Below, one piece after another: positions 1 to 64,000 of a stretch of 64,000 nucleotides of DNA. The position numbers and the translations under genes were made by a program. The notes under the pieces are model-generated. The model did no database searches and was not told the DNA's origin. It saw nothing but the letters and a program-made list of their open reading frames with translations. How positions within the stretch are numbered: position 1 is the first letter of the stretch; every line of letters begins with the position of its first letter. This stretch comes from Nitrososphaerota archaeon (GTDB lineage: Archaea; Thermoproteota; Nitrososphaeria; Nitrososphaerales; Gagatemarchaeaceae): NCBI GenBank assembly GCA_027887005.1, contig JAPCJI010000002.1, positions 62,001 to 126,000 of the forward strand. Reading direction: 5' to 3'.

Positions 1-702
1 CACCTGGTCCTCGTCCACTATCCCGAAGTGCTTCGAGAGCTTCTTGTCGAAGAACCTAGCTGGGTCGACCACCTGGATCTCGAGGTAGTGGTTGCCTGAG
101 CCTAGAGTCCCGAGCTGCTCGATGCCCCTGCTGCGGGCCTGGCGGCTGACCTTGGACGGGTCGGCCCCCTTGATGAACCCCCCCTCTTCCACGTGGGCGG
201 GGTCGTCCTCCCAGGCAAGGCCGTTCTCTGCGCACCACTTCACCCCGTACTTCATGACCTCCTCGAACTGTGATTCGGAGACTCGCAGCGTCCCCTTCAC
301 GCCCACTCCTGCGGGGACGAGCCTGAAGATCAGGTCGACGAGCTCCTTGACGTGTGGCTTGACTTCTGAATAGTGTAGATTCGTCCGGATGAGGCGCATC
401 CCGCAGTTGATGTCGAACCCCACGCCGCCGGGAGAGATAACACCAGTTTCGAGGTCGAAGGCGGCGACTCCTCCGATTGGGAAGCCATACCCCCAGTGCG
501 CGTCGGCCATGGCGTAGGCGTAGCGGACTATTCCGGGAAGACAGGCGAGGTTGGTGACCTGCTCGATGACCCCCTGGTCCATGGCTGCGAGCAGCTTCTT
601 CGTCGCGTAGATCTTGGCGGGGACGAGCATTCCCTCCTTGTAGGATGTGGGGATTTCCCAGGACACTTCGGACACCTGCTTTGCGGAATCAATCAGAGGC
701 AT
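1..702 (-). CDS. rtcB: RNA-splicing ligase RtcB, N-terminal part (cut by window edge)
   Basis: RtcB joins RNA ends bearing 2',3'-cyclic phosphate and 5'-OH, mainly tRNA exon halves after intron removal. The reverse-strand frame opens with ATG at 702 (MPLIDSAKQ) and is open for 234 codons to the first base of the window, so the C-terminal half is missing. Family motifs seen include MADAHWGYGFPIGGVAAFD, the GGVGFDINCGMR segment with the metal-binding Asp and Cys, and GTLGSGNHYLE. It follows archease on the same strand by 71 bases, a pairing that fits, since archease activates RtcB. Recognition is strong; only the missing end limits it. Confidence 0.95.
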   Translation of the reverse strand, partial: MPLIDSAKQVSEVSWEIPTSYKEGMLVPAKIYATKKLLAAMDQGVIEQVTNLACLPGIVRYAYAMADAHWGYGFPIGGVAAFDLETGVISPGGVGFDINCGMRLIRTNLHYSEVKPHVKELVDLIFRLVPAGVGVKGTLRVSESQFEEVMKYGVKWCAENGLAWEDDPAHVEEGGFIKGADPSKVSRQARSRGIEQLGTLGSGNHYLEIQVVDPARFFDKKLSKHFGIVDEDQV

Positions 703-773
703 TGTGGGGGAATCTCCTCTGAAGTTTGCGACCTTCGGCCTGATTCTTTAAGCGTTTAAGGCGACAAGAGGCA

Positions 774-1196
774 TCAGATGTCGAGGACAATGGTGGCCTT
801 CCACTTCGAGCCTTCGTGCCTGACCCCGAACATGTTCATCGTGACCGCCTTCACGTCGTTCCGCAGCCCGTGCCTCACTCTGTCGATTGGTTCGCCTCGA
901 AGGTCGGCGGTCAGGGCCTTTCCGTCCGCTCCGACGTCGACTTGGACGTCGCGGAAGAGGAGGGAGTCGACGTCCTTGATCACGATGAGTTCGGTCAGGA
1001 AGTCGTAGAGGAGCCTGTCGAGGTCTTCTGAGGTCAGGGAGACCCGTCGGGAAGTCTTGGAGCCGAGGGTCTCGGGGTCAACCATGATGTCGGAGAGCGC
1101 GCGGGCACAGTCCTCGAAGAGGCCGTCGACCGAGGTCGACTCGACTTCGAAGGCGATGTCGGCCAGGGCGATGTCCGGGAGGTACTTGAAGGGCAA
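774..1196 (-). CDS. Archease (RtcB activating protein)
   Basis: Archease is a small soluble protein that speeds guanylylation and turnover of RtcB ligase. The 140-residue product has normal family length, starts MPFKYLPDIALADIAFE with the early acidic residues that form the metal site in this family, and ends in KATIVLDI, matching the conserved C-terminal strand. It lies just upstream of rtcB in the same direction, so the two probably form one unit. A TATA-like segment about 30-35 bases upstream near 1227-1235 would suit a short or absent leader. The ATG at 1196 is the only sensible start. Confidence 0.93.
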   Translation of the reverse strand: MPFKYLPDIALADIAFEVESTSVDGLFEDCARALSDIMVDPETLGSKTSRRVSLTSEDLDRLLYDFLTELIVIKDVDSLLFRDVQVDVGADGKALTADLRGEPIDRVRHGLRNDVKAVTMNMFGVRHEGSKWKATIVLDI

Positions 1197-1218
1197 GGGA
1201 GTTCGGCGAGGGGGAGCA

Positions 1219-1240
1219 CTTCAAAGCTCTAAATCTCTTC
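1219..1240. promoter_or_regulatory. Shared AT-rich core promoter between archease and lplA
   Basis: An AT-rich patch (TCAAAGCTCTAAATCTC) lies in the 62-base gap between two divergent genes. Read on the plus strand, CTCTAAATC is about 27 bases ahead of the TTG at 1259; read on the minus strand, GATTTAGAG is about 32 bases ahead of the ATG at 1196. Both distances suit an archaeal TATA box with little or no leader. This is a pattern match only. Confidence 0.4.
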
Positions 1241-1258
1241 CACCCCCCGACTGCGGGG

Positions 1259-2005
1259 TTGAGGGGAAGGCTACTCGAGGTCGTCCTTGCTGACCCCTAT
1301 GCGAACCTGGCTCTGGAGGAGGTTCTGTTCAACGACGTCCGCGTGCCAACGCTCAGGGTCTGGAGGAACCAGAAGTCGGTCGTGATAGGTCGGGCCCAGC
1401 TTGCGGAATTCGAGACAGACCTTCAATACTGCCGGATTCACTCGGTTCCCGTGGTCAGGAGGTTCACCGCGGGAGGAGCGGTCTACAACGGCCCGGGCAA
1501 CTTGAATTGGTCCTTCCTTATCCCGGGAGGGGACGAGGGCGTCGAACTGCAAACGAGGGGTCCTAGGGGAGTTTTCGAATCGTTCGCGTCGATGGTCGTT
1601 TCTGCGTTGAAGCGATGCGGCTCGGAGTGTGCCTTCAAGGCCCCGAACTCCATAGTGGACGGCTACGGGAAGGTTAGCGGCATGGCTGCCTACCTCTCCA
1701 AATCCGCGGTGATGTGTCATGGGACGCTGCTGGTGAGCGCAGACCTGGAAGAGGTGAAGAGGTTGACCCGGCCGAGAGACGAAACGGTTGCGAAGAAGTA
1801 TCCACGCAGTAGGTTCGCCCCCGTCTCGAACTGCGCAGTCGACGAAGTGAGGTTTGTCAGAGAGCTTGTGGAAGCGTCCGGCTACTCCCTCCAGCAGGAG
1901 GGGCTGACGGAAAGGGAATCCAAGCTCAGCCTGGAGCTTGCGTCGTCCAAGTACAGGAAGCGCGAATGGACCTTCGGGGACCCGTTCGCCCTAGATGATC
2001 TCTAG
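1259..2005 (+). CDS. lplA: Lipoate-protein ligase A family protein
   Basis: Members attach lipoate (or octanoate) to lysines of glycine cleavage H protein or 2-oxoacid dehydrogenase E2. The 248-residue product shows the family core: LRVWRNQKSVVIGRAQ near residue 35, RRFTAGGAVYNGPGNLNWSF around 68-87, and GYGKVSGMA with the expected catalytic lysine followed by CHGTLLVSADL. Residues after about 180 are short, so a full LplA C-terminal domain may be absent or encoded elsewhere. The start is TTG, placed just downstream of a TATA-like box. It converges with kbl, overlapping by 15 bases. A close relative such as octanoyltransferase is possible. Confidence 0.85.
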   Translation: MRGRLLEVVLADPYANLALEEVLFNDVRVPTLRVWRNQKSVVIGRAQLAEFETDLQYCRIHSVPVVRRFTAGGAVYNGPGNLNWSFLIPGGDEGVELQTRGPRGVFESFASMVVSALKRCGSECAFKAPNSIVDGYGKVSGMAAYLSKSAVMCHGTLLVSADLEEVKRLTRPRDETVAKKYPRSRFAPVSNCAVDEVRFVRELVEASGYSLQQEGLTERESKLSLELASSKYRKREWTFGDPFALDDL

Positions 2006-3184
2006 CTCCCTTCCAGCTTTCTCGAAGGCACCTACTGCGAAGTCGAGGTCTTCTTTGTTCAATGCCGCGTTCATTATGGTCCTGATCCTCGCCTTCCCCT
2101 GGGCGACCATCGGATACACGATGGGAAGCGCGAACACCCCCAGCTCGAAGAGACGAGAGCTCAGCTTCTTCGCCTTGGCGCTGTCGCCGACCATGACAGG
2201 AGTTATCGGGGTCTCGCTCCTTCCGAGGTCGAATCCGAGGTCGTGCATTGCCTTCTTGAAGTATCTGGTGTTCTCCCACAGACTCTGCACGTGTTGTGGC
2301 TCGTGTTCCAGCACGTCCACCGCCGCGATGCAGGCCGCGACGACGGCCGGCGGGTGCGAGCCGCTCAGCAGCCAGGTGCGGGACTTGTTGTAGGCGAAGT
2401 TGACGAGGTCCCTGGAGCCCGAAACGTGGCCACCTACCACGCCGAAGGCCTTCGAGAAGGTTCCCATCTCAACCTGGACCTTGTCCCGGGTCAGGTTGAA
2501 GTGCGAGACGATTCCGCGCCCTCCCTGCCCAAGAACTCCCTCGCCATGGGCGTCGTCAACATAGAGCATGGCCCCATGTTCTGCCGCGTGGGCTGCTACT
2601 CTGTCAAGGGGAGCGATGTCGCCATCCATCGAAAAGACGCCATCGGTGATTATCAGGATTCGCCTGTAAGAGGGCGAGGCCTTCTCCGCATCGTCAAGCA
2701 CCTTTGCCAGGTCGTCGGTGTCCGCGTGCTTGTAGACCCCCCTCTCTGCGTGGGAGAGCCTCACGCCGTCTATGATGCTTCCGTGGTTCAGCTCGTCGCT
2801 GATGATGATGTCCCCCTTCCCGGCGAGCTGGGGGATGAGCCCAGCGTTGGCGGCGAAGCCGGTTTGGTATACCAGCGAGGCGTCGGCCCCCTTGAAGCTG
2901 GCAAGCCTTCTCTCAAGCTCGGCGTGCAAGTCCATGTTGCCTGCGATGGGCCTCACCGAACCCGACCCGGCCCCGTGGGTCCTGACAGCCTCGATGGCTG
3001 CCTCCTTCAGCTTCGGGTGGTTGCTGAGACCGAGGTAGTTGTTAGAGCAGAACATCAGGACCTTCTTGCCGTCGACGAGGCACCAGGGTGTGCTCGGCCC
3101 GCCGAGGACTCTCAGCTTCCAGTCGAACGCCTGGTTCACCAGGTCGTCGTACTCCAGTTTCAGAAACGAAGAAGGGTCGCGCAT
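1991..3184 (-). CDS. kbl: Glycine C-acetyltransferase (2-amino-3-ketobutyrate CoA ligase)
   Basis: This PLP enzyme splits 2-amino-3-ketobutyrate with CoA into glycine and acetyl-CoA, the second step of threonine breakdown. The 397 residues match the usual length. Visible motifs: CSNNYLGLSNHP near 46, GAGSGSVRPIAG near 71, YVDDAHGEGVLG near 208, and GTFSKAFGVVGG with Lys245 as the PLP Schiff-base lysine. The next gene upstream on the same strand, 31 bases away, encodes the matching threonine dehydrogenase, which makes KBL more likely than the related ALAS or AONS enzymes. Confidence 0.93.
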   Translation of the reverse strand: MRDPSSFLKLEYDDLVNQAFDWKLRVLGGPSTPWCLVDGKKVLMFCSNNYLGLSNHPKLKEAAIEAVRTHGAGSGSVRPIAGNMDLHAELERRLASFKGADASLVYQTGFAANAGLIPQLAGKGDIIISDELNHGSIIDGVRLSHAERGVYKHADTDDLAKVLDDAEKASPSYRRILIITDGVFSMDGDIAPLDRVAAHAAEHGAMLYVDDAHGEGVLGQGGRGIVSHFNLTRDKVQVEMGTFSKAFGVVGGHVSGSRDLVNFAYNKSRTWLLSGSHPPAVVAACIAAVDVLEHEPQHVQSLWENTRYFKKAMHDLGFDLGRSETPITPVMVGDSAKAKKLSSRLFELGVFALPIVYPMVAQGKARIRTIMNAALNKEDLDFAVGAFEKAGRELEII

Positions 3185-3215
3185 GTCTCTCGGTCTTCGG
3201 GCTCAGATGTGGAGT

Positions 3216-4184
3216 CTAAACGTCTTTCCTTGCGCCCGTCAGCCTTGGACCCAGTTTTGCGACCATGTCCGAAGTCATCCTTGCGAGGTCGTATTCGTGG
3301 GCCCATCCCCAGTCCTTCCGTGCCTCGGAATCGTCGATGGACATGGGCCAGGAGTCGGCAATCTTCTGGCGCGAGTCGGGCGCGTAGGATACCTTGAATC
3401 CCGGGACGTGCTTCGTGATCTCCTTTGCAATCTCGCCTGCAGAGAAGCTTATGGCTGCCAGGTTGTATCCCGAGTGCCGAGGCACCGATTCGCGGTCGGC
3501 CGTCATCAGCATCACCGTGGCCCTTAGGGCGTCGGGCATGTACATCATCGGGAGGACGGTGTCCTCCCTTAGGAAGCAGGAGTAGGCTCCGTCAGTCAGG
3601 GCCTTGTAGAAGATTTCGACAGCGTAGTCGGTGGTCCCCCCACCCGGGGGCGCTTCGCTGCTGATGAGCCCCGGGTACCTCAGGGACCTCACATCAAGGC
3701 CGTACTTCAGGGAGTAGTAGTTGCAGAGGAGCTCCCCTGCCACCTTGGTGACGCCGTAGATGGTTGTTGGGTTCAGAGGCGCGTTCTGAGGGGCCCCCTT
3801 CCTTGGGGCGTCGGGCCCGAAGACTGCGACTGAACTCGGCCAGAAGACCCCGGCCAGCCGCCCGTTCCTTGCGACTTCGAGGACGTTCCTCAGGCCGTCC
3901 ATGTTGACCTCCCAGGCCAGCTGGGGGTTGTTCTCCCCGGTCACCGAGAGGAGGGCCGCCAGGTGGTAGATCGTGTCGACCTCGTGGTCCTTCACGACCC
4001 GGCCGAGGGCCGCGGGGTCCGAAACGTCGAGGACCTCCACCGGCCCGGCTCGAAGGTTGGGGCTGCCTGCGGCCCTGTGAATCACTGCTACGACGTTTTC
4101 GTTTCCGTAGAGCGCCCGGAGGGACGGGACCAGCTCGGCACCGATCTGGCCGGCAGCCCCGGTGACAAGTATCTTCTTGGGCAA
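3216..4184 (-). CDS. tdh: L-threonine 3-dehydrogenase, epimerase-like SDR type
   Basis: Oxidises L-threonine to 2-amino-3-ketobutyrate with NAD+, feeding the adjacent KBL. The 322-residue extended short-chain dehydrogenase shows ILVTGAAGQIGAELV at residues 5-19 (NAD-binding GxxGxxG), a serine pair at WPSSVAVFG near 115-123, and the catalytic pair Tyr143-x3-Lys147 in TTIYGVTKVAGE. The RYPGLIS segment near 170 is typical of the TDH branch rather than of sugar epimerases. A palindromic GTTTAAAC centred near 4213, about 29 bases upstream of the ATG, is a plausible TATA element. Pairing with kbl supports the assignment. Confidence 0.92.
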   Translation of the reverse strand: MPKKILVTGAAGQIGAELVPSLRALYGNENVVAVIHRAAGSPNLRAGPVEVLDVSDPAALGRVVKDHEVDTIYHLAALLSVTGENNPQLAWEVNMDGLRNVLEVARNGRLAGVFWPSSVAVFGPDAPRKGAPQNAPLNPTTIYGVTKVAGELLCNYYSLKYGLDVRSLRYPGLISSEAPPGGGTTDYAVEIFYKALTDGAYSCFLREDTVLPMMYMPDALRATVMLMTADRESVPRHSGYNLAAISFSAGEIAKEITKHVPGFKVSYAPDSRQKIADSWPMSIDDSEARKDWGWAHEYDLARMTSDMVAKLGPRLTGARKDV

Positions 4185-4227
4185 TCCGAAGTTGCCCGAT
4201 ACGAAGGTAGTTTAAACCTTGGTAGTT

Positions 4228-4458
4228 CTAGGAAAGAATCTTCATCGTGATGGTTGAAACGACGCCAGGTTTCGAACGCAGGCTGTCGGCTATGATTGAT
4301 TTCACTGCCTGGTCGTCCGCTCCCTCCACCATGACCAGCAGGTCGTAGAGGCCGTAGAGCTGGTAGACAGCCTGGATCCCCGGCATCCCCTTAAGGGCGG
4401 CGATGCTCTGCTCCTCTGCGCCTGGGCTCAGGTTGACCAGAACTATTGCCTTCTCCAT
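4228..4458 (-). CDS. Stand-alone Lrp/AsnC effector-binding (RAM) domain protein
   Basis: A 76-residue protein consisting only of the alpha-beta ligand-binding domain found at the C-terminus of Lrp/AsnC regulators. It shows the usual order: strand AIVLVNLSPGAEE, helix, AVYQLYGLYDLLVMVEG with the conserved YD-hinge, and VSTITMKILS at the end. There is no DNA-binding helix-turn-helix. Such single domains in archaea form dimers or higher oligomers and may bind amino acids or modulate Lrp proteins; the target here is unknown. It sits next to threonine catabolism, which may be meaningful. The reverse-strand TTTAATC near 4487 is a fitting TATA box. Confidence 0.85.
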   Translation of the reverse strand: MEKAIVLVNLSPGAEEQSIAALKGMPGIQAVYQLYGLYDLLVMVEGADDQAVKSIIADSLRSKPGVVSTITMKILS

Positions 4459-4541
4459 GCCGAGTTATCTCCGAGGCCCTCAGATTAAAGATTATGCCGT
4501 GATGTCAATCAGGAACGAACGGATTGATGAGAAGGTTCGAG

Positions 4542-5840
4542 CTAAGAGCCTTCCAGTCGCGTGAGGACCTGGGCCAGAGTGAGGAGCTCCTCTTTCCTGC
4601 TTCTCATGTCGCGAAGGGTCACGCTCTTCGCAGCGAGCTCCTTCTCCCCGACTATGACGCACCACGCGGCGCCAGCCCGGCTGGCCTCCTCGAGCTGCTT
4701 GGAAAGACTCCTGCCGGGCTGTGAAATGTCTGACGAGTGGCCGGCACTTCTGAGCTCCGCAAGTACCCGCTGGGCCTGGGGGTAGACCATGTCTGCTACA
4801 CATGCCACGTAGGTGAAAGGACCGGCAGAGGAAGTCATGGAGCCCATGGACATAGACTCCCTCTCGACGCCGCCAGCAGCGCCCGTGGCTGAGAGGTCTG
4901 GTCTCCCAAGCAGTTTGGGGAGAGCGTCGTACCTACCCCCACCGAAGAGAGAACCCAGCCGTGGGTTCCTGTCGTCTGCGGCTTCGAAGACAATTCCAGT
5001 ATAGTAGTCGATTCCTCTGACTACGCTCATGTCATACTCGACTTTGGCCACACCCCGCGATTTCAGCAGGTCGAGAAGGTCGCCCAACTGCGAAGCTGTG
5101 CCCAGACCCAGCTCGGAGAGTCTTCCCAGTACGGCCTCGGGATGCCCGCGGATCTCGCCCAGCTCCATCAAGCTCGAGAGCTGCCTCTTTTCGAATCCCT
5201 TGTCGAAGTACTCTTTCTCGAGTTCTGGACGTGTCTTCTTCCCGACTTTGTCAAGGGCGCGCATGAGTTCGATGGCCCGAGCGTCGTCTTCCACCCCTAG
5301 CTGATTTCTGATGAAATTCTCCACCACTCTCCTGTCCCCGACCCTGACCGTCGAATCCAGGAGGCCGAGCTTCCTCAGAATCGCTGCGCTAGCATCGATG
5401 ACCTCTGCGTCGGCCTCGATGGAGGCAGGGCCGAAGATTTCCAGGTCCCATTGGTGGGACCATCGGAACCTGCCGTATTGGGGTTCGTCATATCTCCACA
5501 TTCCACCGAAGGAGGCCAGCTTGACCGGCGGCTTGAGGTCGCGCCTCGAGCAGACGTAGCGCGTCATCCCGACCGTCAGGTCGAACCTGAGCCCCAGGTC
5601 CCTCCCCCCCTTATCCTTGAACGCGTAGATCTCCTTATCGATGTCGACACCGCTCTTGGCTCTGAGGGTCGAAAGGTGTTCGAGCGAAGCCGGCTCCATG
5701 ACCTTGAAGTTGTAGAGGCCCGCGACCTCCTCAAAGGCGGTCCTAACTCTGACGTGCCGCTCGTACTCCTCTGGTTCGATGTCTCTTATCCCGCGGGGGA
5801 GCGTTAGGTCCGTGTCAGTCCCCCTTCTTGAGCGAGGCAA
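4542..5840 (-). CDS. hisS: Histidyl-tRNA synthetase
   Basis: Charges tRNA-His with histidine. The 432-residue class II synthetase starts MPRSRRGTDTDLTLPRGIRD and shows motif 2 around MWRYDEPQYGRFRWSHQ, the histidine-specific loop VVRGIDYYTGIVFE near 265-278, motif 3 near TGAAGGVERE, and a C-terminal anticodon-binding domain starting near GPFTYVACVAD. Its first 26 bases overlap the end of rfcS, so both are likely on one transcript. RWSHQWDLEIFG in motif 2 is of the archaeal style. Confidence 0.95.
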   Translation of the reverse strand: MPRSRRGTDTDLTLPRGIRDIEPEEYERHVRVRTAFEEVAGLYNFKVMEPASLEHLSTLRAKSGVDIDKEIYAFKDKGGRDLGLRFDLTVGMTRYVCSRRDLKPPVKLASFGGMWRYDEPQYGRFRWSHQWDLEIFGPASIEADAEVIDASAAILRKLGLLDSTVRVGDRRVVENFIRNQLGVEDDARAIELMRALDKVGKKTRPELEKEYFDKGFEKRQLSSLMELGEIRGHPEAVLGRLSELGLGTASQLGDLLDLLKSRGVAKVEYDMSVVRGIDYYTGIVFEAADDRNPRLGSLFGGGRYDALPKLLGRPDLSATGAAGGVERESMSMGSMTSSAGPFTYVACVADMVYPQAQRVLAELRSAGHSSDISQPGRSLSKQLEEASRAGAAWCVIVGEKELAAKSVTLRDMRSRKEELLTLAQVLTRLEGS

Positions 5841-6780
5841 GCTGGGCTAGCATGGCGGTGAGTTGCAGCTCCGGCTGGGAGCCCTGGACGAGGCGGAAGT
5901 CGTACTCGGCCAGGATGGAGACAGCCTTTCCCATGTCTTCGACCTTGAGAGAGCTGAGAGACTCGTTGGCGAAGCGGAGGAAGTCCCTCTCGGGGATCCC
6001 ATAGACTCGTGTGAGCTCGACCATCTTCGTCCTTGCGCCTTCAAAGTTCCCTTCCAGAGCCAGCTTGATCACCTCGGCTGCCCGGGCCTTGACGGCCGAC
6101 CCGGTGACCGATTTCACTGACTCCACACTAATCTCACCAGACGCAGAGGCGGCCTGCATCATGTTGATGGCCTGCCTGAGGTCCCCCTGGGTCCCCTCGT
6201 AGATCGCGCCGTAGACACCTTCCGACGCCACCTTGACCTTCTCCTTCTTGGCTATGACCTTCAGGTGTTCTACCACAGAGGCTTCGTCGAGGCGCTGGAA
6301 CCGGAAGATTGCGCATCTGCTCTGAAGAGGCTCGATTATGCCCGAGGAGTAGTTGCAGATCAGGATGAACCGGGTGTAGGCGGATGACTCTTCCATTATC
6401 CTCCTTAAGGCGGTCTGCGCGTCCTTGGTCATCTCGTCGCACTCGTCCAGCATCGCGATCCTGAAGGGGACGCCCTCCCTCCGGTCCACGAACCTGGCGA
6501 AGGTCTTCACCCGCTCCCGGACGATGTCTATCCCCCTCTCGTCGCTGGCGTTCAGGGACAGGGTGTATTCCTGGCTGTGCTCGCCGAGGATCTGCTTCGC
6601 GATTATCTGGGCGGTGGTGGTCTTCCCTGAACCTGGCGGGCCAGCGAACATCAGGTGGGGGAGCTGCTCCTTCTTCACTAGCATCTGCTTCAGCCTCTGC
6701 TTGATTGATTCCTGATTCACCAGGTCATCGAGCTTCGATGGCCTGTACTTCTCAACCCACATCAGGTCTTCGAGAGGCAA
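5815..6780 (-). CDS. rfcS: Replication factor C small subunit
   Basis: AAA+ clamp-loader subunit that, with RFC-large, places the PCNA ring on DNA. The 321 residues carry RFC boxes: WVEKYRPSKLDDLV near 8, Walker A GPPGSGKTT at 47-55, LNASDERGID near 76, Walker B LDECDEMT at 111-118 and the SRC arginine finger at 154-156. Length is normal. RFC-large lies about 21 kb away in this window at 27773. The gene overlaps hisS at its 3' end. Upstream, CCCGTATTG about 32 bases before the ATG is a weak TATA candidate; GATAAATACG further upstream is stronger but implies a leader of about 40 bases. Confidence 0.96.
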   Translation of the reverse strand: MPLEDLMWVEKYRPSKLDDLVNQESIKQRLKQMLVKKEQLPHLMFAGPPGSGKTTTAQIIAKQILGEHSQEYTLSLNASDERGIDIVRERVKTFARFVDRREGVPFRIAMLDECDEMTKDAQTALRRIMEESSAYTRFILICNYSSGIIEPLQSRCAIFRFQRLDEASVVEHLKVIAKKEKVKVASEGVYGAIYEGTQGDLRQAINMMQAASASGEISVESVKSVTGSAVKARAAEVIKLALEGNFEGARTKMVELTRVYGIPERDFLRFANESLSSLKVEDMGKAVSILAEYDFRLVQGSQPELQLTAMLAQLASLKKGD

Positions 6781-6873
6781 CCACGATCACGCCTGCGCCC
6801 ATTCAGCGAACGCAACAATACGGGGCCCAGTCGGATGGTATTCGTATTTATCCGTTCGATTGGAGCGGAGCGA

Positions 6874-7596
6874 CTACCCCACTGCTACCTTGAGTCCAAG
6901 GTAGAGTTTGGCGAGCTCCTGATGCGCGAGGAGCTCTTTCGCTGGTCCCTTGAAGGCGTTCCTTCCGCTGACCAGCAGATATGCGTTGTCGCCGATCTCG
7001 AGCGCCCTCCTGGCGTTCTGTTCCACGAGGACGATGGTGATCTCTCTTTCCTTCGCTAGGCCCTGTATGGTCTTGAGCACCTGCGTCGCGTATTTTGGCG
7101 AGAGGTTCGCGGTCGGCTCGTCGAAGAGTATGACCTTGGGCTTCCGCATCAGGGCCATGCTCATGGCCACCATCTGCCGTTCCCCGCCGCTCAGGTTGAC
7201 CACCTTCGACTTGATGTAGTTCTCAAGCTGTGGGAAGATGCTCAGCGCGTCCTTGAGCCTGGGTTCGAAGTCCACCTTGGACACGGTGTACGCTGCCATC
7301 TTGAAGTTCTGAGCCACTGTCAGTTGGGCGAAGGTGCTGTCTGTCTGGGGGAGGTAGGCCACCCCCGACCTCGCGATGACGTGCGAGGGGAGGCCTGAAA
7401 GAGTCTTGCCGTCAAGGGTAACTGTGCCCTTGTACATGGCGCAAAGCCCTGCGATCGATTTCAGAAGAGTGCTCTTGCCCGACCCATTGGGCCCGACCAC
7501 TACCGTCAGTTGACCTGGATCTGCGTCGAGTGAAATGTCCGAAAGAATCTGGAGCTTGCCGTATCCTGAAGAGACCTCATCGACCCTGAGTGACAT
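6874..7596 (-). CDS. livF: Branched-chain amino-acid ABC transporter ATPase, LivF type
   Basis: One of two cytoplasmic ATPases powering uptake of leucine, isoleucine and valine or related amino acids. The 240 residues include Walker A GPNGSGKST at 35-43, the signature LSGGERQMVAMS near 136, and Walker B VILFDEPTANLSP. The FDEPTANLSP form and the SGYGKLQILSDIS start are typical of LivF. The start codon abuts the stop of livG, so the two are translated together. Specificity for branched-chain amino acids is inferred from the family. Confidence 0.92.
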   Translation of the reverse strand: MSLRVDEVSSGYGKLQILSDISLDADPGQLTVVVGPNGSGKSTLLKSIAGLCAMYKGTVTLDGKTLSGLPSHVIARSGVAYLPQTDSTFAQLTVAQNFKMAAYTVSKVDFEPRLKDALSIFPQLENYIKSKVVNLSGGERQMVAMSMALMRKPKVILFDEPTANLSPKYATQVLKTIQGLAKEREITIVLVEQNARRALEIGDNAYLLVSGRNAFKGPAKELLAHQELAKLYLGLKVAVG

Positions 7597-8355
7597 TTAG
7601 GCCCCCAGGTAGGCTTCGATTACCTTCGGGTCGGCCATAACCAGTTCTGGTTTTCCGGCCGCGACTACCTTGCCGAAGGCCATGGCCGTAACTGTGTCCA
7701 CGTAGCTCAGGGCGATGTCCAGCCTATGCTCCACGATCAGGAAGGTGACCCCCAAGTCGTCGCGGAGCTTGAGTATCCTGACGAAGATCTCGTGAGCCAG
7801 TGTGGGGTTCACCCCGGATATGGGTTCGTCCAATAGGATGAGCTTCGCCCCGCTCATCAGCACCCTCCCCATTTCAAGCAGTTTCATCTGACCGCCGCTC
7901 AGCTTGATCGCCGTGTTATCCCAGACCTTGCTGAGGCCAAGGAGCTCCAGCAGCTTCAGGGCCCTCTCAGTCGCGTCCTTTTCGCTCTTGACCCAAGAGC
8001 GTTTGAAAAGCGATTTGCGAAACGATTCGCCCGGATTGCCCTTCTCGGCAACGAGCACGTTCTCGAGGACCGTGAGCTTCCAGAACAGATTTGGGATCTG
8101 GAAGGTGCGGGCGAGACCTAGCCGATAGGCCTTGAAGGGGGGAAGCCCGGTTATGTCCTTTCCATCGAATATCACTGTCCCAGAGTCTGCCTTGTAGAAG
8201 CCGCTGATTGCGTTGATCAAGGTGGTCTTTCCTGACCCATTTGGGCCGATGAGAATGTGCACCTTCTTCGCTTCGGCGTCGAAGGTAACACCATCGAGCG
8301 CTCTGAGGTTCCCGAAAGACTTCGAAAGTTCTCTTACTTCTAAGAACGACGCCAT
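7597..8355 (-). CDS. livG: Branched-chain amino-acid ABC transporter ATPase, LivG type
   Basis: Second ATPase of the Liv transporter, pairing with LivF. Walker A is at 37-45 (GPNGSGKTT), the signature is LSGGQMKLLEMG and Walker B is LILLDEPISGVNP. The longer insert between Walker A and signature (NLFWKLTVLENVLVAEKGN and following) and the 252-residue length are LivG traits. Order on this strand is substrate-binding protein, livG, livF, with 36 bases between the binding protein and livG, so the three probably form one operon. Confidence 0.92.
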   Translation of the reverse strand: MASFLEVRELSKSFGNLRALDGVTFDAEAKKVHILIGPNGSGKTTLINAISGFYKADSGTVIFDGKDITGLPPFKAYRLGLARTFQIPNLFWKLTVLENVLVAEKGNPGESFRKSLFKRSWVKSEKDATERALKLLELLGLSKVWDNTAIKLSGGQMKLLEMGRVLMSGAKLILLDEPISGVNPTLAHEIFVRILKLRDDLGVTFLIVEHRLDIALSYVDTVTAMAFGKVVAAGKPELVMADPKVIEAYLGA

Positions 8356-8391
8356 TCACTATCACAAAAAGAAGATGGGGGATCTCTTGGT

Positions 8392-9768
8392 TTAGGGTGC
8401 GTTCGTCCAGGTCACGGTGTCGGTGTTGTAGTCCCAGCTTCCAGCCAAGACCCAATTGAAAGTGCTGCCGCTGGCTACGACCTTCCAGATCTGGTATGAA
8501 CCAGGAATCCTGTCGTTTCCAGAGAGCCCTTCCCAACCGGTCAAGCCGTAGAAACTGTTCGACACTGTCGGCAATACTGCATGGATAGCAGTCCCGTCGT
8601 TGCTACCTGCCGAGAGTATTGACAAGGCAGCGATCCATGTGTCGTCGTAGCCTTCCAACGTATAGAAGACTCCGCCGCCGACGATGGCTGCGAGCTGCGA
8701 TGTTCCTGCGTACTTCTGGAAGAATGCGAGTGTCTTGCTGTTATTGACCACGTTAAAGAGTGTAGATGGAAGGATGACGTGTGACGTGTACTGGCCTACG
8801 CTGGAGTTGCTCAAAAGCGAGTTCTGAGCTTCACCGTCGCTCCCGAACCACGGCACATCGTTGTAGATCGCAGCGCTCTGGGTCGAGGCCTGCTTCAGGA
8901 GCGTTCCAAGTTCTTGGAACGAAACCGAAACAATAGCCACGTGCCCTGCGGCCGCGCCCGCGTTCAGCGTGTTGTAGGAGTTGGTGATCGCAGTGATCAG
9001 TGAAGTGAAGTCTGTGGTCGCAGTGTCGTATTTGAATGGGCCCGCGATGCTAGCCGCTGCCAGGCCGTCCTGCTTCAGGAAGCTGACGGTCGCGTTGGCC
9101 AACCCGCCGCCGTAGGTGTCGTCTCTGTTGACTACGATTACTGCCTTCGCGCCCTGGGTCAGGACTTCCCTTGCGATTGCCTGTCCCTGGGCCGCGTCGT
9201 TAGGCGCAGTCCTGAACAGGTAATTGTTTGTCACGTCAGTAACGTGCAAGGCAGGTGAAGTCGAAGACGGGCTGATGAGCACGATGTGGTTGGAGTTTGC
9301 GTAGGCGAGAATCGCGAGTGCGGCTCCGCTGTTAAGCGGACCAATGACCACGCGGATTCCGTTCGCATACATTGCCTGAGTCTGAGATAGTGCGGTTGGA
9401 CCGTCGAGCTTGTAGTCGTTGTTGTCCAAGACAAACGTCACGTGGCAGCCTGCGCTGGCCTCGTAGGCGTTGATTTCTGTGATTGCGAGTTGCTCTGCCG
9501 CCAAGTCGCCCTTCCCCTGCGCGGATAGTTGGCCGCTAAGGTCGTTCAGGGCGCCGATGTGGACCGTCTGGCCGTTACACAGGCCAGAGCCTGTGCCGGC
9601 GACGGTCGTGGTTATCGTTTGTGTACCGCCGCTTCCGGCGATGGTTGTCGTGACGGTACTCCCCAGACCGAGCGATGGAGCGGCAAGATAGATGCCACCC
9701 GCGCCGATGAGAAGCCCCACGATAAGAGATCCGAAAACTGTTGCTGTAGATACCCCTCTCTTTTTCAA
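8392..9768 (-). CDS. livK: Branched-chain amino-acid-type substrate-binding protein, membrane-anchored
   Basis: Extracellular receptor of the Liv ABC transporter (periplasmic-binding-protein type I fold). The 458 residues begin with MKKRG and a hydrophobic segment at about 10-35, probably a membrane anchor or uncleaved signal, followed by a Thr/Gly-rich linker (TVTTTIAGSGGTQTITTT) and the folded domain from about 68: VHIGALNDLSGQLSAQGK, then VVIGPLNSGAALAI and LISPSSTSPAL, typical of the LivK/amide-binding family. PstS in this window has the same anchor plus Thr-rich linker plan. No lipobox cysteine is seen in the signal region. The ligand is inferred from neighbours. Confidence 0.88.
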   Translation of the reverse strand: MKKRGVSTATVFGSLIVGLLIGAGGIYLAAPSLGLGSTVTTTIAGSGGTQTITTTVAGTGSGLCNGQTVHIGALNDLSGQLSAQGKGDLAAEQLAITEINAYEASAGCHVTFVLDNNDYKLDGPTALSQTQAMYANGIRVVIGPLNSGAALAILAYANSNHIVLISPSSTSPALHVTDVTNNYLFRTAPNDAAQGQAIAREVLTQGAKAVIVVNRDDTYGGGLANATVSFLKQDGLAAASIAGPFKYDTATTDFTSLITAITNSYNTLNAGAAAGHVAIVSVSFQELGTLLKQASTQSAAIYNDVPWFGSDGEAQNSLLSNSSVGQYTSHVILPSTLFNVVNNSKTLAFFQKYAGTSQLAAIVGGGVFYTLEGYDDTWIAALSILSAGSNDGTAIHAVLPTVSNSFYGLTGWEGLSGNDRIPGSYQIWKVVASGSTFNWVLAGSWDYNTDTVTWTNAP

Positions 9769-9812
9769 CGGAGCTTGGACGGTAGTCGGGAAAGAGTTTT
9801 AAGGCTTCCTAA
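9769..9812. promoter_or_regulatory. Divergent promoter between livK and livH
   Basis: Only 44 bases separate the two divergent Liv units. The sequence AAAGAGTTTTAAGG near 9791-9804 reads as CCTTAAAACTC on the minus strand, about 30 bases upstream of the livK ATG at 9768, a good TATA box for a leaderless livK mRNA. On the plus strand the same element lies only about 15 bases before the livH GTG, too close for a normal TATA, so livH may use a second element or a later start. Confidence 0.4.
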
Positions 9813-10934
9813 GTGGTTTGGCCCAGTTCTAGACCTTTGGTTCCAGCCTACCTGGTCTCAGCCGTTGTCTACGGAACTTTCTTCGCTCTCATGGCGATGG
9901 GTCTGACACTGACCTACCTGACGACCAAGGTCCCCAACTTCGCCTACGGCTCTTTCGTCACCATCGGCCTTTACAGTGCATACCAGCTTGAGACCCTCAA
10001 CCACCTCTCGCCCTATGCTGCCAGTCTGGTGGCGTTCGTGGTCGCCGGAGGAGCGTCGGTTCTGATGTACGTCGGGATCCTGCGCCCTCTGGCGAAGAGA
10101 GGGACTCCCCTCGTGGCCCTGATGATCGCGACCTTCGGAGTTGATATCGGTTTCATCGGGGTCTTCGGCATCTACACAGACTACCTCCAGACGCGCTACA
10201 AACTCATCGATGCCAAACAGTTCTTTGCCCTCCCAGGCGACTTCACCATCTTCGGAATCCAGGGAGTGGTATTTGTCGCGCCACTTGTCCTAGTCCTGAT
10301 TACGGTCATGCTGTTCCTGCTCTTCACGAGGACGCGGTTTGGAGTGGCGATGCGGGCATCCGTGGAGAACCCGCCCCTAGCCAGGGTCCTCGGAATCAAC
10401 GTCGAAAGGGTGTACACAGTCTCGTGGATGCTTGCGGGAGGATTCGCAGGGCTGGCGGGCGCCCTCTATACATTGTGGCTCCCGGGCGGGACGAGCACCG
10501 GTTCCGACCTCATCGTTGAGATCTTCGCCTCCAGCGTGCTCGGAGGTCTGACAAGCATTTTCGGGGCTGTCGTCGGAGGCCTTGTAATTGGGGGGAGTGA
10601 GGACCTTGTGACGACGGGCCTAGGCGAGGGGTTCGGGTACATCGGAGCGGGGCTCATCGCGGTTGCGACCATACTAATCGGCGTCTATTTGTTCAGGAAG
10701 AGGAGAATCGGATCGAGAATCGGCGGGGCGATCTTTGGGATTCTGGGGGTGTACATCTTCTTCGAAATGGCGACAGGGTTCTCTACCGACATTCTCGCCC
10801 AGGGCCTAGTGAGCGGGTTCGGGCCAGATGTCACTCCATTCCAGAAGGGGATTCCACTCCTGATCATGGTAATCGCCTTGATGGTTCTCCCCCAGGGCCT
10901 CATCTCACTCAGGTTTAGGAGGAAGAAGAAGTAG
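9813..10934 (+). CDS. livH: Branched-chain amino-acid ABC transporter permease, LivH type
   Basis: Membrane-spanning permease of the Liv system. The 373-residue protein has about eight or nine hydrophobic segments. Family signatures are YGTFFALMAMGLTLTY near 20, the NFAYGSFVTIGLYSAY segment near 43, and RASVENPPLARVLGINVERVY followed by a Gly/Ala-rich FAGLAGALYTLW stretch. The start is GTG. The C-terminal half holds an extra hydrophobic stretch (residues about 285-360) that makes the protein longer than typical LivH of about 300 residues. It is followed two bases later by livM. Confidence 0.92.
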   Translation: MVWPSSRPLVPAYLVSAVVYGTFFALMAMGLTLTYLTTKVPNFAYGSFVTIGLYSAYQLETLNHLSPYAASLVAFVVAGGASVLMYVGILRPLAKRGTPLVALMIATFGVDIGFIGVFGIYTDYLQTRYKLIDAKQFFALPGDFTIFGIQGVVFVAPLVLVLITVMLFLLFTRTRFGVAMRASVENPPLARVLGINVERVYTVSWMLAGGFAGLAGALYTLWLPGGTSTGSDLIVEIFASSVLGGLTSIFGAVVGGLVIGGSEDLVTTGLGEGFGYIGAGLIAVATILIGVYLFRKRRIGSRIGGAIFGILGVYIFFEMATGFSTDILAQGLVSGFGPDVTPFQKGIPLLIMVIALMVLPQGLISLRFRRKKK

Positions 10935-10935
10935 C

Positions 10936-12135
10936 ATGGGCCTGCCCCAGCTGCTGATTGGGGGCTTCGACCTCGTGAGCTTCGGCCTGGGCTTCCTCAA
11001 CTACTACGCGCTCTACCTTGCGATAAGCCTGACACTGAACCTCGAGTTCGGATTCACCGGGATCCCCAACTTCGGCAAGGTGATGTTCATCGCCGGCGGG
11101 GCCGCCTTCTCCGGCTCCATTGCCGGGAGGGTAGCTGCGTACGCCTATGGGATAGGTGTCAATCGCGACTTCATCGTATTCAACCCGTCGATCATCAGTG
11201 GGGTAAATGCCAGGCTGGCGACGGACCCGGCGTTCGCGGTTCAACTCGTCATCTTCTCGCTCCTAGTGGCCGCGCTGGTCGGCGCTCTTCTCGGGTATCT
11301 CTCCTCCTATCCTGCAATACGGCTCAGAGAGGACTACCTCGGAATGCTGCTCCTAGGGGCTGCGCAGTTCTTCCAAGTGATCCTCAGGACTTACACACCG
11401 CTGATTGGAGGGGCGCAAAACATCGAAGTGCCCGACCCCTACGTCTATTGGTCGTCCCTTGGACCGGGATACAGGGACCTCGTGGCCGCGCTGGTAGTCT
11501 CGGCTTTCGCGATAGTCGTTTTCCTGTACGCCGAGCGCGTGGCCAAGTCACCCCTGGGACGGATGCTGAAGTCAGTTAGGGACAATGAGGATGCAGCAAA
11601 GGCACTGGGTAAGGACGACGTGGCAGTGAGGCGCAACATCCTCATCATCGCCTCGGCCATAGCAGGGATGGCGGGCGCGATCTTCACCTTCTACATCGCG
11701 TCGGTGGAATCCGATAATTGGACGAGGTTCGCATGGACCTTCTGGCCCTTCCTGATTGTCATCATAGGTGGGGCGGGCAACAACTTCGGCGTCGCCCTGG
11801 GGACTTTCTTCTTCATGCTCATCTTCAAGGGGCTGCAGCAGATTCAGCCTTACGTCCAGCCATACATCTTCTTCGACGTGAACTGGCTGCAGGACATCCT
11901 GTTTGCCGCGCTTCTCATAATCATCTTGCTCCTTCGTCCGGAGGGGATAATCAGGGAAAAGCCTACCCCGACGCTTTCGAGGTCGACCGTCGCGGCCATG
12001 GTCGGCGCTCTAGCTGGGCCCGGAGGAGGTGGGGGCACCGAACCAGAGGAGCCTTCGAGGTTGCGACGGTTTGGGAGGAGGGCGAAATCGCTTGTCAGAC
12101 GCGGGCAAAAGTCAGGGACCGTCGGCCCACCCTAG
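10936..12135 (+). CDS. livM: Branched-chain amino-acid ABC transporter permease, LivM type
   Basis: Second permease of the Liv system, forming the channel with LivH. The 399 residues contain many hydrophobic segments and the family stretches LTLNLEFGFTGIPNFGKVMF near 34-53, LREDYLGMLLLGAAQFFQ near 135, and SPLGRMLKSVRDNEDAAKALGK near 210, the cytoplasmic loop that contacts the ATPase. GGAGNNFGVALGTFFF near 275 is the other conserved patch. The last 55 residues (after IIREKPTP) are hydrophilic and rich in Gly and Arg, an extra cytoplasmic tail of unknown role. Confidence 0.92.
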   Translation: MGLPQLLIGGFDLVSFGLGFLNYYALYLAISLTLNLEFGFTGIPNFGKVMFIAGGAAFSGSIAGRVAAYAYGIGVNRDFIVFNPSIISGVNARLATDPAFAVQLVIFSLLVAALVGALLGYLSSYPAIRLREDYLGMLLLGAAQFFQVILRTYTPLIGGAQNIEVPDPYVYWSSLGPGYRDLVAALVVSAFAIVVFLYAERVAKSPLGRMLKSVRDNEDAAKALGKDDVAVRRNILIIASAIAGMAGAIFTFYIASVESDNWTRFAWTFWPFLIVIIGGAGNNFGVALGTFFFMLIFKGLQQIQPYVQPYIFFDVNWLQDILFAALLIIILLLRPEGIIREKPTPTLSRSTVAAMVGALAGPGGGGGTEPEEPSRLRRFGRRAKSLVRRGQKSGTVGPP

Positions 12136-12169
12136 CAAACAACCCGAATCCGACGCTTGAGCCCACATA

Positions 12170-12180
12170 CGTTTATTATC
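12170..12180 (+). promoter_or_regulatory. TATA box for the GINS-MCM unit
   Basis: CGTTTATTATC, centred near 12176, places an expected transcription start at about 12202, two bases before an in-frame TTG codon at 12204. This argues for a leaderless message starting with TTG instead of the ATG at 12264. The element sits in the 68-base gap after livM. Confidence 0.5.
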
Positions 12181-12203
12181 GTGGCGCGGGTTCGCGTTCC
12201 GCT

Positions 12204-12764
12204 TTGCTGAATGAGTCACAGCCACTAACTCAGTTGCTCGAACGTAGGGAGAGGGAGTATCTAATGGGCAAGGCGAAGGTCGTCATGCGTTCATCGTTGG
12301 ATAACATCGACGTAGGAGACTTTCGGATCGACGGCCTCAAACAAGGGGAGACGGTGGAGCTCCCACGATGGGTGGCGGAGGAGCTGTCGAGCCTGAGCCT
12401 AGCCGAGCTGGCGGAGGAGCCCTTTGAGACCGAGATCTTCAGGGCGATAGGCAAGGAGAAGATGATGGGCCCGCTCCAGCTCTCGGCCCTGCCTCAGGAC
12501 TTCTACCTGAGGATGAAGAGGAGGCTCAGCCTCCTCGGCCGTGCGGCGACAGATGGGAAGGCCAAGAAGGAAGACCTGGACAGGCTGAAGGCGGGGAGTT
12601 ACGACCTGATCGGCATGAGGCTTAGCAAGTTGCTTTCCCTTTCGAGCTCTTCTACTTCGGTCACATCGCTGGCTGACAAGCTGACCCCTGAAGAGAGCGC
12701 CTTCTTCACTGCCTCCCAGTCGGTTTCGAAGGAGTGGCGAGCAGCCCTGCTCGGAGTGACCTAG
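12204..12764 (+). CDS. GINS complex subunit, Gins23-like
   Basis: GINS joins MCM and Cdc45/RecJ-like protein in the archaeal CMG replicative helicase. The 186-residue product (from the TTG at 12204) has the beta-rich small domain first: VVMRSSLDNIDVGDFRIDGL then VELPRWVAEELSSLSLAEL, followed by the helical domain with LPQDFYLRMKRRLSLL. The small-domain-first order and the PRWVAEEL stretch are Psf2/Psf3-like, so it is called Gins23 and not Gins15. An alternative start is ATG 12264 (166 residues). The stop lies one base before the MCM start, and GINS next to MCM is common in archaea. Confidence 0.85.
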   Translation: MLNESQPLTQLLERREREYLMGKAKVVMRSSLDNIDVGDFRIDGLKQGETVELPRWVAEELSSLSLAELAEEPFETEIFRAIGKEKMMGPLQLSALPQDFYLRMKRRLSLLGRAATDGKAKKEDLDRLKAGSYDLIGMRLSKLLSLSSSSTSVTSLADKLTPEESAFFTASQSVSKEWRAALLGVT

Positions 12765-12765
12765 T

Positions 12766-14814
12766 TTGGCCACCATGGCCAGCGGCAAGCTATCAGAGAT
12801 GCTCGAGGATTTCCTGAAGACTGTCACCGACAGGTCTGGGAACTACACCTACCGGACCAAGATCTCGCAACTCATTTCCAACGAGGGCAAGTCGCTGACG
12901 GTCGACTTCGGGGACCTCCTTAGATACGACAACGACCTAGCGAATACGCTGCTTCTGAAGCCTGATTACGCGCTGGCTTCGTTCAAGACAGCAGCCTACG
13001 AAACGATGAGGAGCGAGAACGCGCTGTACGCTGACAGGGTCAAGAGAGACCTCGCCGTGAGGATTCGAGCAATATCCGACCTTGTCCCTCTGCGAAAGGT
13101 TGACGTTTCATACCTCGACAAGATGCTCGCTGTCTCTGGGATGATAGTAAGGACCTCTGAGCTGAGGCCGTTGATGACCTCGGCGGCCTGGGTCTGTCCG
13201 AGTGGACACGTCACCTTTCAGGATCAGGACGACCTCGCCCTGAAGAGGCCCCCCAAGTGCGACATATGCGGCGAGGCCCGGAACTTCGAGCTCGAAAAGA
13301 AGCAGAGCAGGTTCATCGACTTCCAGATTCTAAGGGTCCAGGAACTCCCAGAGGAACTTCCACCGGGACAGCTTCCTCAGTTCTTCGACGTCAACGTGGA
13401 AGGCGACATCGTAAACCAGGCGAGGCCGGGGGACAGGGTCGTGCTGTCTGGCATCCTGAGGGCGGTGCCAGACTACGCCGTCGGGCAAGTGAAGACGAGG
13501 CTGTTCAAGTCTCAGATCGACTGCAACCACGTGGAGGTCAAGGGGAAGGAGCCGGAGATGGTCCAGATCACGAAGGAGGATGAGGCACTTATCAGGAGCG
13601 TGGCGTCCTCGCCTGACGCCTACGATAGATTGATCTTGTCGGTGGCCCCTGTGATTCTAGGCCATCTTGCGGAGAAAGAGTCGATACTGCTCCTCCTCGC
13701 CGGCGGGTCAGCTACGGTCCTCCCCGACGGCACCAAGTTGAGAGGAGATCTCAACGTCCTGTTTGTGGGTGACCCGGGGACAGGCAAGTCAGAGATGCTG
13801 AAGTTCGCTTCTCAGGTGGCGCCTCGTGGCATCTACGCGTCGGGAAGAGGGACGACTTCCGCAGGGCTTTCAGCGGCAGTTATTAGAGAAAAGAACGTGT
13901 TCATGCTCGAGGCCGGAGTTGTGGTGTTGGCGGACCAGGGGATAGCAGCCATCGACGAGTTCGAGAAGATGAGGCCCGAGGACAGGACGGCCCTCCACGA
14001 GAGCATGGAGCAGCAGACTGTTACGATCGCGAAGGGCGGGATCTACGCGACGCTGAACGCGAGGACCGCGATACTCGCAGCCTGCAACCCGGTTCTTGGG
14101 AGGTACAACCCCTTCCAGAACCTGACCGAGAACATTGGGACGCTCCCCATTCCGCTCCTGACGCGCTTCGACCTTATCTTCGTGACGAAGGATCAGCCCG
14201 CACCGGCTGAAGATGAGAGACTGGCCACCCACATACTCTCGGTCCATGAGAGGAAGGGGTACGCCGCCCCTCCCCCGGTCGAGTTCAGCCTACTGAAGAA
14301 GTACATCGCATACGCCAAGAAGATTTCACCTACGCTCACCAAGGAGGCAATAGCCAGATTGAAGGACTACTACCTCGAATTGAGGAAGGCCGGGGGCGAT
14401 GAGGGCCAGATTCCGCCCACCCCCAGGACCCTCGAAGCTATGATCAGGGTCGCCACTGCGAGGGCCAGGATTCTGCTCAGGGAAACGGTGACCGAGGAGG
14501 ATGCTCTCGCGGCAGTCGCTCTGATGAACCGGATGGTCGAGGACGTGCTCACTGACGCCACCACCAAAAAGACGGATTTCGGGATTCAACTGGGGAAGCC
14601 CGCGGGGGAGACAAGGAACCTGAGGGCGGCCATGGAAGTGCTCAAGTCCCTCGAGGGACCCGACAAGAAGCCCGTCGAAAGGAGGGCCTTCAAGGAGGAG
14701 CTGATCAAGTCGAAGTTCTCCGATGAGGACGCCGAGAAGATGATTAGGACGATGTTCAGGGAAGGAATGGTCTACGAGTCGAAGCCCGGATTCATCCGGC
14801 GGCTCGGCAGCTAG
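12766..14814 (+). CDS. mcm: Replicative DNA helicase MCM
   Basis: Hexameric 3'-5' helicase that unwinds DNA at the fork. The 682 residues hold an N-terminal domain with a zinc site C144-x3-H148 and C165-x2-C168 (a CHCC set in place of the usual four cysteines), Walker A GDPGTGKS at 335-342, Walker B AAIDEFEKM near 394-402, sensor 1 AACNP near 438-442, and the arginine finger LLTRFDL at 464-470. A winged-helix domain ends the protein near MIRTMFREGMVYE. The start is TTG 12766, or ATG 12775 three codons on. It is coupled to the GINS gene and followed by hel308. Confidence 0.97.
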   Translation: MATMASGKLSEMLEDFLKTVTDRSGNYTYRTKISQLISNEGKSLTVDFGDLLRYDNDLANTLLLKPDYALASFKTAAYETMRSENALYADRVKRDLAVRIRAISDLVPLRKVDVSYLDKMLAVSGMIVRTSELRPLMTSAAWVCPSGHVTFQDQDDLALKRPPKCDICGEARNFELEKKQSRFIDFQILRVQELPEELPPGQLPQFFDVNVEGDIVNQARPGDRVVLSGILRAVPDYAVGQVKTRLFKSQIDCNHVEVKGKEPEMVQITKEDEALIRSVASSPDAYDRLILSVAPVILGHLAEKESILLLLAGGSATVLPDGTKLRGDLNVLFVGDPGTGKSEMLKFASQVAPRGIYASGRGTTSAGLSAAVIREKNVFMLEAGVVVLADQGIAAIDEFEKMRPEDRTALHESMEQQTVTIAKGGIYATLNARTAILAACNPVLGRYNPFQNLTENIGTLPIPLLTRFDLIFVTKDQPAPAEDERLATHILSVHERKGYAAPPPVEFSLLKKYIAYAKKISPTLTKEAIARLKDYYLELRKAGGDEGQIPPTPRTLEAMIRVATARARILLRETVTEEDALAAVALMNRMVEDVLTDATTKKTDFGIQLGKPAGETRNLRAAMEVLKSLEGPDKKPVERRAFKEELIKSKFSDEDAEKMIRTMFREGMVYESKPGFIRRLGS

Positions 14815-14830
14815 GCGCGGAGGCCGTCTA

Positions 14831-16972
14831 TTGAGGTTTGACGAGGCGAAGCTCCCCGCGGAGCTTGTGAGGTACTTCGAGGAGAAGGGGCTCACAGACC
14901 TGTACCCCCCGCAGGAGGAGGCGATCCGGGCGGGACTTCTCGAGGGGAAGAGCTTGGTTGTGGCTTGCCCGACGGCTAGCGGAAAGACGTTAATCGCAAT
15001 AATGGCCGCCTACGTGAAGGCGAAGAAGGGGATGAAGGTGGTGTACCTCGCACCTCTCCGTGCGCTCGCGTCAGAGAAGTACACCGAGTTCTCCGAGCTG
15101 GCCAGGTTTGGGATTAGGACGGTGATATCTACGGGGGACTACGATTCGAGCGGCGAGTCCCTGGGGAGGGGAGACATCATCGTGCTTACGAACGAGCGCT
15201 TCGACTCGGTCATGCGTCACAAGGTTAGCTGGCTTTCGTCGGTGGGGCTCTTCATCGCGGATGAGGTCCATCTTGCGGGGAACGACTCGCGGGGGCCCAC
15301 CCTCGAGATGATCCTGACCAAGATAATGAGCCTGGGACTCGACATACAGATGCTGTCGCTCTCCGCCACCATAAGCAATGCCAAGGTCGTAGGGGACTGG
15401 CTGCGCTCGGCTGTAGTCCAGCTGGACTGGAGACCGGTGCCCCTGAGGGAGGGGGTCTACGACTACAGCAGGATTGTGTTCACCGACGGCGAAGAGCGAC
15501 CCCTGGCCAGGTCGACCTACGGAGCCCCTATCGATGTGGCCATGGACACCCTGAGGGGGGGAGGGCAGGCCCTGGTCTTCGCGAACACCCGGAGGAGAGC
15601 GGTGAGCCTCGCCACCAAGGCGGCGGAGGTCACCCAGAGGCAGCTCAGCGAGCAGGAGAAGAAGGCTGTTTCCGAGGCCTCGCGGCGGATTCTGACCTCG
15701 GGGGAGGAGACGAGCCTGAGCAGGCTTCTGGCGGAGGTCGTAGCGAAGGGCGCGGCTTTCCATCACGCCGGGCTCGACACGGAACACAGGAGGATCGTCG
15801 AGGAGTACTACAGGGCAAGGGCGATCAAGCTGCTTGCTGCGACCCCCACTTTGGCGGCCGGCGTGAATCTCCCGGCGAGGAGAGTGGTTGTCGCAGACAT
15901 GACGAGGTACGACGTGGAGCGCGGGGGCAATGCCGAGATCTCTGTCCTTGACTACAGGCAGATGGCGGGGCGGGCGGGGAGGCCCCAGTACGACGACCAT
16001 GGAGAGACAGTCATCATACCGGCCCCCTCCCAACCCTCGGCCCAGGTCCTGGAGCACTACTCCAAGGCCCCTCCGGAGCCCATCGAGTCGCGGCTCGCCG
16101 ACGAATCTGCGATGAGGTTCCACACCCTCGCCACCATCGCCACGTCCATGGGCCTGTCGAAGAAGGATCTGGACAGCCTCTTCCGTGGGACCCTGCTCTC
16201 GATGCAGGTGGGTGAGGAAAAGGTGGGCAGGTACACAGAGAAGGCCCTGGGATACCTCCTGGCAGAGAGGCTCGCTGAGTCCCATGGGGACCTGTTCTAC
16301 GCGACTGATTTCGGGAAGAGGGTCTCGATGCTGTACATCGACCCGGTCACGGGGGTCATCTTCAGAGAAGCGATCAGGCGGGCGGAGCCTGGGAGGGACT
16401 ACACCGCAGGCCTCCTGCATCTCATCGCCAGATGTCCGGACTACGAGCCGAAGTTTCCCCTTAGGAGCAAGGACTACGAACAGGCGATGGCCTTCCTGGA
16501 GGAGCACGCCCAGGAGATGATGGAGAAGCCGACGCCGCGGGCTTTCTCGGACTACGATCAGACCCTCCAGGAGATGAGGACTGTGATGGCCCTGCACGGC
16601 TGGATTGACGAGTGGCGGGAAGAGCAGCTGCTTTCGAGGCTAGGAGTGGAGCCGGGTGACATGCACCGGGCGGTCGACAACGCAGAGTGGCTGCTGCACG
16701 CCCTGGGGGAGCTCTCGAAGCTCTTCAAGAGACCCGAGATGGTGGCGCAGTCCGAGCTGCTCAGGCGAAGGGTGGAGAGCGGGGTGAGCGCAGAATTGGT
16801 GGAGCTTACTACGCTCCAGGGGGTCGGGAGGGTGAGGGCCCGCGCGCTCTACACGGCCGGTTTCAGGACCCTGGAAGACATCGTCGAGGCGCCTGCGGAG
16901 AAGCTCGCCCTAGTTGAAAAGGTGGGGACCGCGGTCGCTCGCAGGATCAAGGAGCAGGCGGCGAGAAAGTGA
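14831..16972 (+). CDS. hel308: Ski2-like DNA helicase Hel308
   Basis: Superfamily 2 helicase that acts on stalled forks and lagging-strand branches. The 713-residue protein has Q-motif-like YPPQEEAI near 25, motif I CPTASGKT at 46-53, motif Ia LAPLRALASEKY near 73, the DEVH box at 144-147, motif III SLSATISN near 177 and motif VI QMAGRAGRPQYD near 378. A C-terminal helix-hairpin-helix region ends the protein (TLQGVGRVRARALYTAGF near 659). TTG is the start, 16 bases after mcm. Its stop overlaps the next gene's GTG by four bases. Confidence 0.95.
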   Translation: MRFDEAKLPAELVRYFEEKGLTDLYPPQEEAIRAGLLEGKSLVVACPTASGKTLIAIMAAYVKAKKGMKVVYLAPLRALASEKYTEFSELARFGIRTVISTGDYDSSGESLGRGDIIVLTNERFDSVMRHKVSWLSSVGLFIADEVHLAGNDSRGPTLEMILTKIMSLGLDIQMLSLSATISNAKVVGDWLRSAVVQLDWRPVPLREGVYDYSRIVFTDGEERPLARSTYGAPIDVAMDTLRGGGQALVFANTRRRAVSLATKAAEVTQRQLSEQEKKAVSEASRRILTSGEETSLSRLLAEVVAKGAAFHHAGLDTEHRRIVEEYYRARAIKLLAATPTLAAGVNLPARRVVVADMTRYDVERGGNAEISVLDYRQMAGRAGRPQYDDHGETVIIPAPSQPSAQVLEHYSKAPPEPIESRLADESAMRFHTLATIATSMGLSKKDLDSLFRGTLLSMQVGEEKVGRYTEKALGYLLAERLAESHGDLFYATDFGKRVSMLYIDPVTGVIFREAIRRAEPGRDYTAGLLHLIARCPDYEPKFPLRSKDYEQAMAFLEEHAQEMMEKPTPRAFSDYDQTLQEMRTVMALHGWIDEWREEQLLSRLGVEPGDMHRAVDNAEWLLHALGELSKLFKRPEMVAQSELLRRRVESGVSAELVELTTLQGVGRVRARALYTAGFRTLEDIVEAPAEKLALVEKVGTAVARRIKEQAARK

Positions 16973-17727
16973 CCCCATACTCGGGTACTTTCGAAGAGGC
17001 TGCCCAGGAGCTCGCAAGGGCGATCGACCTGTCGGTGTCCGAGTCCGTATCCGGGATAGGTCGGGCGGCGGTGGCCTTCTCCGGAGGTCTTGACAGTTCG
17101 ACCATCGTGGCCTGCGCCAGGAAGAAGGTTGGAGCAGTGGCGTGCGCGGCCTTCGCCAAGGGCTCAGTCGACTCTGCGAGGGCGGCGGCCGCGGCAGAGG
17201 CGCTGGGAGTTGAGCTCGTGGCTACGGAGCTCTCAGAAGGGCTGGTCCACGAGGAGCTTCGGTCGATCTCCCTTCCGTTCGAGCCCACTCTTATGGACAG
17301 GAGCCTCTGGTCGCTCTATTCGATCGTCTCCCGAAGCGCGTCCAAGGCTGGGGCGAAGCGAATCCTTCTGGGGCAGCTGGCGGACGAGCTCTTCGGGGGA
17401 TACGCGAAGTATCAGGCGGCCCCGGAAGGAGGCGGAGAGAGCGAAGCGGAGCGGATGATGAACGCGGACGTGGCTGACTACGAAAAACGCGGAAGGGTGA
17501 GGGACGTGAGCGCCTGCACGAGGTGGCTGGAGCCCAGGTTTCCGTTCGAGGCCAATGGAGTCAGAGAGCTCGGGATTGCCCTTCCTGTTTCGTTCAAGAT
17601 CCGGGGCGGTGTCAGGAAGGCGGTGCTCAGAGAGGCGGCCATCATCCTAGGGGTGCCGGAGGGACTCGCAGGAGTCCCGAAGAAAGCGGCCCAGTACAGC
17701 TCTGGCATCCAGAAGATCGTCAGATAG
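16969..17727 (+). CDS. Asparagine-synthase-like PP-loop protein without glutaminase domain
   Basis: The 252 residues correspond to the synthetase half of AsnB: an ATP-pyrophosphatase loop FSGGLDSST at 37-45, then LLGQLADELFGGYAKY near 137-152, a hallmark of asparagine synthases, and RFPFEANGVRELGIALP near 186. The N-terminal glutamine amidotransferase domain is absent, so ammonia would be used directly or from a partner; an amide- or lactam-forming role on another substrate is also possible. GTG start overlaps the hel308 stop (GTGA), implying coupled translation. Whether it makes asparagine is uncertain. Confidence 0.75.
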   Translation: MTPYSGTFEEAAQELARAIDLSVSESVSGIGRAAVAFSGGLDSSTIVACARKKVGAVACAAFAKGSVDSARAAAAAEALGVELVATELSEGLVHEELRSISLPFEPTLMDRSLWSLYSIVSRSASKAGAKRILLGQLADELFGGYAKYQAAPEGGGESEAERMMNADVADYEKRGRVRDVSACTRWLEPRFPFEANGVRELGIALPVSFKIRGGVRKAVLREAAIILGVPEGLAGVPKKAAQYSSGIQKIVR

Positions 17728-17763
17728 CTCACGCTTTTATCCGCCCTGGTTTGACCGAGAACC

Positions 17764-18027
17764 ATGATTCCTTCGCAGCAGCCCAAGGGGAAGCTGGTCG
17801 GGTTCAAGCCCCTGCAGGAGAGATTCAGCTACTACGCGCTGGAGGACGGGACGGTTTTGGGAATAAAGCCTGCAGTGGTGAAAGTGTACAGGCTCCAGAA
17901 TCCTGACAACAGCCCAGCCTTCTCTCCAGACGGGACCCCCGCGTACTTCTACCAGACTCAGAACATAACCCAGGTTCTCAGCCGGGAAGAGTACAAGTCA
18001 TTCAAGGACGACGGCATCAGTGAATGA
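17764..18027 (+). CDS. Hypothetical protein, 87 residues
   Basis: I do not recognise this family. The product is soluble-looking with a beta-rich middle (FSYYALEDGTVLGIKPAVVKVYRL) and an acidic-basic end (SREEYKSFKDDGISE). It has a good promoter: ACGCTTTTATCC near 17728-17741 about 27-30 bases before the ATG. Its stop overlaps the start of the methyltransferase gene (ATGA), so the two are translated together and may act in one process. Confidence 0.75.
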   Translation: MIPSQQPKGKLVGFKPLQERFSYYALEDGTVLGIKPAVVKVYRLQNPDNSPAFSPDGTPAYFYQTQNITQVLSREEYKSFKDDGISE

Positions 18028-18548
18028 GAAAGGCCTACCTAGCTTCTGACGACTCGGCCCTTCTGAGGAGAGCGCTCGGCTCCTATTCGGGGAGAGCGTG
18101 CCTCGAAATCGGAGCAGGCAACGGGGGGAACCTGATCGACCTCAAGAAGCGGTTCTCGAGGGCCCTAGGCACCGACGTCGTCAGGCCCGGGCTCGACGAT
18201 TGGAAGGGTGCAGGCGTAGACTACGTCCTTGCAGACGGCGCCTCCTGTCTGAAGGACGAGTGCTTCGACCTTGTGGCGTTCAACCCTCCCTACCTGCCCC
18301 TGGAAGTGGCGGAGGACGTCGCGGTGGAGGGGGGCAAGGAGCTCGAGGTGCCGATGAAGTTCCTTCGGGAGGCCCTCCGCACTGTGAAGAGGACCGGGAG
18401 GGTCATACTTCTACTGAACGACCAGGCCCCGATTGGCGAACTGGAGGCGATATGCACACAGAGAGGGTTCAACCTCAGGAAGGTGTTGTCTCAACGGCTC
18501 TTCTTCGAGGAACTTGCGGTGTACGAGGCCTCGGCAGACCGGGCGTAG
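18024..18548 (+). CDS. HemK/Mtq2-like class I methyltransferase
   Basis: The 174-residue protein has the SAM-binding motif CLEIGAGNGGN at 26-36 and the catalytic NPPY at 87-90 followed by LPL, as in N5-glutamine methyltransferases. Its compact size without the PrmC N-terminal domain matches the archaeal and eukaryotic Mtq2/HemK2 group, which methylates the GGQ glutamine of release factor aRF1. The reaction is inferred from the family. It shares a four-base overlap with the preceding 87-residue gene. Confidence 0.85.
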   Translation: MRKAYLASDDSALLRRALGSYSGRACLEIGAGNGGNLIDLKKRFSRALGTDVVRPGLDDWKGAGVDYVLADGASCLKDECFDLVAFNPPYLPLEVAEDVAVEGGKELEVPMKFLREALRTVKRTGRVILLLNDQAPIGELEAICTQRGFNLRKVLSQRLFFEELAVYEASADRA

Positions 18549-18645
18549 CCGAATCTGGTCGTCGCGAGGCGGATGCCGCGCCACAGCTCAGACCCGGTCT
18601 AGACGGTGATGTCAGCTTCTCAAGGATGAGAATCGTGTTCCCGCG

Positions 18646-18653
18646 TTATATAC
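18646..18653 (+). promoter_or_regulatory. TATA box for the HTH_10 regulator
   Basis: TTATATAC is a near-ideal archaeal TATA element lying inside the longest open frame of the following gene. The expected start of transcription, about 18675, is eight bases ahead of the in-frame ATG at 18683 and downstream of the ATG at 18626, so it decides the start codon. Confidence 0.55.
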
Positions 18654-18682
18654 GCAAGCACGACCCTAACGGATTCGGGAGC

Positions 18683-19327
18683 ATGCTCAGGCAAGTCGCG
18701 CTCGAGGTGCGCGCCGAGAACAAGCTGCAGGACGCCGCGAAGGCATCGGGAATCAAGATTACCATAACCGACTGCAAGCCCTTCAACGAGAAGGGGATGA
18801 CCCTGCTCCTCGAGCTAAAGGGCGATGCCCATGCCATGAGAGAGACTGCGAGCGCGATCAAGAGGCTCGGCGGTGTGAGACAGGTGCTGGAAGGGGATGA
18901 CGCAGGGGAGACACTCCCGCTTCTGGTGGTCATGGACCGGCCTGCGGTGTGCCGCGCCTCGAGTGATTCAGCCATAATATGCCTGGACTGCCCGCTCAAT
19001 GCAGACGTGCAGCCTGCGTCCTGGCGTTTCATAGTCCGGAGGACGAGCGACCTTAGGCAGATTCTTTACAGGCTCGGGAAGGAGGGTGTCGAGACCCGGA
19101 TCGAAGACGTGTCGCCCCTGAACCAGAAGGCGGCGCTTACAGGGAGACAGAAGGAAATCGTGGCGACCGCGGTCGCGAAGGGATACTTCCAATTCCCCAG
19201 AAAGATAAGCCTCACCGGACTCAGCGAGCTGGTGGGTGTCAAGCCCTCGACCCTGAGCGAGATACTGAGAAGTGCGGAAAGGCGGATAATGGAGAACGCT
19301 GTCGGCGTTCCATTCCCAGAGAACTAA
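18683..19327 (+). CDS. HTH_10 (bacterio-opsin-activator type) transcription regulator
   Basis: A 214-residue regulator from ATG 18683. The C-terminal LTGRQKEIVATAVAKGYF, then LTGLSELVGVKPSTLSEILR and AERRIMENA, is the HTH_10 domain of Bat-like proteins. The N-terminal part (VALEVRAENKLQDAAKASGIKI onward) resembles the effector-side domain of that family. Target unknown; the next genes downstream are the respiratory bc-type locus, which it might regulate. An upstream ATG at 18626 gives 19 more residues, but a TATA box lies between the two codons, favouring the later one. Confidence 0.85.
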   Translation: MLRQVALEVRAENKLQDAAKASGIKITITDCKPFNEKGMTLLLELKGDAHAMRETASAIKRLGGVRQVLEGDDAGETLPLLVVMDRPAVCRASSDSAIICLDCPLNADVQPASWRFIVRRTSDLRQILYRLGKEGVETRIEDVSPLNQKAALTGRQKEIVATAVAKGYFQFPRKISLTGLSELVGVKPSTLSEILRSAERRIMENAVGVPFPEN

Positions 19328-19412
19328 TCAGATCTGGGCGAACGACGGGTAACCTACCACCTGGGGACATGTGCGACGGCGAACGGACCCGCGGAGTGAA
19401 AAGAATCCTGAG

Positions 19413-19421
19413 CTTTAATAC
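19413..19421 (+). promoter_or_regulatory. TATA box for the respiratory bc-type locus
   Basis: CTTTAATAC centred near 19417 is the only clear TATA element ahead of the six-gene run that ends at 24050. The expected transcription start, about 19443, is a few bases upstream of TTG 19449. Confidence 0.4.
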
Positions 19422-19448
19422 TCCTTGCCAGAATCCAGCGGTTGCGGT

Positions 19449-19982
19449 TTGGCGCAAGCATTCGAAGACAGCGAGAAACAATCCAAAACGCTGCATCGAA
19501 TCTTCCTCTTTCTCTACCTTCAGTTCGCCTTCTATTGGGCGACAATCGCCGCGGGAATGCTCGTGAACTACTATTACGCGGTGCCCGGTGACATGCAAGC
19601 AAACTTCAGCAGCATCCTCCTGCAGTTCTTCGCCGCGCCTTCGCTCTTCGCCCACGTTACTTTCGCGGTTCTAAGCACTAGCATGAGCATTCCGGTGATC
19701 ATCTTAGCGAGAAGGGCCCGGCTTTCGCATGTAGTTCTCCTGCACGCTGGCGCAGTCACCGCAAGGATGGTGGGCTTCATTACTGGTCCGTTGTTCATGT
19801 ACTACGCGACTTCCGAAGTTGCTGACCCCTATTCCGCGAATATCTCGACCTTCATCATGGCCTCGGTGTTCCTGACCGCCGTCATCCTGACGTTCATGAG
19901 CAGGATATTCATTGTCAGAGAGGATGTCCGGATCAAGTACGTGGTGGGCGCAACGCCTCTGGTAGGTTTGAGACCGCAATGA
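19449..19982 (+). CDS. Four-TM membrane protein of the bc-type locus (unit A)
   Basis: Not recognised. From TTG 19449 the protein has 177 residues: a short charged start (MAQAFEDSEKQSK), then four hydrophobic segments. Key features are FAFYWATIAAGMLVNYY in TM1, FAHVTFAV at the start of TM2, RLSHVVLLHAG at TM3, and a final TM ending in SRIFIVRED. The TM1 [aromatic]-x(n)-GM pattern and the histidine at TM2 recur in the next two genes, suggesting a shared 4-TM fold. Position directly upstream of a Rieske protein and cytochrome b suggests a membrane subunit or assembly factor of that complex. The longer start TTG 19425 is possible. Confidence 0.7.
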   Translation: MAQAFEDSEKQSKTLHRIFLFLYLQFAFYWATIAAGMLVNYYYAVPGDMQANFSSILLQFFAAPSLFAHVTFAVLSTSMSIPVIILARRARLSHVVLLHAGAVTARMVGFITGPLFMYYATSEVADPYSANISTFIMASVFLTAVILTFMSRIFIVREDVRIKYVVGATPLVGLRPQ

Positions 19983-20464
19983 GGGCAGTATCGCTTGAGG
20001 GGGAGGAGATTGGCAATCTCGGCCTTCAAGGCCTGAAGCTGACATTGAGGCTTTGCTACTTCAACTTCGTCGTCTACCTCGCAATATACATAACAGGAAT
20101 GTATCTCAACATATTCGTCACCTCGGGAGTGAACACCGTAAGCATAGGGGACACCTCCAACATGGTACACATGGTAGGGGCCACCCTGAACTTTGCATTC
20201 ACCTTCATCGTGATGATGGTGGGTTTCATCTATGGAATGCGGAAGGTGGCGTTGTTCAGCCTTGGGGCGGTTGCCTCCTTGGTTGTGGCCACGATTGGAG
20301 GACTGCTGTTCCTGGCGACCGGAGGCGGGAGAGGCTCTGGAGGACTCACCCTTGCCGGCGGATGGATAATGTCACTCCTCTTCATGCTCGCGCTCTTCCT
20401 TTCATACTACGCCACTCTGAAGATCATGAGGGCGGTCAGGATACTGGAAACCGTCCGAACGTAG
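19979..20464 (+). CDS. Four-TM membrane protein of the bc-type locus (unit B)
   Basis: Not recognised. The 161-residue protein has four hydrophobic segments: YFNFVVYLAIYITGMYLN (TM1), MVHMVGATLNFAFTFIVM (TM2, with the histidine shared with its neighbours), KVALFSLGAVASLVVATIGG (TM3) and a last TM after a Gly-rich loop (TGGGRGSGG). Its ATG overlaps the stop of the preceding gene by four bases (ATGA). Spacing of GM in TM1 and His in TM2 matches units A and C, so these look like tandem paralogs. A heme- or quinone-related role is inference from context. Confidence 0.7.
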   Translation: MRAVSLEGEEIGNLGLQGLKLTLRLCYFNFVVYLAIYITGMYLNIFVTSGVNTVSIGDTSNMVHMVGATLNFAFTFIVMMVGFIYGMRKVALFSLGAVASLVVATIGGLLFLATGGGRGSGGLTLAGGWIMSLLFMLALFLSYYATLKIMRAVRILETVRT

Positions 20465-20476
20465 TGAGAAGATGAC

Positions 20477-21364
20477 ATGCTAGGGATGAATGGTTCGTTG
20501 GGATCCGTGGCAGGCGCTGACGAAGGGCAGGCGAAATGGCTCGTATACCTAATCTATCTTCAGGCGGCCTTCCTCGCCGTGACCTACGCCGAGGGGATGT
20601 GGTCGGCGCTTACTGTGCCCAGCTTCTCAGTCACCCTGCCTGATGTTATCGAGCACGGGGTAGCGTCGTCCGGGTTCGCGCTGATGACAGGCGTTGTGGG
20701 GTTCGTGGCTGCGCTCCGGGGTCACAGGCGCGTAGCGATCTCTAACATTGTACTCTTCGTCATCACGGTGATTGCTGGTTCAACTGGCTTCGCATTCCTG
20801 GCCAACACGACCGACCCCGGCCAAATAGCGGAGACGAACCTTTCAATGATAGCGACGGTCGCGCTGGGCATGCCCATCACTGGATACTCCCTGACCAAGG
20901 TGTCCCGAGCGTCAAGAAGCGACCCGGGCGACGCGTCCCCTGCCACCATTATGATCTATTTCGCGCTGGGGACGCTTGCCATTACGATCGTAGCAGGCGC
21001 TGCCATGCTTTCGACTTCACCGTCATGGTACGCCTTCGCCGTCTCGGCACATGTCGGGTTGGCGGCCCTAATGGTTGCCCTTGTTCTGGGAGTTTTAGTG
21101 ACATCTGTAACGGGAGCGTTCGGAGGAGATGCGTCGAAATGGGACCCGCAGGCGGTGGCCTACTCTCTCATTGCCCTTGGGTCCGCGACAATCGCAGGTG
21201 CCGACGGCGTGGTCTACATGACTTCGGGCGGCCTTTCGTACGTGATAGCAATGGCGGAAGTGGGCGTCCTCGTCTACGTCTTCCTGATGATCGCAAGCGC
21301 CGGGCCACATCATCGGGGGGTCACTCGGATTGACGGCGAAGGCCCGGCAAGAATTGCGCCTTGA
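20477..21364 (+). CDS. Eight-TM membrane protein, internally duplicated 4-TM unit (unit C)
   Basis: Not recognised. The 295 residues contain about eight hydrophobic segments forming two similar halves. Half one: YLIYLQAAFLAVTYAEGM, then VIEHGVASSGFALMTG, then RRVAISNIVLFVITVIAGS. Half two: YFALGTLAITIVAGAAM, then VSAHVGLAALMVALVLG, then AVAYSLIALGSATIAGADG. Each half repeats the plan of units A and B, with one histidine at the start of its second TM. The two-times-four-TM architecture recalls heme A synthase (CtaA/Cox15), but I do not see its full set of paired histidines. Stop overlaps the Rieske TTG. Confidence 0.7.
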   Translation: MLGMNGSLGSVAGADEGQAKWLVYLIYLQAAFLAVTYAEGMWSALTVPSFSVTLPDVIEHGVASSGFALMTGVVGFVAALRGHRRVAISNIVLFVITVIAGSTGFAFLANTTDPGQIAETNLSMIATVALGMPITGYSLTKVSRASRSDPGDASPATIMIYFALGTLAITIVAGAAMLSTSPSWYAFAVSAHVGLAALMVALVLGVLVTSVTGAFGGDASKWDPQAVAYSLIALGSATIAGADGVVYMTSGGLSYVIAMAEVGVLVYVFLMIASAGPHHRGVTRIDGEGPARIAP

Positions 21365-22356
21365 GTCGTGGTTGGACAGTGACCTCCGCTAGTACTCCGA
21401 TTCGTCTTCCTGATGTTAAGTCGGGAATCCTGCAGATGGCGTTCCTTTGCCTTGCCATCATGTCTACGCTGTTGGCCATGCCGCATGCGGCCAGGGCCCT
21501 CGCTACCAGTGGGAATTCGACCCGGACCGCGGTGGGGTTAGGTTCGACGAACCTGAACCTCACAACTGGGGCCGTTGTGACTTTCATCATCCTGCTGCTG
21601 GGGCTTGCCGCCGCGTTCTTGCTGATAGGGAGGTTCCAGAAGTCCCAGAAACGTAGCCAAGATTCGGTCACGGTGGACACGAAGTCCACGGAGGCCGACG
21701 AGGTCGCCGAGAGGGCCAGAAGCAAGAGGAACTTCCTGAAGCTGATGCTCACTCTGGGCGGGGTAGCTACCCTGGGCACGTTCGCGAGCATCTTCAGGAT
21801 ACTTGAGTACGTGCCTGCGCCTGGGCAGGGTTCTCGCACGACTGTCGCTCTCGCCTGGCCCGAGATCAAACTCGTCAACATCTCGACCCTCGATCCTTCC
21901 AAGCCGCTGCGCTTCAACTACCCGCTCGTGGACACGCCGTGCGTGCTCGTCAAATGCGGGCAGAAGGCGGACTACGGGGTCGGGCCCGATTCAGACATAG
22001 TCGCGTTCAACGACATCTGCCAACACCTGGGGTGCTTCTACGCGGTTCTTCCGCCGGGTTCGTCACCTCCGTGCGACGCAACTTTCCTTGCGGCCACTCC
22101 TCAGGGGTACTGTTGCTGTCATGGAGGGCAATACGACTTCGTCCATGCAGGCACGGTGATTGGGGGGCCCCCGCCGAGGAGTGTTCCTCAGGTCGTGTTG
22201 CGATTCGATGCGAGCACCGGCGACATCTACGCTGTAGGGATGGGGGGCCCCACGATCTTCGGGCACGGGCCGCCAGGAACGACAGACCCGGCCCTGGTGC
22301 TCAAGTATGACCTCACGGGCGGAACGGTCGTGACAGATGCGACGGTGTTCTCCTGA
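21361..22356 (+). CDS. Rieske iron-sulfur protein with extended N-terminus
   Basis: Electron carrier of a bc-type quinol-oxidising complex, passing electrons from quinol to an external acceptor. The 331 residues carry the 2Fe-2S boxes C220-x-H222-x-G-C225 and C251-x-C253-H254-G-G; C225/C253 would form the usual disulfide. Ahead of the cluster domain come three hydrophobic stretches: about 23-45, 68-90 and 126-147. The third follows SKRNFLK (121-127), resembling a Tat motif with KR for RR, which normally sits at the very N-terminus of Rieske proteins. TTG start overlaps the preceding stop (TTGA). Confidence 0.9.
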   Translation: MSRGWTVTSASTPIRLPDVKSGILQMAFLCLAIMSTLLAMPHAARALATSGNSTRTAVGLGSTNLNLTTGAVVTFIILLLGLAAAFLLIGRFQKSQKRSQDSVTVDTKSTEADEVAERARSKRNFLKLMLTLGGVATLGTFASIFRILEYVPAPGQGSRTTVALAWPEIKLVNISTLDPSKPLRFNYPLVDTPCVLVKCGQKADYGVGPDSDIVAFNDICQHLGCFYAVLPPGSSPPCDATFLAATPQGYCCCHGGQYDFVHAGTVIGGPPPRSVPQVVLRFDASTGDIYAVGMGGPTIFGHGPPGTTDPALVLKYDLTGGTVVTDATVFS

Positions 22357-22371
22357 ACGGGAGGAAATGAC

Positions 22372-23784
22372 ATGAGCACAAACCTGGGAGGGAAGCTCGT
22401 GGAATGGGTGAAGACGCGTTTCGGGCTCCGGACAAACGTATTGCGTCCCGTCCCGGAATACAGCATGAACCCCCTCTATTGGCTCGGCGCGTTGACGACC
22501 ATCGCATTTGGCCTGCAGGTCTTCACTGGCCTTCTGATGATGATCTATTACGTTCCCACGGTCGAACAGGCCTACTCCTCCACACAGTTCATCATTCAGA
22601 ATGTCCCCTTTGGCTGGCTCCTGGAAACCGTCCACCTTTACGGAGCCTATGCGATGATACTCCTGGCCCTACTCCACCTCTTTCGTGGCTACTTCCTCAG
22701 CGTCCAGAAGAAACCCAGAGAAATGATGTGGGTCACAGGAATGCTGATGGGCCTGACTGTGATGGGGTTCGGCCTCACGGGCTACCTGCTTCCGTGGACC
22801 GTGGTGTCCAAGTCTGCCACCGACGTCTCAATTGGCATGTTGAGCTTCCTTCCCGGACAGGTTGGGTCCATAGTCACGTTCCTCGTGGCCGGTGACGGCA
22901 GCAGCGCGGGAGAGCTCACGAGATTCTTTGACCTTCACATCCTCGTCCTTCCAGCTGCTCTCATTTCGCTCGTCGCGCTCAAGCTCTTTCTATTCGAGGC
23001 ACACGGGGCCGCCGAACCTGTGACCGGCCCGAAGGAATCCCGGGACATCCCATGGTTCCCCACTGTCTACCTCTATTTCGCGATGCTGGGCAGCTTGCTC
23101 ATTGCTGCGATTGTAGTGGCTTCGGCGCTGTTCCCGTTCAACCTCGCAGCGCAATTCACGCCTGCCGGCGCAGCGAACTACGTGCCCCAGCCCGAGTGGT
23201 ATTTCCTGTGGATGTATCAGATCCTGAAGTTCGCCTCCTTCGAGGGCTCCGGGATATACTACGCGCTGGGAGTGGTGACGGCCCTGGTAGCAGGACTGGT
23301 GCTTCTGCCATTTGTTGACCGTGGGGTGGCGCGGAACCCGAAATCGAGGCCCCTCTACACCACCGTCGGCGCGATAACGGTCGCGGAGCTATTGGTGCTG
23401 ACAGTCTGGGGATACCTTACGCCTGGGCAGATAATCCCTGACGCGCAGGCGGTCGAAGTGGTCGGGGCTGCAGCCTTGGTTGGTGCGGTGATGTCCGCGT
23501 TTCTCCTCAGGATGCCGCGGGGGATTCAGAGGTTCACTTCGGCAATCAGGTCCATACCACTGGCGCTAGTCCTTCCCCTCAAGAACCGGGGGGCGGCGTT
23601 GGCCTTCGTGGCCCTCCTATGCGTCGGGTCGGTTTGCTTCGCCAACCTCGTCGGGTTCGCTTCAGGTGCGAAGGCGGGTTCACCGCTTCTCTTGCTGGAC
23701 ATCGCGGGGTTGGTCACAACTTTCTTCGCTATGGTGAGAATCATGAGAGGAATGACCTTGGCGTACCGCAGGTCCCAGAATTGA
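22372..23784 (+). CDS. Cytochrome b of a bc-type complex
   Basis: Quinol-oxidising membrane subunit binding two b hemes. The 470 residues fuse the b6-like and subunit-IV-like parts and add about three C-terminal TM segments. TM2 has the expected pair His88 and His102. TM4 has His189, but the second position (+14/+15) shows Leu203/Lys204 instead of His: the stretch reads SLVALKLFLFEAHG, while the family has a histidine where Lys204 stands. LLPWTVVSKSATDVSIG and the Qo-site PEWY motif (QPEWYFLW) are present. ATG follows a GGGAGGAA Shine-Dalgarno sequence, 15 bases after the Rieske stop. Confidence 0.93.
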   Translation: MSTNLGGKLVEWVKTRFGLRTNVLRPVPEYSMNPLYWLGALTTIAFGLQVFTGLLMMIYYVPTVEQAYSSTQFIIQNVPFGWLLETVHLYGAYAMILLALLHLFRGYFLSVQKKPREMMWVTGMLMGLTVMGFGLTGYLLPWTVVSKSATDVSIGMLSFLPGQVGSIVTFLVAGDGSSAGELTRFFDLHILVLPAALISLVALKLFLFEAHGAAEPVTGPKESRDIPWFPTVYLYFAMLGSLLIAAIVVASALFPFNLAAQFTPAGAANYVPQPEWYFLWMYQILKFASFEGSGIYYALGVVTALVAGLVLLPFVDRGVARNPKSRPLYTTVGAITVAELLVLTVWGYLTPGQIIPDAQAVEVVGAAALVGAVMSAFLLRMPRGIQRFTSAIRSIPLALVLPLKNRGAALAFVALLCVGSVCFANLVGFASGAKAGSPLLLLDIAGLVTTFFAMVRIMRGMTLAYRRSQN

Positions 23785-23798
23785 GAGCGGAAGACGAG

Positions 23799-24050
23799 AT
23801 GATGAAGTACACCGTGGAAACCCTGTTGGCGGCCGCCGCCCTCACGCTGACGGTCTATGCGTGGTTGATCGACCCGGTTGTGAACCAACGAGCCTTCGGC
23901 GCGTTGATCGGGTCGGCGTTTGTGATATTCTCCATGATCATCTACGCATACTACAAGCCCTCGCTTACAGGAAGCAGTAACACCTGGCTTCTCGCTGGAT
24001 GTGTTACCGTGGCCGTTTTCCTCTTGCTTGCGGTGCAATTGGCAAGCTAG
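23799..24050 (+). CDS. Small three-TM protein closing the bc-type locus
   Basis: Not recognised. From ATG 23799 the product is 83 residues with three hydrophobic stretches: VETLLAAAALTLTVYAWL, ALIGSAFVIFSMIIYAYY and LLAGCVTVAVFLLLAVQL. It starts 14 bases after cytochrome b with a purine-rich ribosome-binding region (GAGAGCGGAAGACGAG), so it is co-transcribed. A second ATG follows the first immediately. Small TM proteins of this size commonly stabilise respiratory complexes; that role is inference. Confidence 0.72.
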   Translation: MMKYTVETLLAAAALTLTVYAWLIDPVVNQRAFGALIGSAFVIFSMIIYAYYKPSLTGSSNTWLLAGCVTVAVFLLLAVQLAS

Positions 24051-25010
24051 CCCCCCCAGGATTGATTCGACCGCAACACGACCCCTCTCTTCGCATTACA
24101 GTTGGTATCCGACTGGCCAACGTTGCGGCGGACTTTCGGCGCTGATTCAATCGAAAAAGCGTGGCTTGGCATGCGACACCCGTCGAAATGCTTCGCGTGC
24201 GAGAAACATGACTCGAGGCCTGTCAACTCGCCAACGAGACTAGCCTCAGCATCCGTAGAGGAGCGGGCCCAGAGGGGCTCAGACCTAATGTGGGTTCGAA
24301 TCTCCGAGAGGTTGGAGATAACCTCAGACTTTAGGCTGCCAATCCTATTGTTGCGCACAAGAACTGTACGGTCGTCGGAGTCTCAGCCCCTTTGCGTTCA
24401 TGCAGACTAGGTGTCCTATGGCGAACAAGGACTGAAACGAAGTCTAAAGGTCGACAGAAGATCCATGAGCAGCGTAACAATCGACACACTCGGCAAACAG
24501 TTAGAGGTTTTCAAAGACGCCAACTGCTTACCGATAGGATGAGGTGTGTCCCTAGCGGTGAAGCTTCGCCCGTATCCGCTTCAGGTAAGTCATGAACCTG
24601 CCGTTCGCGCTTGCCGCTTCTGTCGTACTTGCTTGAGTGTTTGTTTCCATTTGTATTCACCATTTGTTACACATATTACAAGACATATGGGTCTACCTAT
24701 GACTAGTGTGCAATTATTGCAGATAACGGCCAATTTGCCCGCTATACGTCCAACAAGGCGCGTCAGAGTTCCTCGGTGCCAGGTTGAGCCCGAGTGTTCG
24801 CGCAAGGGGCGACGTCCGGCAGTTCGCTCGTGCTTTTCGAATTCTGAATTGGTCCTTAGGCGGTCTTCGACGGGCGCCCGGCACGTGGTTCAAGGGCATT
24901 TTGGTGGGAAGCATTTCTGCGTCTTCGAATGGCCTCCCATTTCCTTCTGCGTGCAAAAGTCATGGTTGTAATACTCTCCAGCGAGTATATAGGACGTTGG
25001 GTTAGGTTCT
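24051..25010. other. Gene-poor stretch, about 1 kb
   Basis: I find no supported gene. Open frames here are short, lie on all strands, and lack family motifs or promoters. The base composition is visibly more AT-rich than the surroundings, most clearly at about 24630-24720. At 24292-24302 the 11 bases GGGTTCGAATC match the T-arm of the tRNA-Arg gene about 800 bases further on, but the flanking bases do not form a proper T stem. The stretch lies on the 3' side of that tRNA. A decayed insertion or an undetected RNA gene are both possible. Confidence 0.4.
24983..24993 (+). promoter_or_regulatory. TATA box upstream of a predicted hairpin
   Basis: GAGTATATAGG is a strong archaeal TATA-type sequence. 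The expected transcription start, about 25014, falls a few bases before the hairpin described at 25020-25073. No convincing protein gene follows in that direction. Confidence 0.4.
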
Positions 25011-25013
25011 TCG

Positions 25014-25075
25014 AATTTGGGGCCTTCCGGATTTCCACCCCTGAGAAAGGAATCCAAATGGCCAAGAAGGCCCGA
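25014..25075 (+). ncRNA. Candidate structured RNA (two-part hairpin)
   Basis: GGGCCTTC at 25020-25027 pairs with GAAGGCCC at 25066-25073 (8 bp). Inside it, GGATTTCC at 25029-25036 pairs with GGAATCC at 25049-25055 (7 bp with one bulged T), leaving a 12-base loop and a 10-base one-sided internal loop. A TATA box sits at the right distance upstream. An ATG at 25059 opens a 43-codon frame, but that frame runs antisense through the tRNA-Arg gene and yields the RDSNPRSLSS-type peptide typical of such artefacts. RNA status is a guess from structure and promoter only. Confidence 0.3.
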
Positions 25076-25120
25076 GGGGCAGTCAGTCTAGCAAAACGAG
25101 GCCGAATCATGCTTATTCAA

Positions 25121-25210
25121 CGGGCCCGGAGGGATTCGAACCCTCGGTCTCTGAGCTCATCTCTTCAGCTTCGAAGGCTGACGCCTTAATCCGTGCTAGG
25201 CTACGGGCCC
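25121..25210 (-). tRNA. tRNA-Arg(UCG) with a 19-base variable region
   Basis: On the minus strand a full cloverleaf can be drawn: acceptor GGGCCCG/CGGGCCC (7 bp), D stem GCCT/AGGC, anticodon stem TCAGC/GCTGA with loop CTTCGAA (anticodon TCG, reading CGA), T arm GAGGG-TTCGAAT-CCCTC, discriminator G, CCA not encoded. Between the anticodon and T stems are 19 bases (AGAGATGAGCTCAGAGACC) where a tRNA-Arg should have about five. The extra bases could be an intron at a non-canonical place or a class II-like arm (GAG/CTC). A TATA-like CTTAATTA lies about 29 bases upstream. Confidence 0.85.
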
Positions 25211-25236
25211 AAGGACGGCGGCGGCGACCTGGCTAA

Positions 25237-26277
25237 TTAAGACATGAGGCGCGGGATGCTCGTTTCGTATGGCCTTTCGACCAGGCCCCTGTCGGTGATA
25301 ATTCCAGTTACCAACTCCGGGGGCGTCATGTCGAAGGCCGGGTTGGCCACGAGCACCCCCCTTGGGGCGATTCGTCTCCCGCGGATTTTCACGACCTCGT
25401 CGAAGGACCTTTCTTCGATGATGACCTTTTCGTGGGTACGAGTGAGGTCGAAGGTCGAGAAGGGGGCAGCTGGATAGAACGGGACTCCGTGCCTATGGGC
25501 GAGAACGGCCTCCTGATAGGTGCCGATCTTGTTGAAGACGTAGCCATCCTTCGTGATTCTGTCCGCCCCGACTATCACCTTGTCCGCTCGCCCAAGGCTC
25601 AGCATGTGACCGACTGCGGTGTCGGGAATGAGCGTGCATTCAATCTCGTCGGTCATCAGCTCGAACGCAGTCAGCCTTGAGCCCTGAAGGGCTGGTCTCG
25701 TTTCGGGCACCAGCACCTTGACGAACTTCCCCTCTTCGACTGCCGCCCTGACGACTCCCAGGGCAGTCCCGTAGCCGACGGTCGCCAGGGCCCCTGCATT
25801 GCACTGGGTCAGGACCGTGTCTCCGTCCTCTATCAACTTCGCTCCTACCTTTCCGAGCCTTCTGTTCACCTGAATGTCCTCCTCCTCCATTCTCTTGACC
25901 TGGGAGACGACCGCGTCCCTCAGAGAAGAGATGGACTTCGCGGAGCGCGCTCTGTTCATCACCCTTTCAATCCCCCAGAAGAGGTTCACGGCAGTCGGCC
26001 TTGTCGACCTCAAGAGGTCCGCGTTCACCCCCAGTTCTCCGAGGAGCTCCTCCCGGGTCTTGGCCTTGGAGCGAACCGCAGCGAGGGCAACCCCCATGGC
26101 AGCTGCTACGCCGATTGCGGGTGCCCCCCTCACCACCATGGTCCTGATGGCCTGGGCCACTTCCTCTGGCCGGGTGTAGGTCACGTGGGTGAGTTTGTTG
26201 GGAAGCGCCGTCTGGTCGATCATCTTCACCGACCCGTCCACCCAGGTGACGGTCCGCATGGTGAAGAAACCGGCCAA
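25237..26277 (-). CDS. mtnA: Methylthioribose-1-phosphate isomerase (MtnA)
   Basis: Converts 5-methylthioribose-1-phosphate to the ribulose form in methionine salvage; relatives act on ribose-1,5-bisphosphate. The 346 residues show MVVRGAPAIGVAAAMG at 47-62, TQCNAGALAT with the catalytic Cys159, ETRPALQGSRLTAFEL near 192, and VIVGADRI with catalytic Asp239, all MtnA traits. The N-terminal RTVTWVDGSVKMIDQTALP fits MtnA better than the archaeal R15P isomerase. Start ATG 26277; an internal ATG six codons later (MRTVTW) is equally credible and is nearer the usual MtnA start. Confidence 0.9.
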   Translation of the reverse strand: MAGFFTMRTVTWVDGSVKMIDQTALPNKLTHVTYTRPEEVAQAIRTMVVRGAPAIGVAAAMGVALAAVRSKAKTREELLGELGVNADLLRSTRPTAVNLFWGIERVMNRARSAKSISSLRDAVVSQVKRMEEEDIQVNRRLGKVGAKLIEDGDTVLTQCNAGALATVGYGTALGVVRAAVEEGKFVKVLVPETRPALQGSRLTAFELMTDEIECTLIPDTAVGHMLSLGRADKVIVGADRITKDGYVFNKIGTYQEAVLAHRHGVPFYPAAPFSTFDLTRTHEKVIIEERSFDEVVKIRGRRIAPRGVLVANPAFDMTPPELVTGIITDRGLVERPYETSIPRLMS

Positions 26278-26372
26278 CGATGCATGCGCGTGGTGTTGCC
26301 TCTAAAGCGTTTGCGCCCATGATTGCGTTTAACCTTCAAATACGGTAAGATGGGCGTCGGAAAGTCAAGAGA

Positions 26373-26921
26373 TTGGAACAAGCAGCCAGCCCCGAGGAGG
26401 CCCCACCGCCATTCAACGCGCTACTTCGCGACGGGAGGAGTTTCGTGGTCGACAGGGAGAGATACGGGGAGCTCGAGGAGTCGGGTTACGGGACCAAGGA
26501 GGGGAAGGAGCTTGCGCTGCGCGACTACGAAACGCTGTACCTCCTCTATGCGAAGAAGCTGGAGCTGAAAGACAAGAAGGGCGAGCTGGTGACGTTCGAG
26601 AAGCTGGCTGAGCAGGCACAGGGGAGGGCCAGCGACTCGTGGACGAAGTTCCTGGTCTACCGGGACTTGAGGAGCAGGGGCTACGTGGTCAAGGAAGGCT
26701 TCGGATTCGGGACGGACCTCAGGGTCTACGAGAGAGGGGACTTCCCAAAGAAGCCAGCCAAGTACGTGGTCTTCGCCCTGGACGAGGGGATCGAGAAGGG
26801 CATGGGGGACCTGCAGAAGTCGGTCAGAGAGATGGCGAAGATGGGGAAGGAAGCGATTATCGCGGTGATTGAAAGAAGGGGCGAGGTAATCTACTACAAG
26901 GTAAGCCGGGCGAGGTTCTGA
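26373..26921 (+). CDS. tRNA-splicing endonuclease subunit, catalytic His not conserved
   Basis: EndA-family proteins cut introns out of archaeal pre-tRNAs at bulge-helix-bulge sites. The 182-residue protein has the N-terminal alpha-beta domain and the C-terminal nuclease fold: WTKFLVYRDLRSRGYVVKEG at 90-109, GFGTDLRVYERG at 111-122 with the catalytic-position Tyr119, and KEAIIAVIERRGEVIYYKV at the end. The catalytic His, normally in an (E)HSxYLV segment, is replaced: here the segment is KKPAKYVVF, with Pro128 where His belongs. It may therefore be the structural partner in an alpha2-beta2 enzyme. TTG start; TTCAAATACG upstream is the likely TATA box. Confidence 0.85.
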   Translation: MEQAASPEEAPPPFNALLRDGRSFVVDRERYGELEESGYGTKEGKELALRDYETLYLLYAKKLELKDKKGELVTFEKLAEQAQGRASDSWTKFLVYRDLRSRGYVVKEGFGFGTDLRVYERGDFPKKPAKYVVFALDEGIEKGMGDLQKSVREMAKMGKEAIIAVIERRGEVIYYKVSRARF

Positions 26922-26927
26922 TCGCAG

Positions 26928-27773
26928 GTGGGCGTCAGAGCGGGCGTCGACCTGATCCGGCCGGTGAACTGCGCGATGATCGGTTTTGCCGTCATCGTAG
27001 GGGTCTTCGTCTCAAAACCCGCGAGCGTCTCGTTCATCCAGAGCGTGCTCGGGTTCATGACAGGGTTCTTCGTGTGCGCCTATTCGATGGTCGTCAACGA
27101 CGTCTACGACGTCGAGGTGGACAGGGTCAACAGGCCCGAGCGACCTATACCCAGCGGACGGATATCGACCCAGGTCGCGTCTCGTCTTTCCATCGTCGTG
27201 CTCCTCGCCGGCATCGCCTGCTCCGTGCTGAGCCTTTCTCCAGCGGCCGTGGTCATAGCTCTGGTCTACGCGTCCCTCTCTTGGCTCTACAACAGCAGGG
27301 CCAAGAAGGCTGGCCTGGCGGGGAATCTCATCGTGGCGTCGTCTCTGGCCATCCCATTCATTTACGGTGGTGTCGTAGCGGGGGGGAACATCGCCGGCTC
27401 CCTGCTCCTCATGATGGCCCTGACTTCGTTCTTCGCCGGCGTGGGGAGGGAGGTCGTGAAAGCGATGGCCGACATCGAAGGAGACGCGGAAAGAGGGATT
27501 GGCTCGGTCGCGAGGAACAGAGGGCTGAGGACCGCATCCTTTGTGGGAAGCGCGTTCTTCCTGCTCGCGGTCGTCACGAGCTGGGTCCCCTTCGTCCTGG
27601 GGCTGGCAAACCGGGTCTACCAGGTCGGCGTGTTGGCTCCCGATGTGATCTTCCTCTACCTCGGTTGGTCGATCCTGTCGAAGCCCGAACCTCATAACGC
27701 CTACCGGGTCAAGAAGCTAGCGCTGGCGGGCATGACCGTCGGGCTGGTGGTCTTCATCGGAGGCGCGTTCTGA
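26928..27773 (+). CDS. UbiA-family prenyltransferase, probable DGGGP synthase
   Basis: Membrane enzyme expected to add the second geranylgeranyl chain to GGGP, making the archaeal diether lipid core. The 281 residues have about eight hydrophobic segments, the first Asp-rich motif NDVYDVEVDRVNRPERP near 58-74 and the second motif DIEGDAERG near 183. The RPERPIPSGRIS stretch and overall size fit (S)-2,3-di-O-geranylgeranylglyceryl phosphate synthase. GTG start six bases after the preceding stop; its own stop overlaps the RFC-large ATG by one base (TGATG). Confidence 0.87.
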   Translation: MGVRAGVDLIRPVNCAMIGFAVIVGVFVSKPASVSFIQSVLGFMTGFFVCAYSMVVNDVYDVEVDRVNRPERPIPSGRISTQVASRLSIVVLLAGIACSVLSLSPAAVVIALVYASLSWLYNSRAKKAGLAGNLIVASSLAIPFIYGGVVAGGNIAGSLLLMMALTSFFAGVGREVVKAMADIEGDAERGIGSVARNRGLRTASFVGSAFFLLAVVTSWVPFVLGLANRVYQVGVLAPDVIFLYLGWSILSKPEPHNAYRVKKLALAGMTVGLVVFIGGAF

Positions 27774-28948
27774 TGTGGTCTGAGAAGCACAGGCCTAAGA
27801 GCCTCGACACGATGGTGGGGAACGAACAGGCGAGGGTCAAGCTCTTGTTGTGGCTGAAGAAGTGGAAGCCAGGCGTCAAGGCTGCGCTCCTGGTGGGTCC
27901 CCCTGGGACTGGGAAGACGACGACGGTGCACCTGGCCGCCGACGAACTCGGCCTGAGGCTTGTGGAGCTTAACGCCAGCGACACGAGGACGAAGGACAGG
28001 CTCTCGAAGAGGATAGGGGAGGTGATTTCGAGCACCAGCCTCTTCGGGGAGAGGAGCCTCATCTTCCTCGACGAGGTGGACGGGCTCGCAGGGAGGTCTG
28101 ACTACGGTGCGATAGATTTCATCAAGGACGCTGTGAAGAGGAGCGAGAACCCCATAGTGATGGCAGCGAACGACCCTGAATCGGACGAAGTCAGGAAGCT
28201 GGCCAGCGCCACCAGCAGGATTGAGTTCCAGAAGCCAGAGCTCGAGGCAGTGGTGGGTCATTTGAGGAAGATCGCAGACGAAGAGAAACTCCCCATGGGG
28301 GGGAAGGAGCTCGAATCGATCGCAAGGGCTGCGAACGGGGACATCAGGTCGGCGATAAACTTCCTCCAGACGGGGATGGCCGGCACCAAGGATGAGGAAT
28401 TGACTGCTTCGCAGTCGGTGAACGCCTTTTTCAGAGCCACCGACGAAAAGGCAGCCCTGAAGGCGCTGAGGTCCTACGGGGGTCAGCCGAGGGAGAAGGT
28501 CCGGGACCTGTTCAATGGGGTCGTCAAGGCGAAGGTTCACCAGGAGAGGAAGGCCGAAGCCCTTGAGGTGCTCTCGAGGGCTGACGTCCTGATGGGGAGG
28601 ATAATGCGCGGAAAGGATTGGAGGCTCCTCCGATACCTCGACCCGATGCTCGCAGCCGATCTCTGGTCGGCCCTTGGGGACGGAGGGGGAGCCTTCACCA
28701 TGGACGCGGTCCCCTGGCTTCTTCAGGTCAGGATCTGGAACGATTCCAAGAAACTGAAGGATATCGGCCTGGCTGCAGGGCGGAGGACGGGGACCAGCCA
28801 GAGGGGATTCCTCGTGGGGGACATGCCCTACCTCCTGCTCCTGTGCAGGGGGGAGGCGTTCAGGGAGGCGTTCGTCAAGAGTCTGAACCTCGAAGAGAAC
28901 TACGCGGCTTTCATCGAGAAGGAGTCTGCGAGGAAGGGGGGCCGCTAG
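27773..28948 (+). CDS. rfcL: Replication factor C large subunit
   Basis: Clamp-loader large subunit partnering RFC-small. The 391 residues show MWSEKHRPKSLDTMVGNEQ at the start, Walker A GPPGTGKTT at 42-50, LVELNASDTRTKD near 63-75 and Walker B FLDEVDGLAG at 98-107. The SRC motif of the small subunit is replaced by SRIEFQKPE, as usual for large subunits. The protein is on the short side for RFC-large, and I see no clear PIP box in its C-terminal tail (AFIEKESARKGGR). It converges with the winged-helix gene, overlapping by four bases. Confidence 0.95.
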   Translation: MWSEKHRPKSLDTMVGNEQARVKLLLWLKKWKPGVKAALLVGPPGTGKTTTVHLAADELGLRLVELNASDTRTKDRLSKRIGEVISSTSLFGERSLIFLDEVDGLAGRSDYGAIDFIKDAVKRSENPIVMAANDPESDEVRKLASATSRIEFQKPELEAVVGHLRKIADEEKLPMGGKELESIARAANGDIRSAINFLQTGMAGTKDEELTASQSVNAFFRATDEKAALKALRSYGGQPREKVRDLFNGVVKAKVHQERKAEALEVLSRADVLMGRIMRGKDWRLLRYLDPMLAADLWSALGDGGGAFTMDAVPWLLQVRIWNDSKKLKDIGLAAGRRTGTSQRGFLVGDMPYLLLLCRGEAFREAFVKSLNLEENYAAFIEKESARKGGR

Positions 28949-29268
28949 TTGAAGGCGTGCGGGTACTGAGATTCTTCGGCCGTCTGCCAATCCTGGAAGA
29001 ACCTCGTGAGGGCTCCGACCCGGGGGCTCGTCCTGTCGACCCGGAATATCCTGATCCTGTTGAAGCGCTTCTCCGTCAGGATCCCGGAATTCGTGAGGAA
29101 TTCCAGGTGCCGGGCCGCGGCCGTGTGTGAGAGGCCTGACCTCCGGGTGATCTCCGAGATGTTCAATTCTCCGCTCTCCAGCATGATCGCGAGCACCTTG
29201 GTCCTCCCGTAGGAGGACAGCAACCTCTCAATTTCTAACGTCTGCGACCAACTCCTTCTCGAGCTCAC
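28945..29268 (-). CDS. Winged-helix (ArsR-like) transcription regulator
   Basis: A 107-residue protein with one winged helix-turn-helix: LLSSYGRTKVLAIMLESGEL, then NISEITRRSGLSHTAAARHL (recognition helix), then NSGILTEKRFNRIRIFRV (wing). It has no metal-binding cysteines. From ATG 29268 it overlaps the 3' end of the orc1/cdc6 gene by 41 bases on the same strand; a TTG at 29223 would avoid the overlap but cut into the first helix. Co-transcription with the initiator gene is likely. The regulated target is unknown. Confidence 0.8.
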   Translation of the reverse strand: MSSRRSWSQTLEIERLLSSYGRTKVLAIMLESGELNISEITRRSGLSHTAAARHLEFLTNSGILTEKRFNRIRIFRVDRTSPRVGALTRFFQDWQTAEESQYPHAFN

Positions 29269-30400
29269 CGATCAACTCCTTCGCGGATACGAGCGACAGC
29301 CCAATCAGAGTGGTCCGTCCCCTTATCCCCTTGCCCGAGAGCTTGGTCTCGATGATGCCCTTCCTGGAAAGTTCGTTGACGTCGTTCCACACCTGGGTGT
29401 GGTGGTTGGGGCCTAGGCCCATGCTTTCGCAGAGCGCCCCGTAGCTCTTCTCCACCTCGCCTATGGTGACGTAGGTCGAGTCCCCCTTCTTGAGGAGGGC
29501 GGAGACTGCCATCAGTATCAGCCTCTGGTGCTTCGTGAGATAGCTCAGCTCCTCCTTCCTGAACTGAGGGGGGAGGGAGGCCTTGGCAGACCTGATGTGC
29601 TCTGGGAGGATGCGCGACGACTCGGATATGTCGGCCAGCTTCCCGGCGTTGTAGACCAGTTCGAGAGCGTAACGAGCGTCGCCGAAGACCCCAGCTATGT
29701 CTGCGGCCAACTGCATCGAGCTTTCGTCAAGGGCCCCGTCTGTGAAGGCCTCGCTTCTCGACGTCAGGATGTCCAAGAGCTGGGGACCGGAGTAGGGCTC
29801 GAGCGCGACAGTGCTCCACTGGACAGAACTGAGCGTGCTCAGGTCCACAGTCTTCATGTAGTCAAGAGTCTTCGAGATTAGCAGAGAGGAGAAGACCTGG
29901 CTGCCCTGCGCCGTCTCCCTTAGGCGGGTGATGGTGTAGAGGGCAGAGGGGTCGGACCTTACCAGATAATCGACCTCGTCGAACGCTATGAGGAGATGCG
30001 TGTGGCTGCTTCTGAGTTCTTCGATTAGGACCGAGAGGAGCTCCTCGAAGCTGTACCCCCTGGACGGGTAGTTCTGCCCCAGCTCCTTGAGCGCCCTGGT
30101 CATCACCGCCTGCAGAGTCTTGTCGATCCTGCAGTTTACAATTATGACCTTGACCATGTTCCCATAGAGAGTTGCCTTCTTCGGAAGCGACTCGCGGAGC
30201 TTCTTCGCAAGCATCGTCTTGCCCGAGCCGTTGGGCCCGTATAGTATCACGTTCTGGCTTGCCTTCGACGCGTTCTGAACTACGCTCTGAAAGTAGAGCT
30301 CGAGCGCCCTGAGCTGGTCGCCCCTGTGCGGGATCTGATGAGGAAGGTATTCAGGAAACAGAAAGGATTCGTCGCGAAAGACGGAACGCGGGAGGGCCAT
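29228..30400 (-). CDS. Orc1/Cdc6 replication initiator
   Basis: AAA+ origin-binding protein that recruits MCM. The 390 residues show Walker A GPNGSGKT at 55-62, Walker B LLIAFDEVDYLV near 137-148, an SLLISKTLDYM sensor 1 region near 172, and a C-terminal winged helix from about 290 (TKHQRLILMAVSALLKKG onward, with NDVNELSRKGIIE). Archaeal initiators are often encoded beside their origin; the short upstream gap here shows no clear repeated origin boxes. One AT-rich patch CCTTATAACTTTGATTATG near 30429-30447 probably holds its promoter. Confidence 0.93.
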   Translation of the reverse strand: MALPRSVFRDESFLFPEYLPHQIPHRGDQLRALELYFQSVVQNASKASQNVILYGPNGSGKTMLAKKLRESLPKKATLYGNMVKVIIVNCRIDKTLQAVMTRALKELGQNYPSRGYSFEELLSVLIEELRSSHTHLLIAFDEVDYLVRSDPSALYTITRLRETAQGSQVFSSLLISKTLDYMKTVDLSTLSSVQWSTVALEPYSGPQLLDILTSRSEAFTDGALDESSMQLAADIAGVFGDARYALELVYNAGKLADISESSRILPEHIRSAKASLPPQFRKEELSYLTKHQRLILMAVSALLKKGDSTYVTIGEVEKSYGALCESMGLGPNHHTQVWNDVNELSRKGIIETKLSGKGIRGRTTLIGLSLVSAKELIGELEKELVADVRN

Positions 30401-30497
30401 GGGAGATTTCTCTCATCGGCCTCTCTTCGCCTTATAACTTTGATTATGCATTGGAGCGGACGACTGGTAGAGGGTTCAGCGAAAGTGTTCTGCAGAA

Positions 30498-30508
30498 GGG
30501 TAAAAAGG
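30498..30508 (+). promoter_or_regulatory. TATA box for the medium-chain dehydrogenase gene
   Basis: GGGTAAAAAGG lies about 29 bases before the ATG at 30532, the expected place for a leaderless message. It supports that ATG over the longer frame opening at 30451. Confidence 0.4.
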
Positions 30509-30531
30509 AGCCAGAGAAGCGCGGGCCGCAG

Positions 30532-31560
30532 ATGAAGGCTGTAAGGTTCCACAGGCACGGGGGGCCCGAGGTCCTGCAGTACGAGGACGCTCCGGACCCG
30601 GTTCCCGGGGGGGACGAAGCCCTGGTCAGGGTGAAGGCGTGCGCCCTGAACCACCTGGACCTTTGGGCGAGGAACGGGTTGCCGAACGTGGAGATTCCCA
30701 TGCCGCACATTTCCGGAAGCGACGTATCCGGAGTGGTCGAGTGGGCGCCTCCGGAGGAAAGGGAGTTCAGCAAGGGGGACGAGGTCCTGGTCAACCCGGG
30801 GGTCGGGTGCGGGAGATGCGACCGGTGCCTTCTGGGGAAGGACAACCAGTGCAGGTACTACACAATCATCGGCTATGGGATTGACGGAGGCTACGCGGAG
30901 CTTGTCAAGGTCCCCCGGGCCAACCTGGTAAGAAAGCCCGAAGGGATGAGCTTCGAGAACGCCGCGTCCTTTCCGCTGGTCTTTCTTACCGCCTACCACA
31001 TGCTGGTGACCAAGGCCGGGGTGGGACCGAGCGACACCGTGTTGGTCTTGGCGGCGAGTTCTGGGGTGGGCTCTGCCGCCATCCAGGTTGCGAAGCTCCA
31101 CGGGGCCGAGGTGATCGCGACAGCGGGAGACAAGGCGAAGGCGGAGCAGGCCAAGCGACTGGGGGCAGACCACGTGATCGACCACTATGAGAGGGACGTC
31201 CTTGAGGAGGTAAGGCGGCTGACTGGGAAGAGAGGGGTCGACGTCGTCGTCGAGCACGTGGGGAAGGCGACCTGGGACGCCAGCGTAAAGGCTCTCGCGA
31301 AGGGGGGGAGGCTTGTCCTATGTGGCGCAACAACGGGAGGGGACGCAGTAACGGACTTGAGGTATGTCTACAATAGAGAGCTCACAATCTACGGGAGCTT
31401 CATGGCAGGGAAGGGAGAGTTGCTCAAGGTCGTCGACCTCATCAAGAAAGGAAGGCTCATGCCTGTGGTAGATTCAGTCCTCCCCCTCGAGAAAGCCGCC
31501 GAAGCTCAACGTAGGATGGAAGCGAGCAGCCATTTCGGGAAGATTGTGCTGAAGGTCTAG
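30532..31560 (+). CDS. Zinc-type medium-chain alcohol dehydrogenase / quinone oxidoreductase
   Basis: NAD(P)H-dependent oxidoreductase of the MDR superfamily. The 342 residues contain the structural zinc loop CGRCDRCLLGKDNQC near 101-115, HISGSDVSGVVEW near 60-72, and the nucleotide-binding VLVLAASSGVGSAAIQ near 167-182. The early catalytic-site region reads ALNHLDLW, where classical zinc ADHs have cysteine, so this may act as a zinc-bound reductase or quinone/enoyl reductase and not as an alcohol dehydrogenase. Substrate unknown. It converges with the OsmC gene, overlapping by four bases. Confidence 0.85.
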   Translation: MKAVRFHRHGGPEVLQYEDAPDPVPGGDEALVRVKACALNHLDLWARNGLPNVEIPMPHISGSDVSGVVEWAPPEEREFSKGDEVLVNPGVGCGRCDRCLLGKDNQCRYYTIIGYGIDGGYAELVKVPRANLVRKPEGMSFENAASFPLVFLTAYHMLVTKAGVGPSDTVLVLAASSGVGSAAIQVAKLHGAEVIATAGDKAKAEQAKRLGADHVIDHYERDVLEEVRRLTGKRGVDVVVEHVGKATWDASVKALAKGGRLVLCGATTGGDAVTDLRYVYNRELTIYGSFMAGKGELLKVVDLIKKGRLMPVVDSVLPLEKAAEAQRRMEASSHFGKIVLKV

Positions 31561-31898
31561 GGGACGATCTCGTAGGTGTGGGTGATCTTGGCGGTAGGTG
31601 CCAGGGTCGCGCCGACGCTGCAGAACTTTTCCGCGCTGTCTTTGATCGCCTCTTCCACGTACTTCCTTTCGAGCCATTCTCCGGAGAGGACATATTTGAT
31701 GTGGATTGAAGTCCAGGGTTTTGGGAGGCCCTGCTCTGGACGCCCTCCGGAAAGCAGCATGTTCAGTGACCTCAACTTCTGTTTTCTCTTGTTCAGGATT
31801 GCGACAATGTCCATACCTGTGCAGGCTCCAAGGGACGTGAGTAGGGCCCGCATGGGCCCGATCCCCTTCTGGTTTTCGTCACGAGAGTCGTAGACCAC
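31557..31898 (-). CDS. OsmC-family protein, start codon unclear
   Basis: OsmC/Ohr proteins are often thiol peroxidases. From GTG 31898 the product has 113 residues, with MRALLTSLGACTGMDIVAIL (the first conserved cysteine, in GACT) and EKFCSVGATLAP (the second, in FCS.G.TL), both family hallmarks. However, the same frame upstream encodes QVSWAGENVFLGTDTSGHTV, which matches the N-terminal strands of OsmC proteins, yet contains no ATG, GTG or TTG before a stop at about 31990. So either translation begins at a non-standard codon, or the first strands are lost, or a frameshift separates it from the gene upstream. Confidence 0.8.
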   Translation of the reverse strand: MVYDSRDENQKGIGPMRALLTSLGACTGMDIVAILNKRKQKLRSLNMLLSGGRPEQGLPKPWTSIHIKYVLSGEWLERKYVEEAIKDSAEKFCSVGATLAPTAKITHTYEIVP

Positions 31899-31971
31899 CG
31901 TATGACCAGATGTATCTGTGCCAAGAAAGACGTTTTCTCCGGCCCAGGAGACCTGCGCTAGCCAGTCCTGC

Positions 31972-32535
31972 TCACTCGACTTCGATCACCAATGGTCTAG
32001 AAGTCGCTTCCACCGAGCCTTTTTCTATGAAGCTTCTGCGCCCCCACCGGGCGGCTACGCTCCCGACAAGTTTGTGCCCCCCCTTGCCGAGGATGGACGC
32101 CGGGAACCTCAGGGTCTTCTCCACATCGAGCATCTTGGATTTGGCGTCCTCGACGTTATTCGGGATTTGCGGAGGCCCTCCGTCCTCGGGAACGACCATC
32201 GCCCATATCCGATAAGGCAGGTCGGGGTCGCGGCTCCAAAAGAAGCTCGCCTTCCGGACCTCCTTCTTGATTTCAGCTACCCTCCTCCTCAGCGGCCCAC
32301 GCTGAACCCCGATTGACATCTTCATGGTCAGTCTTAGAATCTTGTCGAAATCTTCCCAGCTGACAGTCCAAATATCGGGATGAAACGCCTCTCTCAGCCC
32401 GCCAATAATCCTATAGCCGACATTTGCCGATACTGTCTCGGTGGGGGAGTAGGACAGCTTGTCCGTGACCAGGTGGACTCGGTCGACCCTAGTCTCCGTC
32501 CATGAGTATTCACCTCTCCTGTTCCTAAGAGGCAA
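31972..32535 (-). CDS. Hypothetical protein, beta-rich, 187 residues
   Basis: Not recognised. The product looks soluble and beta-rich, with VHLVTDKLSYSPTETVSANVGY near 20-41, which has the alternating pattern of an immunoglobulin- or arrestin-like sandwich, and later RKASFFWSRDPDLPYRIWAMV and SVEATSRPLVIEVE. It is upstream of the OsmC gene on the same strand, its stop 71 bases before the OsmC GTG, so the two are probably co-transcribed. No catalytic motif is seen. Confidence 0.65.
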   Translation of the reverse strand: MPLRNRRGEYSWTETRVDRVHLVTDKLSYSPTETVSANVGYRIIGGLREAFHPDIWTVSWEDFDKILRLTMKMSIGVQRGPLRRRVAEIKKEVRKASFFWSRDPDLPYRIWAMVVPEDGGPPQIPNNVEDAKSKMLDVEKTLRFPASILGKGGHKLVGSVAARWGRRSFIEKGSVEATSRPLVIEVE

Positions 32536-32898
32536 TCCGTTCAGGCAGCTCTCTCTTGCTGGTTAAAAGGTTGATTGGGACAGGACTCCACATTCTTGGC
32601 GCGTGGAGGTAGATCAATAGACTTCGCCCCAGACCCCTGGTGCGTCCGCAGGTCGAACCGCGAGTGAGACGCGCGGGGGATTATTGCCAGATTCCAGAAT
32701 TACTTAGATTTCGCATGGTAGGAAGAGCAGAACAAAGAACAAATTCCAAATAAAGGCCTAGAAGTCCTGTTTCCATGCGTTGAGACAAGTCGGACGCCTA
32801 GTCCAGGGGGGAGAACCATCCAAATTCAGGATTCGGAATCAGCACACCTTAAATTCAAAGTTGGCACCTATCATCGCGGGGATGGCAAGGAGCACAAG
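32536..32898. other. Intergenic region upstream of the duplicated Lrp-like regulator
   Basis: No gene supported. It holds a 6-bp inverted repeat CTCCAC/GTGGAG (32586-32591 and 32603-32608) and a TATA-like CTTAAATTC near 32849-32857 about 45 bases before the regulator's ATG. An AAGGAG ribosome-binding site lies at 32887-32892, suggesting this message has a leader, unlike many neighbours. The long upstream region may contain binding sites for autoregulation. Confidence 0.4.
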
Positions 32899-34041
32899 AT
32901 GACCCCAATCGATGCTGAGTCGAGTAACGTCAATTTGAGGACCGTTCAGTTGGTCAAACTCTTGACTGAAGTCGGACCAGATGTTCCAGAGATCTCCCGC
33001 CGGCTGGGGCAGTTCAAGGAATCGGTAAGGTACAGGTACAAGGAGAAGATTATCAACAAGGGGTTCGCGGTTCAGGCGGCAGTCGACAACGAGAGGCTTG
33101 GATTGAAGAGACTTCTAGTTGTCCTCGAGTTCGCCGAGGAATACAAGGCATACGCCCAAGCGATACTTGCGTCGATGAACGAGCTCTGTTACCTGATAAG
33201 CTTCTCGAAGGTCTTGGTTGCTGGGAACTACGTGGTGAATTTCGCGGTTCCTGAAGGGTTCGTCGACGAGGTGAAGTGGTTCCTCTCGGAGATGAAGGAG
33301 AATGGCATGTTCAGTCGTCTGGAGATTCTGGATTTCGAATGGATCAGAAACGTACCGATGAAGGCAGAGCACTACGACTTCGACTCCGGACGATGGGACT
33401 TCGACTGGTCAGACTCGTCGGCGAGAGACTACGATGCCGCATCTTACGCTCCATCTCATCCTGCCAAATTCGACTTCGTCGACCTCTTGCTAATCAAGGA
33501 GTTGCAGATGGATGCAAACAAGTCTCTGAAAGTTATCTCCGATAATCTCGGTGTCAACTACAAGAAGCTCGCCTGGCACTTCACAACGCATGTGAAATCG
33601 AGAAAATTGCTAAGGGGGTACACGGTCAACTGGATGGGGACAAGATATGACTACGCCATCGAGAAGGCCCTGCATAGGAAGCATAGGTATCTGGGAATAG
33701 GTCTGATCGTGAGAAATGTCAATGCCGCGGAAACAATGTCAATCAGAGAGAAGGTCGACAGGTTGCCGTACCTGTGGGCTGAGGCGGCGGGAAGGAACTA
33801 CTATGCAGAATTCGCTTTCCCGGTCGACTTCGTGGTTGACGGCCTAGAGTTCTTGGGGGACGTGGTGGCGAACGTCAAGGACAGGGCACAGGTCCTAACA
33901 ATCGACCAGACGGACGCAGCAAGGTTCACCATTCCCTACAAACTGTTTGATCCTACAAGGAAACGGTGGGTGTTCGACGGACAGGGTCTGATAACTAGAT
34001 TCGAGGGCCTGCTGATGGAAATAAGAGGAAGAACAGGCTAG
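32899..34041 (+). CDS. Duplicated Lrp/AsnC-like regulator, 380 residues
   Basis: The protein seems to hold two winged-helix units: residues about 14-60 (VQLVKLLTEVGPDVPEISRR then YRYKEKIINKGFAV) and about 193-240 (DLLLIKELQMDANKSLKVISDNLGV then LAWHFTTHVKSRKLLRGY). Each is followed by an alpha-beta region resembling a RAM-type domain (LLVVLEFAEEYKAYAQAIL; YLGIGLIVRNVNAAETMS). A linker rich in Asp, Tyr and Ser (DFDSGRWDFDWSDSSARDYD) joins the halves. Such long double-HTH proteins occur in this archaeal group, but target and ligand are unknown. ATG 32899 has an AAGGAG site six bases before it. Confidence 0.75.
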   Translation: MTPIDAESSNVNLRTVQLVKLLTEVGPDVPEISRRLGQFKESVRYRYKEKIINKGFAVQAAVDNERLGLKRLLVVLEFAEEYKAYAQAILASMNELCYLISFSKVLVAGNYVVNFAVPEGFVDEVKWFLSEMKENGMFSRLEILDFEWIRNVPMKAEHYDFDSGRWDFDWSDSSARDYDAASYAPSHPAKFDFVDLLLIKELQMDANKSLKVISDNLGVNYKKLAWHFTTHVKSRKLLRGYTVNWMGTRYDYAIEKALHRKHRYLGIGLIVRNVNAAETMSIREKVDRLPYLWAEAAGRNYYAEFAFPVDFVVDGLEFLGDVVANVKDRAQVLTIDQTDAARFTIPYKLFDPTRKRWVFDGQGLITRFEGLLMEIRGRTG

Positions 34042-34042
34042 T

Positions 34043-34165
34043 CTAGCCTGTTCCGAAGCCGCCGATGATTTCGAGCGGACCTACCTTTAGTCCTAGTGTC
34101 GCGAAAACAAGACTCGCGCCACTGAGGGCTATCATTCCGTATCTGATCTTCTCGTCTAGGGTCAT
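34043..34165 (-). CDS. Small single-TM protein, 40 residues
   Basis: A short frame on the minus strand from ATG 34165 to TAG 34043: MTLDEKIRYGMIALSGAS, then a hydrophobic run to LGLKVGPLEIIGGFGTG. It has a GAGGAGGA ribosome-binding site six bases before the ATG and a TATA box (CTTAAAAAC) about 30 bases upstream, so both transcription and translation signals support it. One TM segment of about 20 residues is predicted. Its start region recalls small membrane proteins of respiratory or transport complexes, but I cannot name it. Confidence 0.6.
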   Translation of the reverse strand: MTLDEKIRYGMIALSGASLVFATLGLKVGPLEIIGGFGTG

Positions 34166-34394
34166 GTGGCGTCCTCCTCAGAGACCGCTGTTTTTAAGAT
34201 TGTGCCTACGCATGACGAAGGTCGCCTCCGCCTAGGCGAATTCTAAAGCCTAGATTCATCCCCTGCAGGTCAAAGGCCCTCTGTTTGGGCCCAGGAGGCG
34301 CCAATCCCTAAATATGAACCTCTCATGTTAAATCCGAGCACCGCTGCCCAAAATCCAGCAAGAGAAGCACCAGCACATACCCGGGAGACAGATC

Positions 34395-35048
34395 ATGGAC
34401 AAGATTGTCCTCGGCGGGAGCGATGGGGCGATAGAGGCAGTGGCCATGACTGCGGCCCTGAACGGGGCGAAGGTGACCTTCGGCACCATCCTGCTAGCTG
34501 GCTTCGCTTTCGCGATCGCAGGAGGGTTTTCCATGTTCTTCAGCAGCTATCTCTCGAGCCGGGCAGAGATGGAATCCCTCCGGATCGACGTCCAGCGGGA
34601 GCGCATGGAAATCGAGACGGAGCCCGAGGAGGAGAAGGCAGAGCTCGAGGAACTGCTCAGGAAGGATGGTTACAAGCAGAACGAGGTCGATGTCATAATG
34701 GGGAGGCTTGTTAAGGACAAGGAGATGTGGCTCAGAACCCAGCTGAGGCACGAACTGCGGCTCAACATCGAGGACCTGGCCACGGACCCCCTTGTCCGGC
34801 CAGGGTCGGCGGGGCTGGCCTTCTTCCTCCTCGCACTGCTCGCGCTCTCCCCTTACGGCCTCCGCTTGGAGCACTTCGAGGCGCTCGTGGCTTCGGTTGC
34901 GCTGTCGCTCTGTGCCCTGTTCGCCCTGAGCTCGAGGGTCTTCACACCGAGCCACTTCAAGCCCAAGGCCGGCCTTGAATCTGCCCTGGTCGGCCTCCTT
35001 GCGGCTGGGCTCCTGTACGGCGTAGGTTATCTGATTTCGGCGCTCTGA
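34395..35048 (+). CDS. VIT1/CCC1-family metal transporter
   Basis: Membrane protein expected to move Fe2+ or Mn2+ out of the cytoplasm. The 217 residues begin MDKIVLGGSDGAIEAVAM, matching the family TM1 with its conserved DG, followed by FAFAIAGGFSMFFSSYLSSRAEME (TM2 and the cytoplasmic start), then a Glu-rich helical segment (ETEPEEEKAELEELLRKDGY) that binds metal in relatives, and three more TM segments at the C-terminus. The ATG has a modest GGGAGA site. TATA-like CCTAAATATG near 34307-34316 implies a leader of about 55 bases. Confidence 0.85.
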   Translation: MDKIVLGGSDGAIEAVAMTAALNGAKVTFGTILLAGFAFAIAGGFSMFFSSYLSSRAEMESLRIDVQRERMEIETEPEEEKAELEELLRKDGYKQNEVDVIMGRLVKDKEMWLRTQLRHELRLNIEDLATDPLVRPGSAGLAFFLLALLALSPYGLRLEHFEALVASVALSLCALFALSSRVFTPSHFKPKAGLESALVGLLAAGLLYGVGYLISAL

Positions 35049-35188
35049 GGATCACAGGTTCATTAACCGCGCATCCATGGTCCGCTCTGCTTGGATCCAC
35101 ACGGAGCCGCGCGCGAAGATGCGCTCGGGCCCCAGCGCAGACTGGAGATAATACCCGACTCTACGCGGACATCCGGGAGGAAGTCAAG

Positions 35189-35845
35189 ATGAAGTTTCGT
35201 TACCTCACGTTCGATTGCTACGGAACCCTGATCGATTGGCAGAAGGGAATTGAGAGGTCGCTCGAGGCGTCGTTCGGTAAGCTCCCGGTGCATGGTGGCG
35301 CCCTCATGGAGTCCTACGCTGCGGCGGAGAAGCTGGAAGAGGCGGACTACCAGAAGTATAGAGAAGTGCTCAGGAAGACATCGCTGAGACTCGCGGAGGA
35401 ACTGGGACTCAAGACCACTAAAGACTCCGCAGTAAGGTTTGCGGGGTCGGTCTCCTCGTGGCCCGCCTTCCCTGACACTCAGGCAGCCCTGAGAAGTCTG
35501 GGGAAGCACGGCTACAAGAGATACATTCTGTCGAACGTCGACGTTGACCTGCTCACCGCGACCATTAGGGAGAACGGCTTGAAATTGGACGGCTACGTTA
35601 CTGCAGAGGATGTGGGAAGCTACAAGCCCGCCCACGCTCATTGGCTGAGGTTCATGGAGATGACCGGGGCCACCAAAGACGAGATCCTTCATGTCGCACA
35701 GAGCGTCTTCCACGACATCGTCCCGGCTGGAAAGATCGGCATCCAGACTGCCTGGGTGAACAGGTACAGACAGGCATTGCCCGCCGGAGCCGAGCCCCTT
35801 TACATCGCGGACAGCATGGAGGGCCTCGTAAGCCTGCTTGAATGA
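35189..35845 (+). CDS. HAD-superfamily hydrolase, haloacid-dehalogenase type II-like
   Basis: The 218 residues follow the HAD order: motif I FDCYGTLIDW at 8-17 with nucleophile Asp9, motif II YILSNVD near 112, motif III lysine in VGSYKPAH near 143, and motif IV HVAQSVFHDIVPA near 169. The DCYGTL-IDW form is typical of L-2-haloacid dehalogenases, though many such archaeal proteins are phosphatases of unknown substrate. A strong GGGAGGAAG ribosome-binding site precedes the ATG. Substrate cannot be told from sequence. Confidence 0.85.
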   Translation: MKFRYLTFDCYGTLIDWQKGIERSLEASFGKLPVHGGALMESYAAAEKLEEADYQKYREVLRKTSLRLAEELGLKTTKDSAVRFAGSVSSWPAFPDTQAALRSLGKHGYKRYILSNVDVDLLTATIRENGLKLDGYVTAEDVGSYKPAHAHWLRFMEMTGATKDEILHVAQSVFHDIVPAGKIGIQTAWVNRYRQALPAGAEPLYIADSMEGLVSLLE

Positions 35846-35859
35846 AATCGACGCAGAAG

Positions 35860-35869
35860 GTATATTTCT
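35860..35869 (+). promoter_or_regulatory. TATA box for the ECF S-component gene
   Basis: GGTATATTTC lies about 33 bases ahead of the ATG at 35900, implying a leader of only a few bases. It separates this unit from the HAD gene just upstream. Confidence 0.4.
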
Positions 35870-35899
35870 TCCCCAGAAAGGCCGAGACTAGGATTCAGG

Positions 35900-36715
35900 A
35901 TGCGCACCAGGACGGTTGCGAGCACCGCTATCTTCACAGCTTTCGTCGCGGCGGTCACCTTGGGGTTCGTGATCGTCATCCCTGCAACAAAGGGTTACTT
36001 CAACATCGGCGAGATAATGGTGTATGTCGTCGCCATGTTGATGGGGCCCTACATCGGAGCTTTCGCAGGGGGGGTCGGGTCGGCAATTTCCGACGCCTTG
36101 CTTGCGCCGGTGTATGCGCCCGGTACGCTTGTGATCAAGGGGATGGAAGGGCTGATCGTCGGTTACCTGACGAACCTGCCTATGGCAAATCTGACCCGAA
36201 GGTTATGGGTGGCCATCAGCACTCTTCTTGGAGGGGTGTTGGCTACATTGGTAGCCCTCCTCGGCATGGACTACCTCTCGGGCCCCCAGAACCTGTACCT
36301 TGGACTCTCCTACTGTTCGGCGAACTGCTCATCTATTTCTCCCGCAACGACGGCCGTGGGCCCTCAATTCTCAGCCAACTTCAACCTACCTTGGGAACTT
36401 TGGATCGTTGTTGGAGTAGCTGCATTCCTAGTTGTTGTGGGGGTCGGCCTGTCTCTCGACGAAAAGCTTGGCTGGACAATCATTGCTATCCTAGCGGGGG
36501 GGTCGGAGATGGTCATCGGGTACTTCATCTATGAATCCATGGTGCTACAGCTTGGTTTCATCACAGCGTCGGCAGAGGCGCCCTTCAACATAGGACAGGT
36601 GCTCGTTGGCCTGTTGGTGGCGGTGCCAGTAGTGCGAAGTTACAGAAGGATTGTTAGGCGGAATCCAAAACAGACCTCGGGGACGGGCATGAGCGGAAGT
36701 CCGGCTTCGAAATGA
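35900..36715 (+). CDS. ECF-type transporter S component-like membrane protein
   Basis: Substrate-capturing membrane subunit of an energy-coupling-factor vitamin or metabolite transporter. The 271 residues show STAIFTAFVAAVTLGFVIV, then the family-typical YFNIGEIMVYVVAMLMGPYIGAFAGGVGSAISD near 33-66 and GTLVIKGMEGLIVGYL near 76. A loop of about 50 residues holding a CSANC pair (near 139-143) interrupts the fold before the last TM segments. No energising ATPases are nearby, so they would be shared. The four-base overlap with the next gene suggests a common substrate; which one is unknown. Confidence 0.8.
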   Translation: MRTRTVASTAIFTAFVAAVTLGFVIVIPATKGYFNIGEIMVYVVAMLMGPYIGAFAGGVGSAISDALLAPVYAPGTLVIKGMEGLIVGYLTNLPMANLTRRLWVAISTLLGGVLATLVALLGMDYLSGPQNLYLGLSYCSANCSSISPATTAVGPQFSANFNLPWELWIVVGVAAFLVVVGVGLSLDEKLGWTIIAILAGGSEMVIGYFIYESMVLQLGFITASAEAPFNIGQVLVGLLVAVPVVRSYRRIVRRNPKQTSGTGMSGSPASK

Positions 36716-37710
36716 ATCGACTCCCCCTAGGCAAGCTTCCGATAGGTGTGATGCGCGAAACAGTACTGAAGGCGACCGGCGCCGCATCTTCGATGATAGT
36801 CACCCCGCCAAATGCGGGTCTAGACTTCGCAGCGATCAAAATGCGGCAGGGGTACATGATCGTCTCAGCGGACCCCATCACAGGCGTGGCTTCCCAGATA
36901 GGCCGCTATGCGATGAACGTCAGCGCCAACGACGTCGCCACCAGTGGGAACAGGCCCCAGTTCGCAGAATCCGTCGTGCTGCTAGCTGAGCAGTCGGATG
37001 TCGCCTACGTCAGGAGGCTGGCCCAGGAGATGGATGCCGCGGCCAAGGAGCTGGGCATCGCGATCGTCGGCGGGCACACCGAGGTCACTCCTGGTCTGAT
37101 GAGACCAATCATCGTAGTGACGGCTTTCAGCTTCGTCAACAGGTATGTGTCGTCGGGGGACGCCCGGGAGGGAGACATACTGCTGATGACCAAGACGGCG
37201 GGCATCGAGGGAACGGCGGCAATCGCGGGAGGGGACGTGGCCTCTGCAGCCGGGATCTCCAAGGCCGTCGCGCGGAGTGCGGCGAAGTTCGTTTCGCAGA
37301 TGAGCATCGTCGACGAGGCGGTCGCCGGATTCCAGACGGGCGCGGTCCACGCAATGCACGACTGCACCGAAGGAGGGGTCCTGGGTGCTGCCTTCGAGAT
37401 GTCCCTCGCCTCGGGGCTCGGGTTCAGACTCGAGGAGCAGCTTGTGCCAGTCGCGGACGTGACGCGGATTCTGTGCGAGCGGCTCTCACTCGACCCATTG
37501 AAACTGATCGGTTCCGGGTCGCTCCTCCTGGCAGTGGAAAGGGGAAGTGAGTCCAGGGTGAAGAAGGCACTCGCGCCCATCTGCAAGGTCACCCGCGTAG
37601 GGGAGTTCACCCGGAGGAGACGAATTCTGGTGACTCGGGGCGGGAAGGAACAGTGGATGCGGTCCGCGCCAGAGGATGAGCTATGGCGAGTGCTTGGGCG
37701 CCCGGTCTGA
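36712..37710 (+). CDS. AIR-synthase-related (HypE/ThiL/PurM fold) protein
   Basis: The 332-residue ATP-binding protein belongs to the PurM/ThiL/HypE/SelD superfamily: MIVSADPITGVASQIGRYAMNV near 49-70 with the metal-binding Asp, NDVATSGNRPQFAESVVLL near 74, IVGGHTEVTPG near 117, and MHDCTEGGVLGAAFEM near 222. The HDCTEGGVLGA stretch is close to HypE, but the HypE C-terminal cysteine is not present and no hydrogenase genes are seen. Its ATG overlaps the stop of the S-component gene. Phosphorylation of the transported compound is an attractive but untested idea. Confidence 0.8.
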   Translation: MNRLPLGKLPIGVMRETVLKATGAASSMIVTPPNAGLDFAAIKMRQGYMIVSADPITGVASQIGRYAMNVSANDVATSGNRPQFAESVVLLAEQSDVAYVRRLAQEMDAAAKELGIAIVGGHTEVTPGLMRPIIVVTAFSFVNRYVSSGDAREGDILLMTKTAGIEGTAAIAGGDVASAAGISKAVARSAAKFVSQMSIVDEAVAGFQTGAVHAMHDCTEGGVLGAAFEMSLASGLGFRLEEQLVPVADVTRILCERLSLDPLKLIGSGSLLLAVERGSESRVKKALAPICKVTRVGEFTRRRRILVTRGGKEQWMRSAPEDELWRVLGRPV

Positions 37711-39279
37711 CGTGAGAGCGGCCTTCGTAGTGTCTTCTTCGCTTTTCCAGGGATGTGAGCTCCCGGCCGCCCAGGAGAACTTCTTCTGCATGGACTTGCT
37801 GTAGACTTTGGCCCAGTCCAGTCCCACATAGTCGCACCAGGACTTGAAGACCCGCGGGTCAATGTAGTTCTTCATCGACGTGTTGAGGTTGTAGTTCTTC
37901 GTCCGCACGAAGAAGTCGAGCTCCATCTGGAGCTTCTGCGCGCGCCTGTCGCCCGTTTTCGCGCCTTCCCTCGCGGCCTCCAGCTTTTGCTTCTTCTTCT
38001 CCAGGGACAGCTCCCAGGTCTTAGGAGGCGTCCTCTGGTGGTTGCAGAATATCGCGGCTTTCAGGTTGGCCTCCTTTGCATGGTAGAGCTTCTCCAGGTC
38101 GTCGGCGTCCCTGACGTCCTTTGACTGGAGTGCTTCGCGTGTCTTGGCCGTGGCGTGGAACGTCCTGAAGACCTTGGCGCTCAGTCCCTTTACGATGGAG
38201 GAGAGGTATTGGTTGACCATCCCGGAATCGACGTCGTGGAAGACCTCGGCTTCCTTCCGCTTGCCTGACGTGAATTCTTGTAGGTTTCGGAGGACCGCGG
38301 GCGGGGGGGCGTCACGCTTGTTCCAGGGCACGGAGTCCTTGCCGAGGAAGTTGAATTCAACGCTCGGGCCTTCGATCCTTAGGTGTTCGACCCTCAGGGT
38401 GCTCGCTCCAACTGTGTCCGCCTCGTCTTCGTCTTTTTCGTCTCCGACCCTCATCCCAAGGACGTCGATCAGGTAGCAGACGGACGCGACCTGGCGGGTC
38501 CGCTCGTCCTTTGAAACGAGGTCCCGGATTATTCTTGAACGGATCTTTTTGATGTTCGAGCCTACCTTGAGGGCGTTGTCGTACTTCGCCCTGTTCCTCG
38601 ATTGCTGGAGAGGGGAGCTCTCGTGGAGCCAGACGTACTTTTCCTTGTCCATGAGATTGTCAATCCACTTTGCCATCCACATCGAGTTGTGGTCGTGGAC
38701 CACTTCTTTCCAATGGCCGGGTGGCACCGTGGCCGACTCGCCGAGGTTCAGGGTTACGTCAGATTGGTTCACCCTCGGCTTCCACCTGCCCCTCATCGGG
38801 TGCTGGCCCCGCCCCATGAACAGACCTGGGGGTTCGACGAGCCAGTTGGCGATGTCCACTTCCTTGCCGTCAAGGATGGCCTTGCCGTAGTTGGCCTTCA
38901 GGGCCTCTCTCCTTTCCTTTCTGCTACGCGCTAGCTTCTTCTTCGCCCTCTTGCCCATGCCTTCTTTCGCGGCCTTCTCCTGATCGACAATCTTGAAGAG
39001 CTGGGAGAAGCTGACGTCCTCGAATTTCGCACCTCTGCACCACTGGGGAAGCACCTTCAGGAAGTCCAACATGAAGTTCGCCGTGAAGACAGGGTCCTGG
39101 ATGTACGGCGTGTCCTTCTTCTTGGCGAGGTTGTATGCCATCTCTTCTGCCAGGGGAGAGAGGGGCAACGTCCTCCCCTTCACAGAGGCGGAGAGGCCCC
39201 TGGGCGCGTAGAGGTCAGGAAAGTTGACGCCGTGGTGGGAGAGGGTCGTCCAGTAAGCGGTCATGAATCGGATAGTCAA
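37681..39279 (-). CDS. DNA topoisomerase IB (eukaryotic type)
   Basis: Relaxes supercoils by a 3'-phosphotyrosine intermediate. The 532-residue protein opens with the TWTTLSHHGVNFPDLY-like segment (here YWTTLSHHGVNFPDLYAPRG), has the DNA-binding core with MWMAKWIDNL and IRDLVSKDERTRQVASVCYLID, and ends with the active-site NYIDPR (Tyr472) followed by VFKSWCDYVGLDWAKVYSK. This enzyme is known from Thaumarchaeota and Eukarya and is rare in other archaea, so it guides the taxonomic guess. It overlaps the AIR-synthase-like gene by 30 bases tail to tail. Confidence 0.97.
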   Translation of the reverse strand: MTIRFMTAYWTTLSHHGVNFPDLYAPRGLSASVKGRTLPLSPLAEEMAYNLAKKKDTPYIQDPVFTANFMLDFLKVLPQWCRGAKFEDVSFSQLFKIVDQEKAAKEGMGKRAKKKLARSRKERREALKANYGKAILDGKEVDIANWLVEPPGLFMGRGQHPMRGRWKPRVNQSDVTLNLGESATVPPGHWKEVVHDHNSMWMAKWIDNLMDKEKYVWLHESSPLQQSRNRAKYDNALKVGSNIKKIRSRIIRDLVSKDERTRQVASVCYLIDVLGMRVGDEKDEDEADTVGASTLRVEHLRIEGPSVEFNFLGKDSVPWNKRDAPPPAVLRNLQEFTSGKRKEAEVFHDVDSGMVNQYLSSIVKGLSAKVFRTFHATAKTREALQSKDVRDADDLEKLYHAKEANLKAAIFCNHQRTPPKTWELSLEKKKQKLEAAREGAKTGDRRAQKLQMELDFFVRTKNYNLNTSMKNYIDPRVFKSWCDYVGLDWAKVYSKSMQKKFSWAAGSSHPWKSEEDTTKAALTSDRAPKHSP

Positions 39280-39393
39280 GATTTGACCCTGCCGTATTTA
39301 AGAAAAATGATGATCGAACCAGTCGGGTTCTGTGTGCGCGCAGTCCGAACGATGGGTTAATACAAGAGGGTCGAGAAACGGGTCGCCCTTCCC

Positions 39394-40116
39394 ATGTGGC
39401 TGGATTTCGAGAAGAAAGATCGTAAGACATTCAACAGGCCGGTCCTGGTCGTCGCAGTGTCGACGTCCATCCCGCAGTACAGGTCGATGTACTCCCAGGC
39501 GAGAGAGTTAGCCGAATACATGGTGAAGAAGATGGAGTTCGAGAGGGTCGCGACCGTCTATTCTTCCGCGTTCCCTCCAGAAGTCCTCATCAGGGAGGGC
39601 GGAGTGTCGACCCTGCCTTCCTGCGGCTTTGATGTAAATCGGGGGAAGAAAGATGTGGTGCTATTCAGTGGTGATGCGAGCCCCATGGAAGACCAGCATG
39701 AGTTCTCCCAGCTCATCCTTGACTACGCGAAGGAGATCGGGGTAAAGGAGCTCTACTCCATCGGCGCGAGGTGGGCTGAGAATCCTACTCCTGAGGCGGA
39801 GCCGGTTCCGAACGGGTTCGCGACGGACGGACAAGGAGTTGCCAAGCTGAAGAAAAACGGGGTCAAGATCATTACCGAAGAGGCTGCTCCATTCTTCGCT
39901 TCGATGGTCGTCGGGATGGCGGCGGATTATGGGATAAGGGGGTACAAGCTGTCTGTGGACCACGGAGAGCCCAGCCCGCATCCAAAGTCGGTGGCCAGAC
40001 TCCTGGGAGTCCTCTCGGCCATGGCTGGGTTCGAGATAGCTATGGACGAGCTAGTCTCAGGCGCCAAGCTTCAGCCGCCGCCGGGGAACGGCGGGAACAC
40101 CACGATCTACAAGTAG
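39394..40116 (+). CDS. PAC2-family (proteasome assembly chaperone-like) protein
   Basis: The 240 residues match the PAC2 family: VLVVAVSTSIPQYRSMYSQARELAEYMVKKM near 17-47, VVLFSGDASPMEDQHEFSQLILDYAKEIGVKELYSIGA near 87-125, and GYKLSVDHGEPSPHPKSVARLLGVLS near 189. Archaeal members include PbaB/PF-type proteasome chaperones and other proteins of unknown role. TATA-like GGGTTAATAC near 39354-39363 fits a nearly leaderless mRNA. No proteasome genes are in the window. Confidence 0.8.
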   Translation: MWLDFEKKDRKTFNRPVLVVAVSTSIPQYRSMYSQARELAEYMVKKMEFERVATVYSSAFPPEVLIREGGVSTLPSCGFDVNRGKKDVVLFSGDASPMEDQHEFSQLILDYAKEIGVKELYSIGARWAENPTPEAEPVPNGFATDGQGVAKLKKNGVKIITEEAAPFFASMVVGMAADYGIRGYKLSVDHGEPSPHPKSVARLLGVLSAMAGFEIAMDELVSGAKLQPPPGNGGNTTIYK

Positions 40117-40122
40117 GCTCCC

Positions 40123-40575
40123 CTAGGCTGAAGGGACTGTCTCGGCTTCCCCGTCGAGGGCGTCCATTTCGGCACTGAACCCCCAGCTTCTTGCCAGCCT
40201 ATCTGCCTCTTTCTCCCTGGCCGGAGATTCTTCCGGGGCGACGTGCTCGTTGAGCCAGGCGTGAGCCAGCTCGTGGGCGATTACGGCCTCCGCCGCCTTG
40301 TCAGAGAGGGCATCCAAGAGGTCCGAGTAGAAGGTAATGGTCTGTTTCGGTCTCGCGAAGAGGAGCAGGAACCTCACCTTCGAGTACCTCGTGAGACCGA
40401 CGGTGGTCTTGGTCGGATGGTTTGAGAGCGCGACTTCACGCAACGTCGAGATCTTCGGCACAGACTTGGGCGGCCGTCTGACCGCGTCCCTGAAGAGGCG
40501 GGCGAACCTTCTGTCCTTCGCCCTGAAGGTTACCTCCCCGCTGAGGACCCCTTGGAAAACGCGAGTCTCAGGCAT
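40123..40575 (-). CDS. Small HExxH zinc-peptidase-like protein
   Basis: A 150-residue protein with a zincin motif: VIAHELAHAWLNEH near 98-111 (HELAH), followed by a downstream Glu-rich stretch EESPAREKEADRLA that can supply the third zinc ligand (KEAD). Other features are beta-strand-like VRFLLLFARPKQTITFYSDL. No signal peptide or TM. It resembles SprT/M48-like mini-proteases in outline but cannot be placed. It is 12 bases from a 4-TM gene on the same strand, and another HExxH protein gene diverges from that one. Confidence 0.75.
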   Translation of the reverse strand: MPETRVFQGVLSGEVTFRAKDRRFARLFRDAVRRPPKSVPKISTLREVALSNHPTKTTVGLTRYSKVRFLLLFARPKQTITFYSDLLDALSDKAAEAVIAHELAHAWLNEHVAPEESPAREKEADRLARSWGFSAEMDALDGEAETVPSA

Positions 40576-40587
40576 GAAGCCCGCAGC

Positions 40588-41013
40588 TCAGGCTCCCTTT
40601 GCCAGGCGCCGGCCGATAATGGCCATGGCGAGGCCGACCCAATAGGGAGCGTAGAGGAGGACGTTGTCCAATCCCAGCTTGTAGGATGTGTAGCCGAAGG
40701 AGATCAGGAGGCCGAGGAAACCCGCTCCACCCCCCAGGTAGATCAGAATCCGTCCTATCCTGACGTGCCCCAGTAGGATGACCAAGCCGCCTGCGAGGAC
40801 GGTGATGCCGCCCAGCCCTATCAGAATGACGAGGATAGTTACCGCAAGGGCAGCGGCGTTCAGAGCGAGGCCATTAAGGAAGTCAGAGAGATTCGGTGCG
40901 ACGTAGATGTTCAGAGCTTGGAAGAGCAGTCCGCGGGAGGTGTATCCGCTGAATACCATCAGGAACCCGCCGACGACCGCGAGGATTCCGCTGGCCCAGC
41001 GCTTGGCTCCCAT
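40588..41013 (-). CDS. Four-TM membrane protein
   Basis: Not recognised. The 141-residue protein has four hydrophobic stretches: WASGILAVVGGFLMVFSG, LALNAAALAVTILVILIGLGGITVLAGGLVILLG (two helices or one long), IGRILIYLGGGAGFLGLLIS and YWVGLAMAIIGRRLAKG. It lies upstream of, and in line with, the small HExxH gene, which suggests co-expression. Confidence 0.72.
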   Translation of the reverse strand: MGAKRWASGILAVVGGFLMVFSGYTSRGLLFQALNIYVAPNLSDFLNGLALNAAALAVTILVILIGLGGITVLAGGLVILLGHVRIGRILIYLGGGAGFLGLLISFGYTSYKLGLDNVLLYAPYWVGLAMAIIGRRLAKGA

Positions 41014-41087
41014 GACCGGATTGTCCCACGGGTGGTAGAATAGGCTTGCGATGGATTATGTCAGGCCTCAGGGGACACCGAGACCTT

Positions 41088-41095
41088 TATCCGAA
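41088..41095 (+). promoter_or_regulatory. TATA box for the larger HExxH gene
   Basis: CTTTATCC centred near 41091 lies 30 bases before the ATG at 41121 and after the earlier in-frame candidates at 41046 and 41058. It favours ATG 41121 as the real start. Confidence 0.4.
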
Positions 41096-41120
41096 GGCGC
41101 CATCGCGTGACGAGAACGAA

Positions 41121-41873
41121 ATGCACGCGGAGAAAGTGGATAGGTCCCTTCAGAACACACTGGAGTGGGCCATGGACAGGATGCGAAACAAGGGATACGT
41201 GGTGAACTCTCCAGTGGTGCTCTCGGTCGACCCGAACCTCTCCATAATGGGATATGCAAAGAAGGAGGGGGAGTCTCACAGGATAGTGATTTCAGAATGG
41301 GCCCTAGATTCCGAGATGCTTGGTGGGCTGGTCCTCCACGAACTAGCACACATCTACTTCACGGAGAGGGGGGCGCACTCTCACGACGGGGAGATGCTCG
41401 AGGAGATACTCCAGGGATTGAAGGAGAAAGACGGCCTGCGTGCGAAGGAGACCGAGTATCTGATAGACGCGTTCAACCACCTTCAGAACATCCTCGTGGA
41501 CGACGTGGTCTTCGCCGTAATGGACGAAAAGGAGCTCGAAATGGCGAAGCGGTTCTTCTCTGAGTGGGTCGCGGAGAAGCCTTCGGGAGACCCTGTCCTG
41601 GACTCGGCGCTCCTGTCCAGGAACGCCTTTGCCATAGCCTCGCTGAAGAGGAGGAAGATACTCGATGGTCAGAGCGACATGGCGTATAGGAACAAGGGGT
41701 TCGTAGTTGCCCTCGGCCAACATGCGGAAGCAGACTTCGAGTGGTTGGAGGGGTTCCTGGAGAACGCCCGGTCGGATTGGGGGAAGAAGCAGCTCCAGGA
41801 GGCCATCGAGGAGTACTTCGACAAGATCCTGTCGCTAATGCGCTCGTCATCCAGGCTAGACGACCTGAGATGA
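41121..41873 (+). CDS. HExxH zincin-like protein, 250 residues
   Basis: Starting at ATG 41121 (MHAEKVDRSLQNTLEWAM), the protein contains LGGLVLHELAHIYFTERG (zinc-binding HELAH) and, about 45 residues on, LIDAFNHLQNILVDDVVF, in which the NxLxD-type helix is like the second metal-site helix of vWA-associated metallopeptidases. The rest is helical. No signal peptide. The pairing with another HExxH gene less than 1 kb away is unusual. Protease activity is inferred only from the motif. Confidence 0.78.
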   Translation: MHAEKVDRSLQNTLEWAMDRMRNKGYVVNSPVVLSVDPNLSIMGYAKKEGESHRIVISEWALDSEMLGGLVLHELAHIYFTERGAHSHDGEMLEEILQGLKEKDGLRAKETEYLIDAFNHLQNILVDDVVFAVMDEKELEMAKRFFSEWVAEKPSGDPVLDSALLSRNAFAIASLKRRKILDGQSDMAYRNKGFVVALGQHAEADFEWLEGFLENARSDWGKKQLQEAIEEYFDKILSLMRSSSRLDDLR

Positions 41874-41877
41874 CAAG

Positions 41878-42387
41878 TTGAACCAGGGTCGAAGTAGGCG
41901 CCCGTCGAGCACCAAGTTCCTCGTACTTGTGGCCATAGCGGGAGCGGTCGTCTTCTCTCTGTACCTCGGGTACCTCGCCTGGTCCAATGACAGTTTTCCC
42001 CTCCAGGAGAAGCCCTTTGGAGACTACGCTTCGGTAACTTCCTCCACCTTCAACGGGACGGAGTACGCGTTCCACATCCATTGGTTGAACGGTGGGTACG
42101 TGCCGCTCTACGCGCAGCTCACGTCTGCGGTCTCTGATTCCGCAAACACCCCGGTGTGTGACACTGGGTTGAGCTCGATCGCGGGCGGACAGACTGTCTT
42201 CATGCCTTTCACGATAGCACCCAGCTCCGCCGAGCTCTCGAGTGTAAACCTGTCCATAGCAGTGAGGTCGGTCGCCACGGGGAGCGAGTTCACCATCGTC
42301 TACAGTGTAGCTTCAGTCGCCGCCCAGCCGGGCAACATAATGCCGTCGGGGGCCTCCTGTCAGCAGCCAGCCGGCGGAGCGATGTAG
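41878..42387 (+). CDS. Membrane-anchored extracellular protein, unknown
   Basis: A 169-residue product with TTG start, a basic N-terminus (RSRRPSSTK), one TM at about 13-34 (FLVLVAIAGAVVFSLYLGYL) and an external Ser/Thr-rich beta domain with several Asn-x-Ser/Thr sites and three cysteines (C93 in VCDTG, and C162 late in the chain among them). It follows the HExxH gene by four bases and is probably co-transcribed. No known family recognised. Confidence 0.68.
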   Translation: MNQGRSRRPSSTKFLVLVAIAGAVVFSLYLGYLAWSNDSFPLQEKPFGDYASVTSSTFNGTEYAFHIHWLNGGYVPLYAQLTSAVSDSANTPVCDTGLSSIAGGQTVFMPFTIAPSSAELSSVNLSIAVRSVATGSEFTIVYSVASVAAQPGNIMPSGASCQQPAGGAM

Positions 42388-42513
42388 CCCGCTGCCTCCC
42401 TTTACAGGGTAGCCAGCTGCACTCTGGGCGGAACCCGAGTGGAATCCCTCGGGGGCCAGAATTGGCGGAGGTGAACAGACCGATGAGTGGGAACTGAATA
42501 TCGAGCCGCAGAT

Positions 42514-44187
42514 CTAGGTGCCCGTGATTGGTTGCATTGGCAGAGGCTCGCCGTGCTCGCCTGCCGCGCATCCGCAACCCTGGACATGCCCACCGCGCCT
42601 CAACGTTCCTCTGTATAGTCCGTCCTCCAGCTTCCTTCCTGTCTTGGCTTCCCAGTCCTCGATGGCCATGCCGTACTTCTGCTGAATCCGGTCCCTGTAC
42701 CATTCGGGGATGACGTTGAAGCTGCAGAAGGGTATGATCCTCAAATCTGGCGTCAGATAGTGGATGTCGCAGCGCTGCAGCCTCTCCTCGTCCTGGTTGT
42801 ACTTGTCCTGAAAGTGCATCATCCCCAGGAACATGCTCTTCAGGTGGAACTGGCCGATGGCGGTGTAGTCGTGCTTGATCAGCGCGTCAGTGAGGAGCTT
42901 CGCGAAGCTCAGGCTCTTGGGCTGCTTCTCCTTGTTGACGAAGGACGAGAGCTTGGTGAGGACCTTTGCCGCCACGATGTAGCGGTTAGTCCCTGAGTAG
43001 ATTTCTTCGCTCTTTTCGTCTAGGTACTCGATCATGCCTGGAATGTCGACGAACTCTGGCAGAGGAACGAGCCTCTTCTTGTCTGGATCGTTGAAGACGT
43101 AGGTCCCTGCGCCGCACGCGAAGTGTATCGAAAGCTCGTACTGTTCCCTCTTGGTGAATGCCTCGATAAAGCCTGTCACCGGGGAGCACGAGGGGACCGG
43201 GAACCAGCCGTCTTTTGTAATTTCGCCGTTGGTCTGTTCCTCAATCCTATCGATGCAGTCAGGAATCGTTATCCTGTACTTCGCCCTCTCCGTCTTTGTC
43301 AGCCTTCCTGTGAGAGAAACAGGCTGGAAGTTCACCGCGTGGACCGTGTCGATGTTCCTCTGGCCGAAGCGGATGATGTCGCCCAGTTCGTGGTCGTTAA
43401 TCGACTTGATGACGGTGGGGACGAGGACGATGCCTACTCCCTGCCTGCGGCACGCCTCGATAGCGTACGGGGCCTCCCAGTGGTTCTTGGGGTTGGTCTT
43501 CGGGGTCGTTCCGTCGAAGCTCATGTAAAGGTTTGAGACGCCTGCGTCCTTCAGGCGCTTGGCGAGCCCTGGGTTGAGCGCGAGGTTGATTCCGTTCGTG
43601 TTAAGCTGTATGTGGTCGACCCCTTCCTCCTTCAGTATCTTGATGATGGTCGGGAGGTCTTCCCTGATTGTCGGCTCGCCGCCAGTTATCTGGACAGAGT
43701 TACCGGCGACTGGCCTCTCGGCCTTGAGCGAGCGGCCCATTTCCCTGATCTGGTCTAGGGTCGGTTCGTAGACGTAGGCCCCCTCCAATCCTTTCTTGAC
43801 GTAGAAGAAGCAATACCAGCAGGTCAGGTCGCAGCGGTTCGTGACGATGATGTTGGAGAGCCCAGTGTGCGAGAGGTGGTTCGAGCAGAGCCCGCAGTTT
43901 GCAGGGCAGGAGCAGACGTCCATGGGCACGTTGGCGGCATGGGTGCCCTTTCCGTCCTTCCAGTATCGTGAGAACTTGCTGTACATTTCATAGGAACCGA
44001 AGTAGAGTTCCTCGGTCTCGCCGTGCTCTGGGCAGGTCTTGGTCATCCAGACCTTGTTGTCCCTCTCGAAGACGATAGCGGGCAGGATCCTGTTGCAGTC
44101 AGGACATATCGACTGGGTCTGGCGGATGAAATTGCCCTTCGAAACCTGCTTCTTGAGTTCTAGACTGATATCTGCGATTTGAGCCAA
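42514..44187 (-). CDS. tes: Radical SAM enzyme, tetraether-synthase (Tes)-like
   Basis: Tes-family enzymes join the tails of archaeal diether lipids to form GDGT tetraethers. From TTG 44187 the protein has 557 residues: an N-terminal CPDC and CPEHG rubredoxin-like pair (near 28-57), a four-cysteine cluster CSCPANCGLC near 92-101, the radical SAM CDLTCWYC near 119-126 (CxxxCxxC), ITGGEPT near 167, and a late CGCAAG tail. This multi-cluster order matches Tes and relatives. A longer frame from ATG 44322 overlaps a small zinc-ribbon gene, while TATA-like CTTATATGC near 44222-44230 favours TTG 44187. Confidence 0.82.
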   Translation of the reverse strand: MAQIADISLELKKQVSKGNFIRQTQSICPDCNRILPAIVFERDNKVWMTKTCPEHGETEELYFGSYEMYSKFSRYWKDGKGTHAANVPMDVCSCPANCGLCSNHLSHTGLSNIIVTNRCDLTCWYCFFYVKKGLEGAYVYEPTLDQIREMGRSLKAERPVAGNSVQITGGEPTIREDLPTIIKILKEEGVDHIQLNTNGINLALNPGLAKRLKDAGVSNLYMSFDGTTPKTNPKNHWEAPYAIEACRRQGVGIVLVPTVIKSINDHELGDIIRFGQRNIDTVHAVNFQPVSLTGRLTKTERAKYRITIPDCIDRIEEQTNGEITKDGWFPVPSCSPVTGFIEAFTKREQYELSIHFACGAGTYVFNDPDKKRLVPLPEFVDIPGMIEYLDEKSEEIYSGTNRYIVAAKVLTKLSSFVNKEKQPKSLSFAKLLTDALIKHDYTAIGQFHLKSMFLGMMHFQDKYNQDEERLQRCDIHYLTPDLRIIPFCSFNVIPEWYRDRIQQKYGMAIEDWEAKTGRKLEDGLYRGTLRRGGHVQGCGCAAGEHGEPLPMQPITGT

Positions 44188-44221
44188 TGCGAAACGCTTG
44201 GAGTACTCCTCTTCGAGCAGA

Positions 44222-44230
44222 GCATATAAG
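44222..44230 (-). promoter_or_regulatory. TATA box for the Tes-like gene
   Basis: On the minus strand CTTATATGC is centred near 44226, about 39 bases upstream of TTG 44187, giving an expected leader of about a dozen bases. It lies inside the longer frame that opens at 44322. Confidence 0.4.
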
Positions 44231-44263
44231 CATTTTAACTTTACAGAGGGTGAAAGGTTAAAG

Positions 44264-44443
44264 TCAGGCAGGCTTGCCCCGTGTGCTTGAAGGCTCGTCT
44301 GGTTGGATTCCCTTGATGGCAATCACCTTTCGTTCTGGAGTGACGACGAGCATGTCCCCGCAGGCCTTGCACTTGTAGTACATGTTGACCCCGTCGTCGG
44401 TCTTCTGTTCGCCAACATACTCGAGGGTCTCGTGCTTGCACAA
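44264..44443 (-). CDS. Small zinc-ribbon-like protein, 59 residues
   Basis: On the minus strand a TTG at 44443 opens a frame ending with TGA at 44264: it begins MCKHETLEYVGEQKTDDG, continues with MYYKCKACGDMLVVTPERKV and ends with a hydrophilic tail PDEPSSTRGKPA. The C-x-H plus C-x2-C set, 20 residues apart, is a likely zinc ribbon. TATA-like GTGTATATCCC about 33 bases upstream supports it. It ends 76 bases before the Tes-like gene on the same strand. Role unknown. Confidence 0.6.
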   Translation of the reverse strand: MCKHETLEYVGEQKTDDGVNMYYKCKACGDMLVVTPERKVIAIKGIQPDEPSSTRGKPA

Positions 44444-44532
44444 GTTCCTTCGGTCGTCCCCGAGGAGCGCGGGATATACACTTTTGGCCGTCTTCCCGTT
44501 GCAAGCCGGAATATGGGAGGCCTGGCTGGACC

Positions 44533-45297
44533 TTGACCCTGGGCGAGCCGGCGAGCTCGGCGCTGGAGGCCTTGGGGCTGACCGGGAGCGAGGTCAAGGC
44601 GTACGTGGCCCTCCTCAAAGGTGGGACCATGACTGCGAGCGACGTCAGCAGGGAGGCCAGGATTCCATACTCCAAGGTCTACGACGCCCTGGAGTCGCTC
44701 CACAAGCGTGGATGGGTTGAGGTGCAGAAGAGCAGGCCGATTGTCTACACAGCCAAACCTCCGGACACGGCCCTCGAGGAGCTGAAGTCTCGGCAGGAGA
44801 CTGAGAGGAAGGAAAAGGAGCAGGTTGCGCTTGAGGAGCTGATGGGAATCTATGTGAGCAGAGGAGAGCAGGAGAAGCCGGACATCTGGATCATGCGCGG
44901 GACGAACGAGATACTTTCCCGGGTGAAGAACTTGCTCCTGAACTGCAGGACTGAGCTGCTCGTCGCGCTCCCGGCCCAGTTGCTCCCGTTCACTGAGAGA
45001 ATTGAACCGTTGCTGGCCACGCTCAAGGAGAAGGGGGTCAAGAGCCTCATCCTCACCTCCACCGACTTGCCACGGGGGGCGGCCGACAAGCTACAGAGGT
45101 ACGCGGAGATCAGAACGAGGAAGACGATGTATGGAGGGGGCCTCATTTCGGATTCGAGGGAGGTCATCCTACTGCTGGGAGGTACAGAACAGGGCTCCCT
45201 CCCCCTGGCGATCTGGGCTTCGCACCACGGACTTGCCAGCTTCGCCAAGGACTACTTCGAGTTCCTCTGGGACTCTCCCGAGACGACCAAGCCTTGA
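44533..45297 (+). CDS. TrmB-family transcription regulator
   Basis: The 254 residues show an N-terminal winged helix (LEALGLTGSEVKAYVALLKGG then TASDVSREARIPYSKVYDALESLHKRGWVEV, PIVYTAKPP), a helical linker with coiled coil (LEELKSRQETERKEKEQ) and the phospholipase-D-like C-terminal domain (WIMRGTNEILSRVKNLLLN onward). TrmB proteins sense sugars or other metabolites. Start TTG 44533. Its stop overlaps the next gene's TTG by four bases, and the two are likely expressed together with the genes to 46504. Confidence 0.87.
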   Translation: MTLGEPASSALEALGLTGSEVKAYVALLKGGTMTASDVSREARIPYSKVYDALESLHKRGWVEVQKSRPIVYTAKPPDTALEELKSRQETERKEKEQVALEELMGIYVSRGEQEKPDIWIMRGTNEILSRVKNLLLNCRTELLVALPAQLLPFTERIEPLLATLKEKGVKSLILTSTDLPRGAADKLQRYAEIRTRKTMYGGGLISDSREVILLLGGTEQGSLPLAIWASHHGLASFAKDYFEFLWDSPETTKP

Positions 45298-45671
45298 AGC
45301 GAGTCGCGCCCAAGGGTCCAGTCCGGGATGATGAGGACCTGGTGTCCAGGCTTGGAGCCGAGACCGGACTCACCAGAGACGAGGCATCCTACTACTTGAA
45401 AATCCTCCGCCAGGGGTCGGTCCCGGCTTCGCCAAAGGACGAGCTGGCCGAAGGGCTCACCCACCGAGGAATGACAATCCTCTCCGGCGACGGACAGAGG
45501 ATTATTCCCGTCCATCCGAGGCTCGGCGTGGCCAATCAGTATCGGACCTGGAGGGAGAGCATGGTCAGGGAGATAAACGACCGGAGGATGAGGACAGACA
45601 GGTTGATCCTCGAACTGATACCTTTCTACGAGGCCGCAACGGAGAAAAGGACGGACGAGGGGGGCGAGTAG
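45294..45671 (+). CDS. Small TrmB-associated helical protein
   Basis: A 125-residue protein from TTG 45294 (overlap TTGA with the TrmB gene). Residues about 25-65 (GLTRDEASYYLKILRQG, then LAEGLTHRGMTILSGDGQRII) look like a winged-helix region related to TrmB-type readers, and the C-terminal part is a helix (RTDRLILELIPFYEAATEKR). It may act as a partner of the preceding regulator. Family not recognised with certainty. Confidence 0.68.
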   Translation: MKRVAPKGPVRDDEDLVSRLGAETGLTRDEASYYLKILRQGSVPASPKDELAEGLTHRGMTILSGDGQRIIPVHPRLGVANQYRTWRESMVREINDRRMRTDRLILELIPFYEAATEKRTDEGGE

Positions 45672-45677
45672 GAAGCC

Positions 45678-46100
45678 ATGGCGGCGCACGAGCATGAAAT
45701 TGTCTTCATGGGGATGATCAACGTCAATCGCGACAACTACCTGCAGGGAGTGGTCGACGTCTGGCGATGCAGGGGGTGCAGGAAGCTGTTCTGCGACGAC
45801 AAGAGGTACGGTGAGCCACTGAAAGCGAGCGTCGGGTTCGAAACGATACCCGATGACGAGAAGTGGGGGGTGTTGACCTGTACGACCCTGAAGGAGGTTT
45901 ACATGAACAGCCTAGGGGTCAAGCCTGGGAAGAAGATCACCCACGCGTGCAGGAGCGGCGAGGTGCACGAGTTCGTGGTAGGGGCAGACTGGTCCCTCGC
46001 TCCGCGGGTGGCCAATCCGATACACGGGCTGTACCTGGTCGACGAGTATGTGAACAAGAACATCGAAGCTGGGTACTACAAACTGACGATGGCGAAATGA
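45678..46100 (+). CDS. Hypothetical protein with a cysteine pair, 140 residues
   Basis: Not recognised. It begins MAAHEHEIVFMGMINVNRDN and contains WRCRGCRKLFC (C-x2-C-x4-C) near 29-39 and THACRSGEVHEF near 88-99, which together might form a metal site. The remainder seems a compact alpha-beta domain. ATG 45678 has a GGAAG site seven bases ahead. It overlaps the next membrane-protein gene by four bases (ATGA), consistent with an operon from TrmB onward. Confidence 0.65.
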   Translation: MAAHEHEIVFMGMINVNRDNYLQGVVDVWRCRGCRKLFCDDKRYGEPLKASVGFETIPDDEKWGVLTCTTLKEVYMNSLGVKPGKKITHACRSGEVHEFVVGADWSLAPRVANPIHGLYLVDEYVNKNIEAGYYKLTMAK

Positions 46101-46504
46101 ATTTCGGAAGGCTTGCGGTCGTCGCCGGCGTTGCGACCGGACTCCTGTCGACTGGAGGTAGTCTGTTCTCTTCTTTCGCATATCCATCTCAATGTCCCTC
46201 CGGCGCACAGTGCGCCTCGTCGCCTTGGTCCGTGATCACGATCCTTGGGGCGTTAGGAATCCTTCTGATCTTCGACTCGGCGATCAGCTATGTGGGTCCG
46301 AGAAGGGCGTTCTACGGAGAGACCGGTGTATCAGTCCTGATTGCCGTCCTCTTGGTCAGCATTACCGGCGAGGCGAGCGCGACCTACTTCTGGCTGACAC
46401 TGACACTCGCACTTCTGGCGGCAGTTCTCTCCTTGGTCGCAGCAATTCCGAGGTCGGCGCTCACCGAACAGTCGAACCCGATGAACCTCCCCGTCTTCGG
46501 CTAA
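46097..46504 (+). CDS. Membrane protein, about four TM, 135 residues
   Basis: Not recognised. From ATG 46097: MNFGRLAVVAGVATGLLS (TM1), a loop with two cysteines (QCPSGAQC), WSVITILGALGILLIFDSAI (TM2), TGVSVLIAVLLVSITG (TM3) and FWLTLTLALLAAVLSLVAAI (TM4). The four-base overlap with the preceding gene and convergent four-base overlap with the DUF309 gene fix both ends. Confidence 0.68.
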   Translation: MNFGRLAVVAGVATGLLSTGGSLFSSFAYPSQCPSGAQCASSPWSVITILGALGILLIFDSAISYVGPRRAFYGETGVSVLIAVLLVSITGEASATYFWLTLTLALLAAVLSLVAAIPRSALTEQSNPMNLPVFG

Positions 46505-47148
46505 ACCCTGAAGATCTCGAGTTCGCCAGTAGACACAGCTCGCCCGACGTTGCGTCGCAAGGCGGCCGTATCGATTCGATGGTAGGTGGGATCTTTGAAA
46601 TCCAGCTGTCTCAGTGCCCTCCCTAGGACGCCGAGGGCGATGTCCTTCTCTCCTTTCTGGAGGTGGACGAAGGCTGCGCATACGAGTATTATTCCTTGGA
46701 CGTAGCGCTTCTCGTCCCCCTCCATGGTCCGCCAGGCGCTCTCCAGGGTCTCGTGACACTCCCAATACCTCTCGGAGTTGAACTGGCTCCTCGCTTCCGC
46801 GAAGAGCTCCTCCTCGGTCATGTGCCTAGGAGCTTGGTTGAGGTCCCGGATGAATTCGAGCGTCCCGAGGGGTTCGGCGGCCGCGACGAAGGTCTCGAAG
46901 TCGAGTTTCGAGGGGACGAAGACGTCCAACTCCAGGGCCCCATACGAGGTCCACTTCGGGTTTCGGACATCGGCGCCCGTCGCGCGTGCCATTGACTTTA
47001 TCCCTCTCAGGAAGTCCTCCCTCGGATCGGAAGGCGCGCGGAACCGGACTAGATATCGCATGAGGACCCGTTTGGCTTGGTGGTGGGTTCCGGACTCAAG
47101 ATCTTTCTCATTGCTTTCAATCGAGCTATTCAGGTCATCACCCACCAA
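46501..47148 (-). CDS. DUF309-domain protein with N-terminal extension
   Basis: The C-terminal half has the DUF309 pattern: RYWECHETLESAWRTMEGDEKRYVQGIILVCAAFVHLQKG near 130-170 (the HE..E.W...G..k...QG motif). The N-terminal part, about 110 residues, is an alpha-beta domain (MRYLVRFRAPSDPREDFLRG onward). ATG 47061 (MRYLV) removes a charged 29-residue start with no clear homology and may be the true start; ATG 47148 is the longest. Function is unknown in the family. Confidence 0.78.
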   Translation of the reverse strand: MVGDDLNSSIESNEKDLESGTHHQAKRVLMRYLVRFRAPSDPREDFLRGIKSMARATGADVRNPKWTSYGALELDVFVPSKLDFETFVAAAEPLGTLEFIRDLNQAPRHMTEEELFAEARSQFNSERYWECHETLESAWRTMEGDEKRYVQGIILVCAAFVHLQKGEKDIALGVLGRALRQLDFKDPTYHRIDTAALRRNVGRAVSTGELEIFRV

Positions 47149-47233
47149 GGCAGGTTGTCTGTGGCTTTCGTTAAAGCCTTGACCAGAACTGTCAACGGGG
47201 GAAACTGGGATGAAACGGATGAGTTCGGGTATT

Positions 47234-47243
47234 AGTTTATATC
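47234..47243 (+). promoter_or_regulatory. TATA box upstream of the 47.3 kb gene
   Basis: AGTTTATATC lies about 38 bases before the TTG at 47277, giving an expected leader of about 10 bases. Confidence 0.4.
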
Positions 47244-47276
47244 CACTGAATCGTTCGGGCGCTTTCGGCGGGGCCT

Positions 47277-47741
47277 TTGGTACAATTAGACCTGACCTGT
47301 TACCTTGAGGGATTCCGCAGGTTCCTGATCAACAGCACGTGCAGGAGCTACATCCCGGAGTCGTACTTCCGGGACCCAGAGGTCTTCCCGGAGAAGGAAG
47401 GAGACCAGGGTTCCATATACGTCGAAGCTGTCGACAAGGTTGACCTGAAGCAGATCCGGGACATCAAGTTCATCAACGCAAGGGATATCCTCGGGATAAT
47501 CTACACCTCCAAGAGCGGGAACACCAAGCTGAAGTGGCGCCAGCTCAGGGGAGACACGGGAAGGATGACCGGGGAGGCATCAGGCAATTCACTCGGGAAC
47601 CTAGTCATGGCCCGCGTGATTTCTCCAGACGAGGTCGAGGCGATAATTGCGGCCGAGGAAGGCGCCGAAGGAGCGCAGCAGCCAGAGAGTGCGGAAGGTG
47701 CGCAGCAGCCCGAAAGCCAGGCCGACGCGTCCCAAGACTAG
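47277..47741 (+). CDS. Hypothetical protein with repeated acidic/Gln tail
   Basis: Not recognised. The 154-residue product from TTG 47277 has an N-terminal folded part (LDLTCYLEGFRRFLINSTC, SYIPESYFRDPEVF) and a tail with a tandem peptide repeat EGAQQPES-AEGAQQPES-QAD, encoded by matching near-identical DNA at about 47664-47722. The tail looks disordered and acidic. The next gene, 78 bases downstream, has its own TATA box. Confidence 0.65.
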   Translation: MVQLDLTCYLEGFRRFLINSTCRSYIPESYFRDPEVFPEKEGDQGSIYVEAVDKVDLKQIRDIKFINARDILGIIYTSKSGNTKLKWRQLRGDTGRMTGEASGNSLGNLVMARVISPDEVEAIIAAEEGAEGAQQPESAEGAQQPESQADASQD

Positions 47742-47784
47742 TCGTTTTCACCGAGCAAACCTGGTGCAAACTCAATATCCGCTT

Positions 47785-47795
47785 AGTTTATAGTG
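47785..47795 (+). promoter_or_regulatory. TATA box for the 111-residue gene
   Basis: AGTTTATAGTG centred near 47789 predicts transcription from about 47815, four bases ahead of ATG 47819, a clear leaderless arrangement. Confidence 0.45.
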
Positions 47796-47818
47796 AGCTG
47801 CGGGAACTGTTTCGAAGC

Positions 47819-48154
47819 ATGGGCAAGGTAAAGGTCAATCGGATAAGCAGCGTGACCGACCCGCTAACAGGCCTCCCCGCCAAGCAGATTGAGCTAGTGG
47901 AGGTCAGAGACGCGCGAAGGCCCGAAATGTTCCCTGCCGGCGATGAAGGCCGGCTCATCCAGGGCATGGTCTCCCAGCTGCAGGGAATGGGCCTGATGCC
48001 TCAGATGAGGGACTTTGGGTATTCGAAGGTGATCATGACTCTCACGGAATCCGAATACGACATGTTGGGGATGAGGCTGGACGTCAACGAAGTGTATGAG
48101 CTGGAAATCAGGAACGGCTCCTTCGCCCTGAAGAAGATAACCGAAGGGACCTGA
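47819..48154 (+). CDS. Conserved-looking small protein, possibly arcadin-1-like
   Basis: From ATG 47819 the product has 111 residues: MGKVKVNRISSVTDPLTGLPAKQIELVEV, then a Gln/Met-rich helix (RLIQGMVSQLQGMGLMPQM), then KVIMTLTESEYDMLGMRLDVNEVYELEI, then SFALKKITEGT. The DP.TG.P.K.IELVE opening and the TESEYDMLG ending recall arcadin-1, an accessory protein of the crenarchaeal actin system, from memory only. No crenactin gene is in the window. Function otherwise unknown. Confidence 0.7.
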   Translation: MGKVKVNRISSVTDPLTGLPAKQIELVEVRDARRPEMFPAGDEGRLIQGMVSQLQGMGLMPQMRDFGYSKVIMTLTESEYDMLGMRLDVNEVYELEIRNGSFALKKITEGT

Positions 48155-48180
48155 GGCAGTCCGGGGAGCTGAGCACCGAG

Positions 48181-48645
48181 TTGGGCGGAAAGGTCCGCGA
48201 GGGAGACAGGGCGCCGGATTTCGCCCTGGAATCTCAAGACGGGAAGGTCATTTCCTTGCGTGACTACGTTGGCTCAAGGAATGTGGTCCTGTACTTCTAC
48301 CCAAAGGACTTCACTATGGGTTGCACCGCGGAGGCGAGAAGTTTCAGCGAGAACTACGCTGAAGTGAACGAGATGGGGGCCGAGGTCATCGGGGTAAGCT
48401 CTGATTCAACCGAAAGCCATTCAAGCTTTGCAGGCGAGTGCGATGTCAAGTTCCCTTTGCTGAGCGACAAGGGTGGGAAGGTCAGGGAGATCTACGGCGT
48501 CCGGTCGACTCTCGGTCTGCTCCCCGGAAGGGTGACCTTCATTATCGACAAGCAAGGCGTCGTACGTCGGATCTTCTCCTCTCAGATCAATCCTAGGCGA
48601 CATGTGTCTGAGGCGATCGAGGCGCTGAAGACGCTGCCACGCTGA
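48181..48645 (+). CDS. bcp: Peroxiredoxin, Bcp/PrxQ type
   Basis: Thiol peroxidase reducing hydroperoxides. The 154 residues show APDFALESQDGKVISL near 11-26, FYPKDFTMGCTAEA near 39-52 with the peroxidatic Cys48, and VKFPLLSDKGGKV near 89. The classic partner cysteine five residues on is Arg53; another cysteine, Cys87 (GECD), lies where the alpha-3-type Bcp enzymes carry their resolving cysteine, so a Cys48-Cys87 disulfide is likely. TTG start at 48181, 26 bases after the preceding stop. Confidence 0.9.
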   Translation: MGGKVREGDRAPDFALESQDGKVISLRDYVGSRNVVLYFYPKDFTMGCTAEARSFSENYAEVNEMGAEVIGVSSDSTESHSSFAGECDVKFPLLSDKGGKVREIYGVRSTLGLLPGRVTFIIDKQGVVRRIFSSQINPRRHVSEAIEALKTLPR

Positions 48646-48721
48646 TCCTCCAACTCCGGCCCAGACCGTCGAGGAAGAACTCCTGGAGTGATCCAGCATA
48701 GGCTCCTGAAGAGGTGGATGG

Positions 48722-48795
48722 TGCGGCCTCCGGGATTTGGACCCGGGCAAGTGGCTTGGGAAGCCACTATCCTAACCAGGCTGGATCAAGGCCGC
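48722..48795 (-). tRNA. tRNA-Gly(CCC)
   Basis: Minus-strand cloverleaf of 74 bases: acceptor GCGGCCT/AGGCCGC, D stem ATCC/GGAT, anticodon stem GTGGC/GCCAC with loop TTCCCAA (anticodon CCC), a 4-base variable loop, T arm CCGGG-TCCAAAT-CCCGG, discriminator A; CCA is not encoded. The T loop starts TCC, a form seen in archaeal tRNAs. A TATA element (GTTTATAGTA) about 32 bases upstream is shared, in the opposite direction, with the QueD-like gene. Confidence 0.93.
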
Positions 48796-48822
48796 GCCGA
48801 CGTGCCTGAGATTGGAAATACT

Positions 48823-48833
48823 ATAAACGAACC
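48823..48833. promoter_or_regulatory. Bidirectional TATA element between tRNA-Gly and the QueD-like gene
   Basis: TACTATAAACG reads as a TATA box on both strands. On the plus strand it is about 27 bases before ATG 48854; on the minus strand it is about 32 bases before the tRNA-Gly gene. The placement favours ATG 48854 over the TTG at 48836. Confidence 0.5.
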
Positions 48834-48853
48834 CATTGCGGGACTGCCAGAGC

Positions 48854-49717
48854 ATGAAGCAGGACCTCCTCTCAAGGCTGGCGCCAAGGCTGAAGGGGCT
48901 TTCAACGGGGGGGTATGAGAGAACCTACAGGGGCGGGTCGAGGTCGAGGAAGACGAGCGTCCATCAGCTGATTGCGAGTCTGCTCGATTCCCTTGGAATC
49001 GGATACAAAGAGGATGTCAGGGTCACGGGAGCTGGTCAACTCCGTGCTGATTTCCTGGTCAACGGGACCTGGGTATTTGTCGAAAGGGACCTGAGTGCGC
49101 CCGAGCGAGAGGCCCTGCGAAAAGGCGGGAGGGACTGCCTGATCGTAAGAAGGGACGCGCTGCGGAGCGACGAGTTCGACCACGGGATACGCGTGCTGTC
49201 ACTCGGGGAGACGGGAGACCTTCAGACCATTTTCCTAGACGACCCATCCTTCAACTTCGATTACGCCCACATCCTACCGAAGACACGGAAGTGTTCGGTG
49301 ATGCATGGGCACACCTCCTCGGTGCTGGTGGAGTTGGTGGGGAAGCCGGTCGAGGGGATGGTGGTTGATTTTGGAGTGGCCAAGGAAATAATCAGGGACG
49401 CAGTAAGGAGCATTGACCACAAGCTCTTCATCAGGGAAAAGTATGTGACCAAGATGAATTCCAGGAGTGTATCTCTCAAGTTCAGGACTGTCCACGGAGA
49501 CTTCGCGATCAAGGCGCCCAGAGCCACTACTGTCCTGCTTTCTGGAGAAGCGACGGTGGAGAACCTCGCCAGGGAAGTCCTCTCGAGGATCGCTCCGCGC
49601 ATGCCAGATAACGTGACGGCGGTAGGCGTCTACGTCTATGAGGGGCTTAACAAAGGGAGCCATCTCGTCGCCCAGGTCCACCAAGACGAGGTTGAGGAAC
49701 GACGAAAGAAGCGGTAG
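48854..49717 (+). CDS. queD: QueD-family 6-carboxytetrahydropterin synthase with extra N-terminal domain
   Basis: QueD makes CPH4 on the route to archaeosine/queuosine. In this 287-residue protein the QueD domain spans about 134-280: zinc ligands His139 (DYAH), His151 and His153 in KCSVMHGH, catalytic-position Cys147, VDFGVAKEII near 171, IDHKLF near 187 and Glu263 in YEG. Ahead of it lie 130 residues not seen in ordinary QueD (about 120-150 residues in total), with HQLIASLLDSLGIGY and RADFLVNGTWVFVERDL; Asp66 and Glu77 give a weak PD-(D/E)xK-like look. queC follows with a one-base overlap. Confidence 0.85.
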   Translation: MKQDLLSRLAPRLKGLSTGGYERTYRGGSRSRKTSVHQLIASLLDSLGIGYKEDVRVTGAGQLRADFLVNGTWVFVERDLSAPEREALRKGGRDCLIVRRDALRSDEFDHGIRVLSLGETGDLQTIFLDDPSFNFDYAHILPKTRKCSVMHGHTSSVLVELVGKPVEGMVVDFGVAKEIIRDAVRSIDHKLFIREKYVTKMNSRSVSLKFRTVHGDFAIKAPRATTVLLSGEATVENLAREVLSRIAPRMPDNVTAVGVYVYEGLNKGSHLVAQVHQDEVEERRKKR

Positions 49718-50340
49718 TGCTCCTCTCGGGCGGGATCGATTCAGCCACCTGTGCCTACCTGGCCAAGGGCAGGTACCGGCTAAGAGCACTGACGTTCGAA
49801 TACCGAGGCATTGTCAGGGGGGAGATTGTTGCCGCCAGGGGGGTCGCGCATTCGGCAGGGGTCGCCGCCCACAGCTTCTTCAGACTCCCAGATCTCAGAG
49901 AAGCGGGGGATATCCCTGGGTTCAACCGTGGAGAAATGCCCCCTACCTACATACCCATGAGAAACGGTATCTTCTATTCCGTGGCGGCCTCGGTCGCCGA
50001 GGAGGTAGGTGCCGACGCCATCATCGGCGGACACAACAAAGACGATGCGAGGACATTCGTGGACGCCGGACCAGACTTCTTCAACCAACTCCAAAGGTCC
50101 ATGTGGGCAGGGTCGAGATTCCTAAGGTCGAAGAGAATCAAGATCCTCAGACCTCTGGGCGGAAGGACGAAAGTGCAGGTGATCAGGCTGGCGGAGTCTC
50201 TAGGCGTACCGTTCGAAGAGACCTGGAGCTGCCACCGCCAAGGGAAGACCCACTGTTGGAAGTGCGACGGATGCCTCGCGCGGATCTGGGCCTTCATTGA
50301 AGCGGGGGTCGCCGACCCGCTTCGAGAGACCCGGGGCTGA
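49717..50340 (+). CDS. queC: 7-cyano-7-deazaguanine synthase (QueC)
   Basis: Makes preQ0 from 7-carboxy-7-deazaguanine, ammonia and ATP, for insertion into tRNA as archaeosine precursor. The 207 residues show the PP-loop LLSGGIDSATCAY near 2-14, MRNGIFYSVAASVAEEVGADAIIGGHNKDDA near 82-112, and a four-cysteine zinc site C172-x8-C181-x2-C184-x2-C187 (in ETWSCHRQGKTHCWKCDGC). GTG start overlaps the queD stop by one base, so both steps are encoded as a pair. No QueE is seen in the window. Confidence 0.93.
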   Translation: MLLSGGIDSATCAYLAKGRYRLRALTFEYRGIVRGEIVAARGVAHSAGVAAHSFFRLPDLREAGDIPGFNRGEMPPTYIPMRNGIFYSVAASVAEEVGADAIIGGHNKDDARTFVDAGPDFFNQLQRSMWAGSRFLRSKRIKILRPLGGRTKVQVIRLAESLGVPFEETWSCHRQGKTHCWKCDGCLARIWAFIEAGVADPLRETRG

Positions 50341-50356
50341 AGACGGCTTCCAACCA

Positions 50357-50367
50357 TCAGCTTAAAT
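50357..50367 (+). promoter_or_regulatory. TATA box for the DUF72 gene
   Basis: CAGCTTAAATC near 50358-50368 is about 30 bases ahead of the TTG at 50395, giving a leader of a few bases. Confidence 0.4.
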
Positions 50368-50394
50368 CGACAGGCGGCCGCCGAGCCCGAAGGC

Positions 50395-51252
50395 TTGGCT
50401 GACCTGCTCATCGGCACTTCGGGATGGTCCTACAACGAGTGGGCGGGAGTCTTCTACCCAAGCTCCAGCACCAACAAGCTGTCCTTCTATTCGAAGGTGT
50501 TTGGGACTGCCGAGGTGGATTCGACCTTCTACGCCTATCCTTCGAAGGGGCTGGTGTTAGGATGGTCCAGGTATTCCCCCGACGGTTTCGTGTTCTCGGC
50601 AAAGCTTCCGAGGCTGATCACACACGACAAGAAGCTCGACCTAGGGAAGGGGGTCGAATCAGACTTGGTCAGATTCCTGAGCCTGATGAAGCCCCTGATA
50701 GCCAGCGGGAAGCTGGGGCCGATCCTGGTGCAGCTCCCCCCGAGCTACTCCTATCAGGCCGACTTCGACAAGCTGAAGGGCTTCCTGGGGGCGGTCCCCG
50801 AGGACGTGAGGTTCGCAGTAGAGTTCAGGCACCCCTCCTGGCTGAGGGACGAGGTCTGGTCGATGCTTCGGAGCCGGAACGTCGCCAACGTGATCGTGGA
50901 TGAGCCTCTGCTCCCCCCGGACATAGTGGTGACGGCAGACTTCGCATTCGTGCGCTGGCACGGGAGAGGGACAAGGCCCTGGTACAACTACAGATACAAA
51001 GAGGCGGAGCTGAAAGCATGGGTGCCGAAGGTGAAGGAGGTCGCTTCCCGGGTGAAGAAGACCTTCGGTTACTTCAACAACCACTTCCACGGGTTCGCTG
51101 TGGAGAACTCTCTGAAGATGATGGGGATGCTTGGCGTCTCCACTCCCCGACAGGATGAGGTCGGGGCGAAGGCCACGCGGTTCATCGAGAGTGGCGGTAG
51201 GAGCTCTGGGGAGGGAAGCATGATGGAATTCGTGGGGACGGAGGGAGCCTGA
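50395..51252 (+). CDS. DUF72-family TIM-barrel protein
   Basis: The 285 residues match DUF72: LLIGTSGWSYNEWAGVFYP near 4-22, EVDSTFYAYPSKGLV near 39, FVFSAKLPRLITHDKKL near 64, VRFAVEFRHPSWL near 136, VRWHGRGTRPWYNYRY near 185 and TFGYFNNHFHGFAVENSLKM near 223. The biochemical role of DUF72 proteins is not settled. TTG start just downstream of a TATA box. NAD kinase follows four bases after its stop. Confidence 0.88.
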   Translation: MADLLIGTSGWSYNEWAGVFYPSSSTNKLSFYSKVFGTAEVDSTFYAYPSKGLVLGWSRYSPDGFVFSAKLPRLITHDKKLDLGKGVESDLVRFLSLMKPLIASGKLGPILVQLPPSYSYQADFDKLKGFLGAVPEDVRFAVEFRHPSWLRDEVWSMLRSRNVANVIVDEPLLPPDIVVTADFAFVRWHGRGTRPWYNYRYKEAELKAWVPKVKEVASRVKKTFGYFNNHFHGFAVENSLKMMGMLGVSTPRQDEVGAKATRFIESGGRSSGEGSMMEFVGTEGA

Positions 51253-51256
51253 GCAG

Positions 51257-52048
51257 ATGAAGGTGAAGATTCTGATGGACGGAGGAAGGCCGAAGGTGGA
51301 CCCGGGGGAGCTCAAGAGGGTCATCAAGGACGCGGGTCTGGAGATGACCACGGGAAGGGCAGATCTCGGAGTGGTCGTCGGAGGGGACGGGGTGTTCGGC
51401 GAGTATGGGAGGACAGAAACGGTCCCGCTCCTGTTCGTAGGGGTCAGGTCGAACAAGGTGACGGGCTCGAAGGCGTTCCTTGCGGCCGCCTACTACGACG
51501 AGCTCCCGGAGGTTCTGGAGAGGGTGAAGACAGGGAGCTTCAAAGTCAGCGAGCAGAAGCGGCTCGAAGTCTTCAAGAACCAGAAGAGCCTCGGCGAAGT
51601 GTTCACGGACGTGTATGTCCAGAGGGGGGCAGAAAGCAACTGCCTGAGGTACAAGGTTAGGACGAAGGGCGAAGGGGCTTCGACTGAGGAAGCAGTCATC
51701 GGAGACGGGGTGGTGGTCACCACCGCGGCCGGGTCTACTGGATACTATTCCTACCCCGAAAGGATCTCTGGCGGTGGATTCCGCGCGTCAGCCTTCTCCA
51801 AGTTTCGGATAGACCAGCTTGGCATCTGCCACATCAATCCGACCTACATCGAACGTTCTGGCTCCATGGAACCCCCGTTCAGATACACGGTGCCCTGGGG
51901 GAGCCAGGTCGAGATATCTCTGTTCCGTGATGCGGACGCCAGGGTCTACGGGGTCCAATCCGGGAGAGATGGGGTCAGGGTCTCCAAGAATGACAGGGTC
52001 ACAGTAGTTCCTGGAGAGCACTCGACCCGCGTGATCTCTTTCGACTAG
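51257..52048 (+). CDS. nadK: NAD kinase
   Basis: Phosphorylates NAD to NADP. The 263 residues have the GGDG motif at 42-45 (VVGGDGVFGEY) and the second conserved stretch VVVTTAAGSTGYYSY near 154-168, both diagnostic for the ATP/polyphosphate-NAD kinase family. The N-terminus is short, as in archaeal members. ATG 51257 lies four bases after the DUF72 stop, so the two genes are co-transcribed. It converges with phoU. Confidence 0.9.
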   Translation: MKVKILMDGGRPKVDPGELKRVIKDAGLEMTTGRADLGVVVGGDGVFGEYGRTETVPLLFVGVRSNKVTGSKAFLAAAYYDELPEVLERVKTGSFKVSEQKRLEVFKNQKSLGEVFTDVYVQRGAESNCLRYKVRTKGEGASTEEAVIGDGVVVTTAAGSTGYYSYPERISGGGFRASAFSKFRIDQLGICHINPTYIERSGSMEPPFRYTVPWGSQVEISLFRDADARVYGVQSGRDGVRVSKNDRVTVVPGEHSTRVISFD

Positions 52049-52058
52049 GCAGTCGTTG

Positions 52059-52685
52059 TCAGATTGAAGGTTCGACGCCAGTAACGATGTAATCCACGGA
52101 CTGTCCGATGTAGGTGGCGTGGTCAGAAATCCGTTCGAGGTACCTGAGGATGAGCCCGGCTGAAAGGGCGCACCTGATGTCCTTCTTCTGGACCATCACG
52201 GTCCTGACGTGGCGTCTGTAGGCCTCGTCGACCGTGTCGTCCATCTTCGGGATCTTCCTCGCCAGGGCGACGTCCCGGCGCGCGAAAGCGTCCACGCTCA
52301 TCCTGATCATCTCCTGCGACGTCCGAGCGGTCTCGAGGACCGCCTTGCGGTCGCACTTGTCCAGGTCTCCAAACATGTCGAGGACCTCGACTATGTCCAA
52401 GGCGTATCTACCAAAGCGGTAGTATCCGTAGGAGATTTCGAAGCAAGCCTTGATGAACCTGAGGTCGGACGCGACAGGCTGATATCTCGCAATTACTTCC
52501 ATTGAAAGGTCGCTCACTTGCCTGTGAAGCGATTGGAGGTGGTCTGACCATTCTCCGACCTGGGTGGCCTTCGCTCCTTTGCTGTAGGCGTCGATGGCGG
52601 CTGTCACTGCGTTCTCTGAGAGGGTCGCCATTTCGAGCATCATACTGTTCAGCTTGTCCAGCCCCATGTCCATTAGTCTTGGCAA
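52059..52685 (-). CDS. phoU: Phosphate transport regulator PhoU
   Basis: PhoU restrains phosphate uptake and signals phosphate state. The 208 residues are all helical with the two PhoU repeats: LDKLNSMMLEMATLSENAVTAAIDAY near 9-34 and, in the second, ARKIPKMDDTVDEAYRRHVRTVM near 137-159; EMATLSENAV and PKMDDTVDE are the metal-binding E/DxxxD type. Typical ending ILRYLERISDHATYIGQSV. It is the last gene of the pst unit, 12 bases after pstB. Confidence 0.93.
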   Translation of the reverse strand: MPRLMDMGLDKLNSMMLEMATLSENAVTAAIDAYSKGAKATQVGEWSDHLQSLHRQVSDLSMEVIARYQPVASDLRFIKACFEISYGYYRFGRYALDIVEVLDMFGDLDKCDRKAVLETARTSQEMIRMSVDAFARRDVALARKIPKMDDTVDEAYRRHVRTVMVQKKDIRCALSAGLILRYLERISDHATYIGQSVDYIVTGVEPSI

Positions 52686-52697
52686 GTTCTCTCTCCT

Positions 52698-53525
52698 TTA
52701 GCCGAATTTCCCTGTGATATACCTCTCGGTCAGCTGCTCTTTCGGATTTTCGAACAGTCTTGCAGTTTCGTCGTATTCTATTAGCTTGCCCAAATACATG
52801 AAAGCGGTGTAATCTGCTACCCTCGAAGCCTGTTGCATGTTATGGGTTACTATGACTACAGTGTAGCTTCTCTTGAGCTCGGCTATGAGCTGCTCAATCT
52901 TCGCGGTCGCCGTAGGGTCGAGGGCAGAGCAGGGTTCGTCCATGAGAATCACTTCGGGTTCTATGGCAAGAGCCCTGGCGATGCAAAGCCGTTGCTGTTG
53001 GCCTCCGGAGAGGCTGGCTCCCGAACGCTTGAGCTCATCCTTGACCTCCTCCCACAGGTAGACCTCTTCGAGGCTCCTCCTCGTGGCCATTTCGAGCTTC
53101 CCCCTGTCCTTCACCCCGTTCAGTTTTAGGCCCGCGACGACGTTGTCCGCGATTGACATGTTCGGGAAGGGGTTCGGTTTTTGGAAAACCATCCCAATCC
53201 TTCTCCTCACATCCACCGCATCGAGGTCAGCTCCATAGATGTCAGCGCCGTCCAGGAGGACCCGTCCTTCCACAGTGGCTCCGAGCACGAGCTCGTGCAT
53301 CCTATTCATGCATCGAATCAGGGTCGATTTCCCGCACCCAGACGGTCCGATCATAGCCGTGACCTGGTTGGGTCTGATTGGAAGTTCGATGTTGAACAGA
53401 GCCTGCCTCTTATTGTACCACGCGTTGAGATTTTGCACATGGAGCTTGGCTCCCTCGCCGGTGTACCTGGCGGCTGGCTTGACCTCCTCGATGTCTGTCG
53501 CCGTGGGCAGCTCCTCTCTAAGCAT
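52698..53525 (-). CDS. pstB: Phosphate ABC transporter ATPase PstB
   Basis: Cytoplasmic ATPase of the high-affinity phosphate importer. The 275 residues contain [21 protein letters not shown] at the start of the domain, Walker [10 protein letters not shown] at 60-68, [12 protein letters not shown] typical of PstB, signature [15 protein letters not shown] and Walker [21 protein letters not shown]. It overlaps pstA by eight bases. Phosphate specificity is strong because the RCMNRM segment is a PstB trait. Confidence 0.96.
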
Positions 53526-54354
53526 GGCCAGTCCTCCCCCGTGTTATAATCCGTACCCCGAGGTTGACTCCCATCACAATCAAAATGAGGATGAAGGCGG
53601 CTCCCCAGGCCAGGTTCACCCAGTTCGGGAAGGGAGAGGTGCCGAAGTAGTAGATGTAGTATGTGAGAGAGGCGACTGGCTGGAACGGGCTCGAGAACCA
53701 GAGCGTGCTGATCCCGGCGGTCAGGATGAGGGGCGCGGTCTCCCCCATCACCCTGGCAAGGGCCAGGAGGGCTCCAGTGGCAACAGCGCTCTTGGCGTTT
53801 GCGAGCACCAGGATGGACGTCCTCCACTTCCTGATCCCCAGCGCATGGGAGGCCTCGCGGAGCGAGTTGGGGACTAACTTTAGGGCCTCGGCTGTGGTGT
53901 TCGAAACTATGGGTATCATCATTACCCCTAAGGCAATCCCGCCCGCGAACAGAGAGAACCCATGGAAGGGAAGGACCAGGAGTATGTAGCCAAGAATTCC
54001 TATCACAATGGAAGGGTTCCCTACCAGGACGTCTCCCAGGAATCTGACGGTGGAGCCGTACCAGTTGTTGCCGTATTCCGAGATGAAGATCCCAGAGAAG
54101 AGCCCTACTGGCAGGCCTATGGCGGATGCGAGGGCGACCAGCATAAGGCTCCCCTCGATGGCGTTGCCCATACCACCAACCGCCCCCGGAAGAGGGGTGG
54201 GAGGGAGCTTGGTGAAAAAGTCGAGGTTCATGGACGAGATTCCAAGCCTGGTGACCTCGTAGAGGATGCTCGCCAGTGGGATTATGGCCACGACAACTGC
54301 CACGAAGGCAAGGGAGAGCCAAATCTTGTCGGCCAGGAACCTGCGGGACATCAT
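53518..54354 (-). CDS. pstA: Phosphate ABC transporter permease PstA
   Basis: Inner-membrane permease of the Pst system. The 278 residues have six or so TM segments and the binding-protein-dependent transport signature around [30 protein letters not shown] (EAA loop), plus [17 protein letters not shown] near 140, typical of PstA. It starts four bases inside pstC (overlap) and is translated with it. Confidence 0.94.
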
Positions 54355-55286
54355 AGGTAGGAAGCAGCCTCCCTGCTCTTCACGAGCCTGCTGATCAACA
54401 GCCGCGCCGCTATGTTGGTTAGGAACACCACGGTGAGGAGCACGAGGCCGGCCTCCACAAGCGCGGAAATGTAGACCGTTCCCGTCGCCTCGGTGAATTC
54501 GTTCGCGATGAGGCTTGCCAGGGTGTAGCCTGGGGAGAAGAGCGAACCTGTGATTAGGGGGGTATTTCCGATGACCATTGTAACGGCGATGGTTTCTCCG
54601 AAGGCCCTCCCCAGGCCGAGGAAGATGCTTGCGAAGATGCCGGACCGAGCGTAGCTCAGCACCGAGATTCTGATTGCCTCAGATTTGGTCGCACCGAGGG
54701 CATAGGCTGCCTCCCTCTGGGAGTTTGGAACAGCCAGGAGTGCATCTCTGGAAATAGACGAGACTATGGGGATAATCATGATTGCCAAGATTATCCCCGC
54801 GGTCAGTATGCTTACCCCGGGAAGCTGGGTGCTGGAGCTCTGGAAGATGGGAAGGAATCCCAGATAGGTTCGCAGCCCCGGATAGACGTTGTCTCTGAGG
54901 ATGGGCGCGAGCACGAACAAGCCCCAGAGGCCATAGACCACGCTAGGAACGGCCGCGAGCATCTCGACCACGAATGAGAAGGGGGACCTGACTCGGTGTG
55001 GAGCCAATTCGGAAAGGAAGACGGCGACACCAAGGCTGATTGGAACCCCGATCACCAGGGCGATGGCCGAGGTGACCAGGCTTCCGTAGAGCATGGGAAG
55101 TATGCCGAAGACGTTTGCGATAGGGTCCCACCGGGAGCCGGTCAGGAACGAGAACCCTGTTCCGAGGGTAAGCGAGGAGCCCGTTCCAAGTTCATAGAAG
55201 AACAGAGCGGCAAGTCCCACTACTACAGATGCGAAAATTATGGTCAGAGCCTTGAAGATGGCATCAGCGCGGCTGCGCCCCTTCAT
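54351..55286 (-). CDS. pstC: Phosphate ABC transporter permease PstC
   Basis: Permease partner of PstA. The 311 residues start MKGRSRADAIFKALTII, contain FLTGSRWDPIANVFGILPMLYGSLVTSAIAL near 44-75 (the W-P-x(n)-FG-LP pattern of PstC) and the EAA loop VPNSQREAAYALGATKSEAI near 190. TATA-like CTTTTTATC lies about 27 bases before the ATG, so pstC may have its own promoter in addition to read-through from pstS. Confidence 0.94.
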   Translation of the reverse strand: MKGRSRADAIFKALTIIFASVVVGLAALFFYELGTGSSLTLGTGFSFLTGSRWDPIANVFGILPMLYGSLVTSAIALVIGVPISLGVAVFLSELAPHRVRSPFSFVVEMLAAVPSVVYGLWGLFVLAPILRDNVYPGLRTYLGFLPIFQSSSTQLPGVSILTAGIILAIMIIPIVSSISRDALLAVPNSQREAAYALGATKSEAIRISVLSYARSGIFASIFLGLGRAFGETIAVTMVIGNTPLITGSLFSPGYTLASLIANEFTEATGTVYISALVEAGLVLLTVVFLTNIAARLLISRLVKSREAASYL

Positions 55287-55334
55287 TGGCGAAACCTACG
55301 ATTGGACATGATAAAAAGAGAAGGCGGGTTCCAC

Positions 55335-56555
55335 TCAGCCGCTGATGAATGGAACGCCGTTGTAGTTCATCTTCGCGATGATGGATTGATCGATGGAGAC
55401 CACTGCCGAAGGCAGAGTCGGATAGAAGAGACTAGGCCCAAATGCCTGCCCCTGGTTGACAATCCACCAGAAGAAGTGCGCTGTGTCGTAGCCTTGCTGT
55501 TGGTTGGTTTGGTTCTGCCACACCAGGAGGTATGTGTACGTCGCGATGGGGTAGGAGGAGGTTCCTGGAGCGTTGGTTATGGCGTAGGTTGGGTTGGCCT
55601 GAATCTGTGCTGCAAAATCCGACGCAGCCGCAGCGATGTTGGCTATGGATGGAGCGAGGAAGTGGCCGGCCTTGTTCTGTATTGAGGCCGCGTTGAGCTT
55701 GTTGGAGAAGGCGTAGTACGAGTCCGCATAGCCGACTGTGTTCTGGTTCTGCTGGACGTATGCCGATACTCCACCGCTTCCCTTGGCGCCGATCTCGAAG
55801 GCTGGCCAACTGACCGAAGTCCCGAAGCATGGGCAGCCTGAGGAGAACGAAGCATTCCAGTTTGTGCTGACTTTTTCGAAGTAATTGGTAAGGGCATAGG
55901 TTGTGCCGCTTCCGTCAGACCTGTGGACCGGCACAATTGTGTTGCCTGGTAGGTTGACGCGCGGGTTGAGCGCTTTGATGGAGGTGTCGTTCCACTTTGT
56001 GATTTGGCCGAGGTAGACCTTGGCAATGATTGGGCCTGTAAGGTTGAGGCTCACGGTCACGCCTGGAATGTTGTAGAATACTGCGACCCCACCCAGCGTC
56101 TCGGGGATCGTCAATAGTGGGCCCTTTGCCGCCGTGTAGTTTACAGACTGCGAAGAGGATACTGGCGCGTCGCTCCCTGCGAACTCGAAGGTTCCCTTCA
56201 GAATCCCGGTGATGCCAGCCCCGCTTCCGATGGCCTGGTAGTTGGTCTGGACCGCACCGTTGCTGTATTGGTTGAAGCTAGTAGCCCAAACTTGCATGAT
56301 TGGGTTCACGAAGGTCGAGCCTCCTGCCTGGAGTGTTAGAGGATAGTAGGTTGTGGTTGCTGTGGTCACGCTAGTTACCGTACTAGTCCCCACGCTTGTT
56401 ACAACACTGGTCTGAGTGGTCCCTGTCGTCACGGTCAGGGTAGTCGTCGAGCCAGGATTGAGGGCGATGTAGGCCCCCGCTGCTACGATGACTACGACGA
56501 GTGCTACAGCCAGTCCCGCAACAGTTGAGCTAATACCGTTCTTGTTGACGTTCAT
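55335..56555 (-). CDS. pstS: Phosphate-binding protein PstS, membrane-anchored
   Basis: Extracellular phosphate receptor of the Pst importer. From ATG 56555 the product has 406 residues: MNVNKNGISSTVAGL, one TM at about 9-31, then a Thr/Val/Ser-rich linker of about 35 residues, and the binding domain opening with LTLQAGGSTFVNPIMQVWA, then GSGAGITGILKGTFEFAGSDAPVSS and PVHRSDGSGTTYALTNYF, the phosphate-binding loops. The longer frame from 56645 includes no sensible signal. TATA GCAATATATCC about 30 bases upstream favours ATG 56555. The anchor-plus-linker plan matches LivK here. Confidence 0.93.
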   Translation of the reverse strand: MNVNKNGISSTVAGLAVALVVVIVAAGAYIALNPGSTTTLTVTTGTTQTSVVTSVGTSTVTSVTTATTTYYPLTLQAGGSTFVNPIMQVWATSFNQYSNGAVQTNYQAIGSGAGITGILKGTFEFAGSDAPVSSSQSVNYTAAKGPLLTIPETLGGVAVFYNIPGVTVSLNLTGPIIAKVYLGQITKWNDTSIKALNPRVNLPGNTIVPVHRSDGSGTTYALTNYFEKVSTNWNASFSSGCPCFGTSVSWPAFEIGAKGSGGVSAYVQQNQNTVGYADSYYAFSNKLNAASIQNKAGHFLAPSIANIAAAASDFAAQIQANPTYAITNAPGTSSYPIATYTYLLVWQNQTNQQQGYDTAHFFWWIVNQGQAFGPSLFYPTLPSAVVSIDQSIIAKMNYNGVPFISG

Positions 56556-56692
56556 GTTCGGATTAAGCCGACCCTCGACGGGATATATTGCTCGCCGACG
56601 TACTACGTGAGGGGATATTGTGCCCAATAGAGAGTATATTGCCAAAGCGAAAAGCCGCAGAATTATATATTGGCACTATATCCAAGCATAAC
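56556..56692. promoter_or_regulatory. Divergent pstS / AbrB-PhoU promoter region with four phased repeats
   Basis: The 137-base gap holds two TATA boxes: AATATATCC (minus strand, near 56580-56588) for pstS and TTATATAT (56663-56670) for the regulator. The hexamer ATATTG occurs four times on the plus strand, starting at 56585, 56615, 56636 and 56667, spaced 30, 21 and 31 bases, close to whole helical turns. The copies have the form (G/T)ATATTG followed by G/C-rich bases. The second copy also begins an inverted repeat TATTG-TGCC-CAATA. These are candidate operators, possibly for the divergent regulator. Two copies touch TATA boxes, so part of the match may come from them. Confidence 0.5.
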
Positions 56693-57706
56693 GTGCCCGA
56701 GTACCGGAAAGTGCAGGTAACAGGAGGAAACAGCTTCGTCGTTTCTCTGCCCAAGACATGGGTCAAAGACGTAGGGTTAAGGCCGAAAGATGCTGTCGCG
56801 ATAATGATCCAAGCTGACTCTTCGCTTCTTATCATCCCAAAGAAAGATTTGAGAGAGTCCGAGAAGACCGAGGCAATCATCGAGGTCATCGGGGGTTTCG
56901 ACAAGGATGCTGTCCTTCGCCACTTCATTTCCTACTACCTGGCCGGATATGATACCATCCGAATCAACCTCGGAAGATCTGACGTTTCGCTGAGGGCGTC
57001 GATACGGGAGGGGATACGGAAGAAGCTGGTCGGGGTCGAGATAATCGAGGAGTCGCCCTCGGCCATCCTGACCCAGTGCCTTTCAGGATACGTGGACCTC
57101 CCCCTCAAGAAGGCGCTCGAAAGGATGGCGATAATCGCAGCGGGGATGATCACTGACGCGTCTGCGGCCCTGCACAAGGGAGGTTCGGCCCTCGCCCTGG
57201 AAGTCGTCCAGAGGGATGATGAAGTGGACAGGTTTTACCATTTCATTCTTAGACAGCTGAACATCGCAGTCAGGGACAGGTCCGTCATCCAGGAGATAGG
57301 GCTCAGCTCTGCGAGGGATTGCCTGGGGTACAGGCTGGTCGCCAAGAGCACGGAAAGAGTCGCCGACCATGCGGTTTCCATTGCTGCGCAGTCTGGGTCT
57401 CTATCCTCGCTTCCTGAGGGTGCAATCAAGAGGGTTCAAGACATGACCCAAATGTCCAGAAAGGTCTTCGAGGGATCCATCACGGCACTGCTCAGGCTCG
57501 ACCCCAAGGTCGCTGAGGAATCGATTTCGAGCGGGAAGGAAGTCGTCAGGCTTGAAGAGAAGCTGAGCGGGGAGATTCTCAGCCCCAAGATGACCGGTGC
57601 GCAGATGGCTTCGGTGAAGTTGATGCTGGAGAGCATACGAAGAGTGGCCGAATACGGAGCCGACATTTCGGAGGCCGCGCTCGACCTCGCAGTCAAAGAG
57701 CCTTAA
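56693..57706 (+). CDS. Phosphate-uptake regulator with AbrB-type DNA-binding and PhoU domains
   Basis: From GTG 56693 the product has 337 residues. The N-terminal part, PEYRKVQVTGGNSFVVSLPKTWVKDVGLRPKD, is an AbrB/SpoVT swapped-hairpin DNA-binding domain; residues about 150-335 form PhoU-like helical repeats (RDDEVDRFYHFILRQLNIAVRD; STERVADHAVSI). Such proteins are known beside archaeal pst genes as likely phosphate regulators. TTATATAT centred 26 bases before the GTG makes this a clear leaderless start; the longer frame from 56588 would contain the promoter. Confidence 0.9.
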   Translation: MPEYRKVQVTGGNSFVVSLPKTWVKDVGLRPKDAVAIMIQADSSLLIIPKKDLRESEKTEAIIEVIGGFDKDAVLRHFISYYLAGYDTIRINLGRSDVSLRASIREGIRKKLVGVEIIEESPSAILTQCLSGYVDLPLKKALERMAIIAAGMITDASAALHKGGSALALEVVQRDDEVDRFYHFILRQLNIAVRDRSVIQEIGLSSARDCLGYRLVAKSTERVADHAVSIAAQSGSLSSLPEGAIKRVQDMTQMSRKVFEGSITALLRLDPKVAEESISSGKEVVRLEEKLSGEILSPKMTGAQMASVKLMLESIRRVAEYGADISEAALDLAVKEP

Positions 57707-57727
57707 ATCTGATAAAGAAAGCAGGTC

Positions 57728-58036
57728 CTACTGCTCGGGCAGTTCGCACATCTTTTCCAAGGTATGGAGGAGGGCCAATTCGCCTTCGTCGGTTAGGCGC
57801 AGGGTCTCCCTGACCTCATTCCCGTCCAGCTGCGAGACCACGTCCACGAGGTAATCCCTGTGGAGCCCGTCCAACAGCTCTCTGTACTCCGAAGGATTCA
57901 CTCCCAGAGACAAGCGCAGCTCGCCGCTCGTGAGGGACTTCCTGGCCAGGGCGAGCAAGGCAGCGAAGCTCTGCTTCGGAAGATATCTGTCTTGGCCAAA
58001 ATCAGGGGCCCCTACCGTCTGAAATTCTTGTTTCAT
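57728..58036 (-). CDS. Small hypothetical protein, winged-helix-like
   Basis: Not recognised. The 102-residue product contains FAALLALARKSLTSGELRLSLGVNPSEYRELLDGLHRDYLVDVV, a helix-turn-helix-like run, and then a strand pair with VRETLRLTDEGELALLHTL, common in small archaeal winged-helix proteins. It faces the AbrB-PhoU gene tail to tail, 21 bases away. DNA binding is inference. Confidence 0.62.
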   Translation of the reverse strand: MKQEFQTVGAPDFGQDRYLPKQSFAALLALARKSLTSGELRLSLGVNPSEYRELLDGLHRDYLVDVVSQLDGNEVRETLRLTDEGELALLHTLEKMCELPEQ

Positions 58037-58132
58037 TGGTGGCCAATTAAGGTACTGAGAATAAAGCGGTTCCCGAAATGGAATCTATTGCCTATGCGAA
58101 GTATTGGGAGCTGTGGTTTGGCCGCCTAGACG

Positions 58133-58143
58133 CGCATAAATAC
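58133..58143 (+). promoter_or_regulatory. TATA box for the glycosylase-like gene
   Basis: GCATAAATACT centred near 58138 is 28 bases before GTG 58166, a leaderless arrangement that supports GTG as the start. Confidence 0.4.
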
Positions 58144-58165
58144 TGAGTACACGGCTTCGTCCTCT

Positions 58166-58624
58166 GTGCCGCCGGCCTCTAATGTTGCACCGCCCAAGGA
58201 CGACGCAGACTACTTTGGCAGGATGACCAGAGCCATATTCGCGGCAGGTCTCAATTGGAAGATGATTGAGAACAAGTGGCCTAGGTTCACAGAGGCGTTT
58301 GGGGCCTTCTCCCCGTCCAAGGTCGCCAGCATGACTGAACGAGACATCGCCAGGTTGATGAAGGACGAAGGGATAGTCAGAAATGAGAAGAAGATCAGGG
58401 CGACTTTGCACAACGCAGGAGAGTTCGTTCGGGTGGGAAAGGAGTTCGGGTCGTTCAAAGAGTACCTCCAGTCCTTCGGAAGGGACGAGCAGAAATTGCA
58501 GGAGGACATTCAGGAAAGGTTCCATCACCTAGGACCATCTTCTGCCAGAATGTTCCTTTGGCTTGTAGGGCACAAGCTCACGCCAAACGCTGAGGAGAAG
58601 GCGTGGATGGCAGGGCACCACTAG
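58166..58624 (+). CDS. 3-methyladenine DNA glycosylase I (Tag)-like protein
   Basis: The 152 residues match the HhH-type Tag family: YFGRMTRAIFAAGLNWKMIENKWPRFTEAFGAFSPSKVASM near 16-56, RLMKDEGIVRNEKKIRATLHNA near 63-84 and GPSSARMFLWLVGH near 123. Tag removes 3-methyladenine from DNA. The C-terminal cysteine/His zinc snap of E. coli Tag is not obvious; the chain ends MAGHH. GTG start. It may act on another damaged or modified base. Confidence 0.8.
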   Translation: MPPASNVAPPKDDADYFGRMTRAIFAAGLNWKMIENKWPRFTEAFGAFSPSKVASMTERDIARLMKDEGIVRNEKKIRATLHNAGEFVRVGKEFGSFKEYLQSFGRDEQKLQEDIQERFHHLGPSSARMFLWLVGHKLTPNAEEKAWMAGHH

Positions 58625-58896
58625 TCAAAGTAGGCTTTTTTCCCCATTCAAGAGAATTCTTCCGGTTTGGCGGGACGAGTTTTCCAGATATTCGTTCAAA
58701 GCTACTGTATTATCTTGGATGCCGCATTTGAACCGCCTGGAGGGGGTGAAAAGAGTGAACCAAGAAGACGCATACAGCATAGCCCGCGCCCTCCTTCTCA
58801 TCGGAGGCATAGCGGAGAGCAAAAGCCCCCTGCTTTGTCTGTCAAGAACCCCCAACCGTTTTTCTTTGTTCATTCACGCAGCGGTCGGACTAGGGT

Positions 58897-60018
58897 CTAA
58901 AGCCCCATCATTTGCGCGACGGGCTTGGAGAGGTCCCCGAGGACCTTGAGCCTGTCGTGGATGAAACTTGCGCTTAGCCCCTTGTCTCCCTTCTCTCCGG
59001 GCCTTCCTTCAGTAAGCTTCTTGACAAGTGCCTTGTACCTAGGACCCCACACTTCGAACACGACCTGTAGCACTCTGTAGCAGTCTACATTCTCCACGGG
59101 TTGCTCCCCGTCAAGGGTAAGCCTGAGAAGAGCCACCTTCTTCTGGGCCAGATCGGCCAGCTCCTTCGCGAGCTCTTCGGTCGCCTTCTTAATCGAATCC
59201 AAGTCAACGTAGGAACTGAGTGATGGGTCGTTCATCACATTGACAGTGTGCGCCTCGTCGGTGTACTCGAGGCCGACGAAACCATGGTCGTCCGAGCCCG
59301 AAGTCACTATCTTCATTCTTCCGCCGTTTCCCGCCCGCTGGAAGTTTGCTCGAATCCTCCCTCCCGTGGTCTCCGCGTCGGCCAACACGTACTGGTCGAG
59401 CCTCTCGAAACCGGGGACCCTATTCTTCAGGAGGGTTCTGGAGAACCTGACCGGCACCTTGAGTTCGTACCCGAGACGCGAAAGCATCAGCTCCTCGTGA
59501 AAGAGGCGAGAATTCTGCGCGGCAAGCCCGAAATCGTACTTCATACCTCCTTCACACTCGTATCTTGAACGGGCTTCGTAGACGCCGTTCGCGAGCCTGA
59601 CTGAGACAGCGGTTTCAATGATGGGGAGGGGGTCTTCAGCGAGATATGCTTCGAGGCTCTTGGTCGCCTTGTCCTTCTCACCGGCGGCGGTCCTCCTCAG
59701 TTCAGCCAGCTCCTCCTTGGCCCGCCGCCTCAGCTTCTCTCCTGCCTGCTCCTTGGCCGTGAAGAGGAACTCGGAGAGCTGCCTGGAGAGCTCTTTGAGA
59801 GGCAGTTCAGGGTCGTTCTTGAAAGAGGAGACCAGATTGAAGATCTCCTCGGTCTGGGACTCTAGTTTGTTCAGCCCGGCCTCGAGGTTCGCCTCAGCCT
59901 TCTGGGCGGCTTCCTCGAGCTCCTTGGCGTGCTCGCTGTATCGCACCGCGTCGAAAAGATGAGTGACAGTCTGCCTCAGCGAACCAGAGGCATCCAACCG
60001 TTTCCGAACCGGCCTCAC
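58897..60018 (-). CDS. Coiled-coil protein of unknown function, 373 residues
   Basis: Not recognised. Residues about 25-135 are a long charged coiled coil (ELEEAAQKAEANLEAGLNKL; EKLRRRAKEELAELRRTAAG). The middle, about 140-260, is a beta-rich domain (VSVRLANGVYEARSRYECEGG; RANFQRAGNGGRMKIV). The end is helical again (ATEELAKELADLAQKKVALL; LVKKLTEG). It might act as a tether or scaffold. Start ATG 60018; about 80 bases upstream, the divergent membrane gene begins. Confidence 0.72.
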   Translation of the reverse strand: MRPVRKRLDASGSLRQTVTHLFDAVRYSEHAKELEEAAQKAEANLEAGLNKLESQTEEIFNLVSSFKNDPELPLKELSRQLSEFLFTAKEQAGEKLRRRAKEELAELRRTAAGEKDKATKSLEAYLAEDPLPIIETAVSVRLANGVYEARSRYECEGGMKYDFGLAAQNSRLFHEELMLSRLGYELKVPVRFSRTLLKNRVPGFERLDQYVLADAETTGGRIRANFQRAGNGGRMKIVTSGSDDHGFVGLEYTDEAHTVNVMNDPSLSSYVDLDSIKKATEELAKELADLAQKKVALLRLTLDGEQPVENVDCYRVLQVVFEVWGPRYKALVKKLTEGRPGEKGDKGLSASFIHDRLKVLGDLSKPVAQMMGL

Positions 60019-60097
60019 CTGCTATAACCGTTTTCCTGAATGTGTGGGGACGGAGCCAAGGGTGAAATAGAAGTTGCAACCACGATAGTAGCCCGTA

Positions 60098-60580
60098 TTG
60101 AGCGCTGACGATGAGAAAGCGGAGGAGCTGTTCGACAAGCTGATACTCGACGTCAAAGCCCTTGTCCTGCTTCACGGGTCTGACAGCGACCTGAGGACCA
60201 AGCTTCAGCATGAGCTAGCCGATTCGCATGACGACAGCCTCAAGAAGTTCGTCGAGTCCCTCCAGTCGGGGAAGAGACCCGGGACAGGCAGATTGGTGGT
60301 CATCGCAGCGGGAGAGTTAATCCTCGCCTCTCTCCTGGTTCTGGCTGGAACGGTGACGCTTATTCCTGTAATGGCAGGCATAACTACGCCCCAGGGGCTG
60401 ATAAGCTACTTCGCGGGCCAAGTCTACAGCTCATTGGCAGGTTCACCATTCTACCCATACACTGGTCTGATCGAGTTTGCCCTAGGGGCGCTGCTGGTCC
60501 TTTCAGCGTTTTACACGCTGCGCCAAGCGGCGCTTAGCCTGAAGGAGGTGGGTCTGACAACAAAGACTGGTGAGCGATAG
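60098..60580 (+). CDS. Two-TM membrane protein with cytoplasmic helix
   Basis: Not recognised. From TTG 60098 the 160-residue product has a charged helical start (SADDEKAEELFDKLILDVKALVLL), then two TM segments: VVIAAGELILASLLVLAGTVTLIP near 67-90 and GLIEFALGALLVLSAFYTL near 123-141. The next gene, an APC-type permease, starts 41 bases later on the same strand, so this may be an accessory subunit. Confidence 0.65.
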   Translation: MSADDEKAEELFDKLILDVKALVLLHGSDSDLRTKLQHELADSHDDSLKKFVESLQSGKRPGTGRLVVIAAGELILASLLVLAGTVTLIPVMAGITTPQGLISYFAGQVYSSLAGSPFYPYTGLIEFALGALLVLSAFYTLRQAALSLKEVGLTTKTGER

Positions 60581-60621
60581 CGGCCCGGCCTAGTCCCAGA
60601 ATCAAACTGGCAGCTCTGATC

Positions 60622-62415
60622 ATGAAGACGGTCGCCCTGGGAGTGGGGGTCGTCCTTACCATCGCTGGCCTGGGGTATGCCTATGATGAGCTGACCCGGC
60701 TCTCAGGCAAGGCAGCCTTGGGCGCGGGGGACGTCGTCGCGATAGTCGCGATCGCCGCATTGGTCTTCTCAGGAACGGCGTTGATAGCGCAGCTGCCTGA
60801 CTCCCTCAGGGCGAGATTTAGAAGGCTGCCGGTTGTGATCAGGAGAAGGCCGGTGTATGGGTTCGGCACGATGCTCGCGGTGGGAGTGGGCGCCACGCTG
60901 GGCTCACCTCTCTTCATTCTGATCCCTCTGAACGTGGAGCAGTACGAGGTCGTCTCCTTGCTTTCCCTGCTACTGGCCACCTTGCTTTCGGTGGGGATGG
61001 CAAAGGTCTACGCTGACATGTACAGGGAATCTAGGGAGCTCGGCCTTGAAAGCGTAGGCGGGCCGTCTTTCACAAAGCTGGCCTGGGGGAGCAGGAGCGC
61101 CAGGTACTTCATTTCAAGGCTCTCGATGTGGGTGGCGAACACGGCCCTTGCGGCGTATACGAAGATCGTTTTTCTGGTTTTTGACTTCGATTTCATGCCG
61201 CCGATTCTTAGAACGGCCGGCGTTTCGCCCACTATTGCAACGGGCGCTACCTATGTAATCGCAGGGCTTTTCATCGCCTGGACCCTAATCAACGTACTCT
61301 TCGAACAGCGCTACCTCCGCGCACTCGGTGTCATCCAGATTGTACTGACGGCTGTGCTCCTCTTGCTGCTGAGCTACCATGCTGCGGTCCTGGGTAGCGA
61401 GAGCGGCTGGGACCTCTCCGGGCTCCTGAACTTCAGCGGGGGTGGGGACTGGGTCCCGGCACTTGTCGTGAACACCGGCTATCTGTATCTGCTTTTCTTT
61501 GGTTTCCAGGAAATCCAGGCCTTGGAACGGGACGCTGTCGGACGCTCCAGTGTCCCAATCGTCTCCTGGATAAAGAGAGGGTTCACTCTCGAGAAGACAA
61601 CCTACCTAGGCGTGGCCATGGTCTTGAGCGTAGTCGTGGCCTCCGCTTTCAACATCCTCTATGGGCTCGCCGTCTTCGCGTCAAGGCCCTCCCTGACGGC
61701 GCTTCAAGGCTCGCAGATACCTGCGCTCTACCTGGCGCAGAACGTACTAGGCCCGGGTCAGGAATTGTTGGTGGGCGTTGCCTTCCTCATTGCGACGGTG
61801 ACCACCTTCGTCCCTGCGTTCCTTGCTGCCGCGCGGCACCTCAGCGCCTTGGGAGAGGACGGATACATGCCAGCTTCAATCGCAAACCTCTCCTGGGTCT
61901 TCACCCTCCTGGCAATCTTCCTTCTTGCGATTGCCAACAGGGACTTCCTCGTCAACATTACTGATTTCATGGTGCTGGTAAGCCTCGGGATGATAACGAT
62001 CTCTGGAATGTGGCTCAGGCAGCGGGCGGGGGCAGGTGGGGTCGGAAGGAGGGGGCTAGCGCTGGTCGTGGGGGCGGGCTGTTTCCTCTTTGGGGGGGCG
62101 GTATACTTCATCGACCCCACGGTCGTGGTTTTCGGGTCCGTGGCGGTCATCTTCGCATACCTTGTCTTCGACATAATCGAGCTTGGAAACCTAGGCGCAC
62201 AGCTCTTCCTGTCTGTTTTCGGCCTGGTCTGCATTGCAGCGCTGGGGTTGTTCAGGCACACCATCTACTTGCGCGGGGTCGTCCTGTCCGCCACGCAGTT
62301 GTTCGGACCAGACCCCAACGCTCTGCTGTACTGGGGGCTGTTGGCGGCATCTGTCCTCCTAATAGCCAACGTCCTGCTCGACGTCAAGGTGCTGGAAAGG
62401 ACTTCGATGACCTAG
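60622..62415 (+). CDS. APC-superfamily amino-acid permease-like protein
   Basis: The 597-residue protein has about 14 hydrophobic segments. It begins with a 70-residue two-TM leader, followed by RRRPVYGFGTMLAVGVGATLGSPLFILIP near 74-102 (like the GxGxxxGxxxF helix of APC transporters), then a long stretch typical of the LeuT fold including FLIATVTTFVPAFLAAARHLSALGEDGYMPASI near 387-419, where the GEDGYMP motif is diagnostic for the family. Substrate probably an amino acid, not certain. ATG 60622. Confidence 0.8.
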   Translation: MKTVALGVGVVLTIAGLGYAYDELTRLSGKAALGAGDVVAIVAIAALVFSGTALIAQLPDSLRARFRRLPVVIRRRPVYGFGTMLAVGVGATLGSPLFILIPLNVEQYEVVSLLSLLLATLLSVGMAKVYADMYRESRELGLESVGGPSFTKLAWGSRSARYFISRLSMWVANTALAAYTKIVFLVFDFDFMPPILRTAGVSPTIATGATYVIAGLFIAWTLINVLFEQRYLRALGVIQIVLTAVLLLLLSYHAAVLGSESGWDLSGLLNFSGGGDWVPALVVNTGYLYLLFFGFQEIQALERDAVGRSSVPIVSWIKRGFTLEKTTYLGVAMVLSVVVASAFNILYGLAVFASRPSLTALQGSQIPALYLAQNVLGPGQELLVGVAFLIATVTTFVPAFLAAARHLSALGEDGYMPASIANLSWVFTLLAIFLLAIANRDFLVNITDFMVLVSLGMITISGMWLRQRAGAGGVGRRGLALVVGAGCFLFGGAVYFIDPTVVVFGSVAVIFAYLVFDIIELGNLGAQLFLSVFGLVCIAALGLFRHTIYLRGVVLSATQLFGPDPNALLYWGLLAASVLLIANVLLDVKVLERTSMT

Positions 62416-62443
62416 GACCCTCGCTCGTGGCGGGAAAACCAAT

Positions 62444-62459
62444 GTTTCACAGGTGAAAC
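62444..62459. repeat. 16-base palindrome GTTTCAC-AG-GTGAAAC
   Basis: Perfect 7-base inverted repeat with a 2-base spacer between the permease gene and the flavodoxin gene. It could be an operator or, as RNA, a short hairpin ending the permease transcript. It includes the GTG (62453) that opens the longest flavodoxin frame, so that codon is unlikely to be the start. Confidence 0.45.
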
Positions 62460-62531
62460 GACTGCTGCCAGTTCGTCCTTACGAGAATCTGACCTGGAAA
62501 CTCCTTCTCAACTGTGAGAATCATGTCAGCG

Positions 62532-62540
62532 AGTTAAATC
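62532..62540 (+). promoter_or_regulatory. TATA box for the flavodoxin gene
   Basis: GAGTTAAATC centred near 62536 gives an expected start of transcription near 62562, matching the GTG codons at 62555 and 62561. Confidence 0.4.
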
Positions 62541-62560
62541 CGTGCCAGGGAGAAGTGAAG

Positions 62561-63067
62561 GTGGAAGGAACATTGCAAACGAGCAACTTGCAGAGGACGG
62601 AGTCAAAGACCGCAATCGTAGTCTACTACACTCAGTTCGGCAATACTGAGAAGATCGCCAGGTCGCTGACAGCTGGGCTTGACAAGGCCGGCGCGAAGAC
62701 GACGTGTGTAAGCACAGCTGGTGTGCGGCCCGATTCCTTGAAGGACTTCGATATCATCGTCCTTGGGGCACCCACCCAGGCGTTCAGCGCGGCCAAACCG
62801 ATGAAGGAGTTCATCGAGAGCCTAGGACGAGTGGAAGGTTTGTCGGGGAAGTCTTTCTTCGCGTTCGATACCAAGTTACCCAGTCACTTCTCCGGGAGCG
62901 CAGCGAAGTACATTGAGTCCCAGCTTGAGCGGATGGGCCTCCGGGTCGCGCTTCCTCGCTCTTCCGCAATAGGCAGGGGTGGGGAGTTCAAGCTCGACCA
63001 AGGGGAGGAGGAGAGGTTCGAGAAGATCGGCATCGAACTGGGTACCCTGCTGAAAGGAACTGAGTGA
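62561..63067 (+). CDS. Flavodoxin-family protein
   Basis: FMN-binding electron carrier. From GTG 62561 the product has 168 residues with the phosphate-binding loop VVYYTQFGNTEKIARSL near 20-36 (T-x-(F/T)-GNT), DIIVLGAPTQAFSAAKPMKEFIE near 64 and a C-terminal half with GKSFFAFDTKLP. The longer frame from 62453 spans the palindrome and a TATA box, so it is rejected; GTG 62555 is an alternative. Redox partners are unknown. Confidence 0.85.
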   Translation: MEGTLQTSNLQRTESKTAIVVYYTQFGNTEKIARSLTAGLDKAGAKTTCVSTAGVRPDSLKDFDIIVLGAPTQAFSAAKPMKEFIESLGRVEGLSGKSFFAFDTKLPSHFSGSAAKYIESQLERMGLRVALPRSSAIGRGGEFKLDQGEEERFEKIGIELGTLLKGTE

Positions 63068-63144
63068 AGCGTCGCAGACGGACACAAGACGAATCGGGCC
63101 CAGTTGAGATGCCAGAGTCGGGGTCTCTCAGAGCGGTGGCCCGC

Positions 63145-64000
63145 CTATTCATTCTGGCGATCCAACACGACCCGTGCATCAACCGCCAGGACCGCCTTCG
63201 AAGTGACGATCAAGGGGTTGATCTCGACCTGAGCTATGGAAGGGTTCTGGGCGATCATCCTTGAGAACCTAGAAATCAAGGGCAGGAGTCCTCTTGGGTC
63301 GGACGAGGTCCGGTGAAGGCCCGCGGTTAGCTTCCGACCCACCCTTGTGTCGTTGACCAAGTTGTTCGCCTCGATTAGATCGAGAGGAGCCAGTGCCACA
63401 GAGACGTCCTGAATGAGTTCCGCATTGGAACCTCCCGCTCCGAAAACCACCATCGGCCCAAAGGTGGCATCTCTCTTCCCTCCCAAGAGCAACTCGACAT
63501 CCCCTTCCACCATCTTCTGAACCAGCATTCCCTCGAAAGGGGTGTCGCGCTTGGCCGCCAGCTTCCTGAGCTTGGAAAACGAACGGGCCATCTCACCTTC
63601 GTCTCTGACATTCAGAATGACGGCTCCAGCGCCGGCCTTGTGGAGCATCCCCCGCGAAGCAAGCTTGCATGCGACCGGGAATCCCAGCTTGGACGCCTTC
63701 TCAAGTTGAGCCTCGGTTCCGACCAGGACGGACGGCGGCTGCCCTATCCCATATTCTGAAAGAAGGAGACCATTTTGAGTGGCCGCCAGGGGTCCAGTGG
63801 CCGACCTCAGGAACCTGACGTTGGCTCTCCTTCCTAGAGGAGGTGGACTCTTGGTGGAAGCGCGCAACCTAGCATAGGTCGACAAAGCTGTCAGGGCCCT
63901 CACCGTCCTCTCAGGGGTCGGGAAGCTGGGCATGCCGTGTTTGATGAAATCGGAGTGAACCATCCTTGCGAATTCCGCCCTCCCCATGACGCAGGCGCAG
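63145..64000 (-). CDS. ADP-forming acyl-CoA synthetase, C-terminal ATP-grasp part (cut by window edge)
   Basis: NDP-forming acyl-CoA synthetases convert acyl-CoA to acid while making ATP. The minus-strand frame runs from the right edge to a stop at 63145. Visible: the end of the CoA-ligase domain (FIKHGMPSFPTPERTVRALTAL) and the ATP-grasp domain with ESGI-like LLSEYGIGQPPSVLVGT, ASRGMLHKAGAGAVILNV, and QVEINPLIVTSKAVLAVDARVVLD, whose EINP and VDAR bind metal and ATP. The ATG at 63987 is internal, since CACV upstream continues the frame beyond the window. Confidence 0.87.
   Translation of the reverse strand, partial: CACVMGRAEFARMVHSDFIKHGMPSFPTPERTVRALTALSTYARLRASTKSPPPLGRRANVRFLRSATGPLAATQNGLLLSEYGIGQPPSVLVGTEAQLEKASKLGFPVACKLASRGMLHKAGAGAVILNVRDEGEMARSFSKLRKLAAKRDTPFEGMLVQKMVEGDVELLLGGKRDATFGPMVVFGAGGSNAELIQDVSVALAPLDLIEANNLVNDTRVGRKLTAGLHRTSSDPRGLLPLISRFSRMIAQNPSIAQVEINPLIVTSKAVLAVDARVVLDRQNE

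Follow-up and report, generated by a model that had tools for sequence, protein, structure and literature searches.

Cytochrome b holds its hemes in a four-helix bundle, in which Gly residues are provided by helices 1 and 3 and the heme ligands by helices 2 and 4. To our knowledge, archaea generally lack cytochrome c1, and the onward transfer of electrons from archaeal Rieske proteins is poorly settled. A described system close to the locus studied here is the SoxABC-SoxL2(-SoxD) quinol oxidase cluster of the Sulfolobales. Our locus lies in a window of 64,000 nucleotides from a Nitrososphaerota archaeon (contig JAPCJI010000002.1). Both have a SoxL2-type Rieske gene, a SoxC-type cytochrome b gene and, by the Rieske gene, units of the membrane protein family described below. 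The SoxA and SoxB oxidase genes of the Sulfolobales cluster are absent from the window operon, and the units, which form two single genes in the Sulfolobales cluster, appear in the window as genes A and B and a fused gene C. In the following, G- and L-numbers denote the genomes and loci that were compared, with G000 being the window's own genome.

The genes of the operon all lie on the + strand. Gene A (19449..19982, 177 aa) and gene B (19979..20464, 161 aa) each encode one unit of four transmembrane (TM) segments, and gene C (20477..21364, 295 aa) encodes two such units, C1 and C2. Gene A, whose orthologs are 48 to 85% identical, probably starts at the TTG codon at 19449, as the orthologs do, instead of at 19413, and a longer gene from the TTG at 19425 is possible. 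Genes A and B overlap in an ATGA at 19979, 12 bases separate the end of B at 20464 from the start of C at 20477, and C overlaps the next open reading frame (ORF) in a TTGA at 21361. This ORF (21361..22356) is longer than those of its relatives because a small signal-peptide/TM protein is fused in frame to the N terminus of the Rieske 2Fe-2S protein, the latter resembling SoxL2 and the arsenite oxidase small subunit. The Rieske gene named in an earlier note on this DNA is indeed present, but shares its ORF with the signal-peptide/TM protein, and the two are separate ORFs in five related genomes (G033, G058, G067, G075, and G103); a real fusion and a lost stop codon both fit the sequence. The cytochrome b gene follows (22372..23784, 470 aa, best NCBIfam match SoxC), and the gene of a small 3-TM protein, S (23799..24050), closes the run. 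The bc-type hallmarks are found in the CxHxGC...CxxH motif of the Rieske protein and the PEWY motif of cytochrome b. Gene order, TM counts, junctions and the closing 3-TM gene are all as the earlier note had described them.

Profile-profile comparison with hhalign indicates that the 4-TM unit is repeated beyond chance. Column-reversed decoys gave E values mostly between 0.02 and 0.9, with the best at 0.0067, so family links were trusted only below about 1e-3. The comparison of A with B gave E values of 2e-6 to 4e-6, B with C1 1.5e-6 and A with C1 0.0016. When single units were compared with the wider family, the values were 1e-7 for A, 7e-9 for B, 9e-9 for C1 and 3e-4 for C2. The two halves of gene C show no direct similarity (E 0.36), though both match the wider family, and the direct value for gene A against gene C (0.0089) is above the trusted level, but both A and C1 reach 1e-7 or a lower value against the family. 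Protein D, an 8-TM family member found beside YeeE/TsuA-type and TusA genes, matches B at 1.6e-11 and alignment A13 at 2.3e-14, and A13 matches A16 at 1.2e-17. On these profile scores, A, B, C1, C2, the D units, single-unit proteins of Nitrososphaeria and the Sulfolobaceae-type pairs are one family, and the fourfold repeat of the unit described in the earlier note holds beyond the reversed decoys.

Pfam and NCBIfam yield no name for the family sets; older papers on Sulfolobales respiration may mention the genes. Weak and scattered Pfam and NCBIfam matches for A, C, D, A13, and A16 (b561, DUF6220, DUF1129, tape measure) are inconsistent and were rejected as noise. SoxD, considered as a known name for the Sulfolobus units, was likewise rejected, being a separate 43-aa protein of another family (PMC5461723).

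The GTDB genome scan for B found nine loci, all fitting Nitrososphaerota except for one record labelled "bacterium", and the named records with the same genes are Nitrososphaerales/Thaumarchaeota MAGs. The order ABC is kept in ten genomes, with a further fragment in G029. Six of the ten (G000, G033, G058, G067, G075, and G103) have ABC followed by the signal-peptide/TM protein, the Rieske protein, cytochrome b and S. A single-unit profile search of the phylum reached genomes of one family (f42) carrying soxABC-soxL, which we infer from these genes to be Sulfolobaceae. In these genomes the units are two adjacent genes directly beside a soxL-type Rieske gene and soxA-soxB-soxC, at 15/15 loci, which represent one or a few evolutionary events since the genomes share descent. 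Family members are associated with Rieske/cytochrome b genes in two archaeal groups. The link with bc-type genes drawn in the earlier note stands for these loci and the six Nitrososphaeria genomes, but not for four genomes (G007, G008, G022, and G024), where ABC lies by itself, with a VWA-type gene on one side, an actin-like gene on the other and no bc genes nearby. The genes around the single-unit relatives have no theme in common. Neither these relatives nor D lie next to bc genes; with the stand-alone ABC added, this means that the module cannot be an obligate bc subunit, and the family extends beyond bc complexes.

Some of these neighbourhoods have features of their own. The actin-like gene by the stand-alone ABC has an apparent intein-like insertion in G022 and G024 and none in G007 and G008 (L048:5391-8258, - strand; L049:3410-4795). 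Two 8-TM members (L069:7161-8081, - strand; L070:5385-6284) adjoin YeeE/TsuA-type transporter genes, and nearby genes encode a TusA-like protein and a polytopic protein of 302 aa, which suggests a sulfur-linked context. At L257:7628-8182 (- strand) in G687, a family member is accompanied by a short partner ORF, and the two adjoin a gene for a sulfocyanin-like cupredoxin, not soxL.

Three residues, the TM1 Gly, the TM2 His and the TM3 Gly, are invariant in 83/83 aligned units; in B they are Gly40, His64 (codon 20168) and Gly108. The corresponding codons in gene A are 19554 for the TM1 Gly and 19653 for the TM2 His, and the His residues of gene C are His60 (codon 20654) and His192 (codon 21050). 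The late TM1 Gly in all four units of the window (followed by Met in A, B, and C1) and the single His at the start of TM2 agree with the earlier note, and the conservation of this His among relatives, which it had left as a check, extends to every unit. At the start of TM4, a Met does not vary in the combined ABCD alignment A10 (Met131 of B), nor in A12, A13, and A16; gene C has Met124 and Met259. C2 and D2 are out of register in TM4 of the global alignment, yet within each of these groups the Met is again invariant (Met259 of C2 and Met280 of D2; alignments A6 and A7). In every unit a Met falls within the 24-residue stretch at the TM4 start, but chance often places a Met in a helical stretch of this length, and the weight lies on the column conservation inside each subfamily.

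The AlphaFold2 model of B, predicted from 36 aligned units, has a mean pLDDT of 90.4 and helices at residues 16-47, 59-84, 88-113, and 122-160, whereas the model of C from 8 sequences is poor (pLDDT 46). Gly40, His64, Gly108, and Met131 lie 5 to 9 residues from the outer ends of the predicted helices. Lys and Arg number 0 to 1 in the outer loops and 1 to 4 in the inner segments, giving an N-in/C-in topology with the Gly-His-Gly-Met residues all towards the outer (P) face. The Foldseek search of the B model against the PDB and viral models gave no significant relative, heme protein or other (E values of at least 0.28), the best match being a designed di-Zn/porphyrin four-helix protein, which is not significant either.

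The conserved residues might simply be packing positions of redox-silent subunits, serving as a scaffold of the complex or forming a quinol site. Two of the residues are Gly, which is typical for helix packing, and the gene contexts of the family are several and diverse, but an invariant His in a membrane helix over 83 units would be unusual for a purely structural role, and we regard this explanation as somewhat unlikely. We tentatively favor reading A, B, and C as members of a four-helix-bundle family that works with Rieske/cytochrome b complexes, ABC being a four-heme electron transfer module on the P side of a bc complex without cytochrome c1. By analogy with the plan of cytochrome b, with its Gly residues in helices 1 and 3 and ligands in helices 2 and 4, one His/Met heme per unit is proposed. 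The Gly-His-Gly-Met ring would form the heme pocket: the two Gly residues would leave space for the porphyrin, and the axial ligands would be the TM2 His and TM4 Met. The integral module with its four putative hemes could then carry electrons around the Rieske protein. The earlier note's interpretation, a heme-, quinone- or metal-binding module that is part of, or assembles, the complex, is partly supported overall. Of the outcomes that it had named as contrary to its idea, none was seen, apart from the four genomes with ABC away from bc genes as a partial case. The module has Rieske genes as neighbours in two archaeal groups distant from each other, among them the cultivable and genetically tractable Sulfolobales, and may be a partner of archaeal Rieske/cytochrome b complexes that has gone unnoticed and probably binds heme or a metal.

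The units share the four-helix plan of the archaeal 4-TM type of CtaA/Cox15, to which the earlier note had likened them. The profile of the whole family aligns the TM1-TM2 of the unit with TM3-TM4 of CtaA at an E value of 3.8e-4, close to the detection limit, over two helices, with reversed controls at 0.22 to 0.36; the TM2 His of the unit falls on the conserved TM4 His of CtaA. A13, A11, and C2 align in the same register (E 8.5e-4 to 3.6e-3). The likeness is lost when the profile of gene A or B is used alone, which gives no useful match to CtaA; PF02628 does not match any of A, B, C, D or the members of A13 or A16, and CtaA is absent among the best 50 Foldseek matches to B. The archaeal CtaA alignment has paired His residues in TM2 and TM4, whereas the units have one invariant His, that of their own TM2; the earlier note could not see the pair either. 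A hairpin likeness to TM1-TM2 of cytochrome b is weaker (E 0.0034 to 0.07), and the link to CtaA itself is weak.

This hairpin similarity speaks for the proposed heme module and also for a rival reading of the units as assembly or cofactor-delivery factors in the manner of CtaA/Cox15 or CopD. The units would then handle heme or Cu(I) on behalf of the complex or its oxidase and stay outside the finished enzyme. The Sulfolobaceae-type units adjoin soxABC, for which heme and CuB are required. Some relatives are isolated or lie by sulfur genes, as would be possible for an assembly factor, and a His and a Met would also fit Cu(I). On the other hand, G000 encodes separate CtaA genes of its own, the units lack the second conserved His and the extracellular Cys/Glu loop motif of CtaA, and four units by a copper-free Rieske/cytochrome b pair would be odd for a copper factor. 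We place a delivery role on the unlikely side.

A paralogous operon with the order cupredoxin, Rieske, cytochrome b and S is found in G000 (G000:C7), G022, G015, G008, and G024. Its cytochrome b is 47 to 51% identical to that of the window, and in G000 its S gene, a paralog of the window's S that comes after the genome's second cytochrome b, is matched by BLAST at 2e-7. The Rieske, cytochrome b and 3-TM S genes have the same order in both operons, so that ABC occupies the place of the cupredoxin gene, a secreted cupredoxin in the one operon being exchanged for ABC in the other. This arrangement counts for the four-heme proposal. In a bolder form of it, an unnoticed integral multi-heme subunit, with one His/Met heme per unit and four in the window, would replace cytochrome c1 or the cupredoxin as the P-side electron carrier; we consider this form unlikely.

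The cytochrome b of the window has His88 and His102 in TM2 and His189 and Lys204 (codon 22981) in TM4. In TM4, Lys occupies the second heme-ligand position in 11/11 sequences of the two paralogous cytochrome b groups (window 22981-22983, L050, L051, L066-L068, L161, and L163-L166), whereas the same position is His in the third, canonical cytochrome b of G000 (L162) and in the SoxC of L246. With Lys204, the cytochrome b of the window departs from the four-His heme ligand set of bc-type cytochrome b.

The search for relatives of B also pointed to AmoC/PmoC, a subunit of copper membrane monooxygenases, of which the units might be degenerate relatives. The E values for B against AmoC are 4.9e-4 in NCBIfam, 0.0022 in Pfam and 0.0037 in the PDB, and 0.00096 with the profile of alignment A10, and the TM2 His of B is placed on an AmoC His. 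The similarity is short and confined to B: profiles without B (A12, A13, A4, A6, and A7) give no AmoC match, the unit alignment A11 reaches 0.45, and hhalign of every subfamily against AmoC gives 0.08 to 0.87. B scores 17.8 bits with the AmoC family HMM, below the cut-off of 26.7, and AmoC/PmoC is absent among the Foldseek matches listed for B. From the copper ligands of AmoC (Asp-x3-His ... His; Asn/His/His), one His position coincides and the others are not conserved. The homology of B to AmoC/PmoC is largely refuted by the failure of the profiles without B, hhalign and Foldseek, leaving this origin highly improbable.

No amoC above the cut-off was found in G000, and its source is therefore taken to be a non-ammonia-oxidising Nitrososphaeria archaeon; the families of ammonia oxidisers with amoC belong to the same order. 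Separately, multi-TM proteins with AmoC/PmoC-like D-x3-H ... H motifs are encoded at L102:1225-2436, L104:1411-2400, and L108:775-1905 (- strand), the motifs of L102 and L104 being in tandem. Their genomes are without a matching amoC above the cut-off. The joint profile of the three proteins matches AmoC at an E value of 4.9e-9, and they might form an AmoC-like family outside the ammonia oxidisers.

Follow-up and report, generated by a model that had tools for sequence, protein, structure and literature searches.

In the present study, we found that an archaeal cytochrome b, encoded in a stretch of 64,000 nucleotides from a Nitrososphaerota archaeon (hereafter, the window), carries a lysine where one of the four heme-ligand histidines is expected. 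The protein is probably the cytochrome b of a Rieske/cytochrome b (bc-type) quinol-oxidising complex, with heme bH bound by His102 and Lys204 rather than by two histidines. Related archaea keep this lysine across deep divergence. Cytochrome b is generally regarded as having, as a constant feature, two histidine ligands on each of its b hemes, and the one other His-to-Lys swap at the bH ligand known to us is that of a laboratory mutant. Searches of an open-access library revealed no natural His-Lys cytochrome b. The Gagatemarchaeaceae genome paper (PMC10640624) mentions terminal oxidases, and the word Rieske is absent from it.

Sequence and predicted structure of the cytochrome b

In a Pfam scan, the protein matched PF00033 (Cytochrome_B) with 128.1 bits against a cut-off of 27.2 (E 4.8e-37) and PF00032 (Cytochrom_B_C) with 42 bits against a cut-off of 20.7. 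By profile and by fold, it is a cytochrome b/b6 homologue; by its ligands it is a variant, as His is present at three of the four ligand positions and Lys at the fourth. The PEWY motif, which marks the quinol oxidation site, is also present (Table 1).

Table 1. Positions in the window of the cytochrome b gene, its key residues and the neighbouring genes
Feature	Position	Strand	Basis
Membrane protein, no known family, 185 aa	19425-19982	+	No Pfam match
Membrane protein, no known family, 161 aa	19979-20464	+	AmoC-like below cut-off
Membrane protein, no known family, 295 aa	20477-21364	+	No Pfam match
Rieske-type iron-sulfur protein with N-terminal extension	21361-22356	+	PF00355, motif, neighbourhood
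Cytochrome b, Lys-type, 470 aa	22372-23784	+	ORF/translation, Pfam, AlphaFold2 fold
His88 (CAC), helix B, heme bL ligand position	22633-22635	+	b6 alignment, invariance
His102 (CAC), helix B, heme bH ligand position	22675-22677	+	b6 alignment, invariance
His189 (CAC), helix D, heme bL ligand position	22936-22938	+	b6 alignment, invariance
Lys204 (AAG), helix D, heme bH ligand position	22981-22983	+	Ungapped b6 alignment, row conservation
His211 (CAC)	23002-23004	+	Codon reading
PEWY motif, residues 274-277	23191-23202	+	P274 and W276 in all 52 Lys-type rows
Small hydrophobic protein, 83 aa, candidate subunit	23799-24050	+	Directly downstream of cytochrome b

The AlphaFold2 model of residues 1-386, calculated for the protein without heme from a 122-row alignment, had a pLDDT of 95.3 and a pTM of 0.92; an earlier model from 22 rows (pLDDT 56.8) was set aside. 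Foldseek revealed a Rhodobacter bc1 cytochrome b as the best match of the model. Comparison by VIA-align gave Z-scores of 30.6-36.9 over the 50 matches listed, with bc1 cytochrome b chains at the top (Z up to 36.9). The model thus predicts a cytochrome b fold for the Lys-type protein.

We compared the sequence with known proteins. Chloroplast b6 (1q90_B, 7r0w_I) was the best PDB match, covering the N-terminal half and sharing the +15 spacing of the helix-D ligand pair; in contrast to the present protein, it has four His, with b6 and subunit IV as two chains rather than the single chain found here. The best NCBIfam match was the SoxC-type archaeal cytochrome b NF041076 (residues 10-386), although the score of 207 bits did not come near the 740 bits set as its curated cut-off.

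A phmmer search of PDB chains aligned helix D with that of 1q90_B without gaps (E 3.7e-40). H189 corresponded to the first helix-D His, K204 to the second, E209 to an Arg and H211 to a Gln. A profile of 122 relatives likewise put the Lys204 column in register with the ligand His in b6 and in a Pseudomonas bc1 chain. In bc1 numbering, heme bL is served by the first His of each helix and heme bH by the second. By sequence, then, Lys204 replaces a heme bH ligand, the assignment to bH being taken from PMC4807273 together with the bc1 numbering. The original prediction had put Lys204 in place of the fourth heme-ligand His, which the ungapped b6 alignment bears out, and had His88, His102 and His189 at their usual ligand places, where they proved invariant in all 157 rows described below. 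It had also set Leu203-Lys204 at a spacing of +14 or +15; the spacing of +15 is that of b6, but Leu203 merely precedes the ligand position.

Conservation and origin of Lys204

Homologous rows were the top matches of searches built on A1 (the best 80 of 586 confirmed stretches), and genome searches each yielded at most the best 30 loci; the rows were aligned by MAFFT. Near-copies from one genus were numerous, and the counts were made after merging fragments and identical rows. The copy in the window (L001) was counted once, together with P0001, and the truncated row L024, which does not reach position 204, was left out of the counts.

Among the matches listed, position 204 held Lys in 52 and His in 105 of the 157 distinct rows, and no other residue was present. 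Lys was found in every one of the 52 archaeal rows of one group (Lys-type) and His in all 105 remaining rows (His-type), so that the Lys is conserved in a clade, the sign that the original prediction had named as support. The Lys-type rows share at least 32% identity with one another (median 54%), and their identity to any His-type row among the matches listed is at most 44%. Residues 202, 203, 205 and 206, which surround Lys204, are variable.

The hosts of the Lys-type proteins are Nitrososphaerota (including Candidatus Gagatemarchaeum and Geocrenenecus huangii) and Marsarchaeota G1, together with one Bathyarchaeota record and one record labelled Thermoplasmata. The nearest His-type rows among the matches listed come from additional Thermoplasmata records and from more families of the same phylum, and the His-type archaeal relatives among these matches all keep His. 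Families f8 and f10, the two with the largest numbers of genomes, gave weak matches only among the matches listed, and the eight rows from these and nearby families (L055-L061, L069) are His-type. Bacterial rows were few (23 in a 152-row tree) and all His-type, and further Lys in bacteria is possible.

The genome of the window holds two Lys-type genes, on contig 2 (the window) and contig 7 (L031), and one all-His copy on contig 3 (L032). The latter belongs to the same Pfam family and its ligand positions match; it differs in having four His, with about 35% identity over the N-terminal match, and resembles the copy of other families of the order. The presence of both types in one genome offers a natural protein pair for measurement.

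A sequencing error, misassembly or pseudogene, in whose favour nothing was found in this 26-contig draft genome, is refuted by the conserved Lys group. The Lys occurs in many genomes and in both Lys-type paralogs of the genome of the window, the frame is intact, and synonymous codons are used for Lys204 (AAG in 39 and AAA in nine of 48 rows). We give this explanation practically no weight.

With positions 119 and 204 left out, a 67-row tree required two changes between Lys and His, and the 152-row tree required two as well; both trees were built quickly and have long branches. Forcing a single Lys clade on the 67-row tree cost 0.70 log-likelihood units (p-AU 0.499) and was not rejected. Because of this, one gain followed by a return to His and two separate gains both fit the trees and cannot be told apart.

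Gene neighbourhood and partner proteins

The gene directly upstream encodes a Rieske-type protein (PF00355, 26.4 bits against a cut-off of 20.3 in the Pfam scan) with a CxHLGC...CxCH motif, which places the cytochrome b in a putative Rieske/cytochrome b complex. A profile scan revealed a Rieske family member directly upstream in 51 of the 52 Lys-type and 95 of the 105 His-type rows, superseding a strict motif scan (38 of 48); the sole Lys-type row without it starts at a contig end. As the Rieske-family neighbours of L089 and L092 lack the strict motif, a normal Rieske cluster is only putative there. The Rieske ORF of the window is about 100 residues longer at its N-terminus than those of L033, L034, L071 and L073, which have a separate ORF of about 110 residues in place of this extension; the extension looks like a fusion.

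The gene setting is that of an aerobic quinol-oxidising complex III analogue. The genome of the window contains two COX1 genes, and the Lys-type gene of the Marsarchaeota row L094 is preceded by COX1/COX3, COX2 and Rieske genes. At the second Lys-type paralog (L031), the gene before the Rieske gene encodes a protein that weakly resembles cupredoxin/CoxB.

Three genes for membrane proteins of no known family (19425-21364) stand before the Rieske gene in the window, and the 161-residue protein showed an AmoC score of 17.8 bits against a cut-off of 26.7. This three-protein block is conserved only in the subclade of the window (L033, L034, L071, L073). The original prediction had proposed that the unusual membrane proteins nearby could supply a replacement heme ligand. 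That idea fails on their distribution, since the three families were found in five of 22 Lys-type neighbourhoods and the Lys in all of them, and a ligand from these proteins was rejected.

A family of small hydrophobic proteins (about 83-104 residues), represented in the window by the 83-residue protein, was found behind the cytochrome b gene in 48 of the 52 Lys-type rows and in one of the 105 His-type rows, where the match was weak (11 bits). The family profile was built from 14 members and the remaining matches form the independent part of this count; these include Geocrenenecus (E 5.5e-13), the Bathyarchaeota record (E 5e-17) and L158 (E 7e-6). Representatives of the family gave no Pfam or NCBIfam match over the cut-off, and we consider the 83-residue protein a candidate new subunit. 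The small protein was not found behind the Lys-type genes L089, L152, L093 and L094, which indicates that the Lys does not depend on it.

Coordination of heme bH

The closest characterised case is the H212K variant of Rhodobacter capsulatus. According to PMC4807273, H212K arose as a spontaneous revertant of H212N, its heme bH is low-spin (gz ~3.2) with a potential raised from 80 to 130 mV (+50 mV), and the enzyme is functional in vivo, supporting photosynthetic growth with a turnover of 121 versus 149 per second. Its authors regard such His-Lys hemes b as, to their knowledge, without precedent in a transmembrane protein, and the word archaea is absent from that text. In both systems a Lys stands for the second helix-D His, the bH ligand, and for the archaeal protein, too, a low-spin His-Lys heme in a functional bc-type complex is predicted; the equivalence of the two residues comes from the shared helix-D role and not from a direct alignment of the two sequences. 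H212K is a laboratory revertant of a bacterial ubiquinol-cytochrome c2 enzyme, whereas the archaeal Lys is natural, fixed and set in surroundings of its own.

Lys204 might instead serve as a charge at the inner quinone site or as a propionate partner, with heme bH held by His102 alone, five-coordinate or with water, and hence high-spin and reactive. Heme ci of b6f is a somewhat similar case of a high-spin heme. The heme site and the inner quinone site are on one side of the membrane, and Lys is generally a weaker heme ligand than His, both of which would suit such an arrangement. It is at odds with the placing of K204 exactly at the ligand position and with the low-spin six-coordinate heme that the same swap produced in R. 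capsulatus, as reported in PMC4807273, and we regard it as improbable.

The original prediction had also allowed for the absence of heme bH. In that event Lys204 would fill space and electrons would stay at bL or exit elsewhere, and losing one ligand would be the first expected step. However, H102 is present in all 52 Lys-type rows, the Lys never drifts, and G53, G137, R105, R116 and W120 are likewise kept in 52 of 52. Loss of the heme is very unlikely, because an empty site is not expected to keep both His102 and Lys204 over such divergence.

The possibility that His211, Met119 or a partner-protein residue provides the ligand in place of Lys204 appears similarly remote, even though His211 occurs in 50 and Met119 in all 52 of the Lys-type rows. 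His211, which the original prediction had rightly dismissed, is off register with respect to b6, where a Gln is aligned with it; it is replaced by Gln in two of the 52 Lys-type rows, and 52 of the 105 His-type rows carry it as well. Met119 was rejected as a Lys-specific partner residue, as nine of the 105 His-type rows, six of them from one archaeal group, also have Met. Among the partner proteins, the upstream membrane proteins are too sparsely distributed, as described above, and the 83-residue downstream protein of the window contains no His.

As the other candidates for the sixth ligand fare badly, coordination of bH by His102 and Lys204 is the simplest account. Judged from sequence, it is most likely that heme is present at the bH site and that Lys204 is its ligand; conservation by itself does not distinguish a ligand from a Lys close by with a structural or proton-carrying role.

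Predicted function and significance

With heme bL held by His88 and His189 and heme bH by His102 and Lys204, quinol would be oxidised at the PEWY site. One electron would pass to the Rieske protein and on towards the oxidase, and the second would cross the membrane from bL through the His-Lys bH to the inner quinone site. If H212K is a guide, the Lys ligand would keep bH low-spin and lift its midpoint potential by tens of mV. A Q cycle would be expected in the complex of the Lys-type protein. The potential shift may not carry over, because the mutant is a bacterial ubiquinone enzyme. Overall, the homology of the Lys-type group to cytochrome b is clear and the four-His trait is absent, and the likeness to H212K suggests how these proteins would be expected to work.

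A further, tentative proposal, which we hold as possible though doubtful, is a natural His-Lys Rieske/cytochrome b complex with the 83-residue protein as its own subunit, in which a raised or pH-switchable bH alters how the inner quinone site and the pool share electrons. If true, such altered sharing could suit a higher-potential quinone or limit back-flow, and nature would have tuned the potential difference between the b hemes by a swap known only from engineered mutants. Independently of this proposal, the natural Lys-type group would represent evolution's test of whether the potential gap between the b hemes matters. Lys204 may also serve as a one-residue marker of a distinct archaeal complex III, and the group points to an unnamed candidate small subunit.

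Two minor observations concern the surroundings and the type of the heme. Glu209 (22996-22998), which is Arg in b6, is Glu in all 52 Lys-type and in 47 of the 105 His-type rows, and might belong to the inner quinone site. In the genome of the window, two short ORFs (contig 14:28904-29293 and contig 4:69354-69614) gave partial matches to heme A synthase (CtaA), one of them over the cut-off. Heme A may be made by this genome, and because of these CtaA-like matches the heme of the present cytochrome b could be either heme A or heme B.
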